Below are positions 1-64,000 of a DNA stretch of 64,000 nucleotides, one piece after another; positions within the stretch are counted from its first letter, which is position 1; each line of letters opens with the position of its first letter. This DNA is from Polystyrenella longa (GTDB lineage: Bacteria > Planctomycetota > Planctomycetia > Planctomycetales > Planctomycetaceae), in assembly GCF_007750395.1 (NCBI RefSeq), contig NZ_CP036281.1, positions 6,037,001 through 6,101,000 of the forward strand, given 5' to 3'. The notes under the pieces were generated by a model. That model was not told the DNA's origin. It did not search any database and saw nothing but the letters and a program-made list of their open reading frames with translations. Position numbers and translations under genes: made by a program.

Positions 1-307
1 GAGCGGAGAGTTCTTTATCTCCCCAGGGTTTGTCCGCCATAATTTGAAAGTGGGCGATGATCATCGTGAAGGCGAGCGGAATGACTGCCAAGCGGGTGAG
101 CAGTCCGGCGATGACAAGCACGGAGCAACCCAACTCCGCACCAATCGCCAGGATCAGGCTCAGCTGTGGACCGACACCAATGGGATCGGCAAACTCGGTC
201 GACAACGCTTCGAAGTTCTGGAACTTCTGCAGACCATGCACCATCATCATGCCCCCCACGCCAATGCGGAGAACGAGTAAACCGAATGACGTTAATTTAG
301 AAGACAT
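1..307 (-). CDS. DoxX family membrane protein (3' end outside window)
   Basis: The ATG is at 307 and 102 codons are visible before the gene runs off the left edge. The visible protein starts MSSKLTSFGLLVLRIGVGG, continues with a VHGLQKF motif, then a hydrophobic stretch around residues 50-70 and another around 75-88. A short N-terminal helix followed by VHG-x-QK and further transmembrane helices is typical of DoxX/DoxD-like proteins, small four-helix inner-membrane proteins. Some are linked to quinone or thiosulfate metabolism, but most have no known function. The gene reads away from the neighbouring unknown membrane protein at 369-1022 on the same strand, with a gap of about 60 nt, so the two may be co-transcribed. 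The family call is from visible motifs only. Confidence 0.75.
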   Translation of the reverse strand, partial: MSSKLTSFGLLVLRIGVGGMMMVHGLQKFQNFEALSTEFADPIGVGPQLSLILAIGAELGCSVLVIAGLLTRLAVIPLAFTMIIAHFQIMADKPWGDKELSA

Positions 308-368
308 AATTAATATTCCTTCGATGGTGAAAGTCAGGCCATGATCAGGCGGTTAATTACCCCCGTCT

Positions 369-1022
369 TTATTCGATCGAATCCAACATCTGCATGACCG
401 CTTCTTCGTTGTAGTCTTCTTCAGGAATTTGCATCATCAGGAAGGCAGTTCCCTGTTTGGCGGGAAACGTTCCTTGAATCTGGCGGAACTTTCCACCATC
501 GTCCTTGTCGGTTGCCTCGGAAAAAGTGAAGTCATGGTTTTGACCGTTGATATCGATCTGACGGACTTCGCTGGAATCGATCTGCAAGTTGTTCCCCTGT
601 CCCTGTTGGCCCATGGAATCTTTCATCGAAGTTTCCATCTCATCTGCGCTCAGGTTGGCGATCTGCATATTCATCAGAAACAGCGTATTTGCACCTTTCC
701 CATTTTCATCAGAATAGATTGCCATTTTCATGGAGTAGAACCCGAAGAAATCCATCTTCATGCTTCCCTTAGGAGGAAATTGCTCCTGAGGAATGCTGAT
801 GGTGGTAATCTCGTTGGTGGTGGCGATAGCATCTGCTGGTTTATCTGAGAAGGACATCATGTTGGAAGCAAAATAGATTCCCACCCCGCAGCAAATCAGC
901 ATGCAGACTCCACCCCCGACCAAGATCCAGAGAAAGACTTTCATGCCCGTGGACATGCCACTTTTTTGGGGGCCGGGTCCATCGTCGTATTCCAACTCAT
1001 CTTCGAAACGATCGCGTGACAT
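369..1022 (-). CDS. Hypothetical single-pass membrane protein
   Basis: I do not recognise this gene. From the start MSRDRFEDELEYDDGPG the 217-residue protein has an acidic cytoplasmic head of about 25 residues, one strong transmembrane helix (roughly residues 28-50, with Cys-rich LICCGVG inside it) and a soluble outer domain ending in EEAVMQMLDSIE. The frame stays open upstream to 1127, but the ATG at 1022 is preceded by AGGAAA at a good distance, while the upstream 35 codons have no ribosome site and unlikely composition. The outer domain has Met-rich patches (SMKMDFFGFYSMKM) and looks like a small beta-rich sensor or stability domain; that is only an impression. It lies just upstream of the DoxX gene on the same strand. 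Confidence 0.75.
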   Translation of the reverse strand: MSRDRFEDELEYDDGPGPQKSGMSTGMKVFLWILVGGGVCMLICCGVGIYFASNMMSFSDKPADAIATTNEITTISIPQEQFPPKGSMKMDFFGFYSMKMAIYSDENGKGANTLFLMNMQIANLSADEMETSMKDSMGQQGQGNNLQIDSSEVRQIDINGQNHDFTFSEATDKDDGGKFRQIQGTFPAKQGTAFLMMQIPEEDYNEEAVMQMLDSIE

Positions 1023-1392
1023 TTTGTTTTTCCTGACTGCTGCGTGTGGGTTGGGTCTCTGGGCAACTTCGTCCATGGACCATCGTGAAGGAGTCTCTAT
1101 TTTGAATGGTATCTGGTTGCCATACAATGAACAGAGAGTGCTGGCGGTTCAATTCCGCAAAACTGGCGCGAACGACTCCTTTAAAATGCATTTCGCTGGC
1201 GGAAGCGTTTTATGGAGCGATTTTGAGATCCATTGTCCACTTTTTTGAAATCATTCCGAGCGGCATGTCGGAGCGAGAGCAGTTCGCCGGTCACCGTATC
1301 TCATACTGGGAACGCGTTCTGGCAGCATAGAACGCGAGATGATCAGGCGATACGTGATCTGTAAGCAATGGCAGGCAAATTGAACCTGTCGA
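1023..1392. other. Gene-free stretch with one hairpin (1313-1336)
   Basis: No convincing gene was found here. It separates two minus-strand genes. At 1313-1320 and 1329-1336 there is a perfect 8-bp inverted repeat (CGCGTTCT / AGAACGCG) with an 8-nt loop, about 57 nt beyond the stop of the 1393-2682 gene on the minus strand. It is not followed by a T-run, so it could be a weak terminator, an RNA-processing site or a protein-binding palindrome. Confidence 0.35.
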
Positions 1393-2682
1393 TCAGGATG
1401 CCTTGCGGGTCTGCTGTCGCTGCATTTTCTTGAGCTTTTTGCGGTCTTTGCGGCTCATGTTTTCCAGTTCAGAATCCATCGGGTAAGATTCCGAATCGTC
1501 CTCTTCGACTTCTTCCCATTGCGAATCATCATCCGATGAGGATGCCGGGTCTTCCGTGTTCACTGAATCACTTTTCAGACGGAACCGAGGTTTCTTCTTG
1601 GGTGCTTCCTCTTTCTCTTCGATCTCGTCGGCCTGATCGACCTCTGCAGTCGGTTTTGCTTTTTTCGCGACGGGTTTGTCTTTAGCCTGTGGCTGTTCGA
1701 CCTTTTTCTTTTCCTTCTTGGGTTTGTTCTGACGATTGATTTCGCGTTGATGTTGCCACTCGGCCAACCGTCCGGTGAATAAGCCAAGTACGTCGCCCAA
1801 CCGTTCTCGAACGATGTTCAGGGCAGAGGGTTTCTGTACTACGACGGGGGCTTCTGCTGTTTCATACAGCACAAAGCGAGCGTGCAACAGCATGCTCATG
1901 AAGAAGGCGAGGGCACCGATCATACCGATGGCTGCATGAGCCGCCTGTTGGTTATTTGTACCAGGGAAATCAAATCCGATCTGCATGAAGGCGACAATCA
2001 CCCAGCATCCAGCGGCCAGGGCGAAGAGTGACCGGCTCGGTTTGCACTCGAACATATCATGACGTAGCGGCCAGAAGAGACCTCCCGTGATGACCAACGT
2101 CGGCGCGAGCCAGCAAAGAACATCTTGCTTCCAGAACTCCATGTTCCAGAGCCAGAAGACTGTCAGGCTGAAAGCGACATGGGCTTCCGTGAGGAGGCAA
2201 AAACCAAACACGATGCCAAAGGTCGACGCCCAGGCCCATACGCGATAACTGCCGTTGTAGTCGTGCAGGCTACGGCTGCGAGCCCACCAGACCAGAAAGG
2301 CAACTTGCCCCGCCAAGGTCATCAGGCCACCGCTGAAATAGTTGACCGCTCGGCCAGTCTCGAAGTTGAACAAGCTTTGAAAGCCGGGACCGAATTGCTC
2401 CGGGTGTGTCTCGAGGTGCAGTCCAGCAACGAGTAGCAATCCACCCACAACGAACAGCAGAGTAGCGACCAGTGAATGTTTGAAGGTTCGAGGAGAAATC
2501 AGTTTCCGAACAGGGAAGAGGGCCACCGATGCCACTTTATAAGAGCTGTTCTCTTCGTTTGAGGAGGGCGCAGCGGAAGGGGTCCGGCGGGTGGGAGGTA
2601 CAGCCATCTCTTCAGACGCACTCGCCAATCGGCGACGACGTCGTTCATCTAGATTTCGGGCACCCGCAAAACTTGCCGCCAT
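1393..2682 (-). CDS. Hypothetical polytopic membrane protein with charged C-terminal tail
   Basis: I cannot name this 429-residue protein. It starts with a basic head (an RRRRR run near residue 15), then about seven hydrophobic helices between residues 70 and 285, and ends with a 130-residue tail of alternating Lys-rich and Glu/Asp-rich blocks (KKEKKK, EEVEEDD, KDRKKLKKMQRQQ). The membrane part has a His-rich loop (AHAAIG) and many Trp residues. The tail is strongly biased toward charge and probably cytosolic and disordered. The ATG at 2682 is the first in frame. The gene is divergent from the hsp20 operon and shares a 550-nt control region with it, including the 13-bp inverted repeat at 2898-2932. 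It is likely a planctomycete-specific family; function unknown. Confidence 0.75.
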   Translation of the reverse strand: MAASFAGARNLDERRRRRLASASEEMAVPPTRRTPSAAPSSNEENSSYKVASVALFPVRKLISPRTFKHSLVATLLFVVGGLLLVAGLHLETHPEQFGPGFQSLFNFETGRAVNYFSGGLMTLAGQVAFLVWWARSRSLHDYNGSYRVWAWASTFGIVFGFCLLTEAHVAFSLTVFWLWNMEFWKQDVLCWLAPTLVITGGLFWPLRHDMFECKPSRSLFALAAGCWVIVAFMQIGFDFPGTNNQQAAHAAIGMIGALAFFMSMLLHARFVLYETAEAPVVVQKPSALNIVRERLGDVLGLFTGRLAEWQHQREINRQNKPKKEKKKVEQPQAKDKPVAKKAKPTAEVDQADEIEEKEEAPKKKPRFRLKSDSVNTEDPASSSDDDSQWEEVEEDDSESYPMDSELENMSRKDRKKLKKMQRQQTRKAS

Positions 2683-2897
2683 TGACCACTCCGTTGGTTC
2701 AGGCTTACTGAAGATAAATGTTCGGGAAGAACTCCCGGAGGTGTACGTTCAACTCTTTGTATATCGGGCCATGGTCAGTTCGGATCGACACGGAACCCGC
2801 TTTCCCTGGGCGTCTTAACCGAAGTGAACCCCGGTAATTGGATCGACCCGACTAACCGGCAAAGTCTCGCCAGTGCCATTGTGGCAGCTTTCACTAA

Positions 2898-2932
2898 ATG
2901 CCAATATGGCGGTACAAATGCCATATTGGCAT
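2898..2932. promoter_or_regulatory. 13-bp inverted repeat with 9-nt spacer (candidate operator)
   Basis: ATGCCAATATGGC (2898-2910) and GCCATATTGGCAT (2920-2932) are perfect reverse complements around a 9-nt spacer. The geometry (two arms, N9) matches the CIRCE heat-shock operator, but the sequence does not. It sits in the 552-nt gap between divergent genes, 216 nt from the start at 2682 and about 300 nt upstream of the first hsp20. The half-site TTGGCAT occurs again at 3125-3131, inside the putative hsp20 promoter. Seen: the repeat. Inferred: a dimeric repressor site controlling one or both directions. The rest of the gap shows only a small GGCG/CGCC hairpin near 3052. Confidence 0.5.
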
Positions 2933-3124
2933 CTTTTGGTGTGAGTCTGAAAATTGCTTTACCTTCCAAGTGAAGCAGTGAGAAAATGTGTCCGATTCGT
3001 AATTTCCCCGAAAGAACCAAGATCGCAAGCTGTTTAATTAAGGTGGTTTACGGCGAAAACGCCCCACTACCCCAATATTTCAGATACGTTCGGAAAGGCT
3101 GCTTTTCATTTCGTTTTTGTCAAA

Positions 3125-3153
3125 TTGGCATACGCTGTGCTATCTCGTATACC
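3125..3153 (+). promoter_or_regulatory. Putative sigma-70-type promoter of the hsp20 operon
   Basis: TTGGCA at 3125-3130 and TATACC at 3148-3153 are separated by exactly 17 nt, a good vegetative promoter layout. It lies 82 nt upstream of the first hsp20 start, leaving a leader of about 75 nt. The -35 region overlaps a copy of the half-site of the inverted repeat at 2898-2932 (TTGGCAT). The leader ends with AGGAG well placed before the ATG at 3235. I see no clear ROSE or fourU thermometer in it. Confidence 0.45.
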
Positions 3154-3234
3154 GTCTCAAATCACATCCTCTGAGACGTTGACCTACAAAACAAATCCAT
3201 TTTTCCATATGTTAAATGATTCAGGAGTAAGCAG

Positions 3235-3672
3235 ATGAAAAAGACCTTACGAACTTGGAATCCCTGGCAGGAACTCGATCAGTTGACTCATCAATTCGAT
3301 CAACTTTTTACGCGTCAGTGGCCCGCAGCCAGCAAGCAGAACCAGTTGAAATTCGGGGCAGTGAATGTCCTGAAGAACGATCAGGGAGTACTGGTGCAGT
3401 TGGCTGTCCCCGGCCTTGAAGCTGACGACTTGGACATTTCACTGACCCACAACAGCGTGACGGTCAAAGCCAATCGGGATGCGGACAGTGACAGTTCAAG
3501 CAATGTCTCTCGGCAGGAACGCAGCACGCGGCAGTTCAGCCGATCGATCTCGCTGCCCGTGGAAGTCGATCCGTCCAGTTGCGATGCAACCTACACCAAA
3601 GGCGTGTTGACTTTGAAACTGGAGCAACCGGAAGAGCAGCAGCCTAAGAAAATTGAAGTCAAAGCGATTTGA
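3235..3672 (+). CDS. Small heat-shock protein Hsp20/alpha-crystallin (first copy)
   Basis: This is a 145-residue small heat-shock protein, an ATP-independent holdase that binds unfolding proteins in the cytoplasm. The N-terminal arm (NPWQELDQL..FDQLF) is of the usual bacterial type. The alpha-crystallin domain spans about residues 40-138, with the conserved VPGLEADDLDISL strand and the signature near YTKGVLTLKL (A-x-x-x-G-V-L region). The C-terminus KKIEVKAI carries an I-x-V dimer-docking motif. The start is set by AGGAG 8 nt upstream. It is followed after 78 nt by a second hsp20, so the pair is probably an operon, and class A/B-like co-assembly is possible. Regulation could involve the promoter at 3125 and the inverted repeat further upstream. 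Confidence 0.93.
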   Translation: MKKTLRTWNPWQELDQLTHQFDQLFTRQWPAASKQNQLKFGAVNVLKNDQGVLVQLAVPGLEADDLDISLTHNSVTVKANRDADSDSSSNVSRQERSTRQFSRSISLPVEVDPSSCDATYTKGVLTLKLEQPEEQQPKKIEVKAI

Positions 3673-3750
3673 CCGAGATTCCAAACAGACCTGATACAAA
3701 TCGATTCTGTCCGACAAGTTGAATCAGAAAAACATACAAGGAGAAGTCCT

Positions 3751-4158
3751 ATGAGTACGAATACAGAAACGCAAAATTGCGAATCAAAAGAACCTGCCAG
3801 CCAGGAACAGCAATCCATTCAGAGCAACGAGAACACACTCGTCTATTCTCCTGACGTGGATATTGCGGAGACGGAAACGGGAATCGACCTGACGTTTGAT
3901 ATGCCGGGAGTCGATCAGGATCATCTCGACATTTCGATTGATAAAGACGTCCTAACCGTCGTGGGGCACGCAGAAGTCGATCAAGAAGAGGGGTACGAGT
4001 CCCTATACCGTGAGTTCGGCGCTGGCGACTACCGACGAGCATTCCGCTTGCCTGAATACGTGGACTCGCAGAATGTGGATGCGACGGTCAAGCAGGGAAT
4101 CCTGACGATCCATCTTCCTAAAGCCAAGCGTCAAACAGTCACCGTGAAAGCGGTCTAA
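3751..4158 (+). CDS. Small heat-shock protein Hsp20/alpha-crystallin (second copy)
   Basis: This is a 135-residue Hsp20 paralogue. Its N-terminal arm is different from that of the first copy: about 40 residues rich in Gln, Glu and Ser, hydrophilic, without the WQELDQL motif. The alpha-crystallin domain (about residues 42-130) has DMPGVDQDHLDISI and YREFGAGDYRRAFRLPE, then VKQGILTIHLPKA, the standard end of the domain, and the C-terminal tail TVTVKAV. An AAGGAG site lies just before the ATG. It is co-directional with, and 78 nt after, the first hsp20 and ends 195 nt before a strong terminator. Different N-terminal arms suggest the two copies differ in substrate range or form mixed oligomers; this is inference. 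Confidence 0.93.
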   Translation: MSTNTETQNCESKEPASQEQQSIQSNENTLVYSPDVDIAETETGIDLTFDMPGVDQDHLDISIDKDVLTVVGHAEVDQEEGYESLYREFGAGDYRRAFRLPEYVDSQNVDATVKQGILTIHLPKAKRQTVTVKAV

Positions 4159-4353
4159 CAGCTTCGATTACCGAAGTTGTCCAGTTGATGAGTTGTTTGG
4201 AATGAAGAGTTTTGAAGATATCACGGTGAACGTTGTGTGAAGTAGCAGAGGACTTTGCACACGGATCAGGAATCATCAGGAAAGCGTTTTCATGCGGCTC
4301 TTGTCGTCGGAATCGCGGAATTTCGATTCCTGATTCGTATTTACCGCTGATCG

Positions 4354-4390
4354 CCCTCCGGATGACAGATCCAGCATCCGGGGGGTCTTT
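4354..4390 (+). terminator. Rho-independent terminator of the hsp20 operon
   Basis: CCCTCCGGATG (4354-4364) pairs with CATCCGGGGGG (4375-4385), giving an 11-bp stem with one mismatch or wobble and a 10-nt loop, followed at once by TCTTTTT. It lies about 195 nt after the stop of the second hsp20, and no other plus-strand gene is in between. It also sits just past the end of the minus-strand gene 4417-5076, but the T-run is on the plus side only. Confidence 0.8.
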
Positions 4391-4416
4391 TTATGCGCCT
4401 GCTGAACCGGGTGTCA

Positions 4417-5076
4417 TTACGGGAGTTGACTGTCGCTGGTTGAAGGGTTGAAAACCTCGACCGCTCTCTGATCATACTTCAAACCGAAATTCCGGAACCC
4501 GCTGGGTTGGAATAAATGCTCGAACAGTTCCATTGCTTCATCGGGATCCTGTTCATAAGCGATTGCAAATGCCTCATGCTCTGCGGCGACTTGCAGTATT
4601 TCCGAATCGGTGGACATCTTTCGGAACAGATTGCTCAGTTCCGGATTATTTTCGAACAGTTCGTTCAATTCCTTCTGTTGCGGGTGTTCGCTCTTAACAA
4701 CCGGTTGTCCATTGAGATCGGCGGAAATTTCAAATCCAATATTGGGATCAATTCCATTTTCACGAAGCAGTTGTTCCAGACGTTCTCCGAATTGCTGTGT
4801 CGCCCCTTCAAGATCGATTTGAAGCGAGGTCAGTTTCAAGGGCTGGGCATCTGAAGACGAAGCGGTCTTCAGTTGGCTCGCGATGAGATTCGACTGATTC
4901 CCCAGCGCGCGAAGTAAATCTTCCGCAGATTGTTGGCCTGTTTCGCTCGGTCCCTCTACCGGTTGGTTCCCGGAAAGAAGTGCGGCGAAATCGTTCGCGT
5001 CCGAAGTACTTTGCGTTGGATTGGGGAAGAGCGACGTAAGTCGTTCTGTCAGATTGCCAATTGCCCCGATCGCCAT
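4417..5076 (-). CDS. Hypothetical soluble protein, acidic and Gln/Asn-rich
   Basis: I do not recognise this 219-residue protein. There is no signal peptide or membrane segment. The N-terminal 100 residues are low-complexity (Ser, Gln, Asn, Thr), followed by a segment LKLTSLQIDLEGATQQFGE and a helical acidic C-terminal half (NELFENNPELSNLF, EAFAIAYEQDPDEAMELF). An N-terminal disordered part joined to a helical domain is reminiscent of flagellar hook-length or secretion-related proteins, but there is no specific motif to back that. The ATG at 5076 is the first in frame. It is divergent from the hydrolase at 5282, with 205 nt between them that could hold both promoters, and convergent with the hsp20 operon terminator. 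Confidence 0.65.
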   Translation of the reverse strand: MAIGAIGNLTERLTSLFPNPTQSTSDANDFAALLSGNQPVEGPSETGQQSAEDLLRALGNQSNLIASQLKTASSSDAQPLKLTSLQIDLEGATQQFGERLEQLLRENGIDPNIGFEISADLNGQPVVKSEHPQQKELNELFENNPELSNLFRKMSTDSEILQVAAEHEAFAIAYEQDPDEAMELFEHLFQPSGFRNFGLKYDQRAVEVFNPSTSDSQLP

Positions 5077-5281
5077 CGTATAGTCCCCGTTAGAATATGC
5101 GCAATGTGTCCGCGTCTATCAGATAGAATCGACGCTCGACGAGTCAAGGTTTAATGATTTTAACGCCTGGGGTGTTATGTTAGTATTTCTATATCACGTT
5201 GAAAGTCGTTTGAGTATCGACGCCAATCGGCTTCGCCTCAGAAAACCAGACTTCGGATAATCAAGACAAAGAGAGCGCGAC

Positions 5282-6571
5282 ATGAGTGGTTTCAAGAGAA
5301 GAGAGTTCATCAGTCGAATCGGTGCAGGGGCCGCCGGCATGGCGCTCACCGGCTTAGGTCCGGAGTTTTTAACCGCTTCGAACTCGTCCTATAGCTCAGA
5401 AGCCAACTCGCTGCAGGCAGCGGAAACGGAAACGCACCCCACCTTCACCACGGATCGCGAAGATGGTCGGTATGAATCGACGGCAGGTTTCCTTCAGGAA
5501 ACATTAAAACATCTGAAGCCTAAACTCGCCTTCGATCCCGAGATGACTGCCGAAGCGTATCCTGCTTGGCAAGCGGCTGTTAGAGAGAAGCTGACGGAAC
5601 TGCTTTGTTTTCCCGAGGTGGCTGATCCTCAACCCGCCCCCAAACGTATCTGGAAAAGAAAACGTGAGGGTTACGAGTGGCAAAAATGGGAAGCCTACCC
5701 GGAACCTTATAGCGTGGTCCCTTTTTATGTACTGGTCCCTGATGGTGTCAGTGCCAATTCACCGGCTCCTACAGTGATGTGTTTTCCCGGTTCGACGCAT
5801 ACGAAAGAATCGCTCGTCGGCGAGTGTGAACTTGATACGGGAAAACGTTCCACTTGGAAACATTTCCAAACCAACCGGCAGGCTCTTCACTTTGTTAAAC
5901 AGGGATTCATCAGTGTGGCGATTGAAAACCCGGCAACGGGCGAACTCGTCAGTCCATTATCGTCACGCAGCCAAATGGCAAATTGCGGCTTGTGGCTCGG
6001 GAGGAACTATCTGGGCATCTCTGTTTTTCAGAAGGCGAAGATTCTCGAATGGTTGCGGGAACAAAACTGGGTTGATTCCAATCGTATTGCCACCTGCGGA
6101 CATTCACTCGGTTCCAACCCGGCCGATATTCTGGGGGTACTGTATCCCGAAACGGTCAAAGCGGTAATTCATAACGACTTCGTTTGTAACTGGATCGAAC
6201 GGGCCTACTGCACCAACTTCAATCCTCCCGGTGGGTCGCACCACACTGTCCCCGGATTATTCCAATGGTTTGACCACACCGACATCGAAGCGTCCCTGGC
6301 TCCGCGTCCGTTGTTATTCACTGAAGGAGGGCGGACGATGCAGATTAACAAAATCCGCAAAGCGTATGAGCTGAATGGTCAGCCGGAGAATATCGAGGTC
6401 ACCTATTATGCCAAGTATGCAACCGCCGACAAACGGCTGTTTGAAGAGGTTCCCATTCCGGCTGGAATTTCTAATGAAGAATACTTCCAGTATGTAAATG
6501 TCGACGCGCCTCAACATCGGTTTCGTCCCGACAAAGCCGTTCCATGGCTGAAGAAAGTCATGAAGAATTAA
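5282..6571 (+). CDS. TAT-exported alpha/beta hydrolase (acetyl-xylan-esterase/Abhydrolase_7-like)
   Basis: This is a 429-residue protein with a twin-arginine-type leader (KRREFISRIGAGAAGMALTG), so it is probably exported folded. The hydrolase core covers about residues 140-425. It shows VMCFPGSTH (oxyanion-hole strand), the nucleophile elbow GHSLGS near residue 278, an acid candidate in the strand PRPLLFTEGG, and a late His in the PQHRFRPDK segment near the end. The closest families I know are the large secreted hydrolases with broad esterase annotation in planctomycetes, acting perhaps on acylated polysaccharides. The substrate is not known. The gene is followed after 39 nt by another alpha/beta hydrolase on the same strand, and the two may be co-transcribed. 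Confidence 0.82.
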   Translation: MSGFKRREFISRIGAGAAGMALTGLGPEFLTASNSSYSSEANSLQAAETETHPTFTTDREDGRYESTAGFLQETLKHLKPKLAFDPEMTAEAYPAWQAAVREKLTELLCFPEVADPQPAPKRIWKRKREGYEWQKWEAYPEPYSVVPFYVLVPDGVSANSPAPTVMCFPGSTHTKESLVGECELDTGKRSTWKHFQTNRQALHFVKQGFISVAIENPATGELVSPLSSRSQMANCGLWLGRNYLGISVFQKAKILEWLREQNWVDSNRIATCGHSLGSNPADILGVLYPETVKAVIHNDFVCNWIERAYCTNFNPPGGSHHTVPGLFQWFDHTDIEASLAPRPLLFTEGGRTMQINKIRKAYELNGQPENIEVTYYAKYATADKRLFEEVPIPAGISNEEYFQYVNVDAPQHRFRPDKAVPWLKKVMKN

Positions 6572-6610
6572 CAACCCCTCCGGCCATTGTTCAATTCTTT
6601 GAAACCGCCC

Positions 6611-7549
6611 ATGCCAAGCAATCCGAATTCCGGTTCCTTAGCGACTTCGCTGAAGTCGTACTGGTGTCACATGCGCCGACTGGGCCTGCTCGTCCTATTT
6701 TGTTATCTGGGAATCTGTCTCTTGTTGACTTTATTGCAACGCAAACTGATTTATCTGCCTGCGCAAGAGAACGTCATTGCCCCGGCGTTGTATGCGTTGC
6801 CAGTCAGCCGAATTGAATCACGATCATTTCCGGGCGAGGACGAAGTCGGAGTTAAAGTATGGCTTGTTTCGGCCAAAGTGAATCTGGAGAAGGATGTTTC
6901 CTCATCCGAACGGCGAGCGATGATTGTCTTTCATGGAAACGGGCATCACCGAGGAGGGCGAGGTTATCTCTTCGAGCTGTTCAACTCACTGGACCAGGAC
7001 GTCTTTATTTTCGACTACCCCGGTTACGGTGAGACAAGCGGCTCACCTTCTGAAGCAGCGAACGTTGCCAATGCCGCGCATCTCTGGGATAAGGTGACGG
7101 GCGAGTGGGGTTACCAACCGAAGAACATATCCTTGTTTGGTGAGTCGCTCGGTGGAGGAATTGCGACGCAGTTGGCGGCGCAGTTGTCCGAGCGGAATGA
7201 AGCCCCCGCCGCATTGATTGTGCGGTCGACATTTTCTTCACTCGTCGATGCGGCCAGTTACCATTACCCCTGGTTGCCCGTCCGTTGGTTGCTGGTGGAC
7301 CGGTACCCGTCGACCGAGGTGATAAAGCAGGTCACCTGTCCCATTCTGGTGATCCATGGTTCGACGGATCAAATTGTCCCTTACGAGTTGGGGGAACGAT
7401 TATACGAAGCGGCCCCGCCTGAGTCGCAAAATGGAGTCGCAAAATCGATGCTGGTCATCAACGGCGGCGGCCACAACAACCTCTCCCACCGCCCCAATTC
7501 TCCAATGGGTATCGGGATTGCAGAGTTTTTAGAGCGAATTGAGGATTGA
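6611..7549 (+). CDS. Membrane-anchored alpha/beta hydrolase (Bem46/ABHD-like)
   Basis: The frame is open from a TTG at 6587, but the first ATG at 6611 is preferred; 6671 (MRRLGLLVLF) is also possible, just before the membrane anchor. The N-terminal helix GLLVLFCYLGICLLLTLL anchors a periplasmic or cell-envelope hydrolase domain. Visible motifs are IVFHGNGHHRGG (oxyanion loop), DYPGYGETSG, nucleophile elbow GESLGGG, acid strand ILVIHGSTDQIVP, and a late His in GGGHNNL. This order matches the Bem46/ABHD13-type serine hydrolases. The substrate is unknown. It is only 39 nt beyond the stop of the exported hydrolase at 5282-6571, and no clear ribosome site is seen, suggesting coupled expression. 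The following 239 nt before the ABC permease hold no gene. Confidence 0.8.
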   Translation: MPSNPNSGSLATSLKSYWCHMRRLGLLVLFCYLGICLLLTLLQRKLIYLPAQENVIAPALYALPVSRIESRSFPGEDEVGVKVWLVSAKVNLEKDVSSSERRAMIVFHGNGHHRGGRGYLFELFNSLDQDVFIFDYPGYGETSGSPSEAANVANAAHLWDKVTGEWGYQPKNISLFGESLGGGIATQLAAQLSERNEAPAALIVRSTFSSLVDAASYHYPWLPVRWLLVDRYPSTEVIKQVTCPILVIHGSTDQIVPYELGERLYEAAPPESQNGVAKSMLVINGGGHNNLSHRPNSPMGIGIAEFLERIED

Positions 7550-7788
7550 GCTCCGGCCATGGATAACGTCCTGTTTAGTATCGAATTGAGATATTACGTC
7601 CCCCTCGAGCGAACAGCACGTGTTCATATTTTCAGTAATTTGCCATAAAAAAGATCGAAATCGGTCTCGGCTTGAAGTAGGGTTTTCACTAAACTAGTCG
7701 AAAATCTCCTGCCTCGACGGGGCTGAAATGGATGTCGACCGGCGAGACTCTCCAGGATTGAAATCTCCACCGCCAAGGGACTGGCGTC

Positions 7789-9387
7789 ATGTACAAACTA
7801 TTGCTTTGCTTCAAATATCTCCGCACCCGCTACATAGCGCTCGCCAGTATCATCAGTGTGATGCTGGGCGTGGCGACCATGATTGTGGTTAATAGCGTAA
7901 TGGCCGGTTTCGGTGGCCAGATGAAAGACCGCATCCGCGGGATCATGTCGGATGTCGTCGTCGAATCTCGCAGCTATGACGGAGCTCCGGATCCCGAAGG
8001 GATCATGAGACAGATTGACCGGGTCGCCGGAGATAAAATAGAAGCGATCACTCCGACGGTGACCACTTTTGCAATTATGAATATCAGCATCGGGGGTATG
8101 CTGGAGCCTCGCCCGATCACATTGGTAGGCATCTATCCCGAAGAAAAAGATAAGGTCAGCGCTCTCACGCCATCCTTGATGAAGTATCAGGAGATCATCG
8201 AGGGAGACCAGATTATTCGCGGACCGTTGCGTACCGCCGGTCAAGCCCCGAACTGGGAGCTCGAACCTGAAGAAATGCAGCGACGTGTCGCCCGCGCTGA
8301 GCAGAACAGTTGGCGGCCAGAGACGGTCTACTCCAAGTCGCAAGAAACAAATAATGAGGCTGTTCCGGACTTCGACGAGGACGCCGTGCCCGAATTCGAT
8401 GAAGAATTTGACTCGACCAATGCATCGGAGGAAATTGTCGCTGAATCTGAGACAGACCCGCTGAGTAATTTGGAATCAAGCTTCAATGAATACAATGTTA
8501 TCGACGAACAACCGGTTGAACCGGGAGCATTGATGAAGGCCCGCGTTTATGTCGGTAGTGGCCTTGCGAGCTACAAAGAACCTCAAACAGACAAGCGGCA
8601 TTGGCTGGTCCGGCCTGGTGATGATGTCGTCATGCTGACCAACACAATCGGCATGCCCAAACAGAACCCGGTCAGCTTTTCTGCCACCGTCGTCGACATC
8701 TTTCATTGCGGCATGAGCGAGTACGATTCCAATCTGGTCTTCATGAACATCGAAGCCCTGCAGGAATACAAGAAAATGCTGCTCCCCGAAGCAGAACTCG
8801 TGACCTCCTTTCAAATCAAACTGAAAAACTATGACGACTCTGAAGAAGTCGTAAATATCCTAAAAGCCAACCTTCCCCCCGGTACTTTTGAGGTCACTAC
8901 CTGGGAAGATCGCCAGGGCGCTCTACTACAGGCCCTCGCGATGGAGGCCGCCATTTTGAATGTGTTACTGTCACTGATTATTGCCGTGGCTGGATTCGGT
9001 ATTCTGGCAATCTTCTTTATGATTGTCGTCGAAAAAACACGGGACATTGGGATTCTCAAATCTCTGGGGGCATCGTCTCGGGGAGTGATGTCAATCTTCC
9101 TCGGTTACGGTTTTTCACTGGGGATTGTCGGCAGCGGTGTCGGAGTCATGTTGGGTCTGGCGTTTGTGGTTTATATCAACGAAATTTCCGACTTTATCTC
9201 TAAATTGACCGGGCAGAAAATCTTCGACGATCAGATTTATTACTTCGACAAGATTCCAACGGAGATCAGCCCGTACATGGTCTTCTGGGTTTCCCTGGGT
9301 GCGATTACCATTGCTGTTCTCGCTTCCGTTCTGCCTGCCCGGCGTGCTGCGAACCTGAACCCGGTTGAAGCACTGCGACATCAATAA
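7789..9387 (+). CDS. ABC transporter permease, LolC/LolE/MacB (FtsX) family
   Basis: This is a 532-residue permease with the standard layout: one N-terminal helix (about residues 15-38), a large extracytoplasmic domain (about 40-385), then three helices holding the FtsX domain (about 390-530), with KTRDIGILKSLGASSRGV in the coupling helix and PARRAANLNPVEALRHQ at the C-terminus. Family members extract lipoproteins (LolCDE) or export peptides and macrolides. An unusual feature is an acidic low-complexity insert at about residues 185-228 that contains a tandem AVPDFDED / AVPEFDEE. The ATPase follows after 55 nt, so the pair forms a transporter; a single permease gene implies a homodimer or a second gene elsewhere. 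Lipoprotein release is the likeliest role but not proven. Confidence 0.88.
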   Translation: MYKLLLCFKYLRTRYIALASIISVMLGVATMIVVNSVMAGFGGQMKDRIRGIMSDVVVESRSYDGAPDPEGIMRQIDRVAGDKIEAITPTVTTFAIMNISIGGMLEPRPITLVGIYPEEKDKVSALTPSLMKYQEIIEGDQIIRGPLRTAGQAPNWELEPEEMQRRVARAEQNSWRPETVYSKSQETNNEAVPDFDEDAVPEFDEEFDSTNASEEIVAESETDPLSNLESSFNEYNVIDEQPVEPGALMKARVYVGSGLASYKEPQTDKRHWLVRPGDDVVMLTNTIGMPKQNPVSFSATVVDIFHCGMSEYDSNLVFMNIEALQEYKKMLLPEAELVTSFQIKLKNYDDSEEVVNILKANLPPGTFEVTTWEDRQGALLQALAMEAAILNVLLSLIIAVAGFGILAIFFMIVVEKTRDIGILKSLGASSRGVMSIFLGYGFSLGIVGSGVGVMLGLAFVVYINEISDFISKLTGQKIFDDQIYYFDKIPTEISPYMVFWVSLGAITIAVLASVLPARRAANLNPVEALRHQ

Positions 9388-9442
9388 AGATTTTGGTTCA
9401 CCACGAATTAACCATCCGTTCCAAGAGTATAGTGGTATCAAC

Positions 9443-10171
9443 ATGACAGAAATTCTTCCGATGAATGATGAGCACATCTCGGCCGTTGCACTTGAAAAGA
9501 TTTATTTCAAGGGGGAGATTCAGGTCCCTGTGCTACGCGGCATTCGCATGTCGGCGAAAAAAGGGGAATTTCTGTCGATCATCGGTCAGTCCGGATCGGG
9601 GAAAAGCACCCTGCTCCACCTCTTAGGACTACTGGATACCCCCGATGTCGGAGAGGTCCTTCTGGAAGGACAACGAATCGACGACCTGCCTCCACGCGTG
9701 CGGGACGAACTGCGAAATCGGGTCTTCGGGTTTATTTTTCAGTTCTACCATCTTTTGCCCGAACTGAACCTGTTGGACAATGTCCTGACTCCACAGATGA
9801 TTCGCTACAGTATTCGTGAATACTGGACAAAGCGCAAGGAACTGAAAGAACGAGCCCGATACTTCATCGACCAAGTCGGATTAAGCCACCGGATTACGCA
9901 CAAACCCTCAGAGCTGTCTGGTGGAGAAATGCAGCGGGCGGCCATCGCCCGTGCCCTGATGGGTGAACCGAAGCTCCTGCTCGCCGACGAACCGACTGGA
10001 AACCTTGATGTCGGTACTGGTGGCGAGATTATGGAGTTGCTGAACCGGTTGAATGAGGAACAACAGCTCACTATCATCATGGTAACGCACGATCGGGCCG
10101 TCGCCAAACAGGCACATCGTACGATATGTTTGCAAGAAGGCAAAGTCGCGAAACTGGCAGAAGTTGCCTGA
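9443..10171 (+). CDS. ABC transporter ATP-binding protein, LolD/MacB family
   Basis: This is a 242-residue ATPase partner of the permease at 7789-9387. Motifs in order are Walker A GQSGSGKST, Q-loop region FQFYHLLPELN, signature LSGGEMQR, Walker B LLLADEPTGNLD, and H-loop MVTHD. The FQFYHLLPELN form of the Q-loop is typical of LolD-type proteins. The start at 9443 (MTEILPMNDEH) is preferred over the upstream frame opening at 9365, which would overlap the permease end; 9461 is an alternative. No strong ribosome site is seen, so translation may be coupled to the permease. It hydrolyses ATP to drive transfer of a lipoprotein or other envelope substrate. Confidence 0.9.
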   Translation: MTEILPMNDEHISAVALEKIYFKGEIQVPVLRGIRMSAKKGEFLSIIGQSGSGKSTLLHLLGLLDTPDVGEVLLEGQRIDDLPPRVRDELRNRVFGFIFQFYHLLPELNLLDNVLTPQMIRYSIREYWTKRKELKERARYFIDQVGLSHRITHKPSELSGGEMQRAAIARALMGEPKLLLADEPTGNLDVGTGGEIMELLNRLNEEQQLTIIMVTHDRAVAKQAHRTICLQEGKVAKLAEVA

Positions 10172-10408
10172 ATCGGCCCTGCCAGAAGGGATTCGGCACG
10201 AAGCCACCCGAGACGTTCGGACTTTTCAGACGGATCGCTCACAGGCTGATGTCCTTGGATGTCGAATCCTTTCGACGATCATCCTGTTCTTAATCCACGG
10301 ATGACTCCCGCAACCGGTGCAAATTTGATATTTTGTCCGGTCCAGACCCCCGCAGCCCGGGTCGCCTGTACTCTGATTGATTCTCTCTAACCACGCCGGA
10401 ACCCGCGC

Positions 10409-11272
10409 ATGTCGTCTCAAATTTACATTAATGGTCAATTCTTCGCCGAAGACGAGGCCAAAATCAGTGTATTCGATCATGGTCTACTCTACGGTGACGG
10501 CGTCTTTGAGGGCATCCGTATCTACGGAGGGAACGTCTTCCTGCACGGCGAACATATCGACCGGCTCTACGAGAGTGCCAAAGTCATCCGCCTTGAAATT
10601 CCGATCACCAAGGAAGAGATGGTCAAAGCGGTAGAAGAGACCGTCGCCCGGAACAATATCGACGACGGTTACGTCCGTCTGGTCATCACCCGCGGAGCCG
10701 GTTCACTGGGTCTTGATATTCGCCGGACGAGTAATCCGCAGGTGATCATTATCGCCGCGACGATTTCGCTCTATCCCGAAGAATACTACCACGAAGGTCT
10801 GCAGCTGATTACGGCCAGTACCATCCGTAACCATCCCCAGGCGCTAAGCCCACGGATCAAGTCGCTGAACTACCTGAATAACATCATGGCGAAAATCGAA
10901 GCAACCGATATGGGCTGCATTGAAGCGCTGATGATGAACCACAAAGGAGAAGTCAGCGAGTGTACTGGCGACAACATCTTCATCATCAAAGATAAAATCG
11001 TCAAAACACCACCGACGGATGCCGGAATCCTGGAAGGGGTCACGCGTAACGCGGTGATCAAACTGGCGCGCGAAGCGGGCTACGAAATGCAGGAAACCAC
11101 GTTGACTCGTCACGACGTCTACGTCGCCGACGAATGTTTTCTGACAGGCACCGCCGCCGAGGTGATTCCCGTGGTCAGCATTGATGGTCGCCAACTGGGC
11201 GACGGCAAACCGGGCCCCATTACTCACGAGCTGCTCAAGCTGTTCCAGGAACTGACACGCTCGAGTGTTTAG
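10409..11272 (+). CDS. ilvE: Branched-chain amino acid aminotransferase
   Basis: This is a 287-residue class-IV PLP aminotransferase that makes or degrades leucine, isoleucine and valine by exchange with 2-oxoglutarate/glutamate. Visible motifs are FDHGLLYGDGVFEGIR near the N-terminus, RLVITRGAGSLG, the PLP-lysine region IKSLNYLNN, and the cofactor-binding stretch ECTGDNIFII and EGVTRNAVIKLA. Length and motif order are right for IlvE; a D-amino-acid aminotransferase is the main alternative within class IV, but the EGIR and SLNYLNN forms favour IlvE. The ATG at 10409 follows a 237-nt gap after the ABC ATPase, so it likely has its own promoter. A hairpin at 11296-11325 separates it from the convergent DUF4350 gene. 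Confidence 0.9.
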   Translation: MSSQIYINGQFFAEDEAKISVFDHGLLYGDGVFEGIRIYGGNVFLHGEHIDRLYESAKVIRLEIPITKEEMVKAVEETVARNNIDDGYVRLVITRGAGSLGLDIRRTSNPQVIIIAATISLYPEEYYHEGLQLITASTIRNHPQALSPRIKSLNYLNNIMAKIEATDMGCIEALMMNHKGEVSECTGDNIFIIKDKIVKTPPTDAGILEGVTRNAVIKLAREAGYEMQETTLTRHDVYVADECFLTGTAAEVIPVVSIDGRQLGDGKPGPITHELLKLFQELTRSSV

Positions 11273-11295
11273 TACGTCCGAATTACTAAACAGGG

Positions 11296-11349
11296 TAAGA
11301 GCCGGCTAAAGACTTCCTGCTCTTATCGCTTGATCGAGATTCTCGATCA
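11296..11349. terminator. Two hairpins between convergent genes ilvE and DUF4350
   Basis: TAAGAGC (11296-11302) pairs with GCTCTTA (11319-11325), and TGATCGAG (11331-11338) pairs with CTCGATCA (11342-11349), the latter overlapping the stop codon of the minus-strand gene. Neither is followed by a long T-run, so they may work as weak or factor-assisted bidirectional terminators in this 74-nt convergent gap. Confidence 0.4.
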
Positions 11350-12591
11350 GGCAAATATTGCGGAACGCAGGTTGGCCAGTTCGATGATCAAGTTCGCAGC
11401 GTCTGCGCGTAACAGGTTGGGGTTATCAATTCCCTCAAGCGTGCGATTGACCAATATGCGGACCTCGTCCTCCGTTCGCCCCGTGCGACGAGAAATGCGA
11501 CTGATGATGCGCGATCGATGCTGCTTCTGGTACGACCAGTGGATCTCCTTCTGGAATTGCTGCCAGTACCCTTCCAGCGCGTAGCGGCCTAATCGTTCCT
11601 GGTAATTAAGTGTTCCGACCGTGTCGGTGTGAGAGACGATGTTCAGCCGGCGACTTTCTGCATCAGGCAAGTAAGGGCCAAAACGGAACCACTTCCACCA
11701 GACGAAAACCCAGAGTAACCCCAGCACCAGCAACGTCAAATGGCGGAACGGCAACGTCATTAGAATGCCCACGACCTTGGGAACAGCGGTGGCATTCAAC
11801 CATTCATCGACGCAGATCGTCTTCCACTCGTTATTTTCCCCGATACTTTTCTCCAGAAGTTTCACCGCGAGAATCGCATTGTCGTCGTTCATGATGGACT
11901 GATTACTGAACAGAACATCATTCGCCAGGACGATCAATTTGCCTTCGGTCAATCGCATTTCTATCGCTTGCAATCCGGTTTCCGTCCGGACGAGTACCTC
12001 GCGATTCCGGGCTGCCAGCCCTTCCAGTTGAAGAGAAGCTCCTTTCGCCCACGCAATTTTGTCCGACTCATACAGAGGCGATTCAATCGATTTACAGAAT
12101 TGAATCTCTGGGTCGGCCTCTTCCTCTTCGTCCTCTTTCCCGAACGCCGCTGGATTCATTACGGAAGAGGAATCTTCGTCTTCTGCCTCATCGGCTCCTT
12201 TGTCAGAGACAACCGAGATACCCAGTTCCGGAATACTCAGCTTTGGGTTCTCGTAAGAAGCAGCAATGAATAACGTCCCGCCTGACCGGACCCATTCCAG
12301 TATCTGGTTCCAATGATACTCTTCGGGAAGGCGACCGGGACCAAGCATCAGTAAGGTCTCATCCCAGTAGAGTTGATCGATCATCGTTGACAGTGAGTCG
12401 TCGCTGCGATAGATGCCGAAATCCTGATCCTGCATCAGGAGAAAGAATGCCTTTTTTCCGCGTGCGGCGGTACTGCGCGTATCATAAGTATTCCCCGAAT
12501 CTAAAATCGGGAACCAGAACTGCAACAGGATCAACACGAACAGGCCGATCCCGAAAATCAGATTAGCTGTTCGGTGATGGATTCGCCGCAA
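11347..12591 (-). CDS. DUF4350 domain membrane protein
   Basis: This protein of about 414 residues has an N-terminal transmembrane helix (NLIFGIGLFVLILLQFWF), a periplasmic DUF4350 domain (about residues 35-260) resembling a ThuA/GATase-like fold with WVRSGGTLFIAAS, an acidic insert (EDEEEEADPE), and a second helix (LLVLGLLWVFVWWKWF, about 290-310), then a cytosolic tail. There is no ATG near the start. TTG at 12591 has GAGG nine bases upstream and is chosen; TTG at 12606 is the other option. It overlaps the DUF4129 gene upstream. In many bacteria DUF4350 and DUF4129 proteins sit with MoxR ATPases and DUF58 proteins in a membrane-protein maturation cluster; those partners would lie outside this pair, and none is visible here. 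Confidence 0.8.
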   Translation of the reverse strand: MRRIHHRTANLIFGIGLFVLILLQFWFPILDSGNTYDTRSTAARGKKAFFLLMQDQDFGIYRSDDSLSTMIDQLYWDETLLMLGPGRLPEEYHWNQILEWVRSGGTLFIAASYENPKLSIPELGISVVSDKGADEAEDEDSSSVMNPAAFGKEDEEEEADPEIQFCKSIESPLYESDKIAWAKGASLQLEGLAARNREVLVRTETGLQAIEMRLTEGKLIVLANDVLFSNQSIMNDDNAILAVKLLEKSIGENNEWKTICVDEWLNATAVPKVVGILMTLPFRHLTLLVLGLLWVFVWWKWFRFGPYLPDAESRRLNIVSHTDTVGTLNYQERLGRYALEGYWQQFQKEIHWSYQKQHRSRIISRISRRTGRTEDEVRILVNRTLEGIDNPNLLRADAANLIIELANLRSAIFA

Positions 12592-13375
12592 GGAACTCTG
12601 CCTCAAACTGGTTTAAACTAGTCTCAAAATGGTCTTCAGTCGCGACGCGCCGCCCGAAGCCGATGGGTTCGTAAACGCGAAGTAGTTGCTGCAACGCCTG
12701 ATGACGGGGCGGTTCTCCGCGTACAGCTCGCAGATAATCATAGGAGGTTAACCCGCGACGAAATTTGATTTGATTTCGGCGTTCGATGTCACTCATCGCA
12801 CCTTGAACCAACTGCATAATCGCTTTGGCATATTCTCTGTTGGCGGCCAGTTCCCGGGCACGAGCCAGATACTGGTTTACGGCGGTTTCCCCTGGTGCGG
12901 CGACGATCTGTTGATCGGTTGGTTCAATCAGTTCGTCTGTTAATTCTTGCTTGCGGCGTTCGTAAGCCATCACCGCTTTGCCAAGAAAATAGATCAGGAC
13001 GAGCCCAATTACAATGAGTATTCCCCAGAAGCCGAATTCTATCAGCATGCCGAACGCGCTTCCCAGCGAACTGAAGTCGAAACTGGGCAACCAGTCGAAC
13101 CATCCGGGTGAGGAACTGGCCCGCGTGGACGTTTTCTTAGGAGAAGACTCTTTGTTCGAAGTTTCCAGTCGGTTCAGTAGTCCGTCCAGGTCGAAGGGGT
13201 TGTTGTGATCTTTTAGATGCTTGAACTGATCCTGATCCAGAATTTGCTGAGTCGATTTGCGAATGCTCTCGGTCGATACTCCCGCTTCACCCTGGGCAGC
13301 AAGCAACGTCGGGGCGAAAAAACCGCACACAAGAAGCCAGCCACTGGTGAATAGGGTTGTGAGTATACGCGTCAT
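12563..13375 (-). CDS. DUF4129 domain membrane protein
   Basis: This is a 270-residue protein: signal peptide (about residues 1-27, ending LLAAQ), a Ser/Lys-rich linker, a transmembrane helix (GFWGILIVIGLVLIYFLG, about 112-132), and a cytosolic C-terminal DUF4129 domain (about 165-262) with YDYLRAVRGE and a helical end. DUF4129 proteins accompany DUF4350 and MoxR/DUF58 genes; some resemble the transglutaminase-associated domain. The 3' end overlaps the next gene by about 30 nt, which is strong evidence of translational coupling with DUF4350. The start ATG at 13375 is the first in frame with a good signal peptide. The exact function is unknown. Confidence 0.82.
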   Translation of the reverse strand: MTRILTTLFTSGWLLVCGFFAPTLLAAQGEAGVSTESIRKSTQQILDQDQFKHLKDHNNPFDLDGLLNRLETSNKESSPKKTSTRASSSPGWFDWLPSFDFSSLGSAFGMLIEFGFWGILIVIGLVLIYFLGKAVMAYERRKQELTDELIEPTDQQIVAAPGETAVNQYLARARELAANREYAKAIMQLVQGAMSDIERRNQIKFRRGLTSYDYLRAVRGEPPRHQALQQLLRVYEPIGFGRRVATEDHFETSLNQFEAEFLAANPSPNS

Positions 13376-13715
13376 TGGTTCAGAAAATCTCGAGTGATTC
13401 AGGTTGAACGGGAGCGCAGAAATAGTGCCGTCTGTTCACCGGAATGGTGTAGATACCAGTATGCAGGTGGAGGCAGGCGGAGACAAGTCCAGTCGAGCTT
13501 CTGCGGCTCTTGCGGCAGACGGTCGTTCACTTCAGTCTCCCTTCGTTGCTCGATTAGACTCTGGTTGACGTAACGCCTCATATTGCATAACGTTACCCCA
13601 AATTGCCGGAAGTCCCTGCACCCGCCCCGGGGCGATCTACCCCTGACTCCTTGAGGAGCACCTCCACAAACGGGTCTGGCGACTTTCCTTTTCCACACTG
13701 GAAGGATTCCTGACG
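13376..13715. other. Divergent intergenic region between DUF4129 and ACT genes
   Basis: This 340-nt gap should hold two promoters. I see no clear -10/-35 pair. A minus-strand frame of 60 codons (ATG at 13581, stop at 13399) ends 24 nt before the DUF4129 start and has plausible composition (QSLIEQRRETEVNDRLPQ), but it lacks a convincing ribosome site and I cannot recognise it. I therefore do not call it a gene. Confidence 0.3.
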
Positions 13716-14228
13716 ATGTCCACCAATTATGGCGAACAGATTCCGAGCGATCCGATGACGATGCGCGGTCGCGACTGGCCCTGTCTGCGACAGTTCTGCG
13801 TCTTCCTCGAAAATAAGGTCGGCCTGCTCAACGATCTGATGCGACATTTGGAAAAACATGATCTACAAGTGATGGCACTCAGTATCGCCGACTCGGTCGA
13901 CTTTGCGCTCGCCCGCATTATCATGAGCGAGTTTGATCGCAGCAAAGAACTGCTTGAACTGACCAATTTCACGATTTTCGAGAACGACATTATTGGGGTT
14001 GAGCTTCCCGACGAAGATCAACCCTACGTCCACATTTGCAACGCTCTGCTGCAGGCCGAAGTGAATATCAATTACACTTACCCATTGATGTACCGCCGTC
14101 AGGGACTAGGTGGTGTTGCCATTCACACGGAAGACATCGACGAAGGCATTCGCGCCCTTAAGCGAGGCGGCCTCAAACTGATCACCGAGAAGGATCTGCT
14201 CGAAGACGACCGTTTCTTCCTCGGATAA
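13716..14228 (+). CDS. Tandem ACT-domain protein
   Basis: This is a 170-residue cytosolic protein with two ACT-like domains: the first at about residues 24-95 (QFCVFLENKVGLLNDLMRHL, typical ACT strand-helix start) and the second at about 100-160 (PYVHICNALLQAEVNINYTY). ACT domains bind amino acids and regulate enzymes; stand-alone tandem ACT proteins are often small-molecule sensors or partners of acetolactate synthase or aspartokinase. No catalytic domain is present. GGAAGGA seven bases before the ATG fixes the start. It ends 9 nt before the convergent end of the PVC-heme protein gene. Its ligand is unknown; IlvE lies about 2.4 kb away, which is suggestive only. Confidence 0.82.
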   Translation: MSTNYGEQIPSDPMTMRGRDWPCLRQFCVFLENKVGLLNDLMRHLEKHDLQVMALSIADSVDFALARIIMSEFDRSKELLELTNFTIFENDIIGVELPDEDQPYVHICNALLQAEVNINYTYPLMYRRQGLGGVAIHTEDIDEGIRALKRGGLKLITEKDLLEDDRFFLG

Positions 14229-14237
14229 CAGACGCTC

Positions 14238-17200
14238 TTAAACCCCGTTGATGACGTTGGGTCGTGCAGGAGAATTGGGTGCGGGGCTGAATTCGAGACG
14301 GAGAGGTTCTTCGCCGCGAACCGAACGGTCGATGCGATACGTGAGGATGTGCTCACCGGTAGTTGCTTCGACGATCGTCGCTTCGCTCAGATCGGATACT
14401 GGTTCTCCATCGAGCCAGACTTCAAGACCCGCAACCGAGTTAAAGCTAAGCTGCACAGCCCCGGGAGTACCCACGTCGAACCGAGTCGTCAGGTAAGTCG
14501 TTGTAGTCTCCGGAAGGTCGGTCAAGGAGAGCGAACCATTCACGCGGCTGTAAAGAGGGGCCCAAAAGACGTCCTCGCTGGTCTCCGCCAGTTGATTAAT
14601 CTCAGCTGGTGTCTTGTCGGCCACAACCATTTCGACAGGCGTTTGCAGTACGCGCCAGGTACGTTGAACGGGAATGTTCGGTGTAGCAAACGGTCCGGGA
14701 CGACCGAGTTCATGGATAAATCGAACGAGGTCGAGGAATTCCTGCCGGGTCATGTTATCGACCAGTCCCTTGGGCATCATGGACGGGGCCGGGGCGACTT
14801 CTTCAATTTCTTCCGGATTGAACGATCGCACTTTCCGTGTGGTCGCGTCGAGAATGACGATTGATTCCGGTGTTTTTTCCTTCAAAATTCCGGTGAATAT
14901 TTTGCCTTCTTCGGTTAAGAGGGTGACTGCTGCGTACCCTTCGCGAACCGCTTTGTTCGGATCGACAATAGCGTGGAAGACGTAATCGAGAGGCGAACTG
15001 GCACCCAGACCTTCGAGGTCAGGTCCAACAGGAGCACCTCCACCGGAGATGGCGTGACAGGAGAAACAGGCGAGGTCTTTACGACGGAAGACATCTTCTC
15101 CCCGTGCGGCGTCACCTTCTGCCATGACTTGTTCCAAGAGTGGTTTCAGCTCTTCCGCCATTAACTCGTCAGCCAGACTTTTGGCACCGACGATCGTACG
15201 GAATGTTTCGACTAAACCGGGGTCTTGTTTACCGGTCTCGTTCATGTATCGCAGAGCGAGTTTGGCGGCATCAATATTCAACGGCTGATCTTTGAACGTC
15301 ACGGTGAGCAGGTCGGGACCTTCTGGAAGAGAGAAGAAGGTCTCAAGTAATAAACCAGGATCGGCTTTCTCGGGATCTTGCTGCATCAGTTGTCCGGCGA
15401 GAAGCGAGGCCGTGGCCAGATCGACATCAACCATAGCCGCTGCCGCGCGGTAACGGATTTCCAGAGGTTCGTCGACGGAGGTCGCAATCTGCTGGAGCGT
15501 ATTCAGGGCTGTTTCTCCACCAAGCTGCGCGATGGTGGTGAAGGCCGCTTGCCGCACCGAGGTATCGGAGGTTGTATCTAAAGCAATGGTTTCAACGTCC
15601 GCCTGCAGCTCGCTGACTTTCCAGAGACCGATCAGTTCGATCGCATTAGCTTTCAGATCTTCGTTGGGGGCATCCAGAAGTTGGCCGATCTCGACCAGAT
15701 TACCGGAAGGAGTCACCTTCCGATTGCGATAAGCGTTAGCGACTTCGGATAGGACTGAGGCATGAAGTTCAGGAGTGTAAACAGTATCTGTCGCGGGCAA
15801 ACCGACGTTTGCGATGGCGGCAAGGGAATCGCGTCCCAGCAATTGCGCCAATTCTTCCGAAGTTCCCTGTTGGGCAATCACATTCAACAGGTTGGCCCGT
15901 TTATCAGCACCAAGCTTTCCTCCTTTGAGGATATTCAACAAGAGCGCGGTTGCCTCGGATGTTTCCGCCACACTAAGCGCCGCCTGAATGTGATTCAGGT
16001 TACCGTTAAAGGTGATCTCTCCCGCTTTCAGAGCAGGCAACCAGGTATCGCGCGTATTGAGGATGGTGTGTTTGAATGTGTAGTCGATGTATTTATCGCG
16101 TGGGTGGTCGACGACTTTTGCCGCAATTTCGATTGCTTCCGGTTGATCGATGTAACTGAGAGCGCAGAGTGCTTCCAGACGCACACGAGGGAATTCATCC
16201 TGAATTAATTTATCAAGCCAGGTGAGAGCATCGGGAACTTCGGGCAGCCAGTATCGCAAGACGCGAGTGGCGGCAGCACGCGCGCGGGGTTCAGAAGAAT
16301 TTAGAACCGTCGTCAGGAGATCGAGATCGACATGGTTGATTGTTTGGCAAACCCACAGGGCTTCCAGTTGATGGTGGGCAAAATTCGGATCGGCCGGATC
16401 GAGCGAGGAAAGATAAGCGGGCAGCGCATCGACCACTTCCGCCTGATCGCGTTCGTACAATTCGCGACGACTTTTATCGCGGGTGTAGCCATCGGACGAC
16501 TTCAAGTTTTCGAGCAGGGCGGCCACGGAAAGATCGGTGAAGTCTATTTTGGGAAGCAAATCACGATTCTTCTCGGTGATTCGCCAGATGCGGCCATTCA
16601 AGTGGTCACGGCGATCATCCCGGAACTGGTACTGCATATGCCCAATAACGGGTTGATAGAAGTCAGCTACGTACAGGGCGCCATCAGGGCCAGTTTTGAC
16701 ATCGACTGGCCGGAATTTCGGGCCGTTACTGACAACCATCAGAGGTTGCAGTTCGCGGGTTGCGTAACCGGCGCCGTCGTCGCTGAACTCATACAAGTTG
16801 ACTGTTTTATTTTTGAAGGCGTTGAGAACCATCAGGTTCTGATACTTCTCGGAAAAGTGACTGTTGTAGATAAATTCGGTTCCGCAGGATTTCGGAGCCT
16901 TGGTGCCGGGAACGCGTTCAGTTGGATTGCCTTTGCTGGTTGCTGGTGTGAGATACCAGATGTCACCCTGCGGACCTTCGGTCAGAAAACTCTGGCCCCA
17001 TTGATCGAATGTGTGGCCCCATGGATTGGTTGCGGAACCGACATTGAACATATCGAGTTTGAGTTCTCTTGGACGGAGTTGAAAAACGCCGCCATTGTCG
17101 AGCCGTAACAGCCCATGAGGAGTTTCCACCTGTGTATGCAGAAAAACGCCCGACTGGAAATACAACCAGCCACCCGGCCCCCAGGTGAAAGCAGAAATCG

Positions 17201-17747
17201 CATGGTGATTGTCTTCGGTGCCGAAACCACTGAGAAGAACGCGTTCTGTATCAGCTTTCAAGTCGCCGTCTGTGTCTTTGAGGAAGAGCAGGTCGGGTTG
17301 ATTCGCGACATAGACTCCTCCATCTCCTAATGCGAGACCAGTCGGAACGTACAGCTTGTCGTAGAAGATGGTCGACTTATCGGCTTTACCGTCGTTGTCT
17401 GTATCTTCCAGCACGCTAATGAAGTCGGTTCGTTCCTGCCCGGGCAAGATGTGTGGATACATGGGTGAGTTGATGACCCACAGGCGGCCTTTGGCGTCCC
17501 ACTTCATCGCGATCGGGTTGACTACCATCGGCGATTCGGCGAACAGGTTGATTTCGAAATCTTCATGCACCGTGAACTGGTCGGCTTCGGTTTGCGAATC
17601 TTCCTGAGTGCTCTCCGGGTAAGTTTCCTTGAGAAGTTCGTAAACTTCGTCGGGAGTACGACCAGTGCCAACCTGAGCAAACAAAGGAGACACCGAGCAG
17701 CAGAACAAGCTGGTAATTACAAGGACGAACAGTTTCTGTGTGGACAT
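14238..17747 (-). CDS. PVC-type heme-binding, sorbosone-dehydrogenase-like secreted protein with HEAT repeats
   Basis: This is a 1169-residue exported protein with a signal peptide (about residues 1-25). Domains in order are a beta-propeller like membrane-bound dehydrogenases (about 55-390, with repeated DxDxDGKAD-type loops such as DTDNDGKADKST), a helical HEAT-like repeat region (about 400-830), a cytochrome-c-like PVC-type domain with the heme motif CFSCH near residue 880 and a downstream Met-rich SMMPKG ligand candidate, and a C-terminal beta domain (about 1050-1165). Such multi-domain proteins are characteristic of planctomycetes; substrate and electron acceptor are not known, with sugar or polyol oxidation inferred from the propeller. 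It follows the SGNH-like gene after 86 nt on the same strand. Confidence 0.85.
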   Translation of the reverse strand: MSTQKLFVLVITSLFCCSVSPLFAQVGTGRTPDEVYELLKETYPESTQEDSQTEADQFTVHEDFEINLFAESPMVVNPIAMKWDAKGRLWVINSPMYPHILPGQERTDFISVLEDTDNDGKADKSTIFYDKLYVPTGLALGDGGVYVANQPDLLFLKDTDGDLKADTERVLLSGFGTEDNHHAISAFTWGPGGWLYFQSGVFLHTQVETPHGLLRLDNGGVFQLRPRELKLDMFNVGSATNPWGHTFDQWGQSFLTEGPQGDIWYLTPATSKGNPTERVPGTKAPKSCGTEFIYNSHFSEKYQNLMVLNAFKNKTVNLYEFSDDGAGYATRELQPLMVVSNGPKFRPVDVKTGPDGALYVADFYQPVIGHMQYQFRDDRRDHLNGRIWRITEKNRDLLPKIDFTDLSVAALLENLKSSDGYTRDKSRRELYERDQAEVVDALPAYLSSLDPADPNFAHHQLEALWVCQTINHVDLDLLTTVLNSSEPRARAAATRVLRYWLPEVPDALTWLDKLIQDEFPRVRLEALCALSYIDQPEAIEIAAKVVDHPRDKYIDYTFKHTILNTRDTWLPALKAGEITFNGNLNHIQAALSVAETSEATALLLNILKGGKLGADKRANLLNVIAQQGTSEELAQLLGRDSLAAIANVGLPATDTVYTPELHASVLSEVANAYRNRKVTPSGNLVEIGQLLDAPNEDLKANAIELIGLWKVSELQADVETIALDTTSDTSVRQAAFTTIAQLGGETALNTLQQIATSVDEPLEIRYRAAAAMVDVDLATASLLAGQLMQQDPEKADPGLLLETFFSLPEGPDLLTVTFKDQPLNIDAAKLALRYMNETGKQDPGLVETFRTIVGAKSLADELMAEELKPLLEQVMAEGDAARGEDVFRRKDLACFSCHAISGGGAPVGPDLEGLGASSPLDYVFHAIVDPNKAVREGYAAVTLLTEEGKIFTGILKEKTPESIVILDATTRKVRSFNPEEIEEVAPAPSMMPKGLVDNMTRQEFLDLVRFIHELGRPGPFATPNIPVQRTWRVLQTPVEMVVADKTPAEINQLAETSEDVFWAPLYSRVNGSLSLTDLPETTTTYLTTRFDVGTPGAVQLSFNSVAGLEVWLDGEPVSDLSEATIVEATTGEHILTYRIDRSVRGEEPLRLEFSPAPNSPARPNVINGV

Positions 17748-17833
17748 CGTAGAGGTAAACCTTGTAGGGATGTATTACTGGAGAATCAGGTCGGCATGCC
17801 TATGATGCCACGATTCTTTTCGATCAGATGGAA

Positions 17834-19111
17834 TTACTTACGGATCAGGATAAACTGGTGTGACAGGGGTTTGGAGAGTCGACTGGCTTTCACGTCTGAC
17901 TCTTCCATCAGTCGCTGCATCTCCGCCATTTCTTTGGGAAAACTGGGGTTACCAGAGTTTCCACCATCTTTGGTCGGGTCCCAGTTGTCACTGACTGAAG
18001 CGCGGCGACCATAAATATACTCACCATTATGTGCCCGCCATTTGAAGAAGAACATATCGTTTTTGAAAACGACTTCCTGTCGTAATTGTTTTGCTTGTTC
18101 GAACTGGGGTCCCTGATCGAGAATCATGCCTTTGGCCCATTGATCAGCAGAGCCGGACAGGATTTCCTGTTGGTCGATCAACAAGGTGTAGTTACCCGGT
18201 GTAAGATTGGCGACTGTTAATGTGCGGCGATGGGGCAGTTCGACACCGGCAGGGCTCGAGTCTGGAGCAACGAGTGGAAGTTGGTCATCGATCGCGTTAA
18301 ACGTAACTGCGGACGTGGTCGATTGTAGATCGCGAATCCGTACACCCTTTCGGTCGACTTTTCGCTTGCCTGCACTGATGCTGATCGACCACTCGGGAGA
18401 GTTGTAGCCCAGTTGTTCCGCCAGAACCTGGCTAACTTTCCAGTAACCGAACTCGGTGAAATGGAGTCCATTATCGGTCAGTGGGTAGGGGGTCGGTTCC
18501 TCGGGGTGATACATCGATTGGAATAAGTTGGCGAAGGAGACCTTTTCTTCTTCCGCTAACTGGCCGGTTGCGTTTACGAATGTCTGGAGAGACTGATTTT
18601 GCGGTTCAAGGTTATAAGGCGCCCCCGGAATGGATTCGAACGGAGGTGGAGCAATGATGAGTGTTCGCAGTTTTAATTTTTCGAAAATCGAAAGTGTCTC
18701 GCGATAACCGGCAAGGAATTTTTCGAGTTGATGTTCGCCTTCAAAGGCGTCGTTCACGCCATAACTGGCCATCACTACGCTGGGGTTTTGCTTGGCGAGA
18801 TTTTCTTCGAACGAACCGTAATTTAACGGTCGCAGGCGTACATGGGTGGTGTCTCCCGGCCAGGCCATATTGCGAAAAGAGAGGGGCATGCCCGGATGAT
18901 TAATGCGAATCATCGATTCGAAGTAACCGTAATGGCGATCACGTTCGATAAAGGTCGCCCCAATCAAAGCGACGCGGTCGTCTGCTTTCAAACGGAAAAC
19001 GTTACCATCCGCTGCATGGAGAGGAGCCGATGCAACCGACATGAGCGCAGCCAAGCTGACCAGCAAGGCACATACAAGGGAAAAACGACGACACTTGGGG
19101 ATCAAACTCAC
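17834..19111 (-). CDS. SGNH/GDSL-hydrolase-like secreted protein with altered nucleophile block
   Basis: This is a 425-residue protein with a signal peptide (about residues 1-33). An SGNH-like fold is visible: block I is IGATFIERD, block II NMAWPGDT, block III SYGVNDAF, and block V DNGLHFTEFGY. In block I the usual GDS is GAT, so the nucleophilic serine is replaced by threonine while Gly, Asn and Asp/His are kept. The C-terminal part (about 255-425) is a beta-rich extension of unknown role. The start is a GTG at 19111, preceded by AAGGAG. It is upstream of, and on the same strand as, the PVC-heme protein (86-nt gap), so the two are probably one transcription unit acting on the same envelope or polymer substrate. 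Confidence 0.82.
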   Translation of the reverse strand: MSLIPKCRRFSLVCALLVSLAALMSVASAPLHAADGNVFRLKADDRVALIGATFIERDRHYGYFESMIRINHPGMPLSFRNMAWPGDTTHVRLRPLNYGSFEENLAKQNPSVVMASYGVNDAFEGEHQLEKFLAGYRETLSIFEKLKLRTLIIAPPPFESIPGAPYNLEPQNQSLQTFVNATGQLAEEEKVSFANLFQSMYHPEEPTPYPLTDNGLHFTEFGYWKVSQVLAEQLGYNSPEWSISISAGKRKVDRKGVRIRDLQSTTSAVTFNAIDDQLPLVAPDSSPAGVELPHRRTLTVANLTPGNYTLLIDQQEILSGSADQWAKGMILDQGPQFEQAKQLRQEVVFKNDMFFFKWRAHNGEYIYGRRASVSDNWDPTKDGGNSGNPSFPKEMAEMQRLMEESDVKASRLSKPLSHQFILIRK

Positions 19112-19395
19112 GAAAGACTCCTTCAGACAGCGTTCTCATCGCGACAGTTGGATACCGGGTATCCGAGCCTGCGGGATGAAGGTCTTCGATCGAGACCAGT
19201 ACATCTGTATTAACGAGAGATTAATTAATGTTAAGGTGTATATTGTATTGAGGGACGAAACAACAAACAATGCACAAGACAGCCTTGCGTTTCCATCACG
19301 GCTGATGAAAATAGAAGTACGCTGCCCGTCGCAGCGTGCAAACCCTGACTATGATTTACCTCCGAATCGGAGGCTCTTCTTTCGGAGTATTGTCC

Positions 19396-20769
19396 ATGCG
19401 ACTTCGTGGAATTCAATTCCCTGTCTCGACAATCCGTGTTCTCTGCGTCTGGATCTTCATCTCGGCAACGGCACTGGCCTGCTCAGTCCCGGTATTCCGG
19501 TACGCGCTGGAACAGTGGTCCTCGGACCAATACGAAATTCTTGTTTTCCATAAAACCCCGCTCGATGAAAATTCGCAAGCGTTGGTGAAACCGTATCTAT
19601 CGGAATCTGCGGAAGACAGCGCGACCGCGTCTGCGAATGTCAACGTGCGTCTGATCGACCTCAATGAAGATCTTTCTGAAGAAGATCAGCTTGTCTGGGA
19701 AACGCAGCAGGAGAAAAACGGAGACGGCACTCTTCCGTGGATGGCCGTGCGATATCCCAAAAATGCTTCGGGTTTCAAAGGGCACCCCGCCTATATGGAT
19801 GCCTGGTCTGCCGCTTGGTCGGAAGACAATTTCAGCAAGACAATCGATTCGCCAGCACGCCGAGAAATTGCTCGGCGACTCATCAAAGGGGAGACGGCCG
19901 TCTGGGTTCTTCTGCGATGTGGCGACAAAGAACTGGACGATGCCGCGCGGGAAGCACTGGCAGCAGCCCTCACCGAAGCCAACGAAACGTTGAAACTTCC
20001 CGAGATTGAAGAACAGGACATTGCCGACGGACTGGTAAAGATTGACCCCGCCCTACTCAAGGTGAACTTCACGACATATGAACTCGATCAGAACAATCAA
20101 GACGAAGCCGCTTTTATCAGCATGTTGCTGGGTAGTGAAGAAGACCTCTGGTCCCTGAAGGATCAACCGATGGCCTTCCCGCTCTTTGGTCGAGGTCGTG
20201 TGCTGTATGCTTTGATTGGTCAAGGGATCAACAAAGATGTCCTGATCGGCTCTTGCACCGAATTGATTGGGCCCTGTACCTGTCAAGTAAAAGAAGAGAA
20301 TCCGGGGACCGATGTTGTGATGAATGTGGACTGGAATAATCTGATTGAGTCCACGATTGATATCGATACCGAATTACCACCCTTGACCGGTTTGGCCAGT
20401 TTCAGTGAACCGGAAGCACAAGCCGACGGAGAACCGGTTCAGTCAGACCGGGAAAAACTGGCCGAACTACAGAAAGCGGCCGGTCTGGAGGAAGAACCTG
20501 CGGAGGAGCCTGCGTCTGCTCAGGCCTCTGTCACTGGCAGTGCTGCCTCGCCTCCTGTTGATTCGGAACAATCAGTGACTTCGGCAGCAGGAACCACTGG
20601 TGAGATGGCACCAGACACCCTGATTGAAATTGGTGAAGTCAGCGATCCTCAACCGGTGGAAGATGAAAACTCCTTCATGAAATCGATTCTGTCCATGGTC
20701 GGTGTGGGAGTGTTACTACTGGTGATCGGTACGTTTTTTGTCATGCGAAAAACAGGACCTGATGCCTGA
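19396..20769 (+). CDS. CSVPVFRYALEQW-type exported protein with C-terminal membrane anchor
   Basis: This is a 457-residue protein that I know only as a planctomycete family without an assigned function. It starts at the ATG at 19396 (CGGAG 9 nt upstream); the frame is open from 19336. An N-terminal export signal ends at ALACSVPVFRYALEQW, where the Cys could be lipidated, although the lipobox is not canonical. A mixed domain with thioredoxin-like hints (LPWMAVRYP, AVWVLLRCGDKE, LIGSCTELIGPCTCQVKEE with a CxxxxxxCxC cluster) follows, then a Pro/Ala/Glu-rich linker (about 340-420) and one transmembrane helix (about 430-450). It is followed by an ABC permease and ATPase, so it is likely a substrate-handling or sensor subunit of that exporter. 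Confidence 0.78.
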   Translation: MRLRGIQFPVSTIRVLCVWIFISATALACSVPVFRYALEQWSSDQYEILVFHKTPLDENSQALVKPYLSESAEDSATASANVNVRLIDLNEDLSEEDQLVWETQQEKNGDGTLPWMAVRYPKNASGFKGHPAYMDAWSAAWSEDNFSKTIDSPARREIARRLIKGETAVWVLLRCGDKELDDAAREALAAALTEANETLKLPEIEEQDIADGLVKIDPALLKVNFTTYELDQNNQDEAAFISMLLGSEEDLWSLKDQPMAFPLFGRGRVLYALIGQGINKDVLIGSCTELIGPCTCQVKEENPGTDVVMNVDWNNLIESTIDIDTELPPLTGLASFSEPEAQADGEPVQSDREKLAELQKAAGLEEEPAEEPASAQASVTGSAASPPVDSEQSVTSAAGTTGEMAPDTLIEIGEVSDPQPVEDENSFMKSILSMVGVGVLLLVIGTFFVMRKTGPDA

Positions 20770-20849
20770 GCAAGAGGACTTACACTTCGGCTCGACTTTT
20801 TGTACTTCCCCTCCGCTCTCGATTCTCTGTTTAATAAACGTGAACAACT

Positions 20850-22229
20850 ATGTCCGTCTGGCAAATTATCATCAAAGAAATCAGCCATCGTAAGCTGAAC
20901 TTCTGCCTCTCCCTGTTGGCCGTGGCCGTGGCCGTTGGCTTTTTAACGGGGGCGCTGTCGCTACTCAAAGCGGAGTCAGAAATCACTCACTGGTTACAGG
21001 ATCAGCAGCAGGCGGAATTCACTCGCAAGATTGAATTGAAAGAACAGGAAGTTCAGCAAGCAGGGGCTGAATTACAGGACGCGGTTCGAAAAATCACCAA
21101 GGGGTTGGGGTTCAATATTCTTATCCTGCCCGAAAATCAGGACCTGAATCAATTACACCTGGAAGGTGAATTATCTGAGACCTTCCCCGAAGAATACGTG
21201 ACTCGTCTGGCGGAATCTAAAATCGTCACGATCAACCATCTGCTCCCCATGGTAAGCGAAAAGCTGAACTGGGAGGAGCAGGGAATGGAAATCATTCTCA
21301 CTGGTACACGCGGTGAAGTCCCGTTCCTACATCGTGTCAGCAAGAAACCGTTACAGGATCAAGTTCCCGCAGGGCAGATGGTCATCGGCCATCAGATTCA
21401 ACAACAGTTGAAACTGAAAACCGGAGATCAGGTGACCTTGAAAGGAAAAGAGTTCGAGATATCAGAAGTGCGAGAAGAGCAGGGAACTGTAGACGACAGC
21501 ACCGTCTGGATCAATCTGAAGGAAGCCCAGGAACTGCTTGATCGCCAAAACCTGCTGAATGCCATTCTGGCATTGGAATGTAACTGCGCCACGCTTGACC
21601 GGGTGACTGAAATTCGTGAAGAGCTGGCCTCCGTTCTGCCGGGCACAAAGATTATCGAACGAGGTCCGCCAGCGCTCGCTCGCGCGGAAGCCCGCAACAA
21701 AGCGAAACAGACTGCCGAGGAATCGCTCGCTCGCGAAAAAATTATGGGCGAAGCCTTACTCGCAGATGAACAAGGTAACCGCAAACAACGGGAACAGCAG
21801 CTCTCATTTTTCACAACGATGATGGTCGCGTTTATTATCATCTGCGCGACAATGTGGTTGGGGCTGTTAACCTACAACAATGTTCGTCAACGACGAAACG
21901 AAATCGCAATTCTCCGCGCATTCGGCGTAAGGTCATATCAAATCCTGACAACGATCATCGGTCGCAACATTCTGATTGGAATTCTGGGTGCGTTTGCGGG
22001 CATCCTGTTGGGAATCGTGGCCGGTTCTTTCTATGCGGAATGGAGTAGCGTTCAGGCCAGTGCCGCCTATGAGGCCCCGCTGAATTTACAATCGAGCGAT
22101 CTACGGGATGGTTCCAGTCTACTTCTGGTCTTTCTGCTGGCTCCTGTGCTCGCCCTGATTGCAGGTTGGTTCCCCGCTTTACTCGCCTCTCGGGAAGATC
22201 CCGCGTCTATTCTGCAAAGCGAAAACTAA
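20850..22229 (+). CDS. ABC transporter permease, MacB/FtsX family
   Basis: This is a 459-residue permease: first helix at about residues 15-38, a periplasmic domain with a coiled-coil-like segment right after it (DQQQAEFTRKIELKEQEVQQ) and a long helical stretch near 275-320, then three helices (about 325-345, 375-400, 425-448) forming the FtsX domain with NEIAILRAFGVRSYQIL. The C-terminus ASREDPASILQSEN is of the MacB/LolC kind. It has no acidic insert like the permease at 7789. The ATG at 20850 is 80 nt after the CSVPVFRYALEQW gene and the ATPase starts 67 nt after it, so a three-gene exporter unit is likely. The cargo is not identifiable. Confidence 0.86.
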   Translation: MSVWQIIIKEISHRKLNFCLSLLAVAVAVGFLTGALSLLKAESEITHWLQDQQQAEFTRKIELKEQEVQQAGAELQDAVRKITKGLGFNILILPENQDLNQLHLEGELSETFPEEYVTRLAESKIVTINHLLPMVSEKLNWEEQGMEIILTGTRGEVPFLHRVSKKPLQDQVPAGQMVIGHQIQQQLKLKTGDQVTLKGKEFEISEVREEQGTVDDSTVWINLKEAQELLDRQNLLNAILALECNCATLDRVTEIREELASVLPGTKIIERGPPALARAEARNKAKQTAEESLAREKIMGEALLADEQGNRKQREQQLSFFTTMMVAFIIICATMWLGLLTYNNVRQRRNEIAILRAFGVRSYQILTTIIGRNILIGILGAFAGILLGIVAGSFYAEWSSVQASAAYEAPLNLQSSDLRDGSSLLLVFLLAPVLALIAGWFPALLASREDPASILQSEN

Positions 22230-22296
22230 ACTCGCTTTCGATTCCCTTTTCACTCCTTTCACTGCTTTCCTTTTATCTTGATAAGTTGGTTCGTTT

Positions 22297-22995
22297 ATGT
22301 TGCTGCAAGCGAAACAGGCCGTCAAACGTTTCTCGACCGGTTCCCGCAATGAGGTAACTGCTGTTAACGATGTTTCGCTCGAATTGGCTGCGGGCGAATT
22401 CCTGGCGATTCAGGGTCCGAGTGGTGGTGGAAAATCGACCCTGCTATTAATGCTGGGTGGGTTGCTGCGACCGGAAAGTGGAACGATCAAAATCAATGGA
22501 CGGCAACTGTACGAACTTTCTTCCGAAGAGCGAGCGGCTCTTCGGGCGACCGAGATTGGGTTTGTCTTTCAACAGTTTCATTTGATCCCCTATCTGACGG
22601 TTCGCGAAAACGTGTTGGCCCCCGGACTCGCACCACGTCCCGCTGGGAAAGTGCTCGCTCACGCGGAACTGGAACAACGTGCGGATGAATTAATCAACAG
22701 CTTTGGTCTCGAATCGAGAGCGAATCATAAACCCGGAGAGCTAAGCACCGGCGAACGTCAGCGAACGGCATTAGCGCGAGCCCTGTTGTTCTCACCTCCC
22801 TTACTGCTGGCCGATGAGCCCACGGGAAATCTGGATGACGAAAACGCCCGGATTGTTCTCACGGCAATGAAAGATTATTGTGCCGCTGGAGGAGGAGTAT
22901 TGCTGGTGACGCACGATGCACGTGCATCGGAATTTGCGGATCGAACCCTCACCATTCGGGATGGGGAACTCCAAACCGAGAACGTCTCGGCTTAA
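22297..22995 (+). CDS. ABC transporter ATP-binding protein, MacB/LolD-like
   Basis: This is a 232-residue ATPase with Walker A GPSGGGKST, Q-loop FVFQQFHLIPYLTV, signature LSTGERQR (the usual LSGGQ is altered to LSTGE), Walker B LLLADEPTGNLDD, and H-loop LVTHD. It is the partner of the permease just upstream. The altered signature is tolerated in several ABC families, so the protein is probably active. It is followed by a MoaD-like gene after 44 nt, in the same direction. The start ATG is at 22297. No second ATPase is present. Confidence 0.88.
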   Translation: MLLQAKQAVKRFSTGSRNEVTAVNDVSLELAAGEFLAIQGPSGGGKSTLLLMLGGLLRPESGTIKINGRQLYELSSEERAALRATEIGFVFQQFHLIPYLTVRENVLAPGLAPRPAGKVLAHAELEQRADELINSFGLESRANHKPGELSTGERQRTALARALLFSPPLLLADEPTGNLDDENARIVLTAMKDYCAAGGGVLLVTHDARASEFADRTLTIRDGELQTENVSA

Positions 22996-23039
22996 TTTGT
23001 TGACTCCCATTTGAGAATTCAAGTTGAAAGTAATTAGCG

Positions 23040-23318
23040 ATGCGGGTAACCGTCGAATACATGGCTCAGATCAAACGGGCTGCCGGCCACGGACGTGAAG
23101 AGATTGAACTTCCAGAGGAATCAACGCTCGCGGATGCGCTCCAGCTACTTGCGAAATCACACGGGGAGCCACTCTCCGTCATGTTGCTGGATGCTACCGG
23201 GCAACCGATCAATTCGCTGTTACTCTTTCTCGGGCAGGATCAGGTCCGCCTGGAAGAGAACCCATTACTGGTAGACGGTTCTGAGCTGACCATTTCCACA
23301 CCCATTTCGGGTGGATAG
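23040..23318 (+). CDS. MoaD/ThiS-family ubiquitin-like sulfur carrier
   Basis: This is a 92-residue beta-grasp protein ending in ISGG. The C-terminal Gly-Gly is the site of adenylation and thiocarboxylation in MoaD (molybdopterin synthase small subunit) and ThiS. Features seen are the start MRVTVEYMAQIKRAAG, an ELPEESTLADALQLLA helix, and the EENPLLVDGSELTISTPISGG end, where the loop before ELTI is typical of MoaD. ThiS cannot be excluded by sequence alone, and the protein is rather long for ThiS. No moaE, moaB or thiF homologue is adjacent, so the partner is elsewhere. Its place between the ABC ATPase and the DUF420-like gene is unexplained. A small hairpin (TCGGGA/TCCCGA) lies shortly after the stop. 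Confidence 0.82.
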   Translation: MRVTVEYMAQIKRAAGHGREEIELPEESTLADALQLLAKSHGEPLSVMLLDATGQPINSLLLFLGQDQVRLEENPLLVDGSELTISTPISGG

Positions 23319-23493
23319 CGGTTCTTAAGGAGGGTTCGGGAGTACAATCCCGATTTCCGTCCTGCCAATTGCTTCCCATTATTGAGATTGCCCCGGGCAT
23401 TGATAATTGCGGCTGGTCCCATTCTTGTCTACAGAGATATACTATTTCGTTGATGGTTCTTATTTCCTTTTCCTTGCGCGACTCCTGAGTGAC

Positions 23494-23979
23494 ATGTATC
23501 TATTTGCCCAACAGATTGCGGACACCGTTGCTACAGAAACTCCGGAATGGGTACACCAACTGCCCACCGTCAACGCAGGACTGAACGGATTGGCAACGGT
23601 TCTGCTCATGTGGGGATTCATCGCCATTAAGCAGGGAAAACGGGAAACACACAAGTTAATCATGCTGTCGACCTTCGGGGTCTCTACCGCATTCCTGGCC
23701 TGTTATCTGGTTTACCATGCGGCTCTGCATCATTATACTGGAAGTGGTTCACGGGCATTCACAGGCACCGGAATCATCAGACCGATATACTTTGGGATTC
23801 TGATTACCCACGTCATTCTGGCAATGGTGATTGCCGTGATGGTGCCGATAACGATGTATCGAGGATTAACGCATCAGTGGAATCGACACCGACGCATTGC
23901 GAAGATTACGTTCCCGCTCTGGCTGTATGTCTCCGTCACGGGAGTCGTCATTTATTTCATGCTGTACCATCTGGGATAA
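23494..23979 (+). CDS. DUF420-like four-helix membrane protein (CtaM-like)
   Basis: This is a 161-residue integral membrane protein with about four helices: residues 26-44 (GLATVLLMWGFIAIKQG), 53-76, 98-122 and 135-155. Conserved His residues occur in the loops and helices (THKLIM, YHAALHH, ITHVILA), as in DUF420/CtaM proteins, which support heme-copper oxidase assembly. A TTG at 23407 opens the frame, but the first ATG at 23494 (MYLFAQQIADTVA) gives the best N-terminus. The next gene, a small CPMC membrane protein, follows after 54 nt. A link to cytochrome oxidase or copper handling is likely from family knowledge, but no oxidase gene is in this window. Confidence 0.78.
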   Translation: MYLFAQQIADTVATETPEWVHQLPTVNAGLNGLATVLLMWGFIAIKQGKRETHKLIMLSTFGVSTAFLACYLVYHAALHHYTGSGSRAFTGTGIIRPIYFGILITHVILAMVIAVMVPITMYRGLTHQWNRHRRIAKITFPLWLYVSVTGVVIYFMLYHLG

Positions 23980-24033
23980 CGGATCGATTGTTCGAATCCA
24001 AAACATTCACCTCAGTGACTTAAGTAGAATATC

Positions 24034-24288
24034 ATGAAACGATTTTTTCTGATTTTCAGTTTGAGCATCTGCCTATGGGCTACCGGTTTGATGTCGATGG
24101 CCTCTGCCTGCCCGATGTGTAAAGAAGCGAACGAAACAGAGAACGCTCTTCCCCGCGCGTACATGTACAGCATTCTGTTTATGATCGCGATGCCCGCCAC
24201 CATCTTCACCGGCCTGGGCTGGAAGTTCTACCGTCTCACCCAAGAGCGAGACGATGAACTGCCGGAAGAGGAATCGTTCGGCGAATAG
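24034..24288 (+). CDS. Small exported CPMC membrane protein
   Basis: This is an 84-residue protein with a signal-like N-terminal helix (KRFFLIFSLSICLWATG), directly followed by MASACPMCKEAN, a second helix (YMYSILFMIAMPATIFTGLG) and an acidic tail (DDELPEEESFGE). The Cys-Pro-Met-Cys motif at the start of the mature part could bind copper or form a disulfide. Standing next to the DUF420-like gene, it fits a metal-handling or oxidase-assembly accessory role, but the function is not established. The start ATG is at 24034. It is the last gene of the plus-strand run that begins at 19396; it converges with the M19 dipeptidase-like gene, 55 nt away. Confidence 0.72.
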   Translation: MKRFFLIFSLSICLWATGLMSMASACPMCKEANETENALPRAYMYSILFMIAMPATIFTGLGWKFYRLTQERDDELPEEESFGE

Positions 24289-24343
24289 GCTTCTGCCCAG
24301 TCAGAACGCATCACTCTTTATCTTGAACAAGATCCGCTGACGG

Positions 24344-25687
24344 TTAGCTTTCGCTGATCTGGATCGTCTCTTTTGCGACCCGCATGACATTGCCGCCGAT
24401 AATCTTGCGAATGTCCTCTTCGGAATAACCGCGCTGCAGTAGACCCACTGTGTATAATGGCCAGTTGATCCAGGATAGGCTGTCTGTCGCTTCTGAAGTC
24501 GTTTTATAATCGTCGCTGGGCCACAACGATCGGAAGGGTTCCCGGCTGCGAGGTCGTTTGGGAATCTTTCGGTTTTCTTCGCCAGCGTATTGAGATGTCC
24601 AGGCGATGTCGGTTCCAATGGCGACGTGATCGACGCCGAATTTTTTCGCGATGTAATCAACATGATCGAGCATCGTCGTCAGGTCTCCCTTTCCGCGCAG
24701 ATAGCGAGGAATACAGCAGATACCGACGTATCCACCGGAATCAACGATCGCCTTTACAACGTCATCCGGTTTACTGCGGAAGTGTGGATAAATCCCCCCC
24801 GCAGTCGAGTGGCTGGCCACGACCGGTTTGCCCGAGACTTCAGCCGCTTCGCGACTCGTACGCCATCCACTGTGCGCACAGTCGGGAATAATGCCAACCC
24901 GGTTCATTTCCGCAATGGCCTCGCGACCGAAGTCACTCAGACCGGCATCACTTTTTTCACCGCATCCATCGCCAATCATGTTCCGACGTTGATACGTCAG
25001 GTGCATCATTCGGATACCAAGTTCGTAGAAAATCCGAACGTATTGGAGTTCTTCAGGAATCGAGATCCATTGCTGCGCCAGAGGAACTCCATTGCCGGTC
25101 ATGTAGAGACAATGTTTTCCGGCGGCTTTGGCCGCTTCGACATCGGCGGGTACAGCAGCTTTCGAAACATAGTCTTTCAAGATATCGGTCGCGTAAGTAA
25201 ATCGGGCAAGACGTTTGAGTAAACGTAGAGGATCCTGTCCTTCCTGTCCCGCATTCTGAAATATCGAGGTAACACCCGAGACTCGCCACGCATTCAGGTA
25301 CTCTTGTTGCTCGGCCAGATTACTGACGAAGCGGGTCATCATCATATCTTCCCGCATCTCTTCGACTTCGCTATGGGAAGCACCGGCTTCGATCGCGGCC
25401 GCTATCGCGTCTCCATCCACTGCAGCACGAGGAGCGAACGAGTACGAATCGAACACCAGTGAATCTGCATGCAACTGCAGGCCCTGTTCCAACTCGCTCG
25501 CGGAAGGTTTCAACATATTCAACGCCACTTCACGAACGTGCTGCATCCGTGGTGGAAGTCGTTCGGTTAATGCCTGGACCGGATTAAGCTCAGCAACGTC
25601 GTCACTGGCAGAAGTGGTTTGTGCAGAGAGAGCCGATGTGGCTGCAGTCAGTGCTGCCGTCGAGCACAGAAAGGTGCGGCGGTCCAT
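24344..25687 (-). CDS. Exported membrane-dipeptidase-like (M19) protein lacking some metal ligands
   Basis: This is a 447-residue protein with an export leader (MDRRTFLCSTAALTAATSALS, RR present, TAT-like). The rest resembles peptidase family M19: IPDCAHSGW and ASHSTAGGIYPHFR hold two expected His ligands and HVAIGTDIAW holds the late Asp. However, the N-terminal HxD pair expected after the first strand is replaced (LVFDSYSFAP), and the bridging Glu strand reads HCLYMTGNGVP without Glu. Thus three of the usual binuclear zinc ligands are missing by eye. It may be a mononuclear or inactive homologue, or a divergent amidohydrolase. It lies downstream of the Nif3-like gene on the same strand, separated by 151 nt. 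Confidence 0.8.
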   Translation of the reverse strand: MDRRTFLCSTAALTAATSALSAQTTSASDDVAELNPVQALTERLPPRMQHVREVALNMLKPSASELEQGLQLHADSLVFDSYSFAPRAAVDGDAIAAAIEAGASHSEVEEMREDMMMTRFVSNLAEQQEYLNAWRVSGVTSIFQNAGQEGQDPLRLLKRLARFTYATDILKDYVSKAAVPADVEAAKAAGKHCLYMTGNGVPLAQQWISIPEELQYVRIFYELGIRMMHLTYQRRNMIGDGCGEKSDAGLSDFGREAIAEMNRVGIIPDCAHSGWRTSREAAEVSGKPVVASHSTAGGIYPHFRSKPDDVVKAIVDSGGYVGICCIPRYLRGKGDLTTMLDHVDYIAKKFGVDHVAIGTDIAWTSQYAGEENRKIPKRPRSREPFRSLWPSDDYKTTSEATDSLSWINWPLYTVGLLQRGYSEEDIRKIIGGNVMRVAKETIQISES

Positions 25688-25838
25688 GATGATATTCCGT
25701 AGTGGTCAAAACAAAGTCGGATTAGAAATGCAGAAGCAAACGAGAGATTTGTGTTCGCCCGCACTTCATTAAAAAGAGTCCGGCGACCAATTGCCAGCGC
25801 GGAATAGTTTTGAACAACGATCGATGCAAGTCGACCAA

Positions 25839-26642
25839 TTATTTCCAGCGGAAAGGATCCTGTTCCTGCTGGCTGGAATAAACTTCTACCCCAGGGAATT
25901 TTCGTTGCAGCTTTTCGGCGAGAAGTTCCATCGCGGGACGTTCGGTTTGATAATGTCCGGCGAGTAGCAAGGCGATATCGAGTTCGCGCGCTTCGAAAGC
26001 AGTATGAAAGCGGGCTTCCCCGGTGATGAACAAATCGCACCCCACTCGGGCTGCATCGCTCAGGAATTCTCCAGCAGATCCACAGGCAATTCCTACAGTG
26101 GCGATCTGTTCTTTGGATGCACCGGAGAGCGACAAGGCGGGAACGTTTAACAGTTCTTTGACTCGGGCCACAAACTCATCAAAGGGAACAGGCGTTTTTA
26201 AGCGTCCCCAGCGCCCGGCACCTGCCAGTGAGTGAGGACCGACAGACTGATCTTCGAGGGGTCGTAGGGGTTCGATATGGGTCAAACCGAGTAACTCGGC
26301 CAATTGCTGGTTAATGCCGCTCGGCGCACTGTCGTAGCGAGTATGGGGAGAGAAGACAGCGATCTGACTTTCGATCAAATCGAGCAGCATCGATCCTTCC
26401 ACGGTTGCCGTCGTGATCTGCTGCACCGGACGGAAAAGAATCGGGTGATGCGAAACTACGAGGTCAACGTTTTGCTTCACTGCTTCGGCAGCGACGTCGG
26501 GCGTCAACGTGAGGCAGGTCAGCATAGACTGGATCGTTGCGGTTTCTCGACCGATTAACAGGCCCACGTTATCCCAGGATTCTGCGAGTTCCGGCGGGGT
26601 AAGTTCGTCGAAATAAGCAATCAAGTCGGCGACGGTGGTCAT
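25839..26642 (-). CDS. Nif3-like dinuclear metal-centre protein (DUF34)
   Basis: This is a 267-residue member of the NIF3/DUF34 family, hexameric proteins with a two-metal site. Motifs seen are SWDNVGLLIG near residue 20, VVSHHPILFRP (metal-binding His pair), HTRYDSAPSGINQ, IACGSAGEF, and GEARFHTAFEARE with the C-terminal AGHYQTERP. These match the conserved His/Asp/Glu set. The cellular role is disputed; proposals include GTP cyclohydrolase-like or NAD(H)-repair chemistry. The ATG at 26642 overlaps the stop of the 970-residue gene by four bases, a classical coupled ATGA arrangement, so the two are likely in one transcript despite their different natures. Confidence 0.88.
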   Translation of the reverse strand: MTTVADLIAYFDELTPPELAESWDNVGLLIGRETATIQSMLTCLTLTPDVAAEAVKQNVDLVVSHHPILFRPVQQITTATVEGSMLLDLIESQIAVFSPHTRYDSAPSGINQQLAELLGLTHIEPLRPLEDQSVGPHSLAGAGRWGRLKTPVPFDEFVARVKELLNVPALSLSGASKEQIATVGIACGSAGEFLSDAARVGCDLFITGEARFHTAFEARELDIALLLAGHYQTERPAMELLAEKLQRKFPGVEVYSSQQEQDPFRWK

Positions 26643-29551
26643 CGTGGCAACTGGTCTTCCTGTTCACGGTCTGCCTGTTGAGATCGAGGAAAGGGAAAGC
26701 GGGCAGACGAATCGTTTTCATCCCAATTCTCACCGATCGTCCAGTCCTTGTTCAAGACGCGGCGTCCCCCATCCTGTTCAGCCCGGATACGGAAGGAGTA
26801 ACCCCTCCAGCGATCGGCATTCTTCAGATGATAGGTTTTTGTATCGCTGCTGCCTACTCCGAGCTTGACCACCCGGGTTTGTTTTCGGCGTTGTCCAGGA
26901 ATATACAGATTACAATTGAAGTTCAACAGTTCGTCTTCGACTGAATTGTTACGGATGATCTGTTTGATAATCAAGCCGTTATCTGAAGTCCGAACATCGA
27001 CGACTTCGATCTCGATGTCTCCCAATCCAACCTGATAAGGCAGCTGTAACGAAAGCGTATACGGAAGTGTGTCAGCCTGTATCTTCAGGTCAATCAACGT
27101 ATCATGTATACCCATGCTGACGTTGTCCGGCAGATGCAGGTTGAATGGAAGCCGCTTTTTCTCCCCCACGGCCAGACTGATCGATTTTGAATCTGGATCG
27201 ATCCGCCAGTCACGGGCAGGCAGGTTAATCTTGTAAGTCACATTGATCCCCTGAGAGAACGTATTCTCCATCAACAGCGCATCGGTGTGACGTCCCGATT
27301 GACTGGGGACTTTTCCTTTCTCATAACGAACCATCATTCGCATTTTGGTGACGCCGGGCAGACAGTTGCGGATAATGATAGGCGTTTTGCCGACCTGCAG
27401 AATGTGCTGCTGAGTGCTCTGATCAATCTGAAAGTCTTCGCCGACCTGGAGTTGCTGCCCCCACACGTTATAAATTTTGACCTGCTCCGGGTTACCCAGA
27501 AATAGCTGTTCCTCGACCTGCTCTTTTTCATTCCAGAGAACCATGACTACTTCATTTTCTTTCTCGAAAAGGTAGTTCGTGCTCTCATTCGTTAATCGAA
27601 ACGAACCTATTGATTTCGAATTCCGTAATGCAAGGGCTGTTGTTCGCCAAGGCAAAAACAGGAGCGTCGGCGAACCGGAAGTCATCATCAAACCATATTC
27701 GGGCGAGAAGATGTTCATCGCATAAATCTGGTTGGCGCCTCCCCGTTTGGCAGCAACCATTCGCTTCACGAGATCGGAACCTCGGATATCTTTTTCGTAA
27801 GACCCATCTAACGGTTTGATCAGCACCCACAACGGAATCTTGTTGTCGCTTTTACGTGCCTCGACCAACCGACTATAGAGCAGTTTATCAGCGGGGATCG
27901 TTTTCTTCAGGCTGACACTCGAATCTTCGTCCTGCTCTACTGGTTCGTTTTTAATCGTAAGGAATGCCGAAGAGGGAACGACGTTTTGGGGTAAGTCCGC
28001 ATCCCAGGTCCAGCGAACGCCGACCTTCGTATTTCTACCGACGATATCAAAGTGGTTTTTAACAGAGGTGATTGTCTCGCCCAATCCCTTTTCGCCTACG
28101 AAACTGAGGTCTTCATCACCACCAAGTTGCCAGTACTGAACCGTCGAGGCGAAGTGAGCGATGGCCGGTTCCAGCGCGCGAGACCAGGATTTCCGCGACA
28201 TATTGAAGACCTCTCTGACACCGCTCCAGTCCAGTTTGAACTGCTCTCGCAGATCGGGCGGTGGAGACTGTAACACTCCGACCGCGGTAATACCTAAGGA
28301 CGAAATGTCTTTGAAGAGTTCTGCGACAGGCTGTTGATCCGATTCGAAGGACTGTTTCCAGACGGGGTATTTCATCCAGTTGATGCCCGCCTGTCCCGAA
28401 ATTCTGCCAAGATCGTCGAGCACGTTGGAAGGGAGTTCTGTATGAATCGACCAACCGAATTCCCCTTTAAGTTCGAAATCCGGATCTTTGTGTTGCACCA
28501 GATCCATAATGGCAAAAGAGGTTGTCTGCTGCGCAATCGGATAGTCGTCACGCTTAAGAACAGCGGCTATCTCGTAGAAACCAATTTCCAGGTTTCTCGA
28601 ATTCAATTCCCAGATGATCTCGTCGACATTCTTTTCGACTTCAATATTCGGATCCTGGGGGCGTTCAATCTGAAATACTTTATGCTGCTGGTTCCCATCG
28701 GCGCTGTCTTTTAATGTGAGGTGCAGCGTGTTTTTATGGTCATAGTTCAGACCACTAATTTTAAATTTAACATTGGTGTCTTGAGTTTCCCGGCGTAGGA
28801 AATCTTTGAAGTGGGAATAGAAGTCGTTGCTGGAAGAAAGGCGAGGTTTCTTAGCCAATCGAAGTGTGTCGAACCAGACCGTCCCGCGGATGTCTTTTGC
28901 TCGTTGGTTAACGACATGCAAGCCAATGAACACATAAGAGACTTCATTCTGCGGCAGGATGTCGCGGATCTCAATTTTCTGCCACTCATTCCATGTGCCG
29001 GTGACGGGTTCACTTAAGTAGCGTTGGACCGACTCTCGTTTGGAATTCACCAGGTTGATGGAAATCATCGCTGCAGAGTTCTTCAAACCCTCTGTCCGTA
29101 TCCAACCTTCAAAAACATACGAGTACAGCGGGTTGATCTGGGCCGCTTTATTAAATGGTGAATAGCAGGCAAAATCACCTCCATTCAAATCGACCCGAAA
29201 ACTCTGCGGGAATGACGAGCCTGGCTCTGCATCGGCAGGCTTTTGCCCGACACTACGATCAATTCCGCAATTCACGTATTGGGGAAAGTTGTCTCCCTTG
29301 CGCCGGTTCCAGTCGTCCGGCATATTGTCGAGGTCCTTGTCACCATCGTAAGGACGCGAAGGATCCTGCTCAAAGGCGAAGTGCAAAACTTCTTCCGAGC
29401 CGACGAACGAATCGTTCTCTTCTCCCAGTAAACTCGACGTCGCAGAGGCAGCCTGAACTGGAGCTACGGTCGCACAGATCAGAATCGCGAGGAACATCAT
29501 CCACCCGTACAGGCCGGCCTGAAAAAATGTTGATCGATTCGAATTCAGCAT
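26639..29551 (-). CDS. Large secreted protein, carbohydrate-binding-like and TIM-barrel-like parts
   Basis: I cannot name this 970-residue protein. It has a signal sequence (about residues 1-35, ending VQAAS), a short region with DGDKDLDNMPDDWN, a calcium-binding-like thrombospondin-3 type loop, then a jelly-roll-like part (about 90-235, YVFEGWIRTEG...WFDTLRL) typical of carbohydrate-binding modules, an Ig-like stretch (about 255-350), a part with glycoside-hydrolase flavour (about 370-640, INWMKYPVW, YWQLGGDEDLSF, with candidate acids in GDED), and a C-terminal beta-domain region (about 720-935). No catalytic pair can be fixed. A role in polysaccharide binding or turnover at the cell surface is inferred. 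It is upstream of, and coupled to, the Nif3-like gene. Confidence 0.75.
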   Translation of the reverse strand: MLNSNRSTFFQAGLYGWMMFLAILICATVAPVQAASATSSLLGEENDSFVGSEEVLHFAFEQDPSRPYDGDKDLDNMPDDWNRRKGDNFPQYVNCGIDRSVGQKPADAEPGSSFPQSFRVDLNGGDFACYSPFNKAAQINPLYSYVFEGWIRTEGLKNSAAMISINLVNSKRESVQRYLSEPVTGTWNEWQKIEIRDILPQNEVSYVFIGLHVVNQRAKDIRGTVWFDTLRLAKKPRLSSSNDFYSHFKDFLRRETQDTNVKFKISGLNYDHKNTLHLTLKDSADGNQQHKVFQIERPQDPNIEVEKNVDEIIWELNSRNLEIGFYEIAAVLKRDDYPIAQQTTSFAIMDLVQHKDPDFELKGEFGWSIHTELPSNVLDDLGRISGQAGINWMKYPVWKQSFESDQQPVAELFKDISSLGITAVGVLQSPPPDLREQFKLDWSGVREVFNMSRKSWSRALEPAIAHFASTVQYWQLGGDEDLSFVGEKGLGETITSVKNHFDIVGRNTKVGVRWTWDADLPQNVVPSSAFLTIKNEPVEQDEDSSVSLKKTIPADKLLYSRLVEARKSDNKIPLWVLIKPLDGSYEKDIRGSDLVKRMVAAKRGGANQIYAMNIFSPEYGLMMTSGSPTLLFLPWRTTALALRNSKSIGSFRLTNESTNYLFEKENEVVMVLWNEKEQVEEQLFLGNPEQVKIYNVWGQQLQVGEDFQIDQSTQQHILQVGKTPIIIRNCLPGVTKMRMMVRYEKGKVPSQSGRHTDALLMENTFSQGINVTYKINLPARDWRIDPDSKSISLAVGEKKRLPFNLHLPDNVSMGIHDTLIDLKIQADTLPYTLSLQLPYQVGLGDIEIEVVDVRTSDNGLIIKQIIRNNSVEDELLNFNCNLYIPGQRRKQTRVVKLGVGSSDTKTYHLKNADRWRGYSFRIRAEQDGGRRVLNKDWTIGENWDENDSSARFPFPRSQQADREQEDQLPR

Positions 29552-29891
29552 GCGCGCACCAGAAGCCGGTAAGGGAACAGAAGGTTCTTCTCTTTGTCTG
29601 TTCGGAAAGAAGCCGCGGCCGACTGAAGATTATCCGGCAATGCACAATTATGCCGATTTTAGGGGCGAGCATTCTGCAGCCTGTTCTAGTCGTCATATAA
29701 ACTTATTTGGCTTTCTGGCAAGACGTTAGGTCAAATCGAATGCCGTTCGAACGGTATTGCTGGAAGTCCCGGTCAAAACCCGTTATACCGAGAGTTCGAA
29801 TCCCCCCTTCGGCCAATCTTTTCCCAAATGACCCGGGAACTTTCCTATGGATTGTGAACAGACCGGGGGCGCTCCCTGATTTATCAGAGAA
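29552..29891. other. Gene-free stretch with tRNA-3'-end-like segment and palindrome
   Basis: This gap between divergent genes holds a perfect 12-bp palindrome CCGTTCGAACGG (29743-29754) and, at about 29788-29815, a segment resembling the T-arm and acceptor end of a tRNA: GAGAG-TTCGAAT-CCCCCC-TTCGGCC-A. The T-loop is canonical, but the T-stem pairs badly (3 of 5), one extra C is present, and no matching 5' acceptor strand GGCCGAA lies upstream. I read it as a decayed tRNA fragment or chance similarity, not a gene. Confidence 0.35.
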
Positions 29892-30695
29892 ATGACCTGT
29901 ATGCTTATTCAGAAATTCGGCATGGCCACGTGGCCTTTCAATCTTCCCATCAAGCAGGCATTGCGGGCCGCCTCCGAAGCGGGCGCCCGAGGTGTGCTGG
30001 TGAACGCTCGCACGGAAACTCCCGCACGCGAGATGTCCCTCTCCGCACAACGTGATTTTCGACGGTACCTGGGCGAACTGACATTGAGTTTGACTGGATT
30101 CCATTTCCCCACACGACATGCCATTCACGATCAGCAACATCTGGACGAACGTCTCAGTGCAATCAAACAAGCGATGCAGTTCTGCGCAGGGATGAAAACG
30201 AAGGTACTCCTCGTGGATATCGGTTCGCTTCCCGAGTCGAGCGAAAGTACCGAAGTGGAATTGAAGACCTTTCACGATGTTCTGACCGATCTGGCGACGT
30301 TGGGAAATCACATCGGGGTCACTCCCTGTGTGACGCCCGCGGGAGGAAGTCTGCAACAACTGCGGCAATTACTCGATCAAATCGGCTCTGGCCCAGTCGG
30401 GATCAATCTCGACCCGGCGACAGCGGTCTTGAATAAACAGAATCCGACGGAAGTTGTCCGGCTCTTTCATGACCGGCTGCTGCATGTCACGGCTCGTGAT
30501 GCCACGCGGACGCGTGATGGTATCGGTCAGGAGACCTCTATCGGTCGGGGAGAGGTCGAGTGGGAAGAAGTCCTCGCAGTACTGGCTGAAGTTGAGTACT
30601 CGGGTTGGGTGACCGTCCAGCGATCCTCTGGCGAAAAACCAGGGAGCGATATGGAGCAAGGCATCAAGTACTTAAAGAACATTGGAATTGAGTGA
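29892..30695 (+). CDS. Sugar-phosphate isomerase/epimerase-like TIM-barrel protein
   Basis: This is a 267-residue protein of the AP-endonuclease-2/xylose-isomerase-like TIM-barrel superfamily. Features seen are ALRAASEAGARGVLVNAR early on, the strand KTKVLLVDIGSLPESS, a GVTPCVTPAGGSLQQL segment, NLDPATAVLNKQNP, and a C-terminal GRGEVEWEEVLAVLAEVEYSGWVTVQ, which is the characteristic G-x-G-x-(I/V)-x-(F/W)...Y-x-G-(W/Y) end of this superfamily. Metal ligands are partly conserved; substrate unknown. The ATG at 29892 is used; 29901 (MLIQKFG) is an equally good alternative. It sits upstream of xseA by 114 nt, in the same direction, without an obvious functional link. Confidence 0.82.
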   Translation: MTCMLIQKFGMATWPFNLPIKQALRAASEAGARGVLVNARTETPAREMSLSAQRDFRRYLGELTLSLTGFHFPTRHAIHDQQHLDERLSAIKQAMQFCAGMKTKVLLVDIGSLPESSESTEVELKTFHDVLTDLATLGNHIGVTPCVTPAGGSLQQLRQLLDQIGSGPVGINLDPATAVLNKQNPTEVVRLFHDRLLHVTARDATRTRDGIGQETSIGRGEVEWEEVLAVLAEVEYSGWVTVQRSSGEKPGSDMEQGIKYLKNIGIE

Positions 30696-30809
30696 TTCAA
30701 GCTGCGTGAGTCACGGACAGCCAGTCGGTCGAGCAAGTTTGATCTCCCAGTCATCGCCTATCCCAGCCGTATCAAATTCAATACGAAAGCTTCAATTAGA
30801 AAGCACAGC

Positions 30810-32060
30810 ATGTCCCACGGTTATGATACGCCCGAGGAAGAGTCGGTCTGGTCGGTATCGGAGTTAACCCGGCAGATGAAGGAACTGCTGGAGTCAAACT
30901 TTCCGCTGGTCTGGGTGGCGGGAGAAGTCTCCAGCTGCACCCGCGCCCGTTCCGGCCATATTTACCTGACCTTGAAAGATGAGAATTCCCAGATCAGTGC
31001 TGTTATCTGGAAGGGGACTGCCAACCGGCTCAAATTCGATCTGGATGATGGTTTGCAAGTGATCGCTGCGGGAGCCGTGGAGGTCTATCAACCGCGTGGA
31101 TCTTACCAGCTCATCATCCGGGAACTGATCCCGCAGGGGATGGGCCCTCTGGAACTCGCGTTCCGACAGTTACAGGCTAAGCTGGCCGAAGAAGGTTTGT
31201 TCGCGCCGGAACGAAAAAAACTCATTCCTCGGTTTCCGATGCGCATTGCCGTCGTCACCAGTCCAACCAGCGCGGCGGTTCGGGATATGTTACAGGTAAT
31301 GAGCCGCCGCTGGCCGGTCGCCGAGATTATAGTCGTCCCGGCTCAAGTGCAGGGTGCCCAAGCGGGGGGCGAGATCGCTGCCGGACTGAAAGCGGTCGAA
31401 TCGATTCCCAATGTCGACGTCGTCATCGTCGGTCGCGGTGGGGGAAGTCTGGAGGACTTATGGGCCTTCAACGAAGAAATCGTCGCTCGCGCTATCGCCG
31501 CCTGTCCGATTCCAGTAATCAGTGCCGTCGGACACGAGATAGACGTCACCATCGCCGACCTGGTCGCCGACCGGAGGGCTTTGACTCCCAGTGAAGCGGG
31601 AGAGCTTGTGGTTCCCGATTTACGGGACATTCTCGGGGGTGTACGTCAGATTGAGAACGACTTACGCTCGGCCCTGCGAGAACAGGCTCACCGGGCTCGT
31701 ATGCAACTGGAAGCCCTCGTTTCTCGGCCCGTGTTCGCCCGACCTCTGTCGACTGTGCATGATCGGACGATGCAACTGGATGAGCTGGCGGCGCGACTGA
31801 ACCAGAACGCTAAACGCGTTGTCCATGAAGGGGGCAATCGATTGCAGAATCTCAGCCGAACGCTGGAAGCCCTCAGTCCGCTGAATGTGCTCAGCCGGGG
31901 GTATTCTGTCACCCGGAGACCTGAAACGGGCGAAATCGTCCATCAGTCGGACCAAATTGGGACGGGAGACCGACTGGAGACTTTGATCAGGGATGGAATT
32001 TTATATAGTCGGGTAGAGTCCGTAGAAAAAAAGGACTCGATGCCCGAAAATGAAGCCTGA
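30810..32060 (+). CDS. xseA: Exodeoxyribonuclease VII large subunit
   Basis: This is a 416-residue large subunit of exonuclease VII, which degrades single-stranded DNA to oligonucleotides in both directions. The N-terminal OB-fold (about residues 10-105) contains VSELTRQMKELLE, LVWVAGEVSSC and GHIYLTLKDE. The catalytic domain (about 125-345) has VVTSPTSAAVRDML, IIVGRGGGSLEDLWAFN and AVGHEIDVTIADLVAD, which are family hallmarks. The C-terminal helical part is somewhat short but ends in the expected ALSPLNVLSRGYS motif. The ATG at 30810 is clear. xseB follows after 108 nt in the same direction; together they encode the enzyme. Confidence 0.95.
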   Translation: MSHGYDTPEEESVWSVSELTRQMKELLESNFPLVWVAGEVSSCTRARSGHIYLTLKDENSQISAVIWKGTANRLKFDLDDGLQVIAAGAVEVYQPRGSYQLIIRELIPQGMGPLELAFRQLQAKLAEEGLFAPERKKLIPRFPMRIAVVTSPTSAAVRDMLQVMSRRWPVAEIIVVPAQVQGAQAGGEIAAGLKAVESIPNVDVVIVGRGGGSLEDLWAFNEEIVARAIAACPIPVISAVGHEIDVTIADLVADRRALTPSEAGELVVPDLRDILGGVRQIENDLRSALREQAHRARMQLEALVSRPVFARPLSTVHDRTMQLDELAARLNQNAKRVVHEGGNRLQNLSRTLEALSPLNVLSRGYSVTRRPETGEIVHQSDQIGTGDRLETLIRDGILYSRVESVEKKDSMPENEA

Positions 32061-32168
32061 ATTCTGAAGTACCTGTTCATTGCACAGGGGCAACCTGGTT
32101 CCTTGTTGTCCTCTTTTCAATCGATCCCCTGAATAAGCTCCCAAACAGCACCAGAGAAGTATTGGCCG

Positions 32169-32558
32169 ATGGCGAAAAAAGCAAAAGACAATCAGGAAGA
32201 ATCTGCTCCCAGTTTTGAGGAGGCACTCACCCGTTTACAGGACATCGTGACCGATCTTGAATCGGGTGAAATGGGACTGGAAACTTCCCTGCAACGCTAC
32301 GAAGAAGGAGTTGGACTGATTCGTCTCTGCTATCAGACACTGGAAGCGGCGGAACAGAAGATTGAAATCCTGACTCGACTCGACTCAGACGGGGATATCG
32401 AGACAGAACCCTTTGACGCCGAATCGACTTTCAGTCAAACCGGAGGAGAGGCGAAACGACGCAAGAGTAGCGTCAGCCGTAGCAAAGCCAAGCCGAAACC
32501 CAAACCGGATGAAAGTGAAGACGACCCGGAGGAGGATCCTCGAAAACTTCTGTTTTAA
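32169..32558 (+). CDS. xseB: Exodeoxyribonuclease VII small subunit with extended charged tail
   Basis: This is a 129-residue protein. Residues 10-80 are the XseB domain: SFEEALTRLQDIVTDLESGE, LETSLQRYEEGVGLIRLC, and LEAAEQKIEIL, all hallmarks. Usual XseB proteins are about 70-85 residues; here a 45-50-residue basic-then-acidic tail follows (KRRKSSVSRSKAKPKPKPDE then SEDDPEEDP). The tail may bind DNA or simply be disordered. The gene follows xseA after 108 nt and precedes hisC by 137 nt. The ATG at 32169 is the natural start. Confidence 0.93.
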   Translation: MAKKAKDNQEESAPSFEEALTRLQDIVTDLESGEMGLETSLQRYEEGVGLIRLCYQTLEAAEQKIEILTRLDSDGDIETEPFDAESTFSQTGGEAKRRKSSVSRSKAKPKPKPDESEDDPEEDPRKLLF

Positions 32559-32695
32559 ATTGTGTCCCGTATCTGTCACTGATTTCGTGATAGAACATGT
32601 TCATATTCTACTCTTCTGTTTAATGACATCCGGATAACTCCGCCGCCCAGTTTTCCGACGCCCCCTATCAACCTTTTGCGAAGCTGAATTTCTAC

Positions 32696-33763
32696 ATGAG
32701 CCTGTTTCGTCCTAATATCGATCAAATGCAGGGGTATGTTCCCGGTGAACAACCTCAGGAAAAAGACTGGATCAAGCTGAATACGAATGAGAATCCGTAT
32801 TCGCATTCGCCGCGCGTCGCCGAAGCCATTGAGAAAGCGGCGCGGAGCCGACTGAACGTCTACCCCGACCCGCTCGTGAAAAGTTTCCGGGAAGAGGCGT
32901 CTAAACTATTCAACGTGGATCCCGACTGGATCCTGCCGGCGAATGGAAGTGATGAAAACCTGACGATTCTCGTTCGCAGTTTTGTGGATCCTGGTGAGGT
33001 GATCTCTTACGCCTATCCCAGCTACGTACTGTATGAATCGCTGGCGGAAATTCAGGGATGCCCGTGTGAACGATTACTGCTGAACGAGGACTGGTCCTGG
33101 GACCTGGATCGGGTACAGCCTCAGGTGGATAAGTCGAAGCTGCTGTTCGTTCCCAATCCGAATTCGCCTTCCGGCACATTATGGGATGATGAGACGCTCA
33201 TTAAACTGATCCCGCCGAAGGGCATATTGGTACTGGACCAGGCTTATGGTGATTTCTGTGACTCGCCTGATAAAGGATCGCTTATCAAGGGCGAGCATGG
33301 TGCTCAGGTCGTCATCACGCGAACCTTAAGTAAGTCTTACAGCTTGGCCGGAATTCGTTTTGGATTCTCCATCGCGCAACCCGATCTAATCGCGGGAATG
33401 CGGAAAGTCAAAGACAGTTACAACTGCAATACACTCTCGATCGCAGCCGCAACTGCAGCAATGCAAGATCAAGAGTGGATGCAGAAAAACGCCCGACGAA
33501 TTCAAGTGACACGCGAACGATTAACACTCGCCCTGCGCCTGCTCGGTTTCGATGTGCAAGATAGTCAAACGAATTTTGTCTGGGCGACTCATCCGAAACG
33601 GGACCACGAACAACTTTACCAGGAACTGAAGGCTCGCCGGATTCTCGTGCGTTTTATGAAGTTCCCCGATACGATCAATGGTCTTCTGACCGGGCTACGC
33701 ATTACCGTGGGAACCGATACCGAAATCGATACGTTCCTGGAGAAACTCAAAGAGATCATCTAA
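32696..33763 (+). CDS. hisC: Histidinol-phosphate aminotransferase
   Basis: This is a 355-residue fold-type-I PLP aminotransferase that converts imidazole-acetol phosphate to L-histidinol phosphate in histidine synthesis. Motifs seen are KLNTNENPY at the N-terminus, YPDPL, NGSDENL, VPNPNSPSGT, VLDQAYGDF with the PLP-contact Asp/Tyr, the PLP-lysine segment TRTLSKSYSLAGIRFGF, and GLRITVGT near the end. Length is right for HisC. The ATG at 32696 is well placed. HisB lies 236 nt downstream in the same direction, but a structured leader separates them, so regulation may be separate. Confidence 0.93.
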   Translation: MSLFRPNIDQMQGYVPGEQPQEKDWIKLNTNENPYSHSPRVAEAIEKAARSRLNVYPDPLVKSFREEASKLFNVDPDWILPANGSDENLTILVRSFVDPGEVISYAYPSYVLYESLAEIQGCPCERLLLNEDWSWDLDRVQPQVDKSKLLFVPNPNSPSGTLWDDETLIKLIPPKGILVLDQAYGDFCDSPDKGSLIKGEHGAQVVITRTLSKSYSLAGIRFGFSIAQPDLIAGMRKVKDSYNCNTLSIAAATAAMQDQEWMQKNARRIQVTRERLTLALRLLGFDVQDSQTNFVWATHPKRDHEQLYQELKARRILVRFMKFPDTINGLLTGLRITVGTDTEIDTFLEKLKEII

Positions 33764-33946
33764 TCGCCGGCCAGCACCTGCCGGTATTAACGATTGTCCC
33801 GCCTGTAAGTTGATTCCTCTCATTGGTTTTCCAAGGTACCCGTTGCGGCACCGAAGGAACGAGGTATTCTACAGAGAGCCCAATTCGAACGGGTAAACAT
33901 CTCGTAAATAACTACTCGTACTACTTATCACTAACCTGCCCGTCGC

Positions 33947-33974
33947 CCAGTTTGGATAACCAAACTGGTTATCC
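33947..33974 (+). promoter_or_regulatory. Two overlapping, mutually exclusive hairpins upstream of hisB
   Basis: CCAGTTTGG (33947-33955) pairs with CCAAACTGG (33960-33968) around a 4-nt loop. The overlapping pair GGATAACC (33954-33961) and GGTTATCC (33967-33974) forms a different perfect 8-bp stem with a 5-nt loop. Only one can form at a time. They end 25 nt before the hisB ATG. This is the shape of an RNA switch or a nested operator. No His-codon-rich leader peptide was found, so classical attenuation is not supported. Confidence 0.5.
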
Positions 33975-33999
33975 GCTGAACAGGCACAGGACTGGATGT

Positions 34000-34599
34000 A
34001 TGTCAGCTTCTCAAAGTCGAACCGCTACGATCAAACGCGCTACGGCGGAAACCCGCATCGAGTTAACATTAGATCTCGATGGCACGGGAAAAGCCGATAT
34101 TCAAACTGGAGTGGGGTTCTTTGACCATATGCTGAACTTGTTTGCTAAACATGGGTTGTTCGATCTTTCGATCAAAGCCGATGGCGATCTTGAAGTCGAT
34201 CAGCATCACACTGTTGAAGATGTGGGTATCTGTCTCGGGCAAGCACTGCTCAAAGCGGTAGGGGACAAACAGGGTATCACTCGTTATGGCAGCATGACGT
34301 TACCCATGGAAGAAACTCTGGTGACTTCGGCACTCGATTTGAGTGGTCGCATGTGGTTTGTGTATAACGTCAGTTTTCCCACCGAGAAAATTGGTGAGTT
34401 CGATTCACAACTCGTGCGCGAGTTCTGGCAGTCGGTTTCTTCGAACGCTTTGATGAACCTGCACCTGGTCTTGCAGCACGGCGAGAACAGTCATCACATC
34501 TCTGAAGGGATCTTCAAGGCAACTGCTCGCGCTTTACGACAGGCAGTGACGGTTGACCCTCGCCAGACGGGTGTCCCTTCTTCCAAGGGAACCTTGTAA
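34000..34599 (+). CDS. hisB: Imidazoleglycerol-phosphate dehydratase
   Basis: This is a 199-residue dehydratase of histidine synthesis, one step before HisC. Motifs seen are [43 protein letters not shown], and [23 protein letters not shown], which carry the manganese-binding His and Glu residues. Length is that of a stand-alone IGPD, not the bifunctional HisB of enterobacteria. The start is the ATG at 34000 ([13 protein letters not shown]); the open frame extends upstream to 33823 but with no family similarity. It is downstream of hisC by 236 nt, and two alternative hairpins lie just before the start. Confidence 0.94.
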
Positions 34600-35576
34600 G
34601 CTCAAAAACGGCCTCGGATAATTGCAATCGCATTACACTATGTCGTTACAGAGTCGTAACAATGTCGCCGCGATGAACTGGCTGTTTGCATGAGATGGAG
34701 CAGGTGTTTCTAAGCAGTGATTGAGAAATATATTTTTCGTTCTCATTTCGGTTGCAAGAAAATTATATCCGGGTATGGTAGACCTATAACATTGATGTGA
34801 AATTCATTTCCCCTTCACATTCGCTGTGTACTTATCTGGCAGGCCTTCAATCTACGTGTGACCTGTCGAGTACTTCCTGCTTACAAAGTCAGTGCGTAAA
34901 AAAACTGAAGCGTTGGCAAAACCTGTTCGAACTGCTGAGCACAGTAACAGGATTCCTGATCAATTCGTGTTCACTCCTGGAAGCGTTAACTTTCGTCTGA
35001 CGCTGGTTCCGAAGAAACAACCACTTGTTATCTCTGCGATGAAATTGCGCGCGGTTCACAGTTTTTGAATCCGTGCACAACCATTGAATCGCCGTTAGCG
35101 ACTGGTGGTCGATTTGGGTTCCGGCAATAAGTGGGCGGGAAGAGTTACGCCAATTCGTTACATAGAGTGACACTATTGGAAACGGGCTTGAAACCCTCTG
35201 ATGGGTTACAATCACCCTTATATGATGGGCTTTGAAACAGCCGCAACTGGGCTTCAGGATGTAGCTTAGTTGAAAAGGTCCTTGTAGACGGATTTGCGGG
35301 GGCCAGCTTGAATCGTTAACGATTCACTGGGGAAACTGATCGAACTACCTGACTTTTGCCAATAGGGACGGTGACAGGGAGAACTCACAGGCCATAATGA
35401 CTATGGTCACCAGAGTCTCTTTTGGCTCGTGACGGATGCGAGAAGTAGGTGTGGTGCTGCCTTGGTGAATCAAGAGCGTTTTCGGGTTCGATCAGTTTCT
35501 CTTTTTTACTTTCTAGCGGGTCGCAATCAGGCACGCTGCCCAATTGCCGCTCTCTGTTCCGCATCTCTTCGGATAC
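34600..35576. other. Long gene-free region (977 nt) between hisB and ribD
   Basis: The stretch lies between the ends of convergent genes and contains no convincing ORF. From 34600 to about 35220 it is A/T-richer and shows only short hairpins, for example GTTAC/GTAAC near 34646 and TGAGAA/TTCTCA near 34722-34746. From about 35250 to 35415 there is much stronger structure, listed separately. The 3' side toward 35576 has a T-rich tract (TCTCTTTTTTAC near 35500). A convergent gap would normally be short, so its length itself suggests a non-coding function or a decayed gene. Confidence 0.5.
35254..35411 (+). ncRNA. Candidate structured RNA, family not recognised
   Basis: On the plus strand TCAG-GAT-GTAG (35254-35264) can pair with CTACCTGA (35345-35352) with a bulge, closing a domain. 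Inside it CCAG (35303-35306) and CTGG (35327-35330) flank a perfect 16-nt palindrome GAATCGTTAACGATTC (35310-35325). A second domain pairs GGTGAC (35370-35375) with GTCACC (35406-35411) and contains an alternative CCATA/TATGG hairpin. AGAGTCTCTTTT follows. It does not match tmRNA, RNase P, SRP, 6S or the riboswitches I know by eye. The structure is seen; existence of a transcript is inferred, and strand is uncertain because hairpins fold on both. Confidence 0.3.
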
Positions 35577-36686
35577 TTACGGTCGCTGCAATCGACCCCG
35601 CAAGTAGATGTCGTCGCCCGTTATCTCGATCTGAATATCGCGTAGATCAGCTTGTTGAGGAATCGCGGGAAGCCCTTCACCTTCGAGCGGGGTAATCGCG
35701 TCTCTTCCGCCTACCAGCTTGGGGGCAAGAAAGAGATGAACTTCATCAATAGCAGACACTTCGTGAAGTGACGCAAAGATTGCACCGCCTCCTTCGACGA
35801 GTACATTCGTCATTTCCCGTCGCCCCAGTTCCAACAGGACTTCGTTCCAATCGAGACGGCCTTCTTCCGTAAGCTTGCCCTGCCAGATATCGACGCCTGC
35901 GTCTCGAAGCTGTTTCAGCTTTTCAGCTGGCGCTGATTCCGAAGTACAGAGCAAGACAGGGGCCTGAGTAATCGTCTGAACCAACTGAGAATCGAGAGAC
36001 AGACTGGCACGGCTGTCGATCACAATGCGAGTGGCCGTGCGTGGTCCCGCAGGTCGGGCTGTCAGTAACGGATCATCAGCAGCGACGGTTCCTGCCCCAA
36101 CCAGGACACCGTCCATACAGCCTCGCAATTGATGGACGATGGAGCGCGATTCTGGTCCAGAGATCCATTGAGAGGATCCGGTCCGGGCGGCCAGTTTACC
36201 GTCCCAGGTCATCGCCCATTTCGCGAGCAGGTATGGCTGTTTGGTGGTAACCTGTTTAATAAAAGGAGCATTCAGCTGTCGAGCTTCTTCACCCAGAAGA
36301 CCCACTTCGACTTCGATCCCCGCCTGTTTGAGTTGAGCGATCCCTTTGCCTGCGACCCACTCTGCGGGATCTTCCTGGGCAATGACGACGCGGGATATAC
36401 CGGCCTGAATGACGGCCTCAGCACAGGGGCCTGTCTTTCCCTGATGGCAACAGGGTTCTAAGGTTACGTATAACGTCGCCCCTCTGGCAGCATCGCCTGC
36501 CTGACGTAGAGCGTTGATTTCGGCATGGGCTTCGCCATACTTTTCGTGATAACCGGCACCCAGCAGATTCAGTCCATCGTCAACAATGACCGAGCCCACC
36601 GCTGGATTCGGCTCGACGTATCCGAGCCCCTTTTGGGCCAGATTGATCGCGTATTGCATGACTTGGGTGGGGTTGTCGAATTTCAT
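35577..36686 (-). CDS. ribD: Bifunctional riboflavin biosynthesis deaminase/reductase
   Basis: This is a 369-residue protein for the second and third steps of riboflavin synthesis. The N-terminal deaminase domain (about residues 1-145) has the zinc motifs AHAEINAL and PCCHQGKTGPC. The C-terminal reductase domain (about 150-365) has WAMTWDGKLAARTG, QWISGPESR, DGVLVGAGTVAADDP, and VEGGGAIFASL. Length and motif order are normal. The start ATG is at 36686. No FMN riboswitch is visible upstream. It is followed by nothing on the same strand until hisB's convergent end, 977 nt away. Confidence 0.95.
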   Translation of the reverse strand: MKFDNPTQVMQYAINLAQKGLGYVEPNPAVGSVIVDDGLNLLGAGYHEKYGEAHAEINALRQAGDAARGATLYVTLEPCCHQGKTGPCAEAVIQAGISRVVIAQEDPAEWVAGKGIAQLKQAGIEVEVGLLGEEARQLNAPFIKQVTTKQPYLLAKWAMTWDGKLAARTGSSQWISGPESRSIVHQLRGCMDGVLVGAGTVAADDPLLTARPAGPRTATRIVIDSRASLSLDSQLVQTITQAPVLLCTSESAPAEKLKQLRDAGVDIWQGKLTEEGRLDWNEVLLELGRREMTNVLVEGGGAIFASLHEVSAIDEVHLFLAPKLVGGRDAITPLEGEGLPAIPQQADLRDIQIEITGDDIYLRGRLQRP

Positions 36687-36735
36687 CCGTCAACTTCTTT
36701 CCATCAGAACGATCTCTTGGAGATTGAACGAGGAC

Positions 36736-36921
36736 TTACAAGCTGTAAGAACAACCCCACAGGATGCCGAACATGAGGCTCATGAAGCCGACCAGATAGA
36801 GAAAACTACGGCCGGTGTTTCTCAGGATGATCGCTTTGTTTTCATAACGGCTGCAGTTGTAGACCAAGGTGATCACCAGCGAGACCGGAATGAAATGGAG
36901 GAACATGCTCAGAGAGGACAT
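36736..36921 (-). CDS. Small two-helix membrane protein
   Basis: This 61-residue protein has two hydrophobic helices (about residues 4-22, LSMFLHFIPVSLVITLVYN, and 40-58, FLYLVGFMSLMFGILWG) separated by a polar loop CSRYENKAIILRNTGRS. It is an unrecognised short inner-membrane protein. The reading frame has a good composition, and a start ATG at 36921. It sits between ribD (49 nt away) and the 282-residue membrane protein upstream (106 nt away), same strand, so the three may be in one unit. Function unknown. Confidence 0.6.
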   Translation of the reverse strand: MSSLSMFLHFIPVSLVITLVYNCSRYENKAIILRNTGRSFLYLVGFMSLMFGILWGCSYSL

Positions 36922-37027
36922 AGTCTATTACCTGTGGTTCAGAATCGCTGAATCGTCAGCGGACGGGTGAGATCAATTTCATTTTTCGATCAGGAGGTCA
37001 TTGTTTCACCAATGAACGGGGCAGTTT

Positions 37028-37876
37028 TTATTCCGCCGATTTCTCTTCAGGTTTTGATTCGGGCTGGCCTTCGGATTCTTCGTCACCGTAACCATGGGCC
37101 GGACCATCAAAACAATCCCAGATGGCGAGAATGTTCAACAACCCTGCGATCATAGTTAACGTGACAGCCAGGTCGTATCGCTTACCGCCCACTTTATTGT
37201 ACCAATGATTGATCGTACTGATCTCAGGAGGCATGCTGAATTCGTTGATGAAACTCCGAGGAATCTCGGCTTCCATGCGTCCAACCGAAACGGTCTGTCC
37301 GTTGAGTTCTTCCTGCAGGGTGCAATCAAGCGTCCAGGTCTCTTTGGCCGAGAGAGCGGGTTCGTTACAGGAAGGATGAGCGACCAGAAACCGGGTTTCC
37401 TGGCCATCAATACTGGCAATGAATTCGCCTTGAATGATCTGTTCGTTACGTTGTGTGGGGAGAATGATCAATTGCCCGGGGACATCCTGCAGGACACCTT
37501 CATCGGGGTTGTTATAAGTCAACTGGGCGATAACTTCCTGGTTCAGGCCCTCTTCCACAGGGTAGATGTTCTGCCCCTGAAAATCCTGTGAGAAGTAACG
37601 CTGGGACTGTATCACAGCCATCAGTCCCACTGATCCGACTCCAGCCTGGGCCAGAAACGGAAAGTTTCGCATTGAATGAGCACCGCTCACCTGATGGGTG
37701 TAAATGCCATTGCCATCCGCCATCGCCATTCCATACGTGTAAGTTCCGATAATGCATACGGCGTAGACGGAAGCTTTGAAAACGCGGCCCTGATAGTAAT
37801 GTCCCAAACCGGGGACAAGAAAAGCCAGGAAAGCGGCTAACGTTCGATTCTTCTGCGGAATTCGAGGGTCAAACAT
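37028..37876 (-). CDS. DUF6677-like membrane protein
   Basis: This 282-residue protein begins MFDPRIPQKNRTLAAFLAF, then a hydrophobic segment with LVPGLGHYYQGR, the G-x-G-x-x-Y-x-G-R motif of small TM2-like and planctomycete DUF6677 proteins. One helix follows at about 35-52 (ASVYAVCIIGTYTYGMAM), another at about 75-90, then a soluble beta-rich part (about 110-230), and a last helix at about 240-258 (LAVTLTMIAGLLNILAIWD) before an acidic tail. The family name is my best match; function unknown. The start ATG is at 37876. It may be co-transcribed with the 61-residue protein and ribD. Confidence 0.72.
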   Translation of the reverse strand: MFDPRIPQKNRTLAAFLAFLVPGLGHYYQGRVFKASVYAVCIIGTYTYGMAMADGNGIYTHQVSGAHSMRNFPFLAQAGVGSVGLMAVIQSQRYFSQDFQGQNIYPVEEGLNQEVIAQLTYNNPDEGVLQDVPGQLIILPTQRNEQIIQGEFIASIDGQETRFLVAHPSCNEPALSAKETWTLDCTLQEELNGQTVSVGRMEAEIPRSFINEFSMPPEISTINHWYNKVGGKRYDLAVTLTMIAGLLNILAIWDCFDGPAHGYGDEESEGQPESKPEEKSAE

Positions 37877-38172
37877 ACGTATATCCGGTAAGAGCCCAAT
37901 TTTGCACTGGGCCGGAGAATGGCAGGTAATGAAGGATAACCCTGTTCCATGGGCCCCAGTCCAATTGGCTCAACAGGGAGCGAACCGGTCTGGCGGCAGG
38001 GTTAATCAAGTTATTCTACTGGCCCGGGAAGATCCTGACCAGACTTCTCACGGCGGGAATCCTCAGACGGATGGGTTCCGATACGGGCACGAATACATAA
38101 AAAAACGGTGATCTCGACAAGCAAGACCACCATTTCGACTTTTTTCAGCGGTTGTTAACACTAAGGATCATA

Positions 38173-40818
38173 CTAGAAGGACGAACGCAAATTACGCATC
38201 CGGTCTTGTGGGACGATTTCTACCTCACCCAGATCGATCGGTTCCGGATTGAAGGCAGGGTCTCCCTCTGCCGGTTCAGGAACTTCAAACTGCTGATTAA
38301 ACGAACCTGCGTGCGTTCCATAATCATCCTGACCTACCTGGATATAGGCATTTCCCTGCAGGTTGTAGGTTCCCGGAGGAAGCTGATCAAACTGGAAGCT
38401 GCCATCCTCATTCATCGTGACTTGGAAGTTGGGGGTATAGGGAAGTTCGACTTCGGCCACTTCGGCAGCATTGGCCTCCGTTTTTCCATCGACAGGGACT
38501 CCAGCAGCGTTGGACAGGTTATTGAAAAAGCCTTTCAGCAGCGTGTTCCCAATTGCCGAAGATTGTTCAAGCGTCACCTCAGGCTGCTTGATTACCGTGT
38601 GAGCATAGATGTCGACGCGGCTGTATTTTTTGTCTTCAGGGATTTTAAACTGACCTTTGACAGGTTGGCCGACGCCCCCTACTTTGACATCTTTCTCTTC
38701 GCCAGACTCGAAAGTAAATCGCCCTAGACCCGAGGACAGATTCCGGAAGCCCCGGTTGCCGTAAGGAACTTGCTTCTGATCCTGGATTTCGTAAGTGCCG
38801 GGAGCGACTCGGTCAAACTGGAACATGCCGTTGGCATCTGTTTCAACCTGGTAACGACTGCGAACATCGAAGGATTGTCCCGGATCGTTCGGGTTGTATG
38901 TGAGTCGACTGGAATTCAACGCGACCTGTTGGTTGGCCGCCGGTCCGGCTCCGCGGATGACCTGACCAGTCACTTTGGCCCAGGGCTGCAACTGATGATC
39001 CCCTTTATCGGGAACATCACCCGGCATCACTTTAATGAAGCCGCTTTCGTTCAACGCCACTAAACCGAATTCCTGATCCATCGGCTCAAACTTGAATTCT
39101 CCCTTGTCATTCGTTTCAACTCGACTGATTCGATCCCAACGGGGAATTTCACCATTGTAGATTTGGGCTTGCCCATTGGCCGTGAACAGCATTGCTTCCG
39201 CATCGGTTGCGGGAGTGCCATCCGGATTCAGGATACGACCAGCAGGGCCGACACCCGGTTGCATTTTGACTGCGAGTTCCCAAAGCGAACCGTTGATTTC
39301 GGTCGCTTTAATTTCCTGTGTTTCGGTCGGTTTATATCCGGAAGCTTTCAGCTGAAGTTTAAAGCGATCGTTAATATCGTCGATTTCATGTTCGTAAGAA
39401 TCTTCTGCAGCTTGTTGTTGCCGGTAGCCATAACGGTAGATCGGTTCTTCCGTAGTTCCCCCGCTCTGGTAGCCCCGTTCCACGGCGAAGTCGGTAATCT
39501 TCTCGCCAGTCTCCGCATTCACAGCGGTGATAATGACTTTCTTCGTCTTAGACATCGCGATGGCGTGCGCATCTTCCTGGGGAGTGAGCGACGTGCTGTA
39601 GCTCATTAAACCATCTTTAAAGAATCGAAAGAAGACCGAACCATTAGGAGCATTTTCCCAGGTCACCTTTCCTTCGACGTTGGTTTTCAATGGGAACTCT
39701 TCGGTAAAGAGCAATTCCAGACAACGGTTTGATTCCCATTGAATCGGAACGACACGGACATCATTAAGCGGCTTACCGTCTTCTCCTTTGATCACGATGT
39801 CAAAGGGCGTTCCTTTTTTCATCTCCACTTTGACAGGAACCATATTCGCAGAAACTTTTACAGGGAATTCCATTGGTTCATAATCTGCGGAGAGGACCGT
39901 GAGGATATTCTCACCTTCCATTCCCAATTTATATTTAAAGTTCCCTTCGTGGTCTGTTCGTGGAAGGTAGTCGTTGTTCGGTCGGCTATGGGGATCTTGC
40001 CCCAGAATAACGAGCGCATTTGAAACGGGTTCTCCCTCACTGTTGGTCACTCGGCCTTCGATGATCAGACCACGTTTCATTTCGAGCCGATGATTTTTGC
40101 CTTTCATCTGCTCGATCGCTTTGTCTGAAATTGCCGTGTATCTATTGTTTTGATTTCCTTCCAGGTGGGAACTATGAGAGACACGGATCCGCAAATCATT
40201 CATTTCTGGGGGAGCATTGGTGAGTTCCCATTTGCCATTTCCGTCGGTCGGAGTCGACTCCTGAAGACGAGAATAGTATTCGCTTTCGTCATTCCATTCA
40301 GAATCGGCATAGAGTTCCACTTTGGCACCCACGATAGGTTCGCCCAGTTGCGAAACGACAACACCCCCAATGGTCTGTCCTTTAGGAAGCATAACGGTCA
40401 GTTCTTTGGGAAGATCGACCTTTTTTTCAACCGTTCGACGATCGCCCCACTGGCGATAAAGCGTTTGGTATCCGCGGGCGCGAATCTCCAAGTTGTAGTA
40501 ATAGAACTTGTCGCCCATCATATTGACGTACGCTTTGCCTTCATCATTGGAGAAGACTTGCGTGTATTTAGTACGTCGGTTGGGATCGACAGCCCAATTC
40601 GCTTTAACGCGTGCGACTTCAATTGGCTGGTCGTTCTCATCGACAACCTTGATCTCCAAGTCGTAGTTGTCTTCGCGAACAACTTTTGCTGTTTCTGGAA
40701 TCGCGTAGTCCGCATTTCCGCCATCGGTTAGTGCCCAGGTAAGCCCTGTTGCGATACCCACGACAAACAATATGACTAGCGCGTAGACGAACAGTCTTTT
40801 TGTCACAGAGTTGCCCAT
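38173..40818 (-). CDS. Exported or membrane-anchored protein with carboxypeptidase-regulatory-like repeats
   Basis: This is an 881-residue protein with an N-terminal membrane or signal helix (RLFVYALVILFVVGIATGLTWAL, about residues 8-30). The rest is a string of beta-sandwich repeats of the carboxypeptidase-regulatory kind, recognisable by G-x-V-x-(D/E)-x-x-G-x-P-(V/I) such as GGVVVSQLGEPIVGAKVEL, GRVTNSEGEPVSNALVIL, GRILNPDGTPATDAEAMLF and GQVIRGAGPAANQQVAL, spread from about 40 to 850, plus late FQFDQLPPGTYNLQG units. Such proteins are cell-surface or periplasmic. The start is the ATG at 40818 with AGGAG 8 nt upstream; one codon earlier is a TTG. No enzyme domain is seen. It is a monocistronic-looking minus-strand gene, divergent from thiC. 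Confidence 0.8.
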   Translation of the reverse strand: MGNSVTKRLFVYALVILFVVGIATGLTWALTDGGNADYAIPETAKVVREDNYDLEIKVVDENDQPIEVARVKANWAVDPNRRTKYTQVFSNDEGKAYVNMMGDKFYYYNLEIRARGYQTLYRQWGDRRTVEKKVDLPKELTVMLPKGQTIGGVVVSQLGEPIVGAKVELYADSEWNDESEYYSRLQESTPTDGNGKWELTNAPPEMNDLRIRVSHSSHLEGNQNNRYTAISDKAIEQMKGKNHRLEMKRGLIIEGRVTNSEGEPVSNALVILGQDPHSRPNNDYLPRTDHEGNFKYKLGMEGENILTVLSADYEPMEFPVKVSANMVPVKVEMKKGTPFDIVIKGEDGKPLNDVRVVPIQWESNRCLELLFTEEFPLKTNVEGKVTWENAPNGSVFFRFFKDGLMSYSTSLTPQEDAHAIAMSKTKKVIITAVNAETGEKITDFAVERGYQSGGTTEEPIYRYGYRQQQAAEDSYEHEIDDINDRFKLQLKASGYKPTETQEIKATEINGSLWELAVKMQPGVGPAGRILNPDGTPATDAEAMLFTANGQAQIYNGEIPRWDRISRVETNDKGEFKFEPMDQEFGLVALNESGFIKVMPGDVPDKGDHQLQPWAKVTGQVIRGAGPAANQQVALNSSRLTYNPNDPGQSFDVRSRYQVETDANGMFQFDRVAPGTYEIQDQKQVPYGNRGFRNLSSGLGRFTFESGEEKDVKVGGVGQPVKGQFKIPEDKKYSRVDIYAHTVIKQPEVTLEQSSAIGNTLLKGFFNNLSNAAGVPVDGKTEANAAEVAEVELPYTPNFQVTMNEDGSFQFDQLPPGTYNLQGNAYIQVGQDDYGTHAGSFNQQFEVPEPAEGDPAFNPEPIDLGEVEIVPQDRMRNLRSSF

Positions 40819-41430
40819 CAATGTAACTCCTGTTTTACCTCTAAAGTGAACTTATGGGCGCCAAGTGTGATGAGGATGCCCATTTTTTAGTATAACCAAA
40901 TGTTGGATTAGTAACAGTGTCGCTTTGGAAATGAGAGTATTTCCTCCAGAGTTTTGGAAAAGGGAAGTAAGCTAACTTTCGGACCTCTGGATTCTGTTTT
41001 TGCGACAGACTTCTGCGGATGGAAAGCCGTTATCTAATGGAACACCACGAATCGAACGACCTCTCGTAGAATTCGTCTTGCTGGGACAGAATTACCGGTT
41101 TATGGTGTCCGCACATTGAATTTCGCTCACGGTCAGCTACGATACGAAGAGACCGGGAAAGTACTCTCCGGTAGGGTCAGGGCGATTTTTGCGAAATTCC
41201 ATCGCACCTTTGAATCGACCACCCTGTCGAACCTGCCAGAACGCTCGCTCCTGTGGGACGCGAATTTACGTTTTTGTCCATTCCCGTTCACCTGAACTGG
41301 TACCCCCGCCAGCTTGTCCGCGGATATCACGGCCAGGCTTCCGACCCTGATTTTTCTGGCGACAGGAAAGTCATTAGCGATCAATGTCCTTAAGCCGGCG
41401 ATAGATCGGTTGCATCGAAAGAATGCCAAT
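40819..41430. other. Divergent control region between the repeat protein and thiC
   Basis: This 612-nt gap must hold the promoters of both genes. I looked for a TPP riboswitch before thiC: neither the CTGAGA element nor the ACCTGATCTGGATAATGCCAG-like 3' half is present in order; only fragmentary CCCTGAT...CTGGCG occurs near 41345. An ACCGG/CCGGT hairpin lies near 41155. A minus-strand frame at 41133-41429 lacks coding character and is not called. Confidence 0.45.
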
Positions 41431-43233
41431 ATGATTCATCAAAATAACTCTTCCGCAGGTTATACCCTGCCTCCCATTGGAGAGAACCCCTCTACAGAGG
41501 CTCAGGGAACCAATCCAGGCAGCTTTGCCAAACCATCTAAAATCGCTCCAGGTGTCGAAGGTCGTTACACCTTTGCCTCTCCCGATACGCCCGGTATGCC
41601 CGAACCCTCGATGAAGACCGCCTGGGACTTCATGCCCGAGGATTGGACACTGAAAGCAGGTTACGAGGAGAACTACCAGAACGCCGAAGCCTGGCAGACT
41701 CCCGATGGTTTCGAACCGATGACTCAGCTCGAATCGGCTCGTATGGGTATCGTCACCCCGGAAATGCTGCGAGTTGCCGAGAAGGAAACCCACCTGACGC
41801 CCGAGCAGATCCGCGATGAAGTTGCTGCCGGTCGTATGATCATCCCAGCTAACAAGGTTCACCTCGGTTATAATCTGGAGCCGATGTGTATCGGTCGCGC
41901 TTCCAAAACCAAAGTGAACGCTAATATGGGGGCCTCACCGGTCTCTTCCGGCACCGATGAAGAAGTCGAAAAACTGAAATGGGCCGAAAAGTGGGGGGCC
42001 GATACCGTTATGGACCTCTCCACCGGCGGAAAAATCGATGAATGCCGCGAAACGATTATTCAGAACAGCCTTGTTCCCATCGGTACAGTTCCGATTTATT
42101 CGATGATCATTGGTCGCAAAATTGACGACCTCAACCGGGAGATTATTCTCGAATCGCTGGAACAACAGGCAAAACAGGGCGTCGATTACTTCACCATCCA
42201 TGCGGGCATTCTGCAGGAACATCTTGAGTTCGTAAAAGATCGCCTCATCGGAGTGGTTAGCCGTGGTGGATCGCTGCTGGCGAAGTGGATGATTATTCAC
42301 CGACAGCAGAACATCATGTACACTCTCTGGGAAGAGATCTGCGACGTCATGCGTGAGTACGATGTCAGCTTTTCCATCGGAGACGGTTTACGACCGGGTG
42401 GTCTGGCCGATGCAACAGATGCCGCTCAGCTGGCGGAACTGGTTGCCTTGGGCACCTTGACCGAACGGGCCTGGCGTAAAGGAATTCAAGTCATGGTCGA
42501 AGGCCCGGGACACGTCCCGTTCGATCAGATTGAATACAACATGAAGCTGGAACGCCAGCTTTGTCATGGTGCTCCCTTCTACGTACTCGGACCATTGGTC
42601 ACCGATATCTTCCCCGGATACGACCACATCACCAGCTGTATCGGTGCAACGGCAGCCGGGTACCACGGTGCCAGCATGCTCTGTTACGTCACTCCGAAGG
42701 AACACCTTGGTCTTCCCAAGAAGGACGATGTGAAGCAGGGATGTGTCGCCTATAAAATCGCCGCCCACGCCTCCGATGTGGCCCTGGGGATTCCAGGAAC
42801 ACGAGATCGTGACGACGAACTGACTAAGGCCCGTGCCGCCCTCAACTGGCAGAAGCACTTCGACCTCAGCTTCGATCCAGACGTCGCTCGTGCGTACCAC
42901 GACGAAGACTTGGATGTCGACACCGACTTCTGTGCCATGTGTGGCCACGACTGGTGCAGCGTGCGAATCTCGAAAGAGATCGTGCAGTTTGCCTCTGGTA
43001 AAGACGCTGACTATGCCTGGGACAAAACTAAAATCTCTGAAGCACTGACGGATGAGCAAAAGGAAATTCTGGAAAAACGAGGCGTTCTCAGCCCCGACCA
43101 GATTCACAAGCTCGCTTCCAAAACGAAAAAAGTGATGGAAGCCGATAAAGACAAGGCTTCCTGTCATTCTGACTACGTCGACACCGACGACGCTCAGACT
43201 CTTCAGGAAACGTCGCTGCCGATTATTGAATAA
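41431..43233 (+). CDS. thiC: Phosphomethylpyrimidine synthase
   Basis: This is a 600-residue radical-SAM-type enzyme that turns aminoimidazole ribotide into hydroxymethylpyrimidine phosphate for thiamine synthesis. Clear motifs are [73 protein letters not shown], and the iron-sulfur cluster ligands [17 protein letters not shown] near residue 510. The start is at the ATG 41431 (MIHQNNSS); the frame is open from 41314 but without a better start. The C-terminal tail is about 60 residues longer than minimal ThiC. A strong terminator follows at 43267. No TPP riboswitch is seen, which is unusual for thiC. Confidence 0.97.
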
Positions 43234-43266
43234 TCCCTGCGACTTTCACGATTTTAAAACCATACT

Positions 43267-43316
43267 AAACGTCCGATCTTCTTGTTAAACAAGGAGTTCG
43301 GGCGTTTTCTTTTTAA
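43267..43316 (+). terminator. Rho-independent terminator after thiC
   Basis: AAACGTCCGA (43267-43276) pairs with TCGGGCGTTT (43298-43307) with one wobble, enclosing a second small hairpin CTTGT/ACAAG (43281-43285, 43289-43293), and is followed by TTCTTTTT. It lies 34 nt past the thiC stop. Confidence 0.75.
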
Positions 43317-43481
43317 ATCTGTAATTTTTACGATGAGGCCGAATAAATCGAATTCCCCGGCGAATAACAAACTGACCGACCTGAATTCTCCAGAGTTGCG
43401 AGCAGGTCGATTGGTCGAGTCACTTTTAAAACGGTATCGGGCCCTCTCAGCAGGGCCTCTCATTACACGGGGAACAAATCC

Positions 43482-44366
43482 ATGATTCACAAAACACTCA
43501 TCACCGGCGCCGTCGCCCTTACTCTGGGCATGTTTGTCTTCGGGTCGAACATGTGGAGCTACCTCCAGTCGACAGCGAATAATGTTCGGGAATCGGTTAA
43601 ATCGAGCGTCCCGTTCGAAATGCGAATTGAAACGGCCGCGGACATGGTCGAAGAAATTCTGCCCGAAATCAGACGACACAAACAGCTCGTCGCCAAACAA
43701 CAGGTTGAACTGAAATATCAGCAGGAAGCGATCACGAAAACCCGGACAGAATTGGAATCGCAGAAGAAAGCGATCCTGGCTCTGCGGGAAATGCTTCAGG
43801 ATGGCAAACAGACTTACCAGTTTGCCCGCCATGCTTACACTGCAACCGAAGTGGAGTCTGATGTCTCACAACGGTTCGAACGATTCAAAATCGCCGAGGA
43901 TGCCTTAACGCGGGAACAGGAAGTTTTTGAAGCGAAACGGAAAGCATTGCGGTCCAACGAACAGGCTCTGGATCAGATGATGAACCAGAAGAAAACTCTG
44001 GAAGCACAAGTGATTCAACTGCAGGCACGCTTGAATCAACTGCGGGCAACCGAGTCGGTGAAGTCGATGGACATCGACGATTCTCAACTCGTCCGCACCC
44101 GTCAGATGATCAATGAGCTCAACAAAGAACTGGATATCCAGGAACGCGTTCTGGATGAAGAAGGGGAGTTCGTCGGACTGATCCCAGTTGAAGAAGAACT
44201 GGAACATCGTCAGCACCCGGACCTCTTGAGCGAAATCGATTCCTACTTCGATGACACTCCTGCTGAGGAACAGAAAAGCGAAGAAAAGACAGGTCCTACC
44301 GCCGCTGAAAAAGCAGACACTGCTGAATCCAGCTCGGTTGATCCCGACTTGCAGGCTGCCCTGTAA
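43482..44366 (+). CDS. Exported or membrane-anchored coiled-coil protein
   Basis: This is a 294-residue protein. An N-terminal hydrophobic segment (TGAVALTLGMFVFGSNMW, about residues 6-25) anchors or exports it. Residues about 60-225 form a nearly continuous heptad-rich coiled coil (KQQVELKYQQEAITKTRTEL, EALDQMMNQKKTLEAQVIQL). The tail is acidic and low-complexity (SEEKTGPTAAEKADTAES). The family is unnamed to me but resembles planctomycete envelope coiled-coil proteins. The start ATG is at 43482. It is 113 codons before the FHA-like gene, and 413 nt separate them; a structural role is a guess only. Confidence 0.78.
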   Translation: MIHKTLITGAVALTLGMFVFGSNMWSYLQSTANNVRESVKSSVPFEMRIETAADMVEEILPEIRRHKQLVAKQQVELKYQQEAITKTRTELESQKKAILALREMLQDGKQTYQFARHAYTATEVESDVSQRFERFKIAEDALTREQEVFEAKRKALRSNEQALDQMMNQKKTLEAQVIQLQARLNQLRATESVKSMDIDDSQLVRTRQMINELNKELDIQERVLDEEGEFVGLIPVEEELEHRQHPDLLSEIDSYFDDTPAEEQKSEEKTGPTAAEKADTAESSSVDPDLQAAL

Positions 44367-44779
44367 GACGAAACCTGATCGAATTTCGAATGATGTTCCT
44401 CCGTCCTATGAAGAACTTTGTCTGTCAATGACTCGACAGCCACTTGCAGAACGATCTTAACGGAAAGACGTTCGCAGAATATCAAAGACGTCGGTGGCAG
44501 GCTTCGGCCTGTCACCGATATTCTTGTCTGGAAGGACTCTCCTTATTAATCGTTTTAAAATTATCTAACCCACTGATAAAGATGAGGTTAAGACGATTAA
44601 TCAGGAATAGAACTGACGGGGTTTTCTGAACCGGCGACTTTCTCCGGTTTCACTCCCCACAGACGTAATTGGATACGTTATTTTATAGAGAGTGTTTTTG
44701 ATCGGGATACTTCCTCGCCGTCGACGAGTCGACCCGAAAAGAAATACTCAGCGAACGCTGAACCTCAAAGCATTCCATA
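44367..44779. other. Intergenic region with two strong hairpins
   Basis: CGGTGGCAGGC-TTCG-GCCTGTCACCG (44492-44517) is an 11-bp stem with a UUCG tetraloop, extended outward by AATATC/GATATT across a bulge (about 44478-44522). Further on, ATTAATCGT (44545-44553) pairs with ACGATTAAT (44593-44601) enclosing TCTAACC/GGTTA-AGA. Neither is followed by a clean T-run. They may form a leader or a 3' stability element; the FHA-like gene starts 178 nt later. The remaining part to 44779 shows no clear gene. Confidence 0.5.
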
Positions 44780-45475
44780 ATGTTACCCATGACTCTTACT
44801 CAAGATAGCAGGTCTGACGAGATGAAGTTTACTCGTGGAGATTCCTCTCGCCAGGATGACGCGGGTTCTTCCCCTGCCGGAAAGAGCCAACTGCCAGATC
44901 GACTCATGTTGTGGGTCGACCAGGTGGGCGGGTATCTAATTTGTCTCAAGGAAGAAGTCAGCCTGGGAGCAGTCACTGGTGGCGCAGCGGAAGTCGATAT
45001 CCCCGTCATGGCGAACCTCTCGCGACAACACGCGACAATTCATCGCCGGGGAGAAACGTATCTCGTCAGCGCACAAGGACCCACATTTCTGGAGGGTCGT
45101 CCGGTTGAATACGAAGCCTACCTCTCTTCGAACAGTCAGTTGAAACTGGCCGGCGTCGAGTTCCGGTTTCGGCAACCGACCGTCCTTTCCGCAACGGCAG
45201 TACTCGATCCACTGACGTCTCATCGCATTGCCGAAGGGGCCGAGGGGATTGTTCTGATGGAAGGTCTCTGCCTGTTAGGACCGGCGACCGACCATCACAT
45301 CGTCTGTCGACACTGGACGGATCCCATCATCCTGTTTCGGCGCGGAGATCAACTTCTCTGCAAATCACCAGGTCCGCTGTTCGTGGATGAGGAACTGGTT
45401 CAGGAAGAAGCGATCATCCAACATGGAAATATTATCGCCGGAACGGAATCCCGGTTTCGCGTTGAGTATTGTTGA
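44780..45475 (+). CDS. FHA-domain-like protein (two FHA-like halves)
   Basis: This is a 231-residue cytosolic protein. The central part (about residues 58-145) has the FHA pattern: VSLGAVTGGAAEVDIPVMAN, LSRQHATIHRRGETYLVSAQ, and TFLEGRPVE, i.e. the R-x-H-(A/T) phospho-threonine-binding shape. The second half (about 145-230) repeats a related fold (LLGPATDHHIVCRHW, LFVDEELVQEEAIIQHGNII). FHA proteins bind phosphorylated threonines, so this fits beside the kinase gene downstream. N-terminal 40 residues are polar and disordered. Starts at 44780, 44789 or 44822 are all possible; I use the first. The PLDc_N-like gene follows after 93 nt. Confidence 0.78.
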   Translation: MLPMTLTQDSRSDEMKFTRGDSSRQDDAGSSPAGKSQLPDRLMLWVDQVGGYLICLKEEVSLGAVTGGAAEVDIPVMANLSRQHATIHRRGETYLVSAQGPTFLEGRPVEYEAYLSSNSQLKLAGVEFRFRQPTVLSATAVLDPLTSHRIAEGAEGIVLMEGLCLLGPATDHHIVCRHWTDPIILFRRGDQLLCKSPGPLFVDEELVQEEAIIQHGNIIAGTESRFRVEYC

Positions 45476-45568
45476 CGACACATGAGTGTTGTTAGCTGAA
45501 TGACGATGGAGGAAATTGGCACCTACCCTATACAAGATAATGATCAGGTTTAGAAAGGCCCGCTAACC

Positions 45569-45820
45569 ATGGGAATCCTCGAAGTCTCCGGTATCCTTGG
45601 CATTCTGCTATTTATTTTTGTTGTCATCCTTCTCCCTATAGCACTGACTGCCTTCACTATTTGGGCCGTCATCGACTGTGCCACGAATGAGCCGAGCGAA
45701 GGGAACGATAAACTTGTTTGGATGGCCGTGATTATTTTTGGTTATTTCGTTGCCGGTATTGGAGCGTTCGTTTATTACTTCGTCCGCCGCCCGACGCGAA
45801 TTCGCGAGTACGGACAATGA
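45569..45820 (+). CDS. Small membrane protein, PLDc_N-like
   Basis: This is an 83-residue protein with two helices: about residues 8-38 (ILGILLFIFVVILLPIALTAFTIW) and 50-70 (VWMAVIIFGYFVAGIGAFVYYF), with a DCATNEPSEGNDKLVW loop between them. The AVIDCATNE-like segment and the W-x-x-V-I/V...G-x-x-(Y/F)-Y end match PLDc_N (the N-terminal helical pair of cardiolipin-synthase-like proteins), which also occurs as a stand-alone small protein. The function is unknown. AAAGG lies before the ATG at 45569. It is between the FHA-like gene and the kinase gene, same direction. Confidence 0.75.
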   Translation: MGILEVSGILGILLFIFVVILLPIALTAFTIWAVIDCATNEPSEGNDKLVWMAVIIFGYFVAGIGAFVYYFVRRPTRIREYGQ

Positions 45821-46018
45821 TTTTCGAAGCAGCAGAGTCTTATGGAACAGCTTTTTTTCAAACTACGCAGATTTTAACTTTTTACTGTCTAAATTAAGAA
45901 CCATTGAGCGACTTTCCACGTTCATTAAATAGGGATCAGCCAAATCCCTGCAGAATCAAATAAGTCATCCCTCTTCATCAACAGCACATCTAACAACAGG
46001 TAACAGGGTCTCCGGGCT

Positions 46019-48130
46019 ATGAAATTCGCCTTCGCACCAGAATCGAAACCGCTGGAAGGATACACGATCAAACGTGCTATCCATCGGGGAGGGTTCGGCG
46101 AGGTTTATTATGCCCTCAGCGACGCGGGTAAAGAAGTCGCGCTGAAACTGCTTCGCCAGAACACCGACATCGAGCTCCGCGGTGTCACTCAATGTTTGAA
46201 CCTGAAACATCCCAACCTCGTTTCCTTGTTTGATATTAAAGAAGACAACGACGGCGATCATTGGATCATCATGGAGTATGTTTCCGGTAAAACTCTCGAC
46301 GAAGTTCTGGGCCAATACCCAAACGGCATGCCACTCGAAAAGGTATCGCTGTGGATGGAGCAGATATGTCAGGGGTTGAGCTTCCTGCACGATAGAGGAA
46401 TTGTCCACCGGGACATGAAACCGGCCAACCTGTTTATCGAAAACGACATCATCAAAATTGGCGATATTGGTCTCTCCAAGTTCATTACTCAGAGCCGCCG
46501 CAGCGCGCAGACACAGTCAGTGGGAACCGTTTACTACATGGCTCCCGAAGTTGCCCACGGTCGTTATGGACATGAAGTCGACATCTACGCAATGGGAATT
46601 ATTCTGTATGAGCTATTCACGGGCCGGGTTCCCTTTGAAGGGGAGTCGACCGGAGAGATCTTAATGAAACATCTGACGGACAAACCTGATCTTACTCGTC
46701 TACCGGAAGCATTCCGCGAAGTCGTCGCGCGGGCCTTGGATAAAGATCCCCAGCAACGGACCAGTTCCGTCACGCAGTTCTGGAATGAATTCCAAGCAGC
46801 CCTGCAAGGAAACACCGAGCCAGTCGATATTCCCGAAAGCTCATTCAGCCCGGTTACCGCTGCCCCCACCGTCACTCGTCCAAACAGGACAAATCCAAGC
46901 GGCGACGGTATCGATATCGACAGCCGAAACAGCAAGCAGGTGGAATTGGAATTCGATTCAGGCAATCCGAATAAGCACCACTCAGAGAGAACCAGAGAAG
47001 AACAATCTTCAGAGAGACCACATTACCGCAAGCCGGGTGAAAAACCTGTTCAGGATAAATTCAACCGAATGGGGAATGATGGTTGGTTCCACAAGCAATC
47101 GAACGATCTAGCCGAGTGGTCTTCGACTCAATTTAATGAGTTCACTACATGGTACAACACCCAAACGGGTGTCGCTCAGGTTGCTATCATTGCAGTGGTA
47201 CTCCTCTTGGTCTTTGGAACTCCACTGTTACCTTTTGTCATTGTACTGGCCGTCTTGGGATTGATGGTGTGGGGATGTTATTCCCTCTTCCTGTTTTTCC
47301 TCGAAGGGGGCAAACCTGCCGCTCCACCCGTCCCCCCGACGCCTCCTCCCGTGCAACGCCAAGCTCACCCACTCGATCCGATTTCTCAGACAGTGAACCG
47401 ATACGCACAGAAAGTGAAGAAGAAAGTTCGCCATTGGTCGGACAAGGAAATTCTCCGCCGGACGCCCCCTAAAACGGTACGGCACATCAGTGGATTACAG
47501 CGGGTTACCGAACTGAGTAGTTCTTTCGGTCTATCTACATTCTATGTCGCGATTTTTTCGAGCTTGTATTTCTTTGTTTCGGAACAGACCGTCGCCCAGA
47601 GTTTGCCCACAATCTTCTTTCTCGGTTCAACCACCTTGCTCTCCGTCTGGACATTGCTTGGCGTGAATAAATTGACGGAAGGTTCGAAGCTCTCCAGTAT
47701 CGCGCGGCGATTACTGTTGGTCCCCGGAGCGTTGTTAGTCGGAGCAGCCGCTTATGGGCTTTCAAACTACTTGATGGTCTGGCCTAACTTTGACTTCTCC
47801 CACGATGTCATCGATACCGCTTTCACCAATCAAGTGGGAGACGTGATGCTGGTCGCTTCCGGACGCCCCACTTGGGATGCATATCTGCTCTTCTTCGTTG
47901 GGATGTTCCTCGTCCGCGGTTGGTGGAGTGTCTCCGATAGCTATCGCAAAAAGAAATTACGAATCCTCTCCATTCTGTGGACCGGTTTCCTCACCTTCGC
48001 GCAGGTTTGTTTCTTCGCTTTCCCTTTGGAACTGGCTCTCTTCTGGTCGGTCGTCAGTGCGACAGTCATTCAGTTGTCCTCCAATTGGACACCTCCTCGT
48101 GACCGTCTTTATATCGCGGAGGAGAAATAA
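46019..48130 (+). CDS. Transmembrane Ser/Thr protein kinase (PknB/Hanks type)
   Basis: This is a 703-residue kinase. The catalytic domain covers about residues 15-265: glycine loop HRGGFGEVY, lysine in VALKLLRQ, catalytic loop [10 protein letters not shown], activation-segment start GDIGLSK (DIG instead of the usual DFG), and [21 protein letters not shown] hydrophilic linker (about 265-370) follows, then hydrophobic helices (about 372-425), a Pro-rich stretch ([14 protein letters not shown]) and a membrane block (about 505-690). No extracellular sensor domain such as PASTA is present. It probably phosphorylates proteins read by the upstream FHA-like protein. The ATG at 46019 is clear, and the next gene starts 2 nt after its stop. 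Confidence 0.93.
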
Positions 48131-48132
48131 CG

Positions 48133-49749
48133 ATGACAGTTTCAATCCTGGGAATACTGGTTTTATTGTTAATCTTCGTCGGCTTACTCGGAGTACTCTT
48201 CATCGCGGGCGGATTTGGCCGACGTAACCGGACTCTAGATTTATCTGGCGGTCTCTTAGTGCTTCTGGGAATGGTAGTATTATTTGCCGCGAAACTCGGG
48301 CCGCCAGCCTTTCAATTACTAAATCTTCCAACCTCCGGCGCTCCTCAGGTCGCTACTGTATCGGAACCAAGTGTGGGAACTTCAATTGAATCACCTTCAG
48401 TGTCAATCAACGCTGAACTGCAATCGGAGGTGATCCATTCCCATCCGCTAATAGTCCAAAGGGACTGGGACTGGGTCAGCCCGGAGTTACTTACACTCGT
48501 CTTGTTGTTCTCAGGTTTTAGCGTCTGGTTCTTGATCCGGTCGACCCGTTTTCGTGCAGCGGCATTGTCGCTAGTCGCGGGGGTAACCTTGCTGGCCGTG
48601 TTATGGATGGGGGCGAGAGGGGTCTCGCAGACGCAAACCTGGGTCATGGATTCCACCTCGACGATTTCCTCCGATGAAGCGGGGCAGATCATTGCCAGTC
48701 AGCCAACTGAAGTTCAGATGTATTTTCAAAGCTGGAGTAAAGTCTTGTTCATCGTCGCTGTCGCGATCTCGTTGGTTTTTGCCTTTGCAATGTATGTATT
48801 CTTCGTCAGTCGCAGACCTACGACGGAGGTTCGTTCAAGCCGCTTTCTGCATTCAACTCTGTGGGCTTTGCCAGTCGTGTTAATCTCGGGGATGGTCTTG
48901 CTCACCTATCTCGACCATCTGCAACGAACGATTCAGGTGCCGGAAGCGGAACTGGTTCGCATCGACGGCGAAGGCACGGATATTGATCTTCCTCATGGTG
49001 GGTTTGAGTCTGGCATGATTCTGGAAATTCAGGACGACTTGTCACTGGATCAACTGGAAATAGAGAGTGCCGAACTTCCTACGGACACCGCAACAATCTC
49101 AGGATCTTCCCCTCAGGATCCTTCCCTCGAAGTGACGCCGGAGGATGGAACCGCCAAAGAGCCAGCTAAGGCGGAATCACCGCCGTCGGAAACGGCCATT
49201 GCTTTGGAGTATCCGGAATGGATCGAACGGGGGGCGGAGGTGCGTCACTCAGAGGTACCGGAGGGGGATGTTTTTCGGTTTACCGTCATGAGTGATCTGT
49301 TTGAATCGAACGCGGCCGCTGTTGAAGACGCGCTGCATCGGCTTTCGCAACAGACGATTCACCTTTACGGAACCCAGTCTTCCGGTTCCGCATTGCAGCG
49401 AATTCCCAATGAATTCCTGCGGAGTTCCGCCGTCATTCATACGTATAGCGTTGCAGGTCTGGTCACAACCGAACAGAATAAGTTTCCGATGTACCGGGTC
49501 TGGCTCGACTGTGAAGTCGATACTTTCGCCGGATCCCAGCCTTTCCAATACTGGAAAGAGGTTCTCGTCCAACACCGCATGTGGACTTTGGCCGGGCTGA
49601 TCGGATTCTTCGTGCTGGTCTTTGTTGCTCTTTCAATTCTCTTCCGGTTGAATCATTTCTCCCAGGGACAATTTGAACGACGACTCAAGCTGGCCTACAT
49701 CATTCTCGTTCTGGTCGCCGGCATCGGGGTGATGTCCCTTATTGCGTGA
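48133..49749 (+). CDS. Polytopic membrane protein following the kinase
   Basis: I do not recognise this 538-residue protein. There are two N-terminal helices (about residues 4-26 and 36-56), helices at about 115-135, 142-162, 195-225 and 240-260, a soluble acidic segment (about 275-470) with a Glu/Pro-rich part and a folded-looking piece (FRFTVMSDLFESNAAAVEDAL, FPMYRVWLDCEVDTF), and two C-terminal helices (about 478-500 and 512-535). The soluble middle is probably extracytoplasmic. The start is 2 nt after the kinase stop, so it is almost certainly co-translated with the kinase, and a role as substrate, scaffold or sensor of the kinase is inferred. Confidence 0.72.
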   Translation: MTVSILGILVLLLIFVGLLGVLFIAGGFGRRNRTLDLSGGLLVLLGMVVLFAAKLGPPAFQLLNLPTSGAPQVATVSEPSVGTSIESPSVSINAELQSEVIHSHPLIVQRDWDWVSPELLTLVLLFSGFSVWFLIRSTRFRAAALSLVAGVTLLAVLWMGARGVSQTQTWVMDSTSTISSDEAGQIIASQPTEVQMYFQSWSKVLFIVAVAISLVFAFAMYVFFVSRRPTTEVRSSRFLHSTLWALPVVLISGMVLLTYLDHLQRTIQVPEAELVRIDGEGTDIDLPHGGFESGMILEIQDDLSLDQLEIESAELPTDTATISGSSPQDPSLEVTPEDGTAKEPAKAESPPSETAIALEYPEWIERGAEVRHSEVPEGDVFRFTVMSDLFESNAAAVEDALHRLSQQTIHLYGTQSSGSALQRIPNEFLRSSAVIHTYSVAGLVTTEQNKFPMYRVWLDCEVDTFAGSQPFQYWKEVLVQHRMWTLAGLIGFFVLVFVALSILFRLNHFSQGQFERRLKLAYIILVLVAGIGVMSLIA

Positions 49750-49771
49750 TCGACAGCAAGGAACAACCACA

Positions 49772-50701
49772 GTGCCTCGTCTCGAATCCAGACTGAACCC
49801 CGGAATCATCTCTGTCCTGCAAACGCCGTTTGATGCGGAGGGCCACTTTGATTCCGCTAGCATGGGGCGGCTTGTCGAAGATGCCATTCAATCCGGAGTG
49901 AATGGGTTCCTGGTCCCGGCCGTCGCCAGTGAAGTGGCGTTTCTGACTGAGGCCGAACGATTTGAAATTGTGCGCCTGGTTGCCAACGTGAATGCGAAAC
50001 GGGTCCCGATCATTCTGGGAGCTTCTGCATATGAAGCATCGGAGTGTCAGAAGTTCGCGTCGCTAACAGAAGAGATCGAGGCCGCTGCCTGGCTTGTCGC
50101 TGTTCCGGGTGAACTCTATGAACAGCCCGACAGGATAGTCCCGTTCTTCCAGGAAGTCAGCAGTGCAACAGAGACCCCCTTGATCATTCAGGATCTGCAA
50201 TGGAACGGTTCCGGGTTAAACATCGCACAGATGGAAGAGTTGCAACAAGCTCTTCCGACCTTGGACGGAATCAAAATCGAGACAGTTCCCGCCGGTCCCA
50301 AGTACACCGCAGTGAGGGAACGCTTCGGGGATGACTTTTTCATCGCCGGTGGCTGGGCCGTGCCGCAGTGGATTGAAGCACTTGACCGGGGTGTCGACGC
50401 CATGATCCCGGAGACGGCTATGATCCCCGTCTACGCAGCCATCCTCAACGATTATCAAACGGGGAATCGAGCACGCGCACTCGACCGGTTCCGGCGACTG
50501 CTGCCCGTCCTGACTTTCACCAATCAGGAAATCGGCCTGTCCATTGCCTTCTTCAAACGCTTGCTCGTTCGTCGTGGAATTTTCAAGCACGATACAATGC
50601 GGCTCCCCGGATTTACCTGGGACCGGTACAACGATCGAATTGCTAACGAATTGATCGAGCTCTACTTTGAATTGGAGAACGAGTTCGGAGGACACGATTA
50701 A
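49772..50701 (+). CDS. DapA/NanA-family TIM-barrel protein with altered active site
   Basis: This is a 309-residue protein of the dihydrodipicolinate synthase/N-acetylneuraminate lyase superfamily. The start is a GTG at 49772, with AAGGA at the right distance; the frame begins earlier at a TTG. The Schiff-base lysine region DGIKIETVPAG is kept. However, the GTTGE loop reads AVASE (in FLVPAVASEVAF), and the YNvP motif, which carries the catalytic Tyr, reads DLQWNGSG. So it is unlikely to be a normal DapA; another aldol-type or unknown reaction is more likely. It begins 22 nt after the membrane protein gene and may be coupled to it. Confidence 0.8.
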   Translation: MPRLESRLNPGIISVLQTPFDAEGHFDSASMGRLVEDAIQSGVNGFLVPAVASEVAFLTEAERFEIVRLVANVNAKRVPIILGASAYEASECQKFASLTEEIEAAAWLVAVPGELYEQPDRIVPFFQEVSSATETPLIIQDLQWNGSGLNIAQMEELQQALPTLDGIKIETVPAGPKYTAVRERFGDDFFIAGGWAVPQWIEALDRGVDAMIPETAMIPVYAAILNDYQTGNRARALDRFRRLLPVLTFTNQEIGLSIAFFKRLLVRRGIFKHDTMRLPGFTWDRYNDRIANELIELYFELENEFGGHD

Positions 50702-50800
50702 CGTCGAGCAGGAAATTGTTTTTTGAATCACGAAGCGGTTCTTTTTATTTGTCGATGTTATTTCAACAAACCCTTAGCGGCTTGGTGTGATCCTGATTTG

Positions 50801-50933
50801 CTTTTAACACAAAGGCACGAAGGATTTAATGGTATCGATTTAGCGATAACGTTTGGGGACGACTTTTGATTGATTAAACAGCAATGTCTTCTTCGTGTTT
50901 TATCTTCGTGTCTTTGTGCCTTGGTGTTAAAAG
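50801..50933. repeat. Inverted pair of CACGAAGG/CTTCGTG-type dispersed repeats
   Basis: CTTTTAACACAAAGGCACGAAG (50801-50822) is mirrored by CTTTGTGCCTTGGTGTTAAAAG (50912-50933) with few mismatches, giving about 22-bp arms around about 90 nt. The right arm extends inward as CTTCGTGT and recurs (CTTCGTGTT near 50891). Relatives occur at 55251-55449 and 59082-59110. It fills most of the 305-nt gap between the DapA-like gene and mnmA. Another perfect hairpin GTTCATCA/TGATGAAC (50977-50997) lies just past the mnmA stop. Confidence 0.65.
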
Positions 50934-51006
50934 AAGGCGTTGAATCCATCTCACCGTAATTGTTATTTGCCGGGTGGTTCATCAGAAATTGATGAACTCT
51001 CTGAAG

Positions 51007-52116
51007 TCAGCAGATCCAACCGCCACCGAGGACGCGGTCGTCGTCATAGAGAACGCAGGCTTGGCCGGGGGCGACACCGTATTGTGGGTTGTCGAACTGA
51101 ACGCGGAACCGGTCGTCGCCCAGCAGTTCGACATCGCAATCGGCGGGGGTGTGCTGGTAGCGAATCATCGCCTGACAGCGGAAACGGTCGGGCAGGTTGG
51201 GAACGAGCACGTTCATCTGGTCCGCTTCCAGTTCATGTCTTCCAAGATCTTCACGAGTTCCCAGAACGACTTGTTTGGTATCTGGATTGATCTCTACCAC
51301 AAAGCGAGGTTCGCCGAAGGTGACGCCGAGGCCCTTGCGTTGACCAATCGTGAAGTTCTGAAATCCGGCATGCTGCCCGACGACATTTCCTGCTGTATCG
51401 ACCAGTTCACCACTTGTATCAAAGTCGCCCCTGTAGCGTTGAATGAAGCCCACATAATCCTGATCAGGAATAAAGCAGATTTCCTGGCTGTCTTTTTTGT
51501 CGTGCGTATTAATCCCCGCCTGTCGCGCCATCTCCCGTAAGTCCGATTTTTCAAAATCGCAAACAGGAAAGATAATCTTATCGAGCAAGTCCGGATTGAT
51601 CCCAAACAGAACGTAAGTCTGATCCTTCTTGCGATCAGTCCCGCGTCGCAAGGAGATCGTGCCCGTTGTTTCATCGGGAACCAACCGGGCATAGTGGCCC
51701 GTTGCAATTTTTTCGGCCCCGACGGAAGAGGCGAAGTCCCACAGTTTGCCAAACTTTAACCAGATGTTACACATCACGCACGGGTTGGGAGTGCGTCCGG
51801 CGAGGTATTCATCGGCGAAATAATCTTTGATCCGCCCGAAGGCATCCTGAAAGTTCAGAGCATGGAAGGGAATGTCCAACTTGTCAGCCACACGGCGAGC
51901 ATCGGCGGCGTCGGAAGCGGAGCAACAGCCCTGCTTGTGACTTTTAGAATTCAGCACGGGCAGGGGATTATCGATGGGAAGCGCGCACGCTTCTTCGGCA
52001 GCCACTCCCGACCGCATGAAGAGGCCAATCACCTCGTAACCTTGTTGTTGCAGCAAATGGGCGGCGGCCGAACTATCGACCCCTCCACTCATCGCCAACA
52101 CGACCCGCGTGGACAT
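51007..52116 (-). CDS. mnmA: tRNA-specific 2-thiouridylase
   Basis: This is a 369-residue enzyme that thiolates the wobble uridine U34 of Lys, Glu and Gln tRNAs. Clear motifs are the PP-loop AMSGGVDSSAAAHLL at the start, RTPNPCVMCN with the nucleophilic Cys, TGHYARL, KDQTYVLFG, DSQEICFIPDQDY carrying the catalytic persulfide Cys, and IGQRKGLGV. C-terminal beta-barrel parts are present to GQACVLYDDDRVLGGGWI. Length and motifs are normal for MnmA. It is downstream of the PBP2 gene on the same strand with a 238-nt gap that holds hairpins, so it may have a separate promoter. Confidence 0.96.
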   Translation of the reverse strand: MSTRVVLAMSGGVDSSAAAHLLQQQGYEVIGLFMRSGVAAEEACALPIDNPLPVLNSKSHKQGCCSASDAADARRVADKLDIPFHALNFQDAFGRIKDYFADEYLAGRTPNPCVMCNIWLKFGKLWDFASSVGAEKIATGHYARLVPDETTGTISLRRGTDRKKDQTYVLFGINPDLLDKIIFPVCDFEKSDLREMARQAGINTHDKKDSQEICFIPDQDYVGFIQRYRGDFDTSGELVDTAGNVVGQHAGFQNFTIGQRKGLGVTFGEPRFVVEINPDTKQVVLGTREDLGRHELEADQMNVLVPNLPDRFRCQAMIRYQHTPADCDVELLGDDRFRVQFDNPQYGVAPGQACVLYDDDRVLGGGWIC

Positions 52117-52307
52117 GTTTTTCCTGTATGCTCTGGGGATGGAAGCATTCGAATGCTACTTCAGAATCGAATGCATTTATTTAAACACGAAGGAGCTTGG
52201 AGGGTTTCGTATTTCAAACAAAACTTTGGGGGCTCACCGTACAGGAAGCCGTTCTTCGCTCTCCGTGAGTGTAGATCTCTCTTCTTGCAGAAAAAAGACC
52301 CGAGGTG

Positions 52308-52340
52308 CCGAAACTGGTTCGTTTCGGGGAGATTGCCCCG
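52308..52340 (-). terminator. Overlapping hairpins after the PBP2 gene
   Basis: Two mutually exclusive stems share bases: CCGAAAC/GTTTCGG (52308-52314 and 52321-52327, 6-nt loop) and CGGGG/CCCCG (52325-52329 and 52336-52340). On the minus strand they lie right after the PBP2 stop at 52355, and a T-run (complement of AAAAAA at 52290-52296) follows about 11 nt further on. This may be a terminator for the mre/PBP2 unit before mnmA, though the spacing to the T-run is not ideal. Confidence 0.4.
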
Positions 52341-52354
52341 ATTTAGCAGGGTTT

Positions 52355-54658
52355 TTACTCTTTGGTCTGCTTGCTGGCGAGTTCGGCTGGGGCTCCGAGG
52401 AGGCCGACTTCGAGCATGGTCTGGACCACTTTTTTGGCGACAGGGCCGGCCATTTTGCCACCGGAACCAGCATGTTCCATGACAACGGCGAAGGCGTATT
52501 TTGGACGATCGGCGGGGACATACCCGGCGAACCAGGCGTGATCGCGGCGTCCGGCACCGACTTCGGCTGTCCCCGTTTTGCCTGCAATTTCGACTTCGGA
52601 CAGGCGAACATGTTTGTATCCTGTCCCCCGGGGGTTCTGCACCACCATCCACAAACCCTCGCGGATACGGGCGAGCATGTCGTCATTGGCTCCCGGAATT
52701 GGTAAAACGGTCGGTTCGCGGAATTGGGGTTGGACCGCGTCGACATCTTCAATCTGGTCGACGATATAAGGAGTGACCAGCTCGCCTCCATTGGCGATGA
52801 AGGCCATCATCCGGGCAATCTGTATGGGAGTCGTCGTCAGACGAGCCTGACCGATGGCGAGGCCGCGACTGTTGCCCGAGTAACCGACATCTCCCGGTTT
52901 CAAGTTTGGCAGGTTGCCACTGCGCTCATCCGGCAGATCGATCCCGGAACGCTGTCCAAAACCGAGACGGCGGGCCCAGTCGACGAAAGGTTGAGCCCCC
53001 AGTTCTTCCGCTGCTGTGAAGAAATAGACGTTACACGACTGACAGAGAGCATCCGTCAAACTCATGTCGCCATGTCCGTGGCCATAATGCGAATAGATGT
53101 AACAACGGTATTGATGCGGACGATGCAAAAACCCCTGACAGAAACGAGGTTCGTCCGGATTCCACTGGCCACTGTGTAACATGGCGATGGAAGACATCGT
53201 CTTGAAGACCGATCCGGGGGCCACCGCCATTTGAGTGAACCGGGTCATGAAGGGACCACGTTGGTCCTGTTGTAACTGTTGCCAGCGCGGCAGATTTTTT
53301 TCAGGGTGCGACATCAATTCGAGATCGAATCCGGGTGCCGAAACCGCTGCGACCACTTCTCCCGTGCGGACATCCAGCACGATAACGGCTCCACCGGCCG
53401 GAGGTTGAATATGACTTCCCTGACCAATTGCCGTCTGAACCGGGCCACCATCCACGACTTCTTCGGCCGATCGCTGATCCTCTTCGTTGATTGCTGGAAT
53501 CTCATCGCCAAGAGCGATTTCGTTTTCCAGGAAGTCCTGAATTGTTCGCTGCAATTGACTGTTCAGCGAGACGATCACGTTTCGCCCCTTACGAGGATTC
53601 CGCACGACCTCGTCGGATAGAATCTCGCCGTGCTGATTTTTTCTGATCCGGCGAAGACCGCGTAATCCCCTGATCTGGCGGTCGTATCTTTTTTCGAGAC
53701 CGGTCAAGCCGATGTGATCACCGATCTGATAATCAAGCGGATCCGCCCCTTCGAGTGTCTCTTGGCGTTCGGCGTATTGTTCGGGCGTCAGTGGGCGGCG
53801 AACTCCGATGATATGAGCCGCGAGATCGCGTTGGGGATAATGGCGTTCGTTGGTTGTGTCAAAGTCGAGTCCGGGAAACTGGGACCGATGTGTTTTAATA
53901 CGGCTCGCCGTTTCCATCGTGATGTTCTCCACCACGGTGTGATATTCCAGCTCTTCTCGAATGACGAGTGGATCGTCGGCGTGCCGATGCGGGGTCGTGG
54001 TCAGTTCGCGTTTGACCGAATGGCTCAGCCGGGACCACCAGTCATCAGGCTGATCTGTTTCATCCTCATTGTCGGCTGCCGCTTGAGTTTCTCGTTCCGC
54101 CTGTCGACGATTTACAGCGTCTAACTGACGTTCCACCCGAAGTTGTATCGCTTTTCGAGCCACCCGAATTTCTTCCGTTGTCTGCCCCGTCAATTGCGCG
54201 ACTCGTTCCCACATTGCATCTCGTTCTGCCAGGATAATTAATTCCTGTTCGGCAATCTTCTCCTTATCGCGACGCTCCTGGGGGGAAAGGCGATTCCGTG
54301 CATGCCGCTTCAGCCAGTTCTCATTGGCCGGTTCTTCCAACCAGCGGTAGTGGGACGTGAGATTGAGGACCTGTCGATCCTCCGCCAGAACCATCCCTTC
54401 TCTCGTGAGAATGCGGCCATCGAGAGATGGGAGAGAGACTTCAGCTACGTACTCTTTATCAAACAGAGCCGCATAGTCGTCCGTCAGTTCGGTTTGAATA
54501 AAATAGAGCCGATAAAGAATAACGCTGACGATGCAACCGAATCCCACCAGCAACGTCAACAGTCTGAGCAGTGGGTTCTGATCCGTCCGCAACACTTCCA
54601 TTGCCGACCGGACTTCGGTCTGGGAAGAAGAGAATGGATTGATCGGTTGATTCAACAT
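52355..54658 (-). CDS. mrdA: Penicillin-binding protein 2 (MrdA-type transpeptidase)
   Basis: This is a 767-residue class-B penicillin-binding protein that cross-links peptidoglycan in the elongasome. It has a membrane helix (LLRLLTLLVGFGCIVSVILY, about residues 32-52), a long non-catalytic part with coiled-coil stretches (about 90-260), and a transpeptidase domain (about 430-745). Active-site motifs are APGSVFKTMSS (SxxK), CQSCNVYF (SxN), and AGKTGTAEVG (KTG). The gene follows mreD after 26 nt. The ATG at 54658 is used; a TTG at 54676 is upstream. No rodA gene is next to it. Confidence 0.93.
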   Translation of the reverse strand: MLNQPINPFSSSQTEVRSAMEVLRTDQNPLLRLLTLLVGFGCIVSVILYRLYFIQTELTDDYAALFDKEYVAEVSLPSLDGRILTREGMVLAEDRQVLNLTSHYRWLEEPANENWLKRHARNRLSPQERRDKEKIAEQELIILAERDAMWERVAQLTGQTTEEIRVARKAIQLRVERQLDAVNRRQAERETQAAADNEDETDQPDDWWSRLSHSVKRELTTTPHRHADDPLVIREELEYHTVVENITMETASRIKTHRSQFPGLDFDTTNERHYPQRDLAAHIIGVRRPLTPEQYAERQETLEGADPLDYQIGDHIGLTGLEKRYDRQIRGLRGLRRIRKNQHGEILSDEVVRNPRKGRNVIVSLNSQLQRTIQDFLENEIALGDEIPAINEEDQRSAEEVVDGGPVQTAIGQGSHIQPPAGGAVIVLDVRTGEVVAAVSAPGFDLELMSHPEKNLPRWQQLQQDQRGPFMTRFTQMAVAPGSVFKTMSSIAMLHSGQWNPDEPRFCQGFLHRPHQYRCYIYSHYGHGHGDMSLTDALCQSCNVYFFTAAEELGAQPFVDWARRLGFGQRSGIDLPDERSGNLPNLKPGDVGYSGNSRGLAIGQARLTTTPIQIARMMAFIANGGELVTPYIVDQIEDVDAVQPQFREPTVLPIPGANDDMLARIREGLWMVVQNPRGTGYKHVRLSEVEIAGKTGTAEVGAGRRDHAWFAGYVPADRPKYAFAVVMEHAGSGGKMAGPVAKKVVQTMLEVGLLGAPAELASKQTKE

Positions 54659-54684
54659 TTGAACTATGAATTTCAAACAGGCTG

Positions 54685-55188
54685 TTATCGCCAGGCAACT
54701 TTACTTGAGGAACCGGACCAGAAACGCTTAACCAGCCGTTGCATTAATACCAACGTCACCAGCATTGCGGCTGTATAAAATATCGACCCCACCGACTGAG
54801 TCACGACCGACTGCCACCACTTGAGTTGACCATCCAGCAACGTGACCGACAGATTGACTCCGGCGACATACCAGGACAACAGAAAGAAGGAACGTCCGTA
54901 CGCCGTTTCTCCTTTTTTTTCCTCTGCCTTCCACTGACTGATCCAGAGCCCCAACACGGCCACGAACATACCTAACCCCATCGTTTCCCCGCGTAATGCA
55001 TCGTCGGCCAGACCAACCATCGCAGCCAGGAAATACGCTCGGTTACCAGACGTCGCCGCAGTCAGTCCCACCATCAACATCGCCAGAAACGAAGGCGACA
55101 TCGACCAGACGGTCAACTCCCCCGTCAATCCGGCCTGACAGACCAGAGCAACATAGAGGAGCAGAAATAGCTTGAAGGTTGTTTTCAT
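54685..55188 (-). CDS. mreD: Rod shape-determining protein MreD
   Basis: This 167-residue integral membrane protein has about five helices (residues 5-20, 30-48, 50-66, 70-90, 95-115, and 130-150). It lies between mreC and the PBP2 gene, and this position plus length are the main support; MreD is weakly conserved in sequence. Features seen are SPSFLAMLMVGLTAATSGN and FLAAMVGLADDALRGETMGLGMF, the latter with the G-x-x-x-D-x-x-x-G-x-x-x-G pattern of MreD. The start ATG is at 55188. A 313-nt gap holding an inverted repeat separates it from mreC. Confidence 0.85.
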   Translation of the reverse strand: MKTTFKLFLLLYVALVCQAGLTGELTVWSMSPSFLAMLMVGLTAATSGNRAYFLAAMVGLADDALRGETMGLGMFVAVLGLWISQWKAEEKKGETAYGRSFFLLSWYVAGVNLSVTLLDGQLKWWQSVVTQSVGSIFYTAAMLVTLVLMQRLVKRFWSGSSSKVAWR

Positions 55189-55250
55189 GAGTAATTGAAT
55201 TGTTGGAAGTTAATGAAAGGTTTGGATGTCGATGGAGTAGGGAGTATTTT

Positions 55251-55449
55251 GTTTGAAACACGAAGACACAAAGAAGAAGTAGTAGTTCAGTACGTTAGAA
55301 GCAGACGTGTTGTAACAGTATTTTAATCCCGGTTGATGTTCTTTGTTTCTATACAAGTAACCGAACCCCGAAAGACTTTGATTGTTTATCTCAGTTCTCT
55401 TTTGTCTTCATTTCTTAATGTCTTCGTGACTTCGTGATAAAAACAAAAC
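55251..55449. repeat. Inverted CACGAAGACAC-type repeats inside the mre cluster
   Basis: GTTTGAAACACGAAGACACAAAG (about 55251-55273) and, about 150 nt further, GTCTTCGTGACTTCGTGATAA (about 55420-55440) followed by AAACAAAAC are in opposite orientation. They belong to the same family as the pair at 50801-50933 and the solitary copy at 59082-59110, with consensus about CTTCGTGTCTTCGTGxTT. Together they occupy the mreC-mreD gap, where operons normally have only a few bases. Confidence 0.6.
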
Positions 55450-55501
55450 GAACAATTCTTCTTAACCAAGTTGATCCGTTTTTCTCTCCGTGGCTCCAGT
55501 C

Positions 55502-56434
55502 CTAGTTGGCCAGCATTCGATGGGGGTTCATTTTTTGACGGAGGATTTCGACTTGGGTAAACCGGGTTTGTTGAACGGCGGGTTCGACGTCGATGGTCCA
55601 TTCCAGACTTCCTCCATCCAGTTCCGCCCGGACAACTTTTCCAAAGTAGAGGGGGTAACCCTGTGGACTCTCTTCGGGAACAGTATAAACCTCGTCGCCG
55701 ACATGGACGACTTCCTCATTATTCACCAGCGTCAATTGGCAATGCCCTTCACCGGTGCCTATCAGGAGTCCGTCGGCGCCGGTGACGTATTGCTGCCCCA
55801 CTTGTCGAATCAATCGGGCGCGGGCGGAGAACTCTTCATCGGTGACACCTTGAATTGTGCTGCTCCAATGCCCTACTTGAGAGACACGTCCCACGATCAC
55901 ACGACCGGCGAGAACCAGATCTTCCTGTTGAACCGAATGATCCTCACCTAAGTCGAAGATGGAATTGTTGCTGCTGAGAACCCAGTGTGATTCGGCCACA
56001 CCGCTGTTTCCACCAGCATCGAGCAGCAATTCATTCTTCCACGCCTGCTGTAACGGTTGGCTCAACACTCTGGCGGTGACCAGTTCCGGCAGCACTAATA
56101 TTTCCGACTTCTCTGCGCGGAAGGGAAACTGCACATACTGTTGCTGCTCGGTGACTTGTTCCTGTAGTCGGATTGCTTCGGCGCGGGCCGCTTGGAGTTT
56201 CTGTCTGAGTTGACCGACTTCTTCTTCAAGCGATGCCAGTTGTGGCGAGTGATCTACAGGTTGATACTTGGGCCAGGCCTCCCTCGCCAATACAATGGCG
56301 AGTAGCCCTGGTTTTAAACCTTCGCGCACCGTCAAACTCAGCTTCTGGCCAACGTCTGCCGGTGCCAGAAACAGAATCAATGCCAGCAGCAACAGGCTGA
56401 CAACCACAAAAATGGAAGGACGTCTCCTGACCAT
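55502..56434 (-). CDS. mreC: Rod shape-determining protein MreC
   Basis: This is a 310-residue elongasome protein that connects MreB filaments to the periplasmic synthases. It has a membrane helix near the start (VVVSLLLLALILFLAP, about residues 8-26), a coiled coil (about 60-105, EEVGQLRQKLQAARAEAIRL), and a beta-barrel part (about 115-300) with FDLGEDHSVQQEDLVLAGRVIVG, DEEFSARARLIR and GYPLYFGKVV motifs. These match MreC. It lies downstream of mreB by 74 nt on the same strand. The ATG at 56434 is the first in frame with a correct helix position. Confidence 0.9.
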   Translation of the reverse strand: MVRRRPSIFVVVSLLLLALILFLAPADVGQKLSLTVREGLKPGLLAIVLAREAWPKYQPVDHSPQLASLEEEVGQLRQKLQAARAEAIRLQEQVTEQQQYVQFPFRAEKSEILVLPELVTARVLSQPLQQAWKNELLLDAGGNSGVAESHWVLSSNNSIFDLGEDHSVQQEDLVLAGRVIVGRVSQVGHWSSTIQGVTDEEFSARARLIRQVGQQYVTGADGLLIGTGEGHCQLTLVNNEEVVHVGDEVYTVPEESPQGYPLYFGKVVRAELDGGSLEWTIDVEPAVQQTRFTQVEILRQKMNPHRMLAN

Positions 56435-56508
56435 GTCGTGTGAGGGACTTTGTTTAAGGAAGGTTGTTTTGAATCATCAGGACATCAATTGATCAACGGT
56501 GCTTCAGT

Positions 56509-57552
56509 CTACTCTGAGCCATCATCTAAACTGTCGCGCCATTGGGCGAGGTGTTCGAGACAGATGGCGGTGCCGCGGGCAACCGTAGTGAGGGGGTCTT
56601 CCGTGACGCGGGCGGGGATGCCCAGTTGTTCGTTCATGAATCGATCGAGTCCGGTCAGCAGCGCACCACCACCAGTGAGGACCACCCCTTGATCCGCCAA
56701 GTCAGCGACGAGTTCTGGTTTACATTGTTCGATGACGTTCTTCATGCAGTTCAGGATCGATTCCAACGGACTACGTAATGATTCGCGGACCTGTTCGCTG
56801 GTAACAACCGCTTTACGGGGAACACCGCTGATCGTATCGAGCCCACTGACTTCCATGTTCAATTCCCGATCGAGCGGGTAGGCGCTACCAATGTTGATTT
56901 TGATTTGTTCGGCTGTCTGTACACCGATTCGCATGGAGAATTTCTGTCGCAAGTAGTCGACGATGGCGACATCCATTTCATCACCCGCGAGACGAATCGA
57001 TTTTCCGACGACAATATCACCCAGAGAGAGAATGGCCACTTCCGTGGTACCACCGCCGATATCGCAAACCATGCTGGCCATCGGTTCTGAGATGGGCAGT
57101 CCGGCACCAATGCTGGCCGCTCTGGATTCATCAAGTAGGAACACACGTCCCGCTCCAGCGCGTTCAGCACTGTTGAAGACGGCTCGTTTTTCCACAGGAG
57201 TAATTCCACCTGGAACCGCAATCACGACGCGCGGTTTCAGCCCCATTTTCTGATGGCTCGCCTTTTCGATGAAGTAACGAAGCATCGCTTCGCACAGTTC
57301 AAAGTCAGTGATCACGCCATCCTGCAAGGGGCGGACGGCTGTGATGGAGTCGGGCGTTCGTCCCAGCATTTGTCGGGCGAGTTTCCCGACGGCGGTACCG
57401 CGACCGAGAACTTCGCGGGTACCCTTCTGCAGGGCAACTACGGAGGGTTCATTCACCATGATCCCTCGCCCCTGTCGGGCCACGAGTGTATTGGCTGTCC
57501 CTAGATCGATAGCGAGATCGGGGCAGAGATATTGTTTAACGCGATTCAGCAT
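56509..57552 (-). CDS. mreB: Actin-like cell-shape protein MreB
   Basis: This is a 347-residue actin homologue that forms membrane-associated filaments guiding sidewall synthesis. ATP-binding motifs seen are LAIDLGTANTLVARQG (phosphate 1), CDIGGGTTEVAILSLG (phosphate 2), LTGGGALLTGLDRFM (adenosine), and PLQDGVITDFELCEAML. The connect region reads LLDESRAASIGAG where MreBs usually have EEPMAAAIGAG, so the P-M pair is replaced by S-R; the second acidic residue and the IGAG part are kept. The start ATG is at 57552. It is the first gene of mreB-mreC-mreD-PBP2. Confidence 0.95.
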   Translation of the reverse strand: MLNRVKQYLCPDLAIDLGTANTLVARQGRGIMVNEPSVVALQKGTREVLGRGTAVGKLARQMLGRTPDSITAVRPLQDGVITDFELCEAMLRYFIEKASHQKMGLKPRVVIAVPGGITPVEKRAVFNSAERAGAGRVFLLDESRAASIGAGLPISEPMASMVCDIGGGTTEVAILSLGDIVVGKSIRLAGDEMDVAIVDYLRQKFSMRIGVQTAEQIKINIGSAYPLDRELNMEVSGLDTISGVPRKAVVTSEQVRESLRSPLESILNCMKNVIEQCKPELVADLADQGVVLTGGGALLTGLDRFMNEQLGIPARVTEDPLTTVARGTAICLEHLAQWRDSLDDGSE

Positions 57553-57608
57553 CCGTGCTTACTCACTTAAGTCGTTTATGTTCCACAGATTCGACTGAAT
57601 CCGGGTGC

Positions 57609-57766
57609 CACGGCTAGCTCGACTAGCCGTGCGGGAACAGAGTTCGGGATCGAACGCTCCGACAGAAATTCATTCCATGAATCTGTCGAGAACTTTTTCA
57701 GATGACCTGTTGAACTCTGAAAGAGTGATTGCATTCACTTAGGCACGACTAGACGAGCTAGCCGTG
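57609..57766. repeat. Inverted pair of palindromic CACGGCTAG units (MITE-like)
   Basis: CACGGCTAG-N5-CTAGCCGTG (57609-57631) is a perfect 9-bp hairpin. CACGACTAG-N5-CTAGCCGTG (57744-57766) is a second, nearly perfect hairpin in opposite orientation. Both are flanked by GTGCC- or GGTCC-like ends. Between them is a further hairpin built on CGACAG...CTGTCG (about 57659-57689). The whole is about 158 bp and sits in the 369-nt gap upstream of mreB and downstream of the bestrophin-like gene. It has no ORF, so it would be a non-autonomous element. Confidence 0.65.
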
Positions 57767-57921
57767 GTCCTCTGTTGAAGGGGGCGCAAGTTGACTGTCC
57801 GGCAGGATTTGCCGGAGGGATGTTGTACTCGATACCCGAAAACAGAGCAAGATGGGGTTTGCTTGAGACTTCTCGAACAAGACGAGGAGTTAATCACCGA
57901 TACCCATTACCTATTAACGAC

Positions 57922-58863
57922 TTACATCAACACGTTGTCAATCGGTTTAGGCAGTTCTTCGACGTTCTGTTCGCCCAGTTGCTGTCGCAGATTGATTTCT
58001 ATCGTTTTGGCGATGGCCGCGACGGGGAGATCCTGCTCGTCCTTACCGAAGGGTTCTTCGATTTCGTCTCCGATTTCATCCAGCCCAAAGAAGGCGTGTG
58101 AGATCAATAACACGACCAGCGGAGTCAGCCATTGGACATCCTTCACAATCCCAAACGGCAGGAAGAAGCAGTAGAAGGCGACGGTCCGGTGAATCAGCAC
58201 GGAATAGGCATACGGGATCGGCGTATTTTTCACCCGTTCGCAACCTCCTTGAATGTCGGTGAATGAGGTCACGGTCGCATCGAGCGTCTGATAATGATAA
58301 TCGGTCAACCAGCCCCGTTTCCAGACGGACGTCAGTTTAATCCCCAGCTGATGCAGCATCGCTGCAGGGACATTTCGCTGACCACGCAGGGGTTCGATTT
58401 CGTCAGGAGCTAGAAAAGTTTCGAGTTCCGGGAAGGGGTCGTCATCGCGTAATGCATTCTTCACTGTATGAACATATGCCATGACATAAACGACCAGTTG
58501 TCGTTTAATTTCATCCATCTCGGCCTGTTCGTCGGGACTGGTGGCTGTGAAATACATCGGGATCTGCCGAGCCCAACTGCGAGAAGAATTCACCAACCGG
58601 CCGAGCAGAGTGCGGCCTTCCCAGTACCGTTCGTAAGCGGCATTGTTACGAAAACCAAGGAAGATACCGAGTGCGAGACCAATCAACGTAAAGGGCGTGC
58701 TCGTCAGCGTATATTTGTCGTCGACGTCAAAATGAATCTCAAGATAAGTGACAATAAAGGCACTCAAAGTCATGAAACCGATACGAAACGCCGTATGTGT
58801 GACCGATGTGCCCCGGAACGTAAACAGCATTCGGAACCACGACAACTTAGGATCAACAATCAT
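57922..58863 (-). CDS. Bestrophin-like anion channel (UPF0187)
   Basis: This is a 313-residue membrane protein with the bestrophin layout: an N-terminal amphipathic stretch, helices at about residues 25-50, 60-85 and 225-260, and FRNNAAYERYWEGRTLLGRLVN, which is the family signature (Y-x-R-(Y/F)-W-x-x-R). The later AFFGLDEIGDEIEEPFG segment matches the conserved calcium-clasp-like region in its acidic pattern. Bacterial bestrophins are pentameric channels, cation- or anion-selective. The frame starts at a TTG (58875), but the ATG at 58863 with AGG upstream is preferred. The surroundings give no hint of physiology. Confidence 0.88.
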   Translation of the reverse strand: MIVDPKLSWFRMLFTFRGTSVTHTAFRIGFMTLSAFIVTYLEIHFDVDDKYTLTSTPFTLIGLALGIFLGFRNNAAYERYWEGRTLLGRLVNSSRSWARQIPMYFTATSPDEQAEMDEIKRQLVVYVMAYVHTVKNALRDDDPFPELETFLAPDEIEPLRGQRNVPAAMLHQLGIKLTSVWKRGWLTDYHYQTLDATVTSFTDIQGGCERVKNTPIPYAYSVLIHRTVAFYCFFLPFGIVKDVQWLTPLVVLLISHAFFGLDEIGDEIEEPFGKDEQDLPVAAIAKTIEINLRQQLGEQNVEELPKPIDNVLM

Positions 58864-59081
58864 AAAACCTGCCAACCGAAACGGGTGAGGAAGTCAGAAG
58901 CGAGGTAATACGATAACGGGTGAAGGTTCAGTTTGGCAAATGAGGCCGCAATGGGGGATCAGGTCTCTCATTGACCATGCAAGAGTAGCGACAGCCTGAA
59001 CGGGTTCTCAATCGATTCTTACGGGAGAGGAATCAATCCTTTGTGTGCCTGTGACACCCGAGTTGTTGTAGCTCAGCCAAC

Positions 59082-59110
59082 TTCGTGTCTTCGTGGTTCA
59101 AAACAAAACC
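59082..59110. repeat. Solitary CTTCGTGTCTTCGTGG repeat copy
   Basis: CTTCGTGTCTTCGTGGTTC at 59083-59101 followed by AAAACAAAAC matches the family seen at 50801-50933 and 55251-55449; the AAAACAAAAC tail is shared with 55440-55449. It lies 30 nt past the end of the DUF1501 gene on the minus strand. The rest of the gap 58864-59140 has no gene. Confidence 0.55.
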
Positions 59111-59140
59111 TGCTTCGAAACCGATGGCAAAAATCGCTCC

Positions 59141-60472
59141 CTAGCTGAAAAGTTCCCGGATCGGTTCACCGCCGTCGGTGATGGGGACGGGGCGGTTGTC
59201 GGGGTCGTACAGTTCGTCGTGCGGATTGATGCCCAGGGCACAGTGAATCGTCGCGTGGAAATCGGGAATGGAGACGGGGCGGGAGACGATGTTCTGACAG
59301 AGTTCGTCCGTTTCACCAATGGTGATGCCGTTATTCAGACCACCACCAGCAAAGATCATGCTGAACGCTTTGCCCTGGTGTGCTCGGCCTCCGCCCGAAT
59401 CGAATCCAGAGGGACGACCGAACTCGGTGCCGACGACGATCAACGTTTTATCGAGCATTTTCTTCGCTTCGAGATCCTTGACCAGTGACGACAGAGCGAT
59501 GTCGAGTTCTTCAATCAGTTTGTATTGATCCTCAATCGTCTTGAAGTGAACGTCCCAACCGGCACCATTCAGGAAGTTCAGGTTGTGGGAGACCTCGACA
59601 AACCGAACACCCGACTCGAGCAATCGTCGTGCGAGCAGGCAACGTTGGCCGAATTCACTGCCGTAGCTGTTCCGCAGGTCGGCAGGTTCCCGATCGAGTT
59701 CAAAGATACGGGCGAACTCTGGACCCGCCATCGCCTGAGCCTGCTCGACGGCGGCATCGTAATCGTTGACCAACTTATCGGCCCGGTTTCGGTCGAGGTA
59801 GCCTGCTCGGACGGACTGCAGTAGTTTTTCGCGGCGTTGGTTTCGTTCGGTGGAATACTCTTTCGGGCGTGATATCCCTTTTGGCCCCGCTTTGGTTTCG
59901 GTCAGGTATAGATAACCGTACTGCGTCCCTAGAAATCCGGGTCCGCGAGTCACGTTGGGATACCCCATCAATACGTAAGCCGGGACACCGTCGCCCGCCG
60001 CGCCCCGCTGTTTGGTCACGATGGATCCGACGGAAGGGTAGACAATCGTGCCTGTCGTTTCACGACCCGTGTGAACACGGTTTGTTGCCGCAGCGTGTTC
60101 ATCAATAACATCGTGGTGGACAGTGCGAACGAGATTAAACCTGTCCAGAATCGGAGCGCAGCGACTTAGGTGCTGGCAGACCTGCGTTCCTGGAATAGCG
60201 GTGTCGATGGAATCGTATAAGGAGCCTGGTTTTTTGTTTTGCGGATCCCCTTTCCGCTTGGGGTCCCAGGTATCTACCTGCCCGGCACCACCACCCAGCC
60301 AGATGAAAATACAGTGCTCCGCTTTACCCTTGGGCATCGCCTCGGCGGCCGCAGCGGCGGCTTCTTTGGCGGAGGCGTAATTGCCCGTCACGGAAAGAGC
60401 TGAAGCAGTCAAACCCGCAGCCCCGGCGTGGGAAAGAAAATCTCGTCGTGTATATTGATTGGAATTCAGCAC
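59141..60472 (-). CDS. DUF1501 family protein (TAT-exported sulfatase-like)
   Basis: This is a 443-residue protein with an export signal (YTRRDFLSHAGAAGLTASAL, TAT-like). The remainder is DUF1501, an alkaline-phosphatase-like/sulfatase-like fold: GGGAGQVDTWDPKR early, TVHHDVIDEHAAATNRVHTG, SVGSIVTKQRGAAG, VSHNLNFLNGAGWDVHFKT, and GTEFGRPSGFDSGGGRAHQG near the end. In planctomycetes this gene nearly always travels with a DUF1549/DUF1553 gene, as here (60623 onward, upstream on the same strand, 150-nt gap). Its reaction is not known. The start is a GTG at 60472 with AGG upstream. Confidence 0.92.
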   Translation of the reverse strand: MLNSNQYTRRDFLSHAGAAGLTASALSVTGNYASAKEAAAAAAEAMPKGKAEHCIFIWLGGGAGQVDTWDPKRKGDPQNKKPGSLYDSIDTAIPGTQVCQHLSRCAPILDRFNLVRTVHHDVIDEHAAATNRVHTGRETTGTIVYPSVGSIVTKQRGAAGDGVPAYVLMGYPNVTRGPGFLGTQYGYLYLTETKAGPKGISRPKEYSTERNQRREKLLQSVRAGYLDRNRADKLVNDYDAAVEQAQAMAGPEFARIFELDREPADLRNSYGSEFGQRCLLARRLLESGVRFVEVSHNLNFLNGAGWDVHFKTIEDQYKLIEELDIALSSLVKDLEAKKMLDKTLIVVGTEFGRPSGFDSGGGRAHQGKAFSMIFAGGGLNNGITIGETDELCQNIVSRPVSIPDFHATIHCALGINPHDELYDPDNRPVPITDGGEPIRELFS

Positions 60473-60622
60473 GGGAGCACCTGTATGAAAAATGTTTTCG
60501 TTGCTTCTAAATTATTATATGAATGGAGAGTTTGAATACAGACTTTGTAACCACACTGCTGGGCGAGCCTTGGTTCATAGTCTTCGGCGTTTATCGGTCT
60601 CCCTCTGTGGTTCTTAACAAAC

Positions 60623-63600
60623 CTAGGGAATAAGGACGAACTCCGGGGAATTCAACAGAGCCCAGAGCATGTCTTCGGCCCGTTCTCGCCAGTCGGTTTC
60701 GAGTAAGGTCGTCGGCGGATCACCAATCTGAATCTTGTCTTCGTATTCAATTTTAAGTTCATTCGCACGAGGCTTCAAATGGTTCGACCAAGAGACTCCG
60801 TCGCGAAGCGGTCGCATGGGCATCGGACCTGCTTCCGCACCCGGTATACGGCGTGATTCGAAACCAGGTTGCAAGTACTCTGAAAATAAACGGGATTCTT
60901 CGTCGGTCGGCTCGCGAGTTAAGAGTGTCAAATAAACCTGTTTGACATACTCCTCTACCGAGAGATTCTGCATCGCCAAAGCGGTGAAGCGGGAATCTTC
61001 CGAAAGTTGCGTGATTCGTTTGGCGACGACTCCATTGGAAAGGATTGAGGACTGCAAAACCGACGGTGATTCTTCACGGTAGGTCAGCGGATCCTGACGC
61101 GATGGACGCCACCCGAAATTTTCGAGAACGTTGATCATTGTCTGCACTCCCGGAAGCGTCAGGGAAGGACGGTCGCGTTCATTCGAGAGCGACGTGAATT
61201 CCCATGCTCGCTCTGGTGAACCGAAGTTGCGGGAAACGACTTCCTGACGGTTGCCGTCGACGTCGATGTTCATGTCTTCGGTGTTGAAGGATTTACCCGC
61301 GACCGAAAACAGCGAATCGACGAGCTGTTCTGCCCGCATTCGTCGACGACTGGGGCCGGCAAACAGTTCCATTTGCGAATCATCCACAGCCGGTTTTCGT
61401 TGATAGGCGGCCGACGTCATGATTAGACGGGTGATGTATTTCAGATCGTAACCGTGCAACATGAATTCACGGGCGAGGAAATTAATCAATTCAGGATGAC
61501 TATTGGTTCCCAGTTCCCAGTCGTCAATGGGTTCCACAAGTCCACGTCCCATCAATCGATGCCAGACGCGATTGACGATGACCTTAGAAAAACGATCATT
61601 TTCGGGAGAAGTAATTTTCCACGCCAGTTGTTCACGGGTATCACTGGGCTTCTGTAGAAACGAGTCGACCGATTCGACTGGATAATCTGCGGCGAACGGC
61701 CACTCGGGCGGCATCGCTTCCCCCGGTTTAATCGAAACGACAATCAGCATGTTCGCGAGCGTCTCTGGATCGACATTCAACGTACTCGTCGCGGGGACTT
61801 TCTCCGGCCCTCGTTTGAGCATCGCCGCCATCTGGAACAAATCGCGTTGACCGAAGTCGTGGAAGGGGGCGTCATGGCAGCGAGCGCATTTCATATTCAT
61901 TCCGAGGAACGCCTGTCCCAGAATGTGGGCCTTGGCCGCCATGGGGGAATCGTTCTGGCTCGCAATCGCGAAACCAGCCGGGCCACCATAGTATTGACTT
62001 CCTTCCATCATGACCAATTCGGTTACCAGCTGATCGAACGGTTTATTGTCGCGGAACGATTCTTCCAGCCAGTAGCGGAAGGGACCGGTATTATTCAATG
62101 TGGGATTGATGACATTCGGATTCTCGGCGAGAGCATCCTGCCAGTAGCTGACCCAGTGATCGGCCCAGCCTGAATGTTTCAACAGGCGGTCGAGATAATT
62201 CGCCCGGCGATCCACCGTTTGATCCGCGAAGAACTCCGCGATCATTTCCGGTGTAGGCACGAGTCCGATGACATCCAGTGAGGCGCGACGGACAAATTCG
62301 AAGTCGCTCATCGTCTCTGTGGGTTCGACATTTTGTTTTACCAGTTCCTGATTGATAAATCGGTCAATCAGATTTGACTCAGGCAGCGCCGTCTCAGCAG
62401 GTACCTCGGGAGCTTCGGTCTCTTTTAGTTTTCCCTGAATCCACGCGTGTCGCTGGGCCCATTGCTCGCGATATTCGACAGAAGCAGCCAGGCGTCGCTC
62501 GGTGTTCATTTTTTCCAGCTTGGCGTCGTATGCTGTTTCGTACGGGTTCCAGGCCTCGTTGGTCAGCGGAATGTTACCGGCGTGATCCAGAACAAGGAAC
62601 TGATCCGTTCCTTCCAGCTGCACGGAAACGAAAGTCTCGCCGAGATCAGGCCGCTTTCCCTGACCGCCAGAGTAGAAGTCGAGCTGGATACGGTGAGACC
62701 CACCGGGAGAAGTAAACTCCACAGCCGATTCGCTGTCACCTGGTTGCAGAGGACGAATACCGGGAATCAGCTGAGGCATTTCCCATATGGTATTGTGGCC
62801 ATTCTGCACAGGGTTCAAAAAACCATTCTCGGCAATCAATTTCCCATCGACGGTCAAGCGGGAACCCCGCCGGGACCGCAGCAGAAACCGATGGTTACCA
62901 GCAGGGAGTTCGATGTTCGTCGAAGCCCGTACCAGGTACGGGTTACTGCGATCGGTAATGAGCCCTTTTTTATCGTACTTTGTCGCGGTGTGCATAAAGA
63001 CGAGTGATGACTGCAAATAACTTTCCGTTGGATCGGGATGAATGAGATCCCAGTTGGTCGCGAATTTGACGTTTTCAAATATCTCGACCAGCACCTGATC
63101 GGCAGGCAATTCGGCCGGGCTCTCATAAGGGTCGGGAAGAATCACATCGAAATGGTTCGCGACTTGTTCTTTAGTTAACGCCTTTCGGTAGATGGCGATT
63201 TCATCGAGTTCACCCGTGAAAGAACTGCTGGCTCCCCCCGCTTGAGCGGAACCAATCCAGAGTTCATCATCATCAACAACCGGGGCCTTGTTTGTTTTGC
63301 CGCCGTAGTCCCATTTTCCGTCGACCTGTTTCCCATCGATATATCCACGCAGTGAATCCTCTTCGCCGAAGGTATAAGTAATGGCGATATGATGCCAACC
63401 ACTGTTAATGGAGAAACCACCTGTTGAACTCCAGCGGTGCCATTCACTTTGCTCGCCACGACTTCGGAACAGAAAGTTCACCGTAGCATTGCCCGATTTT
63501 CCCATCAGGCGCAAGGCGTAGTTCTGGTTGTCGCGTGACTGACCTTCGAGATGCGTCCGACCTTTGCCGATCACATAAGGAGTATGACCATTTGCAATCT

Positions 63601-64000
63601 GAGTCGGATTGACCCAGGCTTCGAGCGTGATCGATTCGCCGGCGTCATAATCGAGGACGCTTTTTTCACCGGGGTCCGTGACTCGTACATAATGTTTCCC
63701 GGCGTCAATTCGAACGGCCTGGTTGGCTTCCGAGAAGAGCGGGAACATTTCCGGCTGTGCCCCTGGCTGATTCCATTTAATGTCTCCCACCATTTCGAAC
63801 TTCAAGTCACTGCCATCGACAACGCTGTTTTTCAGCTGTTCGTCTTGGGAGAACTGCCAGTAGACAACAGGTTCATCAGCGAGGACGCGTTCATGATATG
63901 GACGCGTATCTTTCGGTTTCTCGTCTTCAGCGACGGAAACCGAGCTGAATGACAGCGCTAAGGCCGCGACGATTAACAGGGACAGGGATGAACTTAGCAG
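60623..64000 (-). CDS. LamG-DUF1549-DUF1553 protein, 5' end outside window
   Basis: The frame continues to the right edge, so the true start is outside; the visible N-terminus already includes hydrophobic signal-peptide residues (SLLIVAALALSFSSVSVAED). About 1125 codons are seen. Domains in order are a concanavalin/LamG part (about residues 105-275 of the visible protein, with WHHIAITYTFGEEDSLRGYIDG), a PA14- or CBM-like beta part (about 295-430), DUF1549 (about 540-740, with the heme-type motif CARCHDAPFHDFGQRD), and DUF1553 (about 800-1050, VNRVWHRLMGRGLVEPIDDW, PSRRRMRAEQLVDSLF). No separate PSCyt1 cytochrome is visible inside the window. It is paired with the DUF1501 gene downstream. Substrate unknown; heme binding is inferred from the CxxCH. 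Confidence 0.9.
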   Translation of the reverse strand: MLSSSLSLLIVAALALSFSSVSVAEDEKPKDTRPYHERVLADEPVVYWQFSQDEQLKNSVVDGSDLKFEMVGDIKWNQPGAQPEMFPLFSEANQAVRIDAGKHYVRVTDPGEKSVLDYDAGESITLEAWVNPTQIANGHTPYVIGKGRTHLEGQSRDNQNYALRLMGKSGNATVNFLFRSRGEQSEWHRWSSTGGFSINSGWHHIAITYTFGEEDSLRGYIDGKQVDGKWDYGGKTNKAPVVDDDELWIGSAQAGGASSSFTGELDEIAIYRKALTKEQVANHFDVILPDPYESPAELPADQVLVEIFENVKFATNWDLIHPDPTESYLQSSLVFMHTATKYDKKGLITDRSNPYLVRASTNIELPAGNHRFLLRSRRGSRLTVDGKLIAENGFLNPVQNGHNTIWEMPQLIPGIRPLQPGDSESAVEFTSPGGSHRIQLDFYSGGQGKRPDLGETFVSVQLEGTDQFLVLDHAGNIPLTNEAWNPYETAYDAKLEKMNTERRLAASVEYREQWAQRHAWIQGKLKETEAPEVPAETALPESNLIDRFINQELVKQNVEPTETMSDFEFVRRASLDVIGLVPTPEMIAEFFADQTVDRRANYLDRLLKHSGWADHWVSYWQDALAENPNVINPTLNNTGPFRYWLEESFRDNKPFDQLVTELVMMEGSQYYGGPAGFAIASQNDSPMAAKAHILGQAFLGMNMKCARCHDAPFHDFGQRDLFQMAAMLKRGPEKVPATSTLNVDPETLANMLIVVSIKPGEAMPPEWPFAADYPVESVDSFLQKPSDTREQLAWKITSPENDRFSKVIVNRVWHRLMGRGLVEPIDDWELGTNSHPELINFLAREFMLHGYDLKYITRLIMTSAAYQRKPAVDDSQMELFAGPSRRRMRAEQLVDSLFSVAGKSFNTEDMNIDVDGNRQEVVSRNFGSPERAWEFTSLSNERDRPSLTLPGVQTMINVLENFGWRPSRQDPLTYREESPSVLQSSILSNGVVAKRITQLSEDSRFTALAMQNLSVEEYVKQVYLTLLTREPTDEESRLFSEYLQPGFESRRIPGAEAGPMPMRPLRDGVSWSNHLKPRANELKIEYEDKIQIGDPPTTLLETDWRERAEDMLWALLNSPEFVLIP

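Follow-up and report, generated by a model that had tools for sequence, protein, structure and literature searches.

The six genes at positions 19,396–24,288 of the window, the 64,000-nucleotide stretch of the Polystyrenella longa genome analyzed here, almost certainly form a composite: by comparison with relatives, genes A–D come from a conserved envelope system, genes E and F are the tail of a cytochrome oxidase (cox) operon, and our confidence extends to both units and their junctions. The original prediction had treated the six as one envelope system. A-B-C, with or without D, and E-F are instead two units, each conserved in its own right, and only the window's genus has them side by side.

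Gene A (19,396–20,769) is followed by B (20,850–22,229; FtsX and MacB_PCD profiles), C (22,297–22,995; ABC_tran profile), D (23,040–23,318; ThiS profile), E (23,494–23,979; DUF420 profile), and F (24,034–24,288), which encodes a small CPxC membrane peptide. All six are plus-strand open reading frames, and their spacing (A–B 80, B–C 67, C–D 44, D–E 175, and E–F 54 nt) agrees with the co-directional arrangement and 44–175 nt gaps first described. Minus-strand genes border the run, a GDSL lipase/acylhydrolase on the left (17,834–19,111) and Peptidase_M19 on the right (24,344–25,687). Profile searches placed genes A and F in no accepted family.

A probable exchange of operon tails

Gene E is a CtaM/DUF420 membrane protein (141.8 bits against a DUF420 cut-off of 30.5), and F carries CPMC just behind its signal, as first described. 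In relatives, the cox operon closes with E, either behind SCO or in one chain with it, and F is the final gene; the order CoxB-CoxA-CtaA-CtaB-CoxC-CoxD-ABC2-SCO-E-F was found in all eight relatives examined, which represent seven genera. This order and the SCO fusion uphold the proposed link between DUF420/CtaM and heme-copper oxidase assembly. Copper export has been proposed as the function of CtaM/DUF420 in a 2026 paper, which also notes planctomycete Sco-DUF420 fusions (PMC13344008). Genes E and F thus resemble the SCO-CtaM module of oxidase assembly in that E is a DUF420 protein and follows or joins SCO in relatives. They differ from it in lying outside the cox operon in the window's genus and in the constant extra partner F, a CPxC peptide that is not named in the available part of that paper.

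The cox operon of the window's genome ends in SCO-ThiF, as do those of two congeners. Across all loci fetched, D adjoining E and SCO adjoining ThiF were confined to this genus, whereas D is followed by ThiF in 19 loci and SCO by E in 29, none of them from the genus. The expectation that relatives would share the six-gene order therefore failed at the D–E junction (23,319–23,493, unstranded), which we interpret as a breakpoint of operon-tail exchange. A single reciprocal event in the ancestor of the genus probably converted D-ThiF and SCO-E-F into D-E-F and SCO-ThiF. Because both loci lie on the plus strand of the window's genome, one inversion would not suffice; the exchange must have taken a further rearrangement or else two transpositions. 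The two exchange junctions contain no repeats of at least 9 nt. A literature search that covered few subscription journals returned no description of this tail exchange.

Genes A–D and a conserved envelope system

By its gene content in relatives, A-B-C-D belongs to an envelope system conserved in the PVC phyla Planctomycetota and Verrucomicrobiota. This system is apparently undescribed; the same search, with few subscription journals covered, retrieved no account of the gene combination or of CxC motifs in FtsX permeases. Many genera across the family keep A, B, and C in this order. In relatives, A, B-C, and D cluster with a PQQ-type propeller protein of ~1300 residues, with a ThiF/MoeB-like enzyme, and with a molybdate-type importer whose substrate-binding protein (SBP) has two fused ModA domains. 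In 150 sampled genomes, A and the tandem-ModA protein occur together in 78 and one without the other in 8 (tandem ModA in 78 of the 81 genomes with A; A in 78 of the 83 with tandem ModA), with Fisher values for such co-occurrence uncorrected for shared ancestry. The two were gained or lost jointly in most of 11 mixed genera.

Of 69 well-flanked A loci, 43 have the PQQ protein no more than 3 kb away, and 8 lack every partner in the vicinity. B-C is often missing where A, the propeller protein, and the importer remain, and a parallel lineage has the operon PQQ-A-SBP-permease-ATPase-D-ThiF, without B-C. Molybdenum cofactor (Moco) biosynthesis does not discriminate genomes with A, as MoaE is present in 141 of 150 genomes and is unrelated to A. 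Very probably, A works with the tandem-ModA importer, the D/ThiF sulfur-carrier pair, and the PQQ-type propeller protein, and B-C is a frequent addition.

The MoaD-like carrier that had been predicted is borne out in gene D, which by its ThiS domain (29.7 bits; cut-off 22.5) and C-terminal ISGG, with its terminal GG, is classed as a ThiS/MoaD-superfamily sulfur carrier. It was rejected as the MoaD of Moco biosynthesis: it scored 22.5 bits against a cut-off of 66.15, and the canonical moaD is found with moaE in a moaD-moaE-moaA set at 4535 kb, apart from D.

The importer resembles the ModABC/WtpABC molybdate-tungstate importers that accompany MoaD-MoeB. Its SBP exceeds the modA cut-off (112.1 bits; cut-off 62.5), and its ModB/ModC-type permease and ATPase adjoin the MoaD-like and MoeB-like genes in relatives, although both score below their Mod cut-offs (140.3 against 182.6 bits and 171.5 against 285 bits). 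It departs from these importers in its two fused ModA domains, whose Cys361 and Cys380 are invariant (40/40), and in forming a cluster that is additional to the canonical moaD-moaE-moaA and is grouped with A and the propeller protein.

Invariant cysteines in A, B, and the propeller protein

Both the export signal and the CTELIGPCTCQ cluster ascribed to the first protein are present in gene A, whose product is exported, has Cys29 directly after the signal peptide, and ends in a C-terminal membrane anchor. Cys29 is conserved in 94 of 95 homologs and the CxC formed by Cys294 and Cys296 in all 95. These are the only conserved cysteines, so the predicted conservation holds for Cys29 and the CxC but not for the first Cys of CTELIG.

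Sequence searches of A against PDB and Pfam gave no credible match. A thioredoxin fold had been suggested as a check by structure prediction, and the predicted structure does match thioredoxins at domain 2, with Z 9.7 over 99 residues (2.3 Å), where the matches listed are thioredoxins or thioredoxin domains. Domain 1, which may share this fold, gave Z 6.8 over 82 residues (3.0 Å; Foldseek E 1.6e-3, prob 1.00). Gene A is predicted to contain thioredoxin-like domains; the comparison returned only thioredoxin-like chains and named no closer family. Its tandem predicted domains recall PDI/thioredoxin-family proteins. Unlike those proteins, A has no CXXC at the thioredoxin site, on which ground we rejected it as a thioredoxin/PDI oxidoreductase; it has instead a CxC beyond the second domain, an N-terminal Cys in the mature chain, and a C-terminal membrane anchor.

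Gene B encodes an FtsX-type permease with a MacB-like periplasmic domain (FtsX 66.7 bits, cut-off 25.5; MacB_PCD 33.4, cut-off 27), scores that place it in the FtsX/MacB superfamily, and its CxC (Cys244 and Cys246) is invariant (68/68). Gene C encodes its partner, a LolD-like ABC ATPase. By these profiles, B-C is a transporter of the LolCDE/MacB superfamily (type VII), sharing with its members an FtsX permease with a periplasmic domain and a separate LolD-like ATPase. In contrast to them, B-C falls below every curated cut-off, the periplasmic domain of B contains an invariant CxC, and the partner A is membrane anchored with predicted thioredoxin-like domains. A MacB exporter was rejected, as permease and ATPase are separate genes and score 14.7 and 175.5 bits against a cut-off of 966. 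Elsewhere, the window's genome encodes a paralogous B'-C'-propeller set.

The propeller protein has four invariant cysteines (C1034, C1072, C1092, and C1094; 51/51), and an invariant CxC is common to it, A, and B.

A tentative hand-off mechanism and its alternatives

We consider, as a doubtful but specific possibility, that the system uses thiols outside the cytoplasm to handle a metal-sulfur product derived from an oxyanion that the cell takes up. The importer would take up a molybdate-type oxyanion, and ThiF would activate D, whose thiocarboxylate would serve as sulfur donor. ATP-driven B-C, coupled to its CxC periplasmic domain, would deliver or release a metal-sulfur or thiol product on the outward face of the membrane; A, tethered there, would accept this product at its CxC/N-terminal Cys site for transfer to the propeller protein's Cys cluster. 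The role of E and F would be a different one, the loading of cytochrome oxidase with copper. Taken as a whole, the account comprising the composite run, the tail exchange, the partners, and this hand-off is plausible, at somewhat less than an even chance.

The CxC pairs of A, B, and the propeller protein could be disulfides instead of metal sites. A metal-free relay, in which the three proteins swap electrons or disulfides through their CxC motifs and the propeller cysteines are kept reduced or oxidized, would fit the predicted thioredoxin-like domains of A and the invariant motif in three partners, but is unlikely given that A lacks the thioredoxin-site CXXC and that the oxyanion importer and sulfur carrier are left unexplained. 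Somewhat less likely still is outer-membrane or lipoprotein trafficking, with B-C as a LolCDE-like extractor, A as its periplasmic partner, and a BamB-like propeller as outer-membrane assembly factor. LolD is the best match of C (206 bits), B matches the lolCE profile and LolE structures, and the propeller protein matches BamB. B-C was nevertheless rejected as a LolCDE lipoprotein releaser (B 55.8 bits against a cut-off of 362.45; C 206.3 against 307.75), and trafficking explains neither the frequent absence of B-C while A, propeller, and importer persist nor the presence of the importer and D/ThiF.

That the six genes deliver copper or thiols to cytochrome oxidase as one envelope system is very improbable, and as a conserved system they are already refuted. 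Their shared direction and short gaps, the cox-assembly identity of E-F, the copper exporter proposal for DUF420 (PMC13344008), and a cox operon that now ends in ThiF in the window's genus would all be in keeping with it. The D–E junction, however, exists in one genus only, the cox operon of relatives is complete without A-D, and A is missing from 69 of 150 genomes while F is present in 135, with no significant association between the two across the 150. Nor did we find a link between A-B-C and copper or oxidases; the phyletic partner of A is the molybdate-type importer. What survives of the thiol/metal idea is the place of E-F in cytochrome oxidase assembly and an A with predicted thioredoxin-like domains and invariant key cysteines, not a single six-gene copper system. 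MoaD/ThiF pairs accompany aldehyde ferredoxin oxidoreductase (AOR) genes in other bacteria, and the importer ATPase matches WtpC best, but a tungstopterin supply for AOR by importer, D, and ThiF, with A-B-C accessory, is the least probable reading and largely refuted because AOR is not associated with A (36/81 versus 31/69 genomes, p = 1); the window's genome itself lacks AOR.

Implications

Should the hand-off mechanism hold, it would amount to a new PVC-wide extracytoplasmic metallocofactor pathway, in which oxyanion and carrier sulfur yield a product that a CxC ABC transporter and A, as a tandem thioredoxin-like chaperone, bring to an exported PQQ-type propeller; we regard this as improbable at present. 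The envelope system is abundant in Planctomycetota and Verrucomicrobiota, and its substrate is made testable by the invariant CxC sites and by a phyletic partner that matches it almost one to one. F accompanies DUF420 in nearly all planctomycete cox operons and bears on the question of CtaM function. The run itself offers a clear natural case of two operons swapping tails, and a warning that co-directional, tightly spaced genes may be functionally unrelated.

A six-gene run conserved as a unit only within one genus

The genome of P. longa, a planctomycete, consists of a single contig of 6.13 Mb, in which the window spans positions 6037001–6101000. As originally predicted, a run of six co-directional genes (A, 19396–20769; B, 20850–22229; C, 22297–22995; D, 23040–23318; E, 23494–23979; F, 24034–24288) lies on the plus strand, with gaps of 80, 67, 44, 175 and 54 nt and minus-strand genes on either side. 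The order A-B-C is constant in most other genera of the family. D-E-F follow it only in two congeners, and the proposal that all six genes form one envelope system for metal or thiol handling, possibly copper delivery, is therefore not upheld.

The minus-strand pair upstream of A (14238–19111) encodes a GDSL hydrolase and a protein of 1169 aa that bears a c-type haem motif; the same pair is divergent from A-B in another genus (genome G011, loci L062/L130), so this neighborhood is partly conserved. The window also holds a second pair of FtsX permease and LolD-like ATPase (7789–10171).

Features of proteins A–D

A is a 457-aa protein with an N-terminal signal peptide and a C-terminal membrane helix, and a profile search placed it in no Pfam family. 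Judging from its sequence, cleavage between AxA and C would put Cys29 at the mature N-terminus. This residue is kept in 94 of 95 homologues, Cys294 and Cys296 in all 95, and an FGRGR stretch nearly always. The AlphaFold2 model, built with 25 homologues (mean pLDDT 77.7), has the secondary structure of two thioredoxin-like units. Comparison of predicted structures bore out the suspected thioredoxin fold for the second unit (residues 151–291; Z 9.7, 99 residues, 2.3 Å); the first, folded separately, matched thioredoxins with a Foldseek probability of 1.00 yet a Z of only 6.8, and we therefore regard it as likely, rather than certain, to be thioredoxin-like. Relatives of A are encoded in more than 570 stretches of species-representative genomes from Planctomycetota, Verrucomicrobiota and some other groups.

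B is an FtsX/MacB-type permease whose periplasmic domain bears an invariant Cys244-x-Cys246 (68/68), C a LolD-like ATPase, and D a ThiS/MoaD-like carrier ending in GG. D is not the canonical MoaD, whose gene lies at 4535 kb beside moaE and moaA.

A conserved envelope system containing A–D

In many relatives, the genes behind A-B-C encode a binding protein (SBP) that contains two ModA domains, a permease of ModB type, an ATPase of ModC type, D and ThiF; flanking the cluster is an exported protein of ~1300 residues with PQQ-type propellers and a methyltransferase-like insert. Another lineage has the operon propeller-A-SBP-permease-ATPase-D-ThiF, without B-C. Among 150 genomes of the family, 81 encode A, 83 the tandem ModA protein and 78 both, counts uncorrected for shared ancestry; several discordant genomes are low-completeness drafts or have contigs ending at the locus. 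Eleven genera include genomes with and without A; in most of these, A and tandem ModA were gained or lost together. B is nearly a subset of A (53/55). A–D belong to a conserved, apparently undescribed envelope system.

In P. longa the system is scattered: A-B-C-D lie in the window, SBP and permease at 2855–2858 kb (L195:8081–10688, with no adjoining ATPase gene), ThiF at 541 kb, and the best propeller homologue (53% identity) at 4177 kb. A paralogous B'-C' pair at 4425157–4431126 (L203:5457–11426), comprising a LolD-like ATPase and an FtsX permease with CLC in place of CNC, sits beside a propeller protein split into two ORFs, with A not adjacent, providing an independent tie between this transporter type and this propeller type. 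Exported propeller proteins (L204:9162–13103 and homologues, families k3 and k8) contain an insertion that resembles a Rossmann methyltransferase domain (Methyltransf_25, 33.9 bits), which is odd in an extracytoplasmic protein.

The propeller protein has an invariant cluster of C1034, C1072 and C1092-x-C1094 (51/51), and SBP two invariant Cys. We infer, with low confidence, that the invariant Cys of A, B, SBP and the propeller protein bind a soft metal or metal–sulfur unit. The SBP-permease-ATPase importer would bring in an oxyanion, D and ThiF would provide sulfur, and B-C and A would hand the product over, on the outer side of the membrane, to the propeller protein. A pure thiol–disulfide relay is a live rival; A has its thioredoxin-like units, and CXXC is absent from both. 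A LolCDE-like role for the transporter is also a live rival; B and C resemble that type and score far under the LolCDE cut-offs. A tungsten–AOR role is not supported: across the 150 genomes AOR showed no significant association with A, nor did MoaE or F.

E and F belong to the cox operon

E matches the DUF420/CtaM profile. In most loci examined it is recognizable next to F, at a separate locus from A–D, and in relatives SCO1/SenC precedes it or is fused to it. Longer stretches from seven genera gave the order CoxB-CoxA-CtaA-CtaB-CoxC-CoxD-ABC2 ATPase-ABC2 permease-SCO-E-F in 8 of 8 relatives, a context that supports the predicted link of E to heme-copper oxidase assembly. PMC9145763 describes a requirement for CtaM late in the process, for example when CuB is assembled; PMC13344008 proposes it as a copper exporter to Sco and notes Sco–DUF420 fusions in planctomycetes.

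F has 84 residues, with CPMC immediately after the signal and one more hydrophobic stretch. CP[MN]CK is constant among the homologues listed, which no family model covers. F is present in 135 of the 150 genomes, and planctomycete cox operons constantly end with the gene for this small membrane peptide with CPxC, placed after SCO-DUF420 (e.g., L226–L233). With CPxC at its mature N-terminus, F may serve E as a copper-binding helper.

A probable exchange of operon tails

The cox operon of P. longa (533–542 kb) is complete through SCO, directly behind which lies ThiF, a ThiF/MoeB-like gene that follows D outside this genus; it is 77% identical to one relative's. SCO-ThiF also occurs in both congeners. 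Across all fetched loci, some genomes being fetched twice, D is followed by ThiF in 19 and SCO by E in 29, none from this genus, to which D-E and SCO-ThiF are limited. The simplest reading is that, in the ancestor of the genus, the two operons swapped their tails reciprocally. Both exchanged loci are now on the plus strand, so a single inversion is insufficient, and further rearrangement or two transpositions would be required; no repeats of 9 nt or more were found at either junction. The E-F half of the run is ordinary and the A–D half is of real interest, and the run as a whole is a neat example of operon-tail exchange.

Follow-up and report, generated by a model that had tools for sequence, protein, structure and literature searches.

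The stretch of DNA analysed here, referred to as the window, comprises 64,000 nt of the Polystyrenella longa genome (positions 6037001-6101000 of a single contig of 6,125,480 bases, genome G000). The genome of P. longa Pla110 is reported under accession CP036281 with 6,125,480 bp and a G+C content of 50.3% (PMC7716846). In the window, hisB on the forward strand ends at 34599 and ribD on the reverse strand ends at 35577, leaving 977 nt between two convergent genes, and an earlier note on this DNA had correctly described this gap as free of genes. The longest frame with an ATG, GTG or TTG start that lies wholly within the gap encodes 108 aa, and no Pfam match at E <= 0.1 was found in the five that were scanned of the six gap-overlapping frames of at least 50 aa. 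Two further genomes of the genus, G001 (78% complete) and G002 (65% complete), were compared with P. longa. The content of the gap is two unrelated things, a MITE-like repeat and a candidate small RNA, arranged between the flanking genes as follows.

34000-34599, forward strand: hisB, imidazoleglycerol-phosphate dehydratase, upstream flank (open reading frame; Pfam PF00475, E 3.6e-64)
35177-35268, strand not assigned: MITE-like repeat of about 92 bp, with related copies in G000, G001 and G002
35282-35508, forward strand: conserved part of the candidate small RNA (matched by blastn in the same hisB-ribD gap of G002, E 5.4e-23; RNAalifold z -4.93)
35577-36686, reverse strand: ribD, convergent downstream flank (Pfam RibD_C, E 4e-46, and a deaminase domain)

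The distance between hisB and ribD is 728 nt in G002 and 20 nt in G001 (L141, 2101-2120). The absence of the interval in G001 was read directly at the locus and does not stem from a missing contig. Within this one genus, the whole hisB-ribD interval is present in two of the three species and absent from the third. A DNA search with the whole gap against 59 genomes, in which the best 8 matches per genome were scored, returned two kinds of match: the repeat block, and the segment 35305-35519, which was matched once, in the same gap of G002 (E 2.1e-22). A 26-nt match of the same search in G043 (E 0.007) was taken as chance. The 0.57 kb upstream of the repeat aligned with G002 at 57.5% identity, a level also seen among 20 shuffled controls (52-59%). 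The earlier note had called the entire gap a structured kilobase, and this description holds for the last third only: the segment 35220-35515 folded with z -4.14 and none of 200 dinucleotide shuffles was as good, whereas 34600-35220 gave z -0.62, with 5 of 20 shuffles equally good. As a separate observation, a weak match was seen between 34733-34824 and L002 1133-1223 (69.6% over 92 nt, E 0.005), a placement that the whole-gap alignment did not reproduce.

The recurring repeat block is about 60-90 nt long and was found in G000, G001 and G002; G024 gave a single weaker match (best 8 matches per genome scored). The family has imperfect terminal inverted repeats with a 10-bp core, CCTGAAACCC/GGGTTTCAGG, and both orientations were found. 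Copies with perfect 10-bp ends number 7 in G000, 11 in G001 and 2 in G002, and the reversed-pattern control gave none. The ends of the copy in the window are imperfect, its core ends being CTTGAAACCC (35187-35196) and GGGCTTCAGG (35249-35258); TA is present at its right flank (35267-35268) and TG stands where the left TA would be expected. Among 16 distinct copies, TA was observed at the left flank in 10, at the right flank in 9 and at both in 6, which suggests, without proving it, a TA target duplication of the repeat. The copy is absent from the corresponding place in G002. This bears on a closing stem formed by TCAG and CTGA that had been drawn from the window sequence. All the strings named at that time are present (TCAGGATGTAG at 35254-35264, CTACCTGA at 35345-35352, GGTGAC at 35370-35375 and GTCACC at 35406-35411), but the 5' arm of the closing stem belongs to the repeat, and the stem is not conserved.

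The candidate small RNA is identical between P. longa and G002 at 163 of 216 aligned positions (75.5%; 73-75.5% across comparisons), and the DNA identities of the flanking genes between the same two genomes are 76.5% for hisB and 66% for ribD. The following elements, all on the forward strand, were assigned to it.

35282-35299: H1, a 6-bp hairpin with the hexaloop ACGGAT (35288-35293), the form of a CsrA/RsmE high-affinity site
35309-35326: H2, the hairpin TGAATC-GTTAAC-GATTCA, noted earlier as a palindrome; the stem is identical and the loop changed in G002
35329-35345: 5' arm of the closing helix P1
35356-35374: H3, a hairpin with a 9-nt loop containing AGGGA; two of its five pairs vary and none is broken, and it seldom formed in single-sequence sampling
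35379-35419: P4, GAG/CTC around a variable stretch, with only 3 invariant pairs
35426-35442: H5, CUCGU-GACGGAU-GCGAG, carrying a second ACGGA loop; in G002 the stem is identical and the last base of the loop differs
35445-35460: H6, a hairpin with the loop GUGUGGUG; one U-G/C-G change keeps the pairing
35486-35502: 3' arm of the closing helix P1
35502-35507: T tract after P1, proposed to act in intrinsic termination, CTTCTTTA in G002

The strongest feature of the gap, which the earlier note did not mention, is P1. Its perfect 14-nt inverted arms (35332-35345 and 35486-35499) lie 140 nt apart, and the helix reaches 17 pairs when a G-U extension is included. The T tract directly 3' of it reads TTTTTT in the window, in line with the T-rich end reported before, and TTCTTT in G002. 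In the whole window, only two perfect 14-nt inverted pairs with arms at most 200 nt apart were found, P1 among them.

The other pair, at 57608-57767, extends into a long foldback located in the upstream leader of mreB (56509-57552, reverse strand). It folded with z -6.4 for 57590-57790 on the forward strand and with z -7.5 for 57480-57790 on the reverse strand, and no exact 13-nt match to it was found among the 173 loci searched. It may represent a leader with a regulatory role, or else a foldback element. When at most 2 mismatches are allowed, GGCTAGCTCGTC is found 10 times in the window, where 3.7 occurrences would be expected.

In both species, none of 200 shuffles was as good as the single-sequence fold of the P1-closed RNA (z -4.2 for the window and -3.7 for G002). 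After removal of the P1 arms, the inner part was no better than shuffles (z -0.29 for the window and +0.90 for G002), and therefore the fold signal of the P1-closed RNA is due to P1. RNAalifold, applied to the two-sequence alignment in which one gap, in H1, was placed by hand, draws H1, H2, P1, H3, P4, H5 and H6 with z -4.93, and none of 200 column shuffles was as good. The 5' part with H1 and H2 alone gave z -2.96 (1 of 200 as good), and the P1 interior alone gave z +0.56 (140 of 200 as good). The consensus fold is better than shuffles, and it is carried by P1 and H1/H2. Between P. longa and G002, 41 of the 51 pairs are identical, 9 are changed on one side, 1 is changed on both sides and none is broken, while the two sequences differ at 46 of 119 unpaired columns and at 11 of 102 paired columns. 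The zero count of broken pairs is partly the result of selection, since the structure was written with both sequences in view. Covariation is thin, because P1 varies at only 2 of its 17 pairs, each time on one side, and only two sequences carry the RNA.

The helices originally drawn for this gap fared less well than the idea behind them. The proposed GGTGAC/GTCACC stem is not kept in G002, where GGCGAC stands opposite CTGGCC. The 16-nt palindrome GAATCGTTAACGATTC (35310-35325) is indeed perfect in the window, where only two perfect 16-nt palindromes exist, but it is imperfect in G002, though the hairpin stem is kept. When stem conservation in relatives was checked, as the earlier note had proposed, it was, apart from this hairpin, other helices that were conserved, with 10 of 51 pairs varying and none broken in two sequences. 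The proposal of a new non-coding RNA itself held up, in that the RNA has no Rfam match and is conserved in the corresponding gap of a second species; however, the conserved part spans about 230 nt instead of a kilobase, the helices are not the ones drawn, and about 90 bp of the gap belong to the unrelated MITE-like repeat.

No Rfam family matched at gathering scores anywhere in the window, which agrees with the earlier statement that no known RNA family could be recognised. At E <= 10, the region 34500-35700 gave three matches only, all to unrelated families, with E values of 3.3-9.4 and scores below the gathering scores. As candidates, tmRNA, RNase P RNA and SRP RNA were rejected, as copies over the cut-off are present elsewhere in G000, at 2869618, 4789035 and 1228020, respectively. 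The RNA could also be a very divergent 6S RNA, given that its size and closing helix are similar and that no 6S RNA was detected in the three genus genomes. We consider this highly improbable: the 6S model RF00013 did not match the RNA, although the same model matched 6 of 14 control genomes, 4 of them over the cut-off, and the RNA is absent from the G001 locus. The 6S RNA is shaped as one rod with a central bubble, whereas the RNA described here has a long closing helix around several hairpins.

To follow the RNA beyond the genus, we used DNA searches and a covariance model, R1, derived from the G000 and G002 sequences; in both kinds of search, only the top candidates of a permissive first screen are scored, and a diverged copy could escape it. 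In 150 genomes of the family, a DNA search with the RNA only gave no convincing match beyond the G000 and G002 loci, with 104 of the 150 genomes having something at E <= 1. The other matches listed were short (about 16-40 nt), with E >= 0.003, many of them on the stretch around GGGTTCGATC, and they were taken as chance; this stretch appears to us to resemble a tRNA T-arm. The R1 model was convincing in G000 and G002 only among 170 family genomes (best 16 candidates per genome, stricter filters). Matches in three other genomes were rejected: that in G104 (E <= 0.1) lies inside a 603-aa frame, that in G003 (E <= 0.1) is a bare 40-nt hairpin, and that in G081 is of full length but has many broken pairs, with E 0.04 for one genome. 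Among 397 genomes of the class, R1 returned G000 and the rejected G104 match only (best 6 candidates per genome; G002 was not in the results). No R1 match was found within 1.5 kb downstream of hisB in the six nearest named hisB neighbourhoods (L053-L058 of 80), and viral contigs searched with one exact pattern gave no match.

Within the genus, the hisB DNA of G001 is closer to that of the window than the hisB DNA of G002 is (81% vs 76.5%), and G001 has no R1 match (best 16 candidates per genome scored). Since this closer relative has a gap of 20 nt and no model match, the RNA is dispensable or has moved. Because the convincing matches are confined to G000 and G002, we do not take it for a core RNA but for one that is young, evolves fast or is often lost. 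The presence in some species and absence in another would also be expected of a DNA-level element, such as a mobile element ending in 14-nt inverted repeats, and perfect inverted arms 140 nt apart as well as an adjoining MITE-like repeat are in keeping with it. But R1 matched just once in each of G000 and G002 (best 16 candidates per genome scored), the interior is conserved between species while the upstream sequence is not, and no match was found among 50,697 phage and 72,556 plasmid records, and we regard such an element as improbable. We instead favor, as the probable reading, a conserved small RNA restricted to the genus, whatever its mechanism. In the two sequences, the locus combines non-coding sequence with conserved structure, as a stand-alone small RNA does, with the P1 interior no better than shuffles.

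In the proposed arrangement, the last third of the gap would be a small-RNA gene on the forward strand with a predicted transcript of about 230 nt or longer. The transcript would end where the 17-bp P1 meets the T tract (about 35507), P1 thus serving both to close the RNA and as the terminator stem, and the two short hairpins H1 and H2 would stand 5' of P1. Transcription, the RNA ends and termination by P1 and the T tract are inferred from sequence. A promoter scan gave 2 sites where 1.2 were expected; the first coincides with the stop codon of hisB and the second falls within the RNA. The terminator rule of the scan accepts loops of 3-8 nt only, and P1 could not be listed by it.

The RNA might instead be the 3' end of the hisB operon transcript, that is, a long 3' UTR with a structured terminator that is perhaps processed to a small RNA, and not a gene transcribed from its own promoter. 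In both species it shares the strand of hisB, for which the T tract that follows P1 would be a natural stop, the consensus scan showed no clear promoter, and in the window the repeat element lies directly upstream of the RNA. However, 683 nt separate hisB from H1 and align at the level of shuffled sequence, G001 does without the interval, and a plain terminator needs no conserved loops in H1, H3, H5 and H6. We therefore hold the 3' UTR origin to be rather unlikely, and keep a stand-alone small RNA as the preferred reading. That the locus encodes a small protein is hardly credible. Short frames do exist, those wholly inside the RNA in the window being at most 42 aa and longer ones running out of it. 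Still, the frames of at least 12 codons that the RNA contains entirely, two each in G000 and G002, show no correspondence between the species, and the frames scanned had no Pfam match. Together with insertions and deletions of 1, 2, 3 and 5 nt between G000 and G002, the lack of a corresponding frame argues for the non-coding character of the locus.

A clue to the function may lie in H1. According to PMC4005645, the high-affinity site of CsrA/RsmE is a hexaloop ANGGAX directly atop a stem. In the window H1 reads UUGUAG-ACGGAU-UUGCGG, and its counterpart in G002 reads CCGUGG-ACGGAC-UCACGG; the two differ at four of the six pairs, at one of them on both sides, and all still pair, while only the last base of the loop differs. 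The window contains 531 ANGGAN sites when both strands are counted, and H1 is one of the 3 that sit on a stem of at least 6 pairs. Although the ANGGA motif was chosen after seeing the sequence, ANGGA was placed in hairpin loops far more often than in shuffled sequences, with values of 1.17 vs 0.11 (sd 0.24) for the window and 1.49 vs 0.17 (sd 0.29) for G002, and 0 of 400 shuffles as high in each case. This excess is mostly due to H1 in both species. The other ANGGA loops reached 0.04-0.08 in single-sequence sampling of the window, and the two conserved ones reached 0.13 and 0.37 in G002. The value of 1.17 was attained by 5 of 1064 windows of the 64 kb, this locus among the five, and is unusual but not unique. 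The number of GGA motifs was not raised, being 5 vs 7.4 in shuffles for the window (380 of 400 shuffles had as many) and 7 vs 8.4 for G002 (333 of 400).

Proteins that could bind such a site are encoded in all three genomes, as CsrA-family matches over the Pfam cut-off number 10 in G000, 8 in G002 and 6 in G001. One of the ten in G000 is partial (34 bits), and the best-scoring ones lie at chromosome positions 4381446, 5174989, 5824828 and 4263103. Ten of the 24 matches, 4 of the 10 in G000 among them, were read as proteins; the pattern used to find them already requires a CsrA-like start. Several of them also contain the stretch HREEVYEAI, whose R we take to be R44. Residues L4 and R44 of CsrA are given as RNA-binding residues in PMC7652899. 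FliW, the protein antagonist of CsrA, was detected in none of the three genus genomes, and the same search matched 2 of 14 controls.

On this basis, the RNA would bind at least one CsrA-family protein through H1, with its hexaloop ACGGAY directly on the stem, and weaker contacts might be made through the ANGGA loops of H3 and H5. The outcome would be either titration of CsrA by the RNA or regulation of the RNA by CsrA. A CsrA-linked function is the single most likely mechanism, but it is itself tentative, and it is closely followed by base pairing with mRNAs and then by the 3' UTR product described above. In the base-pairing case, a genuine small RNA would pair with mRNAs through conserved single-stranded stretches and the ANGGA loop would be incidental; this reading competes with the CsrA step alone. 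In its favor, some unpaired stretches away from the ANGGA loops are conserved, the H6 loop GUGYGGUG being one, and the GGA number is not raised. On the other hand, H1 has retained its loop across stem changes that preserve the pairing, which points to a bound loop, even if the bound partner could still be an RNA. We thus view base pairing as possible and place it below CsrA binding, which we retain as our working mechanism. A more specific version, in which this is a CsrA-binding planctomycete small RNA that acts as a sponge with a single or few sites on a long closing helix and evolved independently of CsrB/RsmZ, is rather doubtful in our estimate.

We see in this locus a candidate new family of small RNA, ordinary in kind but for one unusual clue, the CsrA-type loop. 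Small RNAs of planctomycetes are scarcely catalogued; the survey table in PMC9029176 gives 8 distinct small RNAs for the whole PVC group vs 345 for Proteobacteria. In the openly licensed literature, titles and the openings of abstracts contained no description of this RNA or of any CsrA-binding planctomycete RNA. The candidate is conserved and well bounded and sits in a cultured, completely sequenced species. If it does bind CsrA, it would offer a handle on the control of the ten CsrA-family matches in a genome in which FliW was not detected.

Compared with known systems, the repeat at 35177-35268 resembles MITEs in its size of about 90 bp, its terminal inverted repeats, its dispersed copies and the TA often found at its flanks, but only 6 of 16 copies have TA on both sides, and the copies are diverged. 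Like 6S RNA (RF00013), the candidate would be a free-standing RNA with a length near 200 nt and a closing helix, and it differs from 6S RNA in the lack of a model match and in its multi-hairpin interior. With CsrB and RsmZ it would share predicted stem-loops with ANGGA loops, one of them a hexaloop directly on a stem as in the rule given in PMC4005645 and two more drawn in the consensus structure only, together with a terminator-like 3' end and a genome that encodes several members of the CsrA family. For RsmZ, PMC4005645 gives eight GGA motifs within 127 nt, and 22 GGA motifs are stated for CsrB in PMC7652899, whereas the candidate RNA has 5 GGA in 241 nt, 4 of them ANGGA and one firmly in a hairpin loop. 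Unlike these gammaproteobacterial RNAs, it also has a long closing helix, belongs to a different phylum and has no Rfam match.
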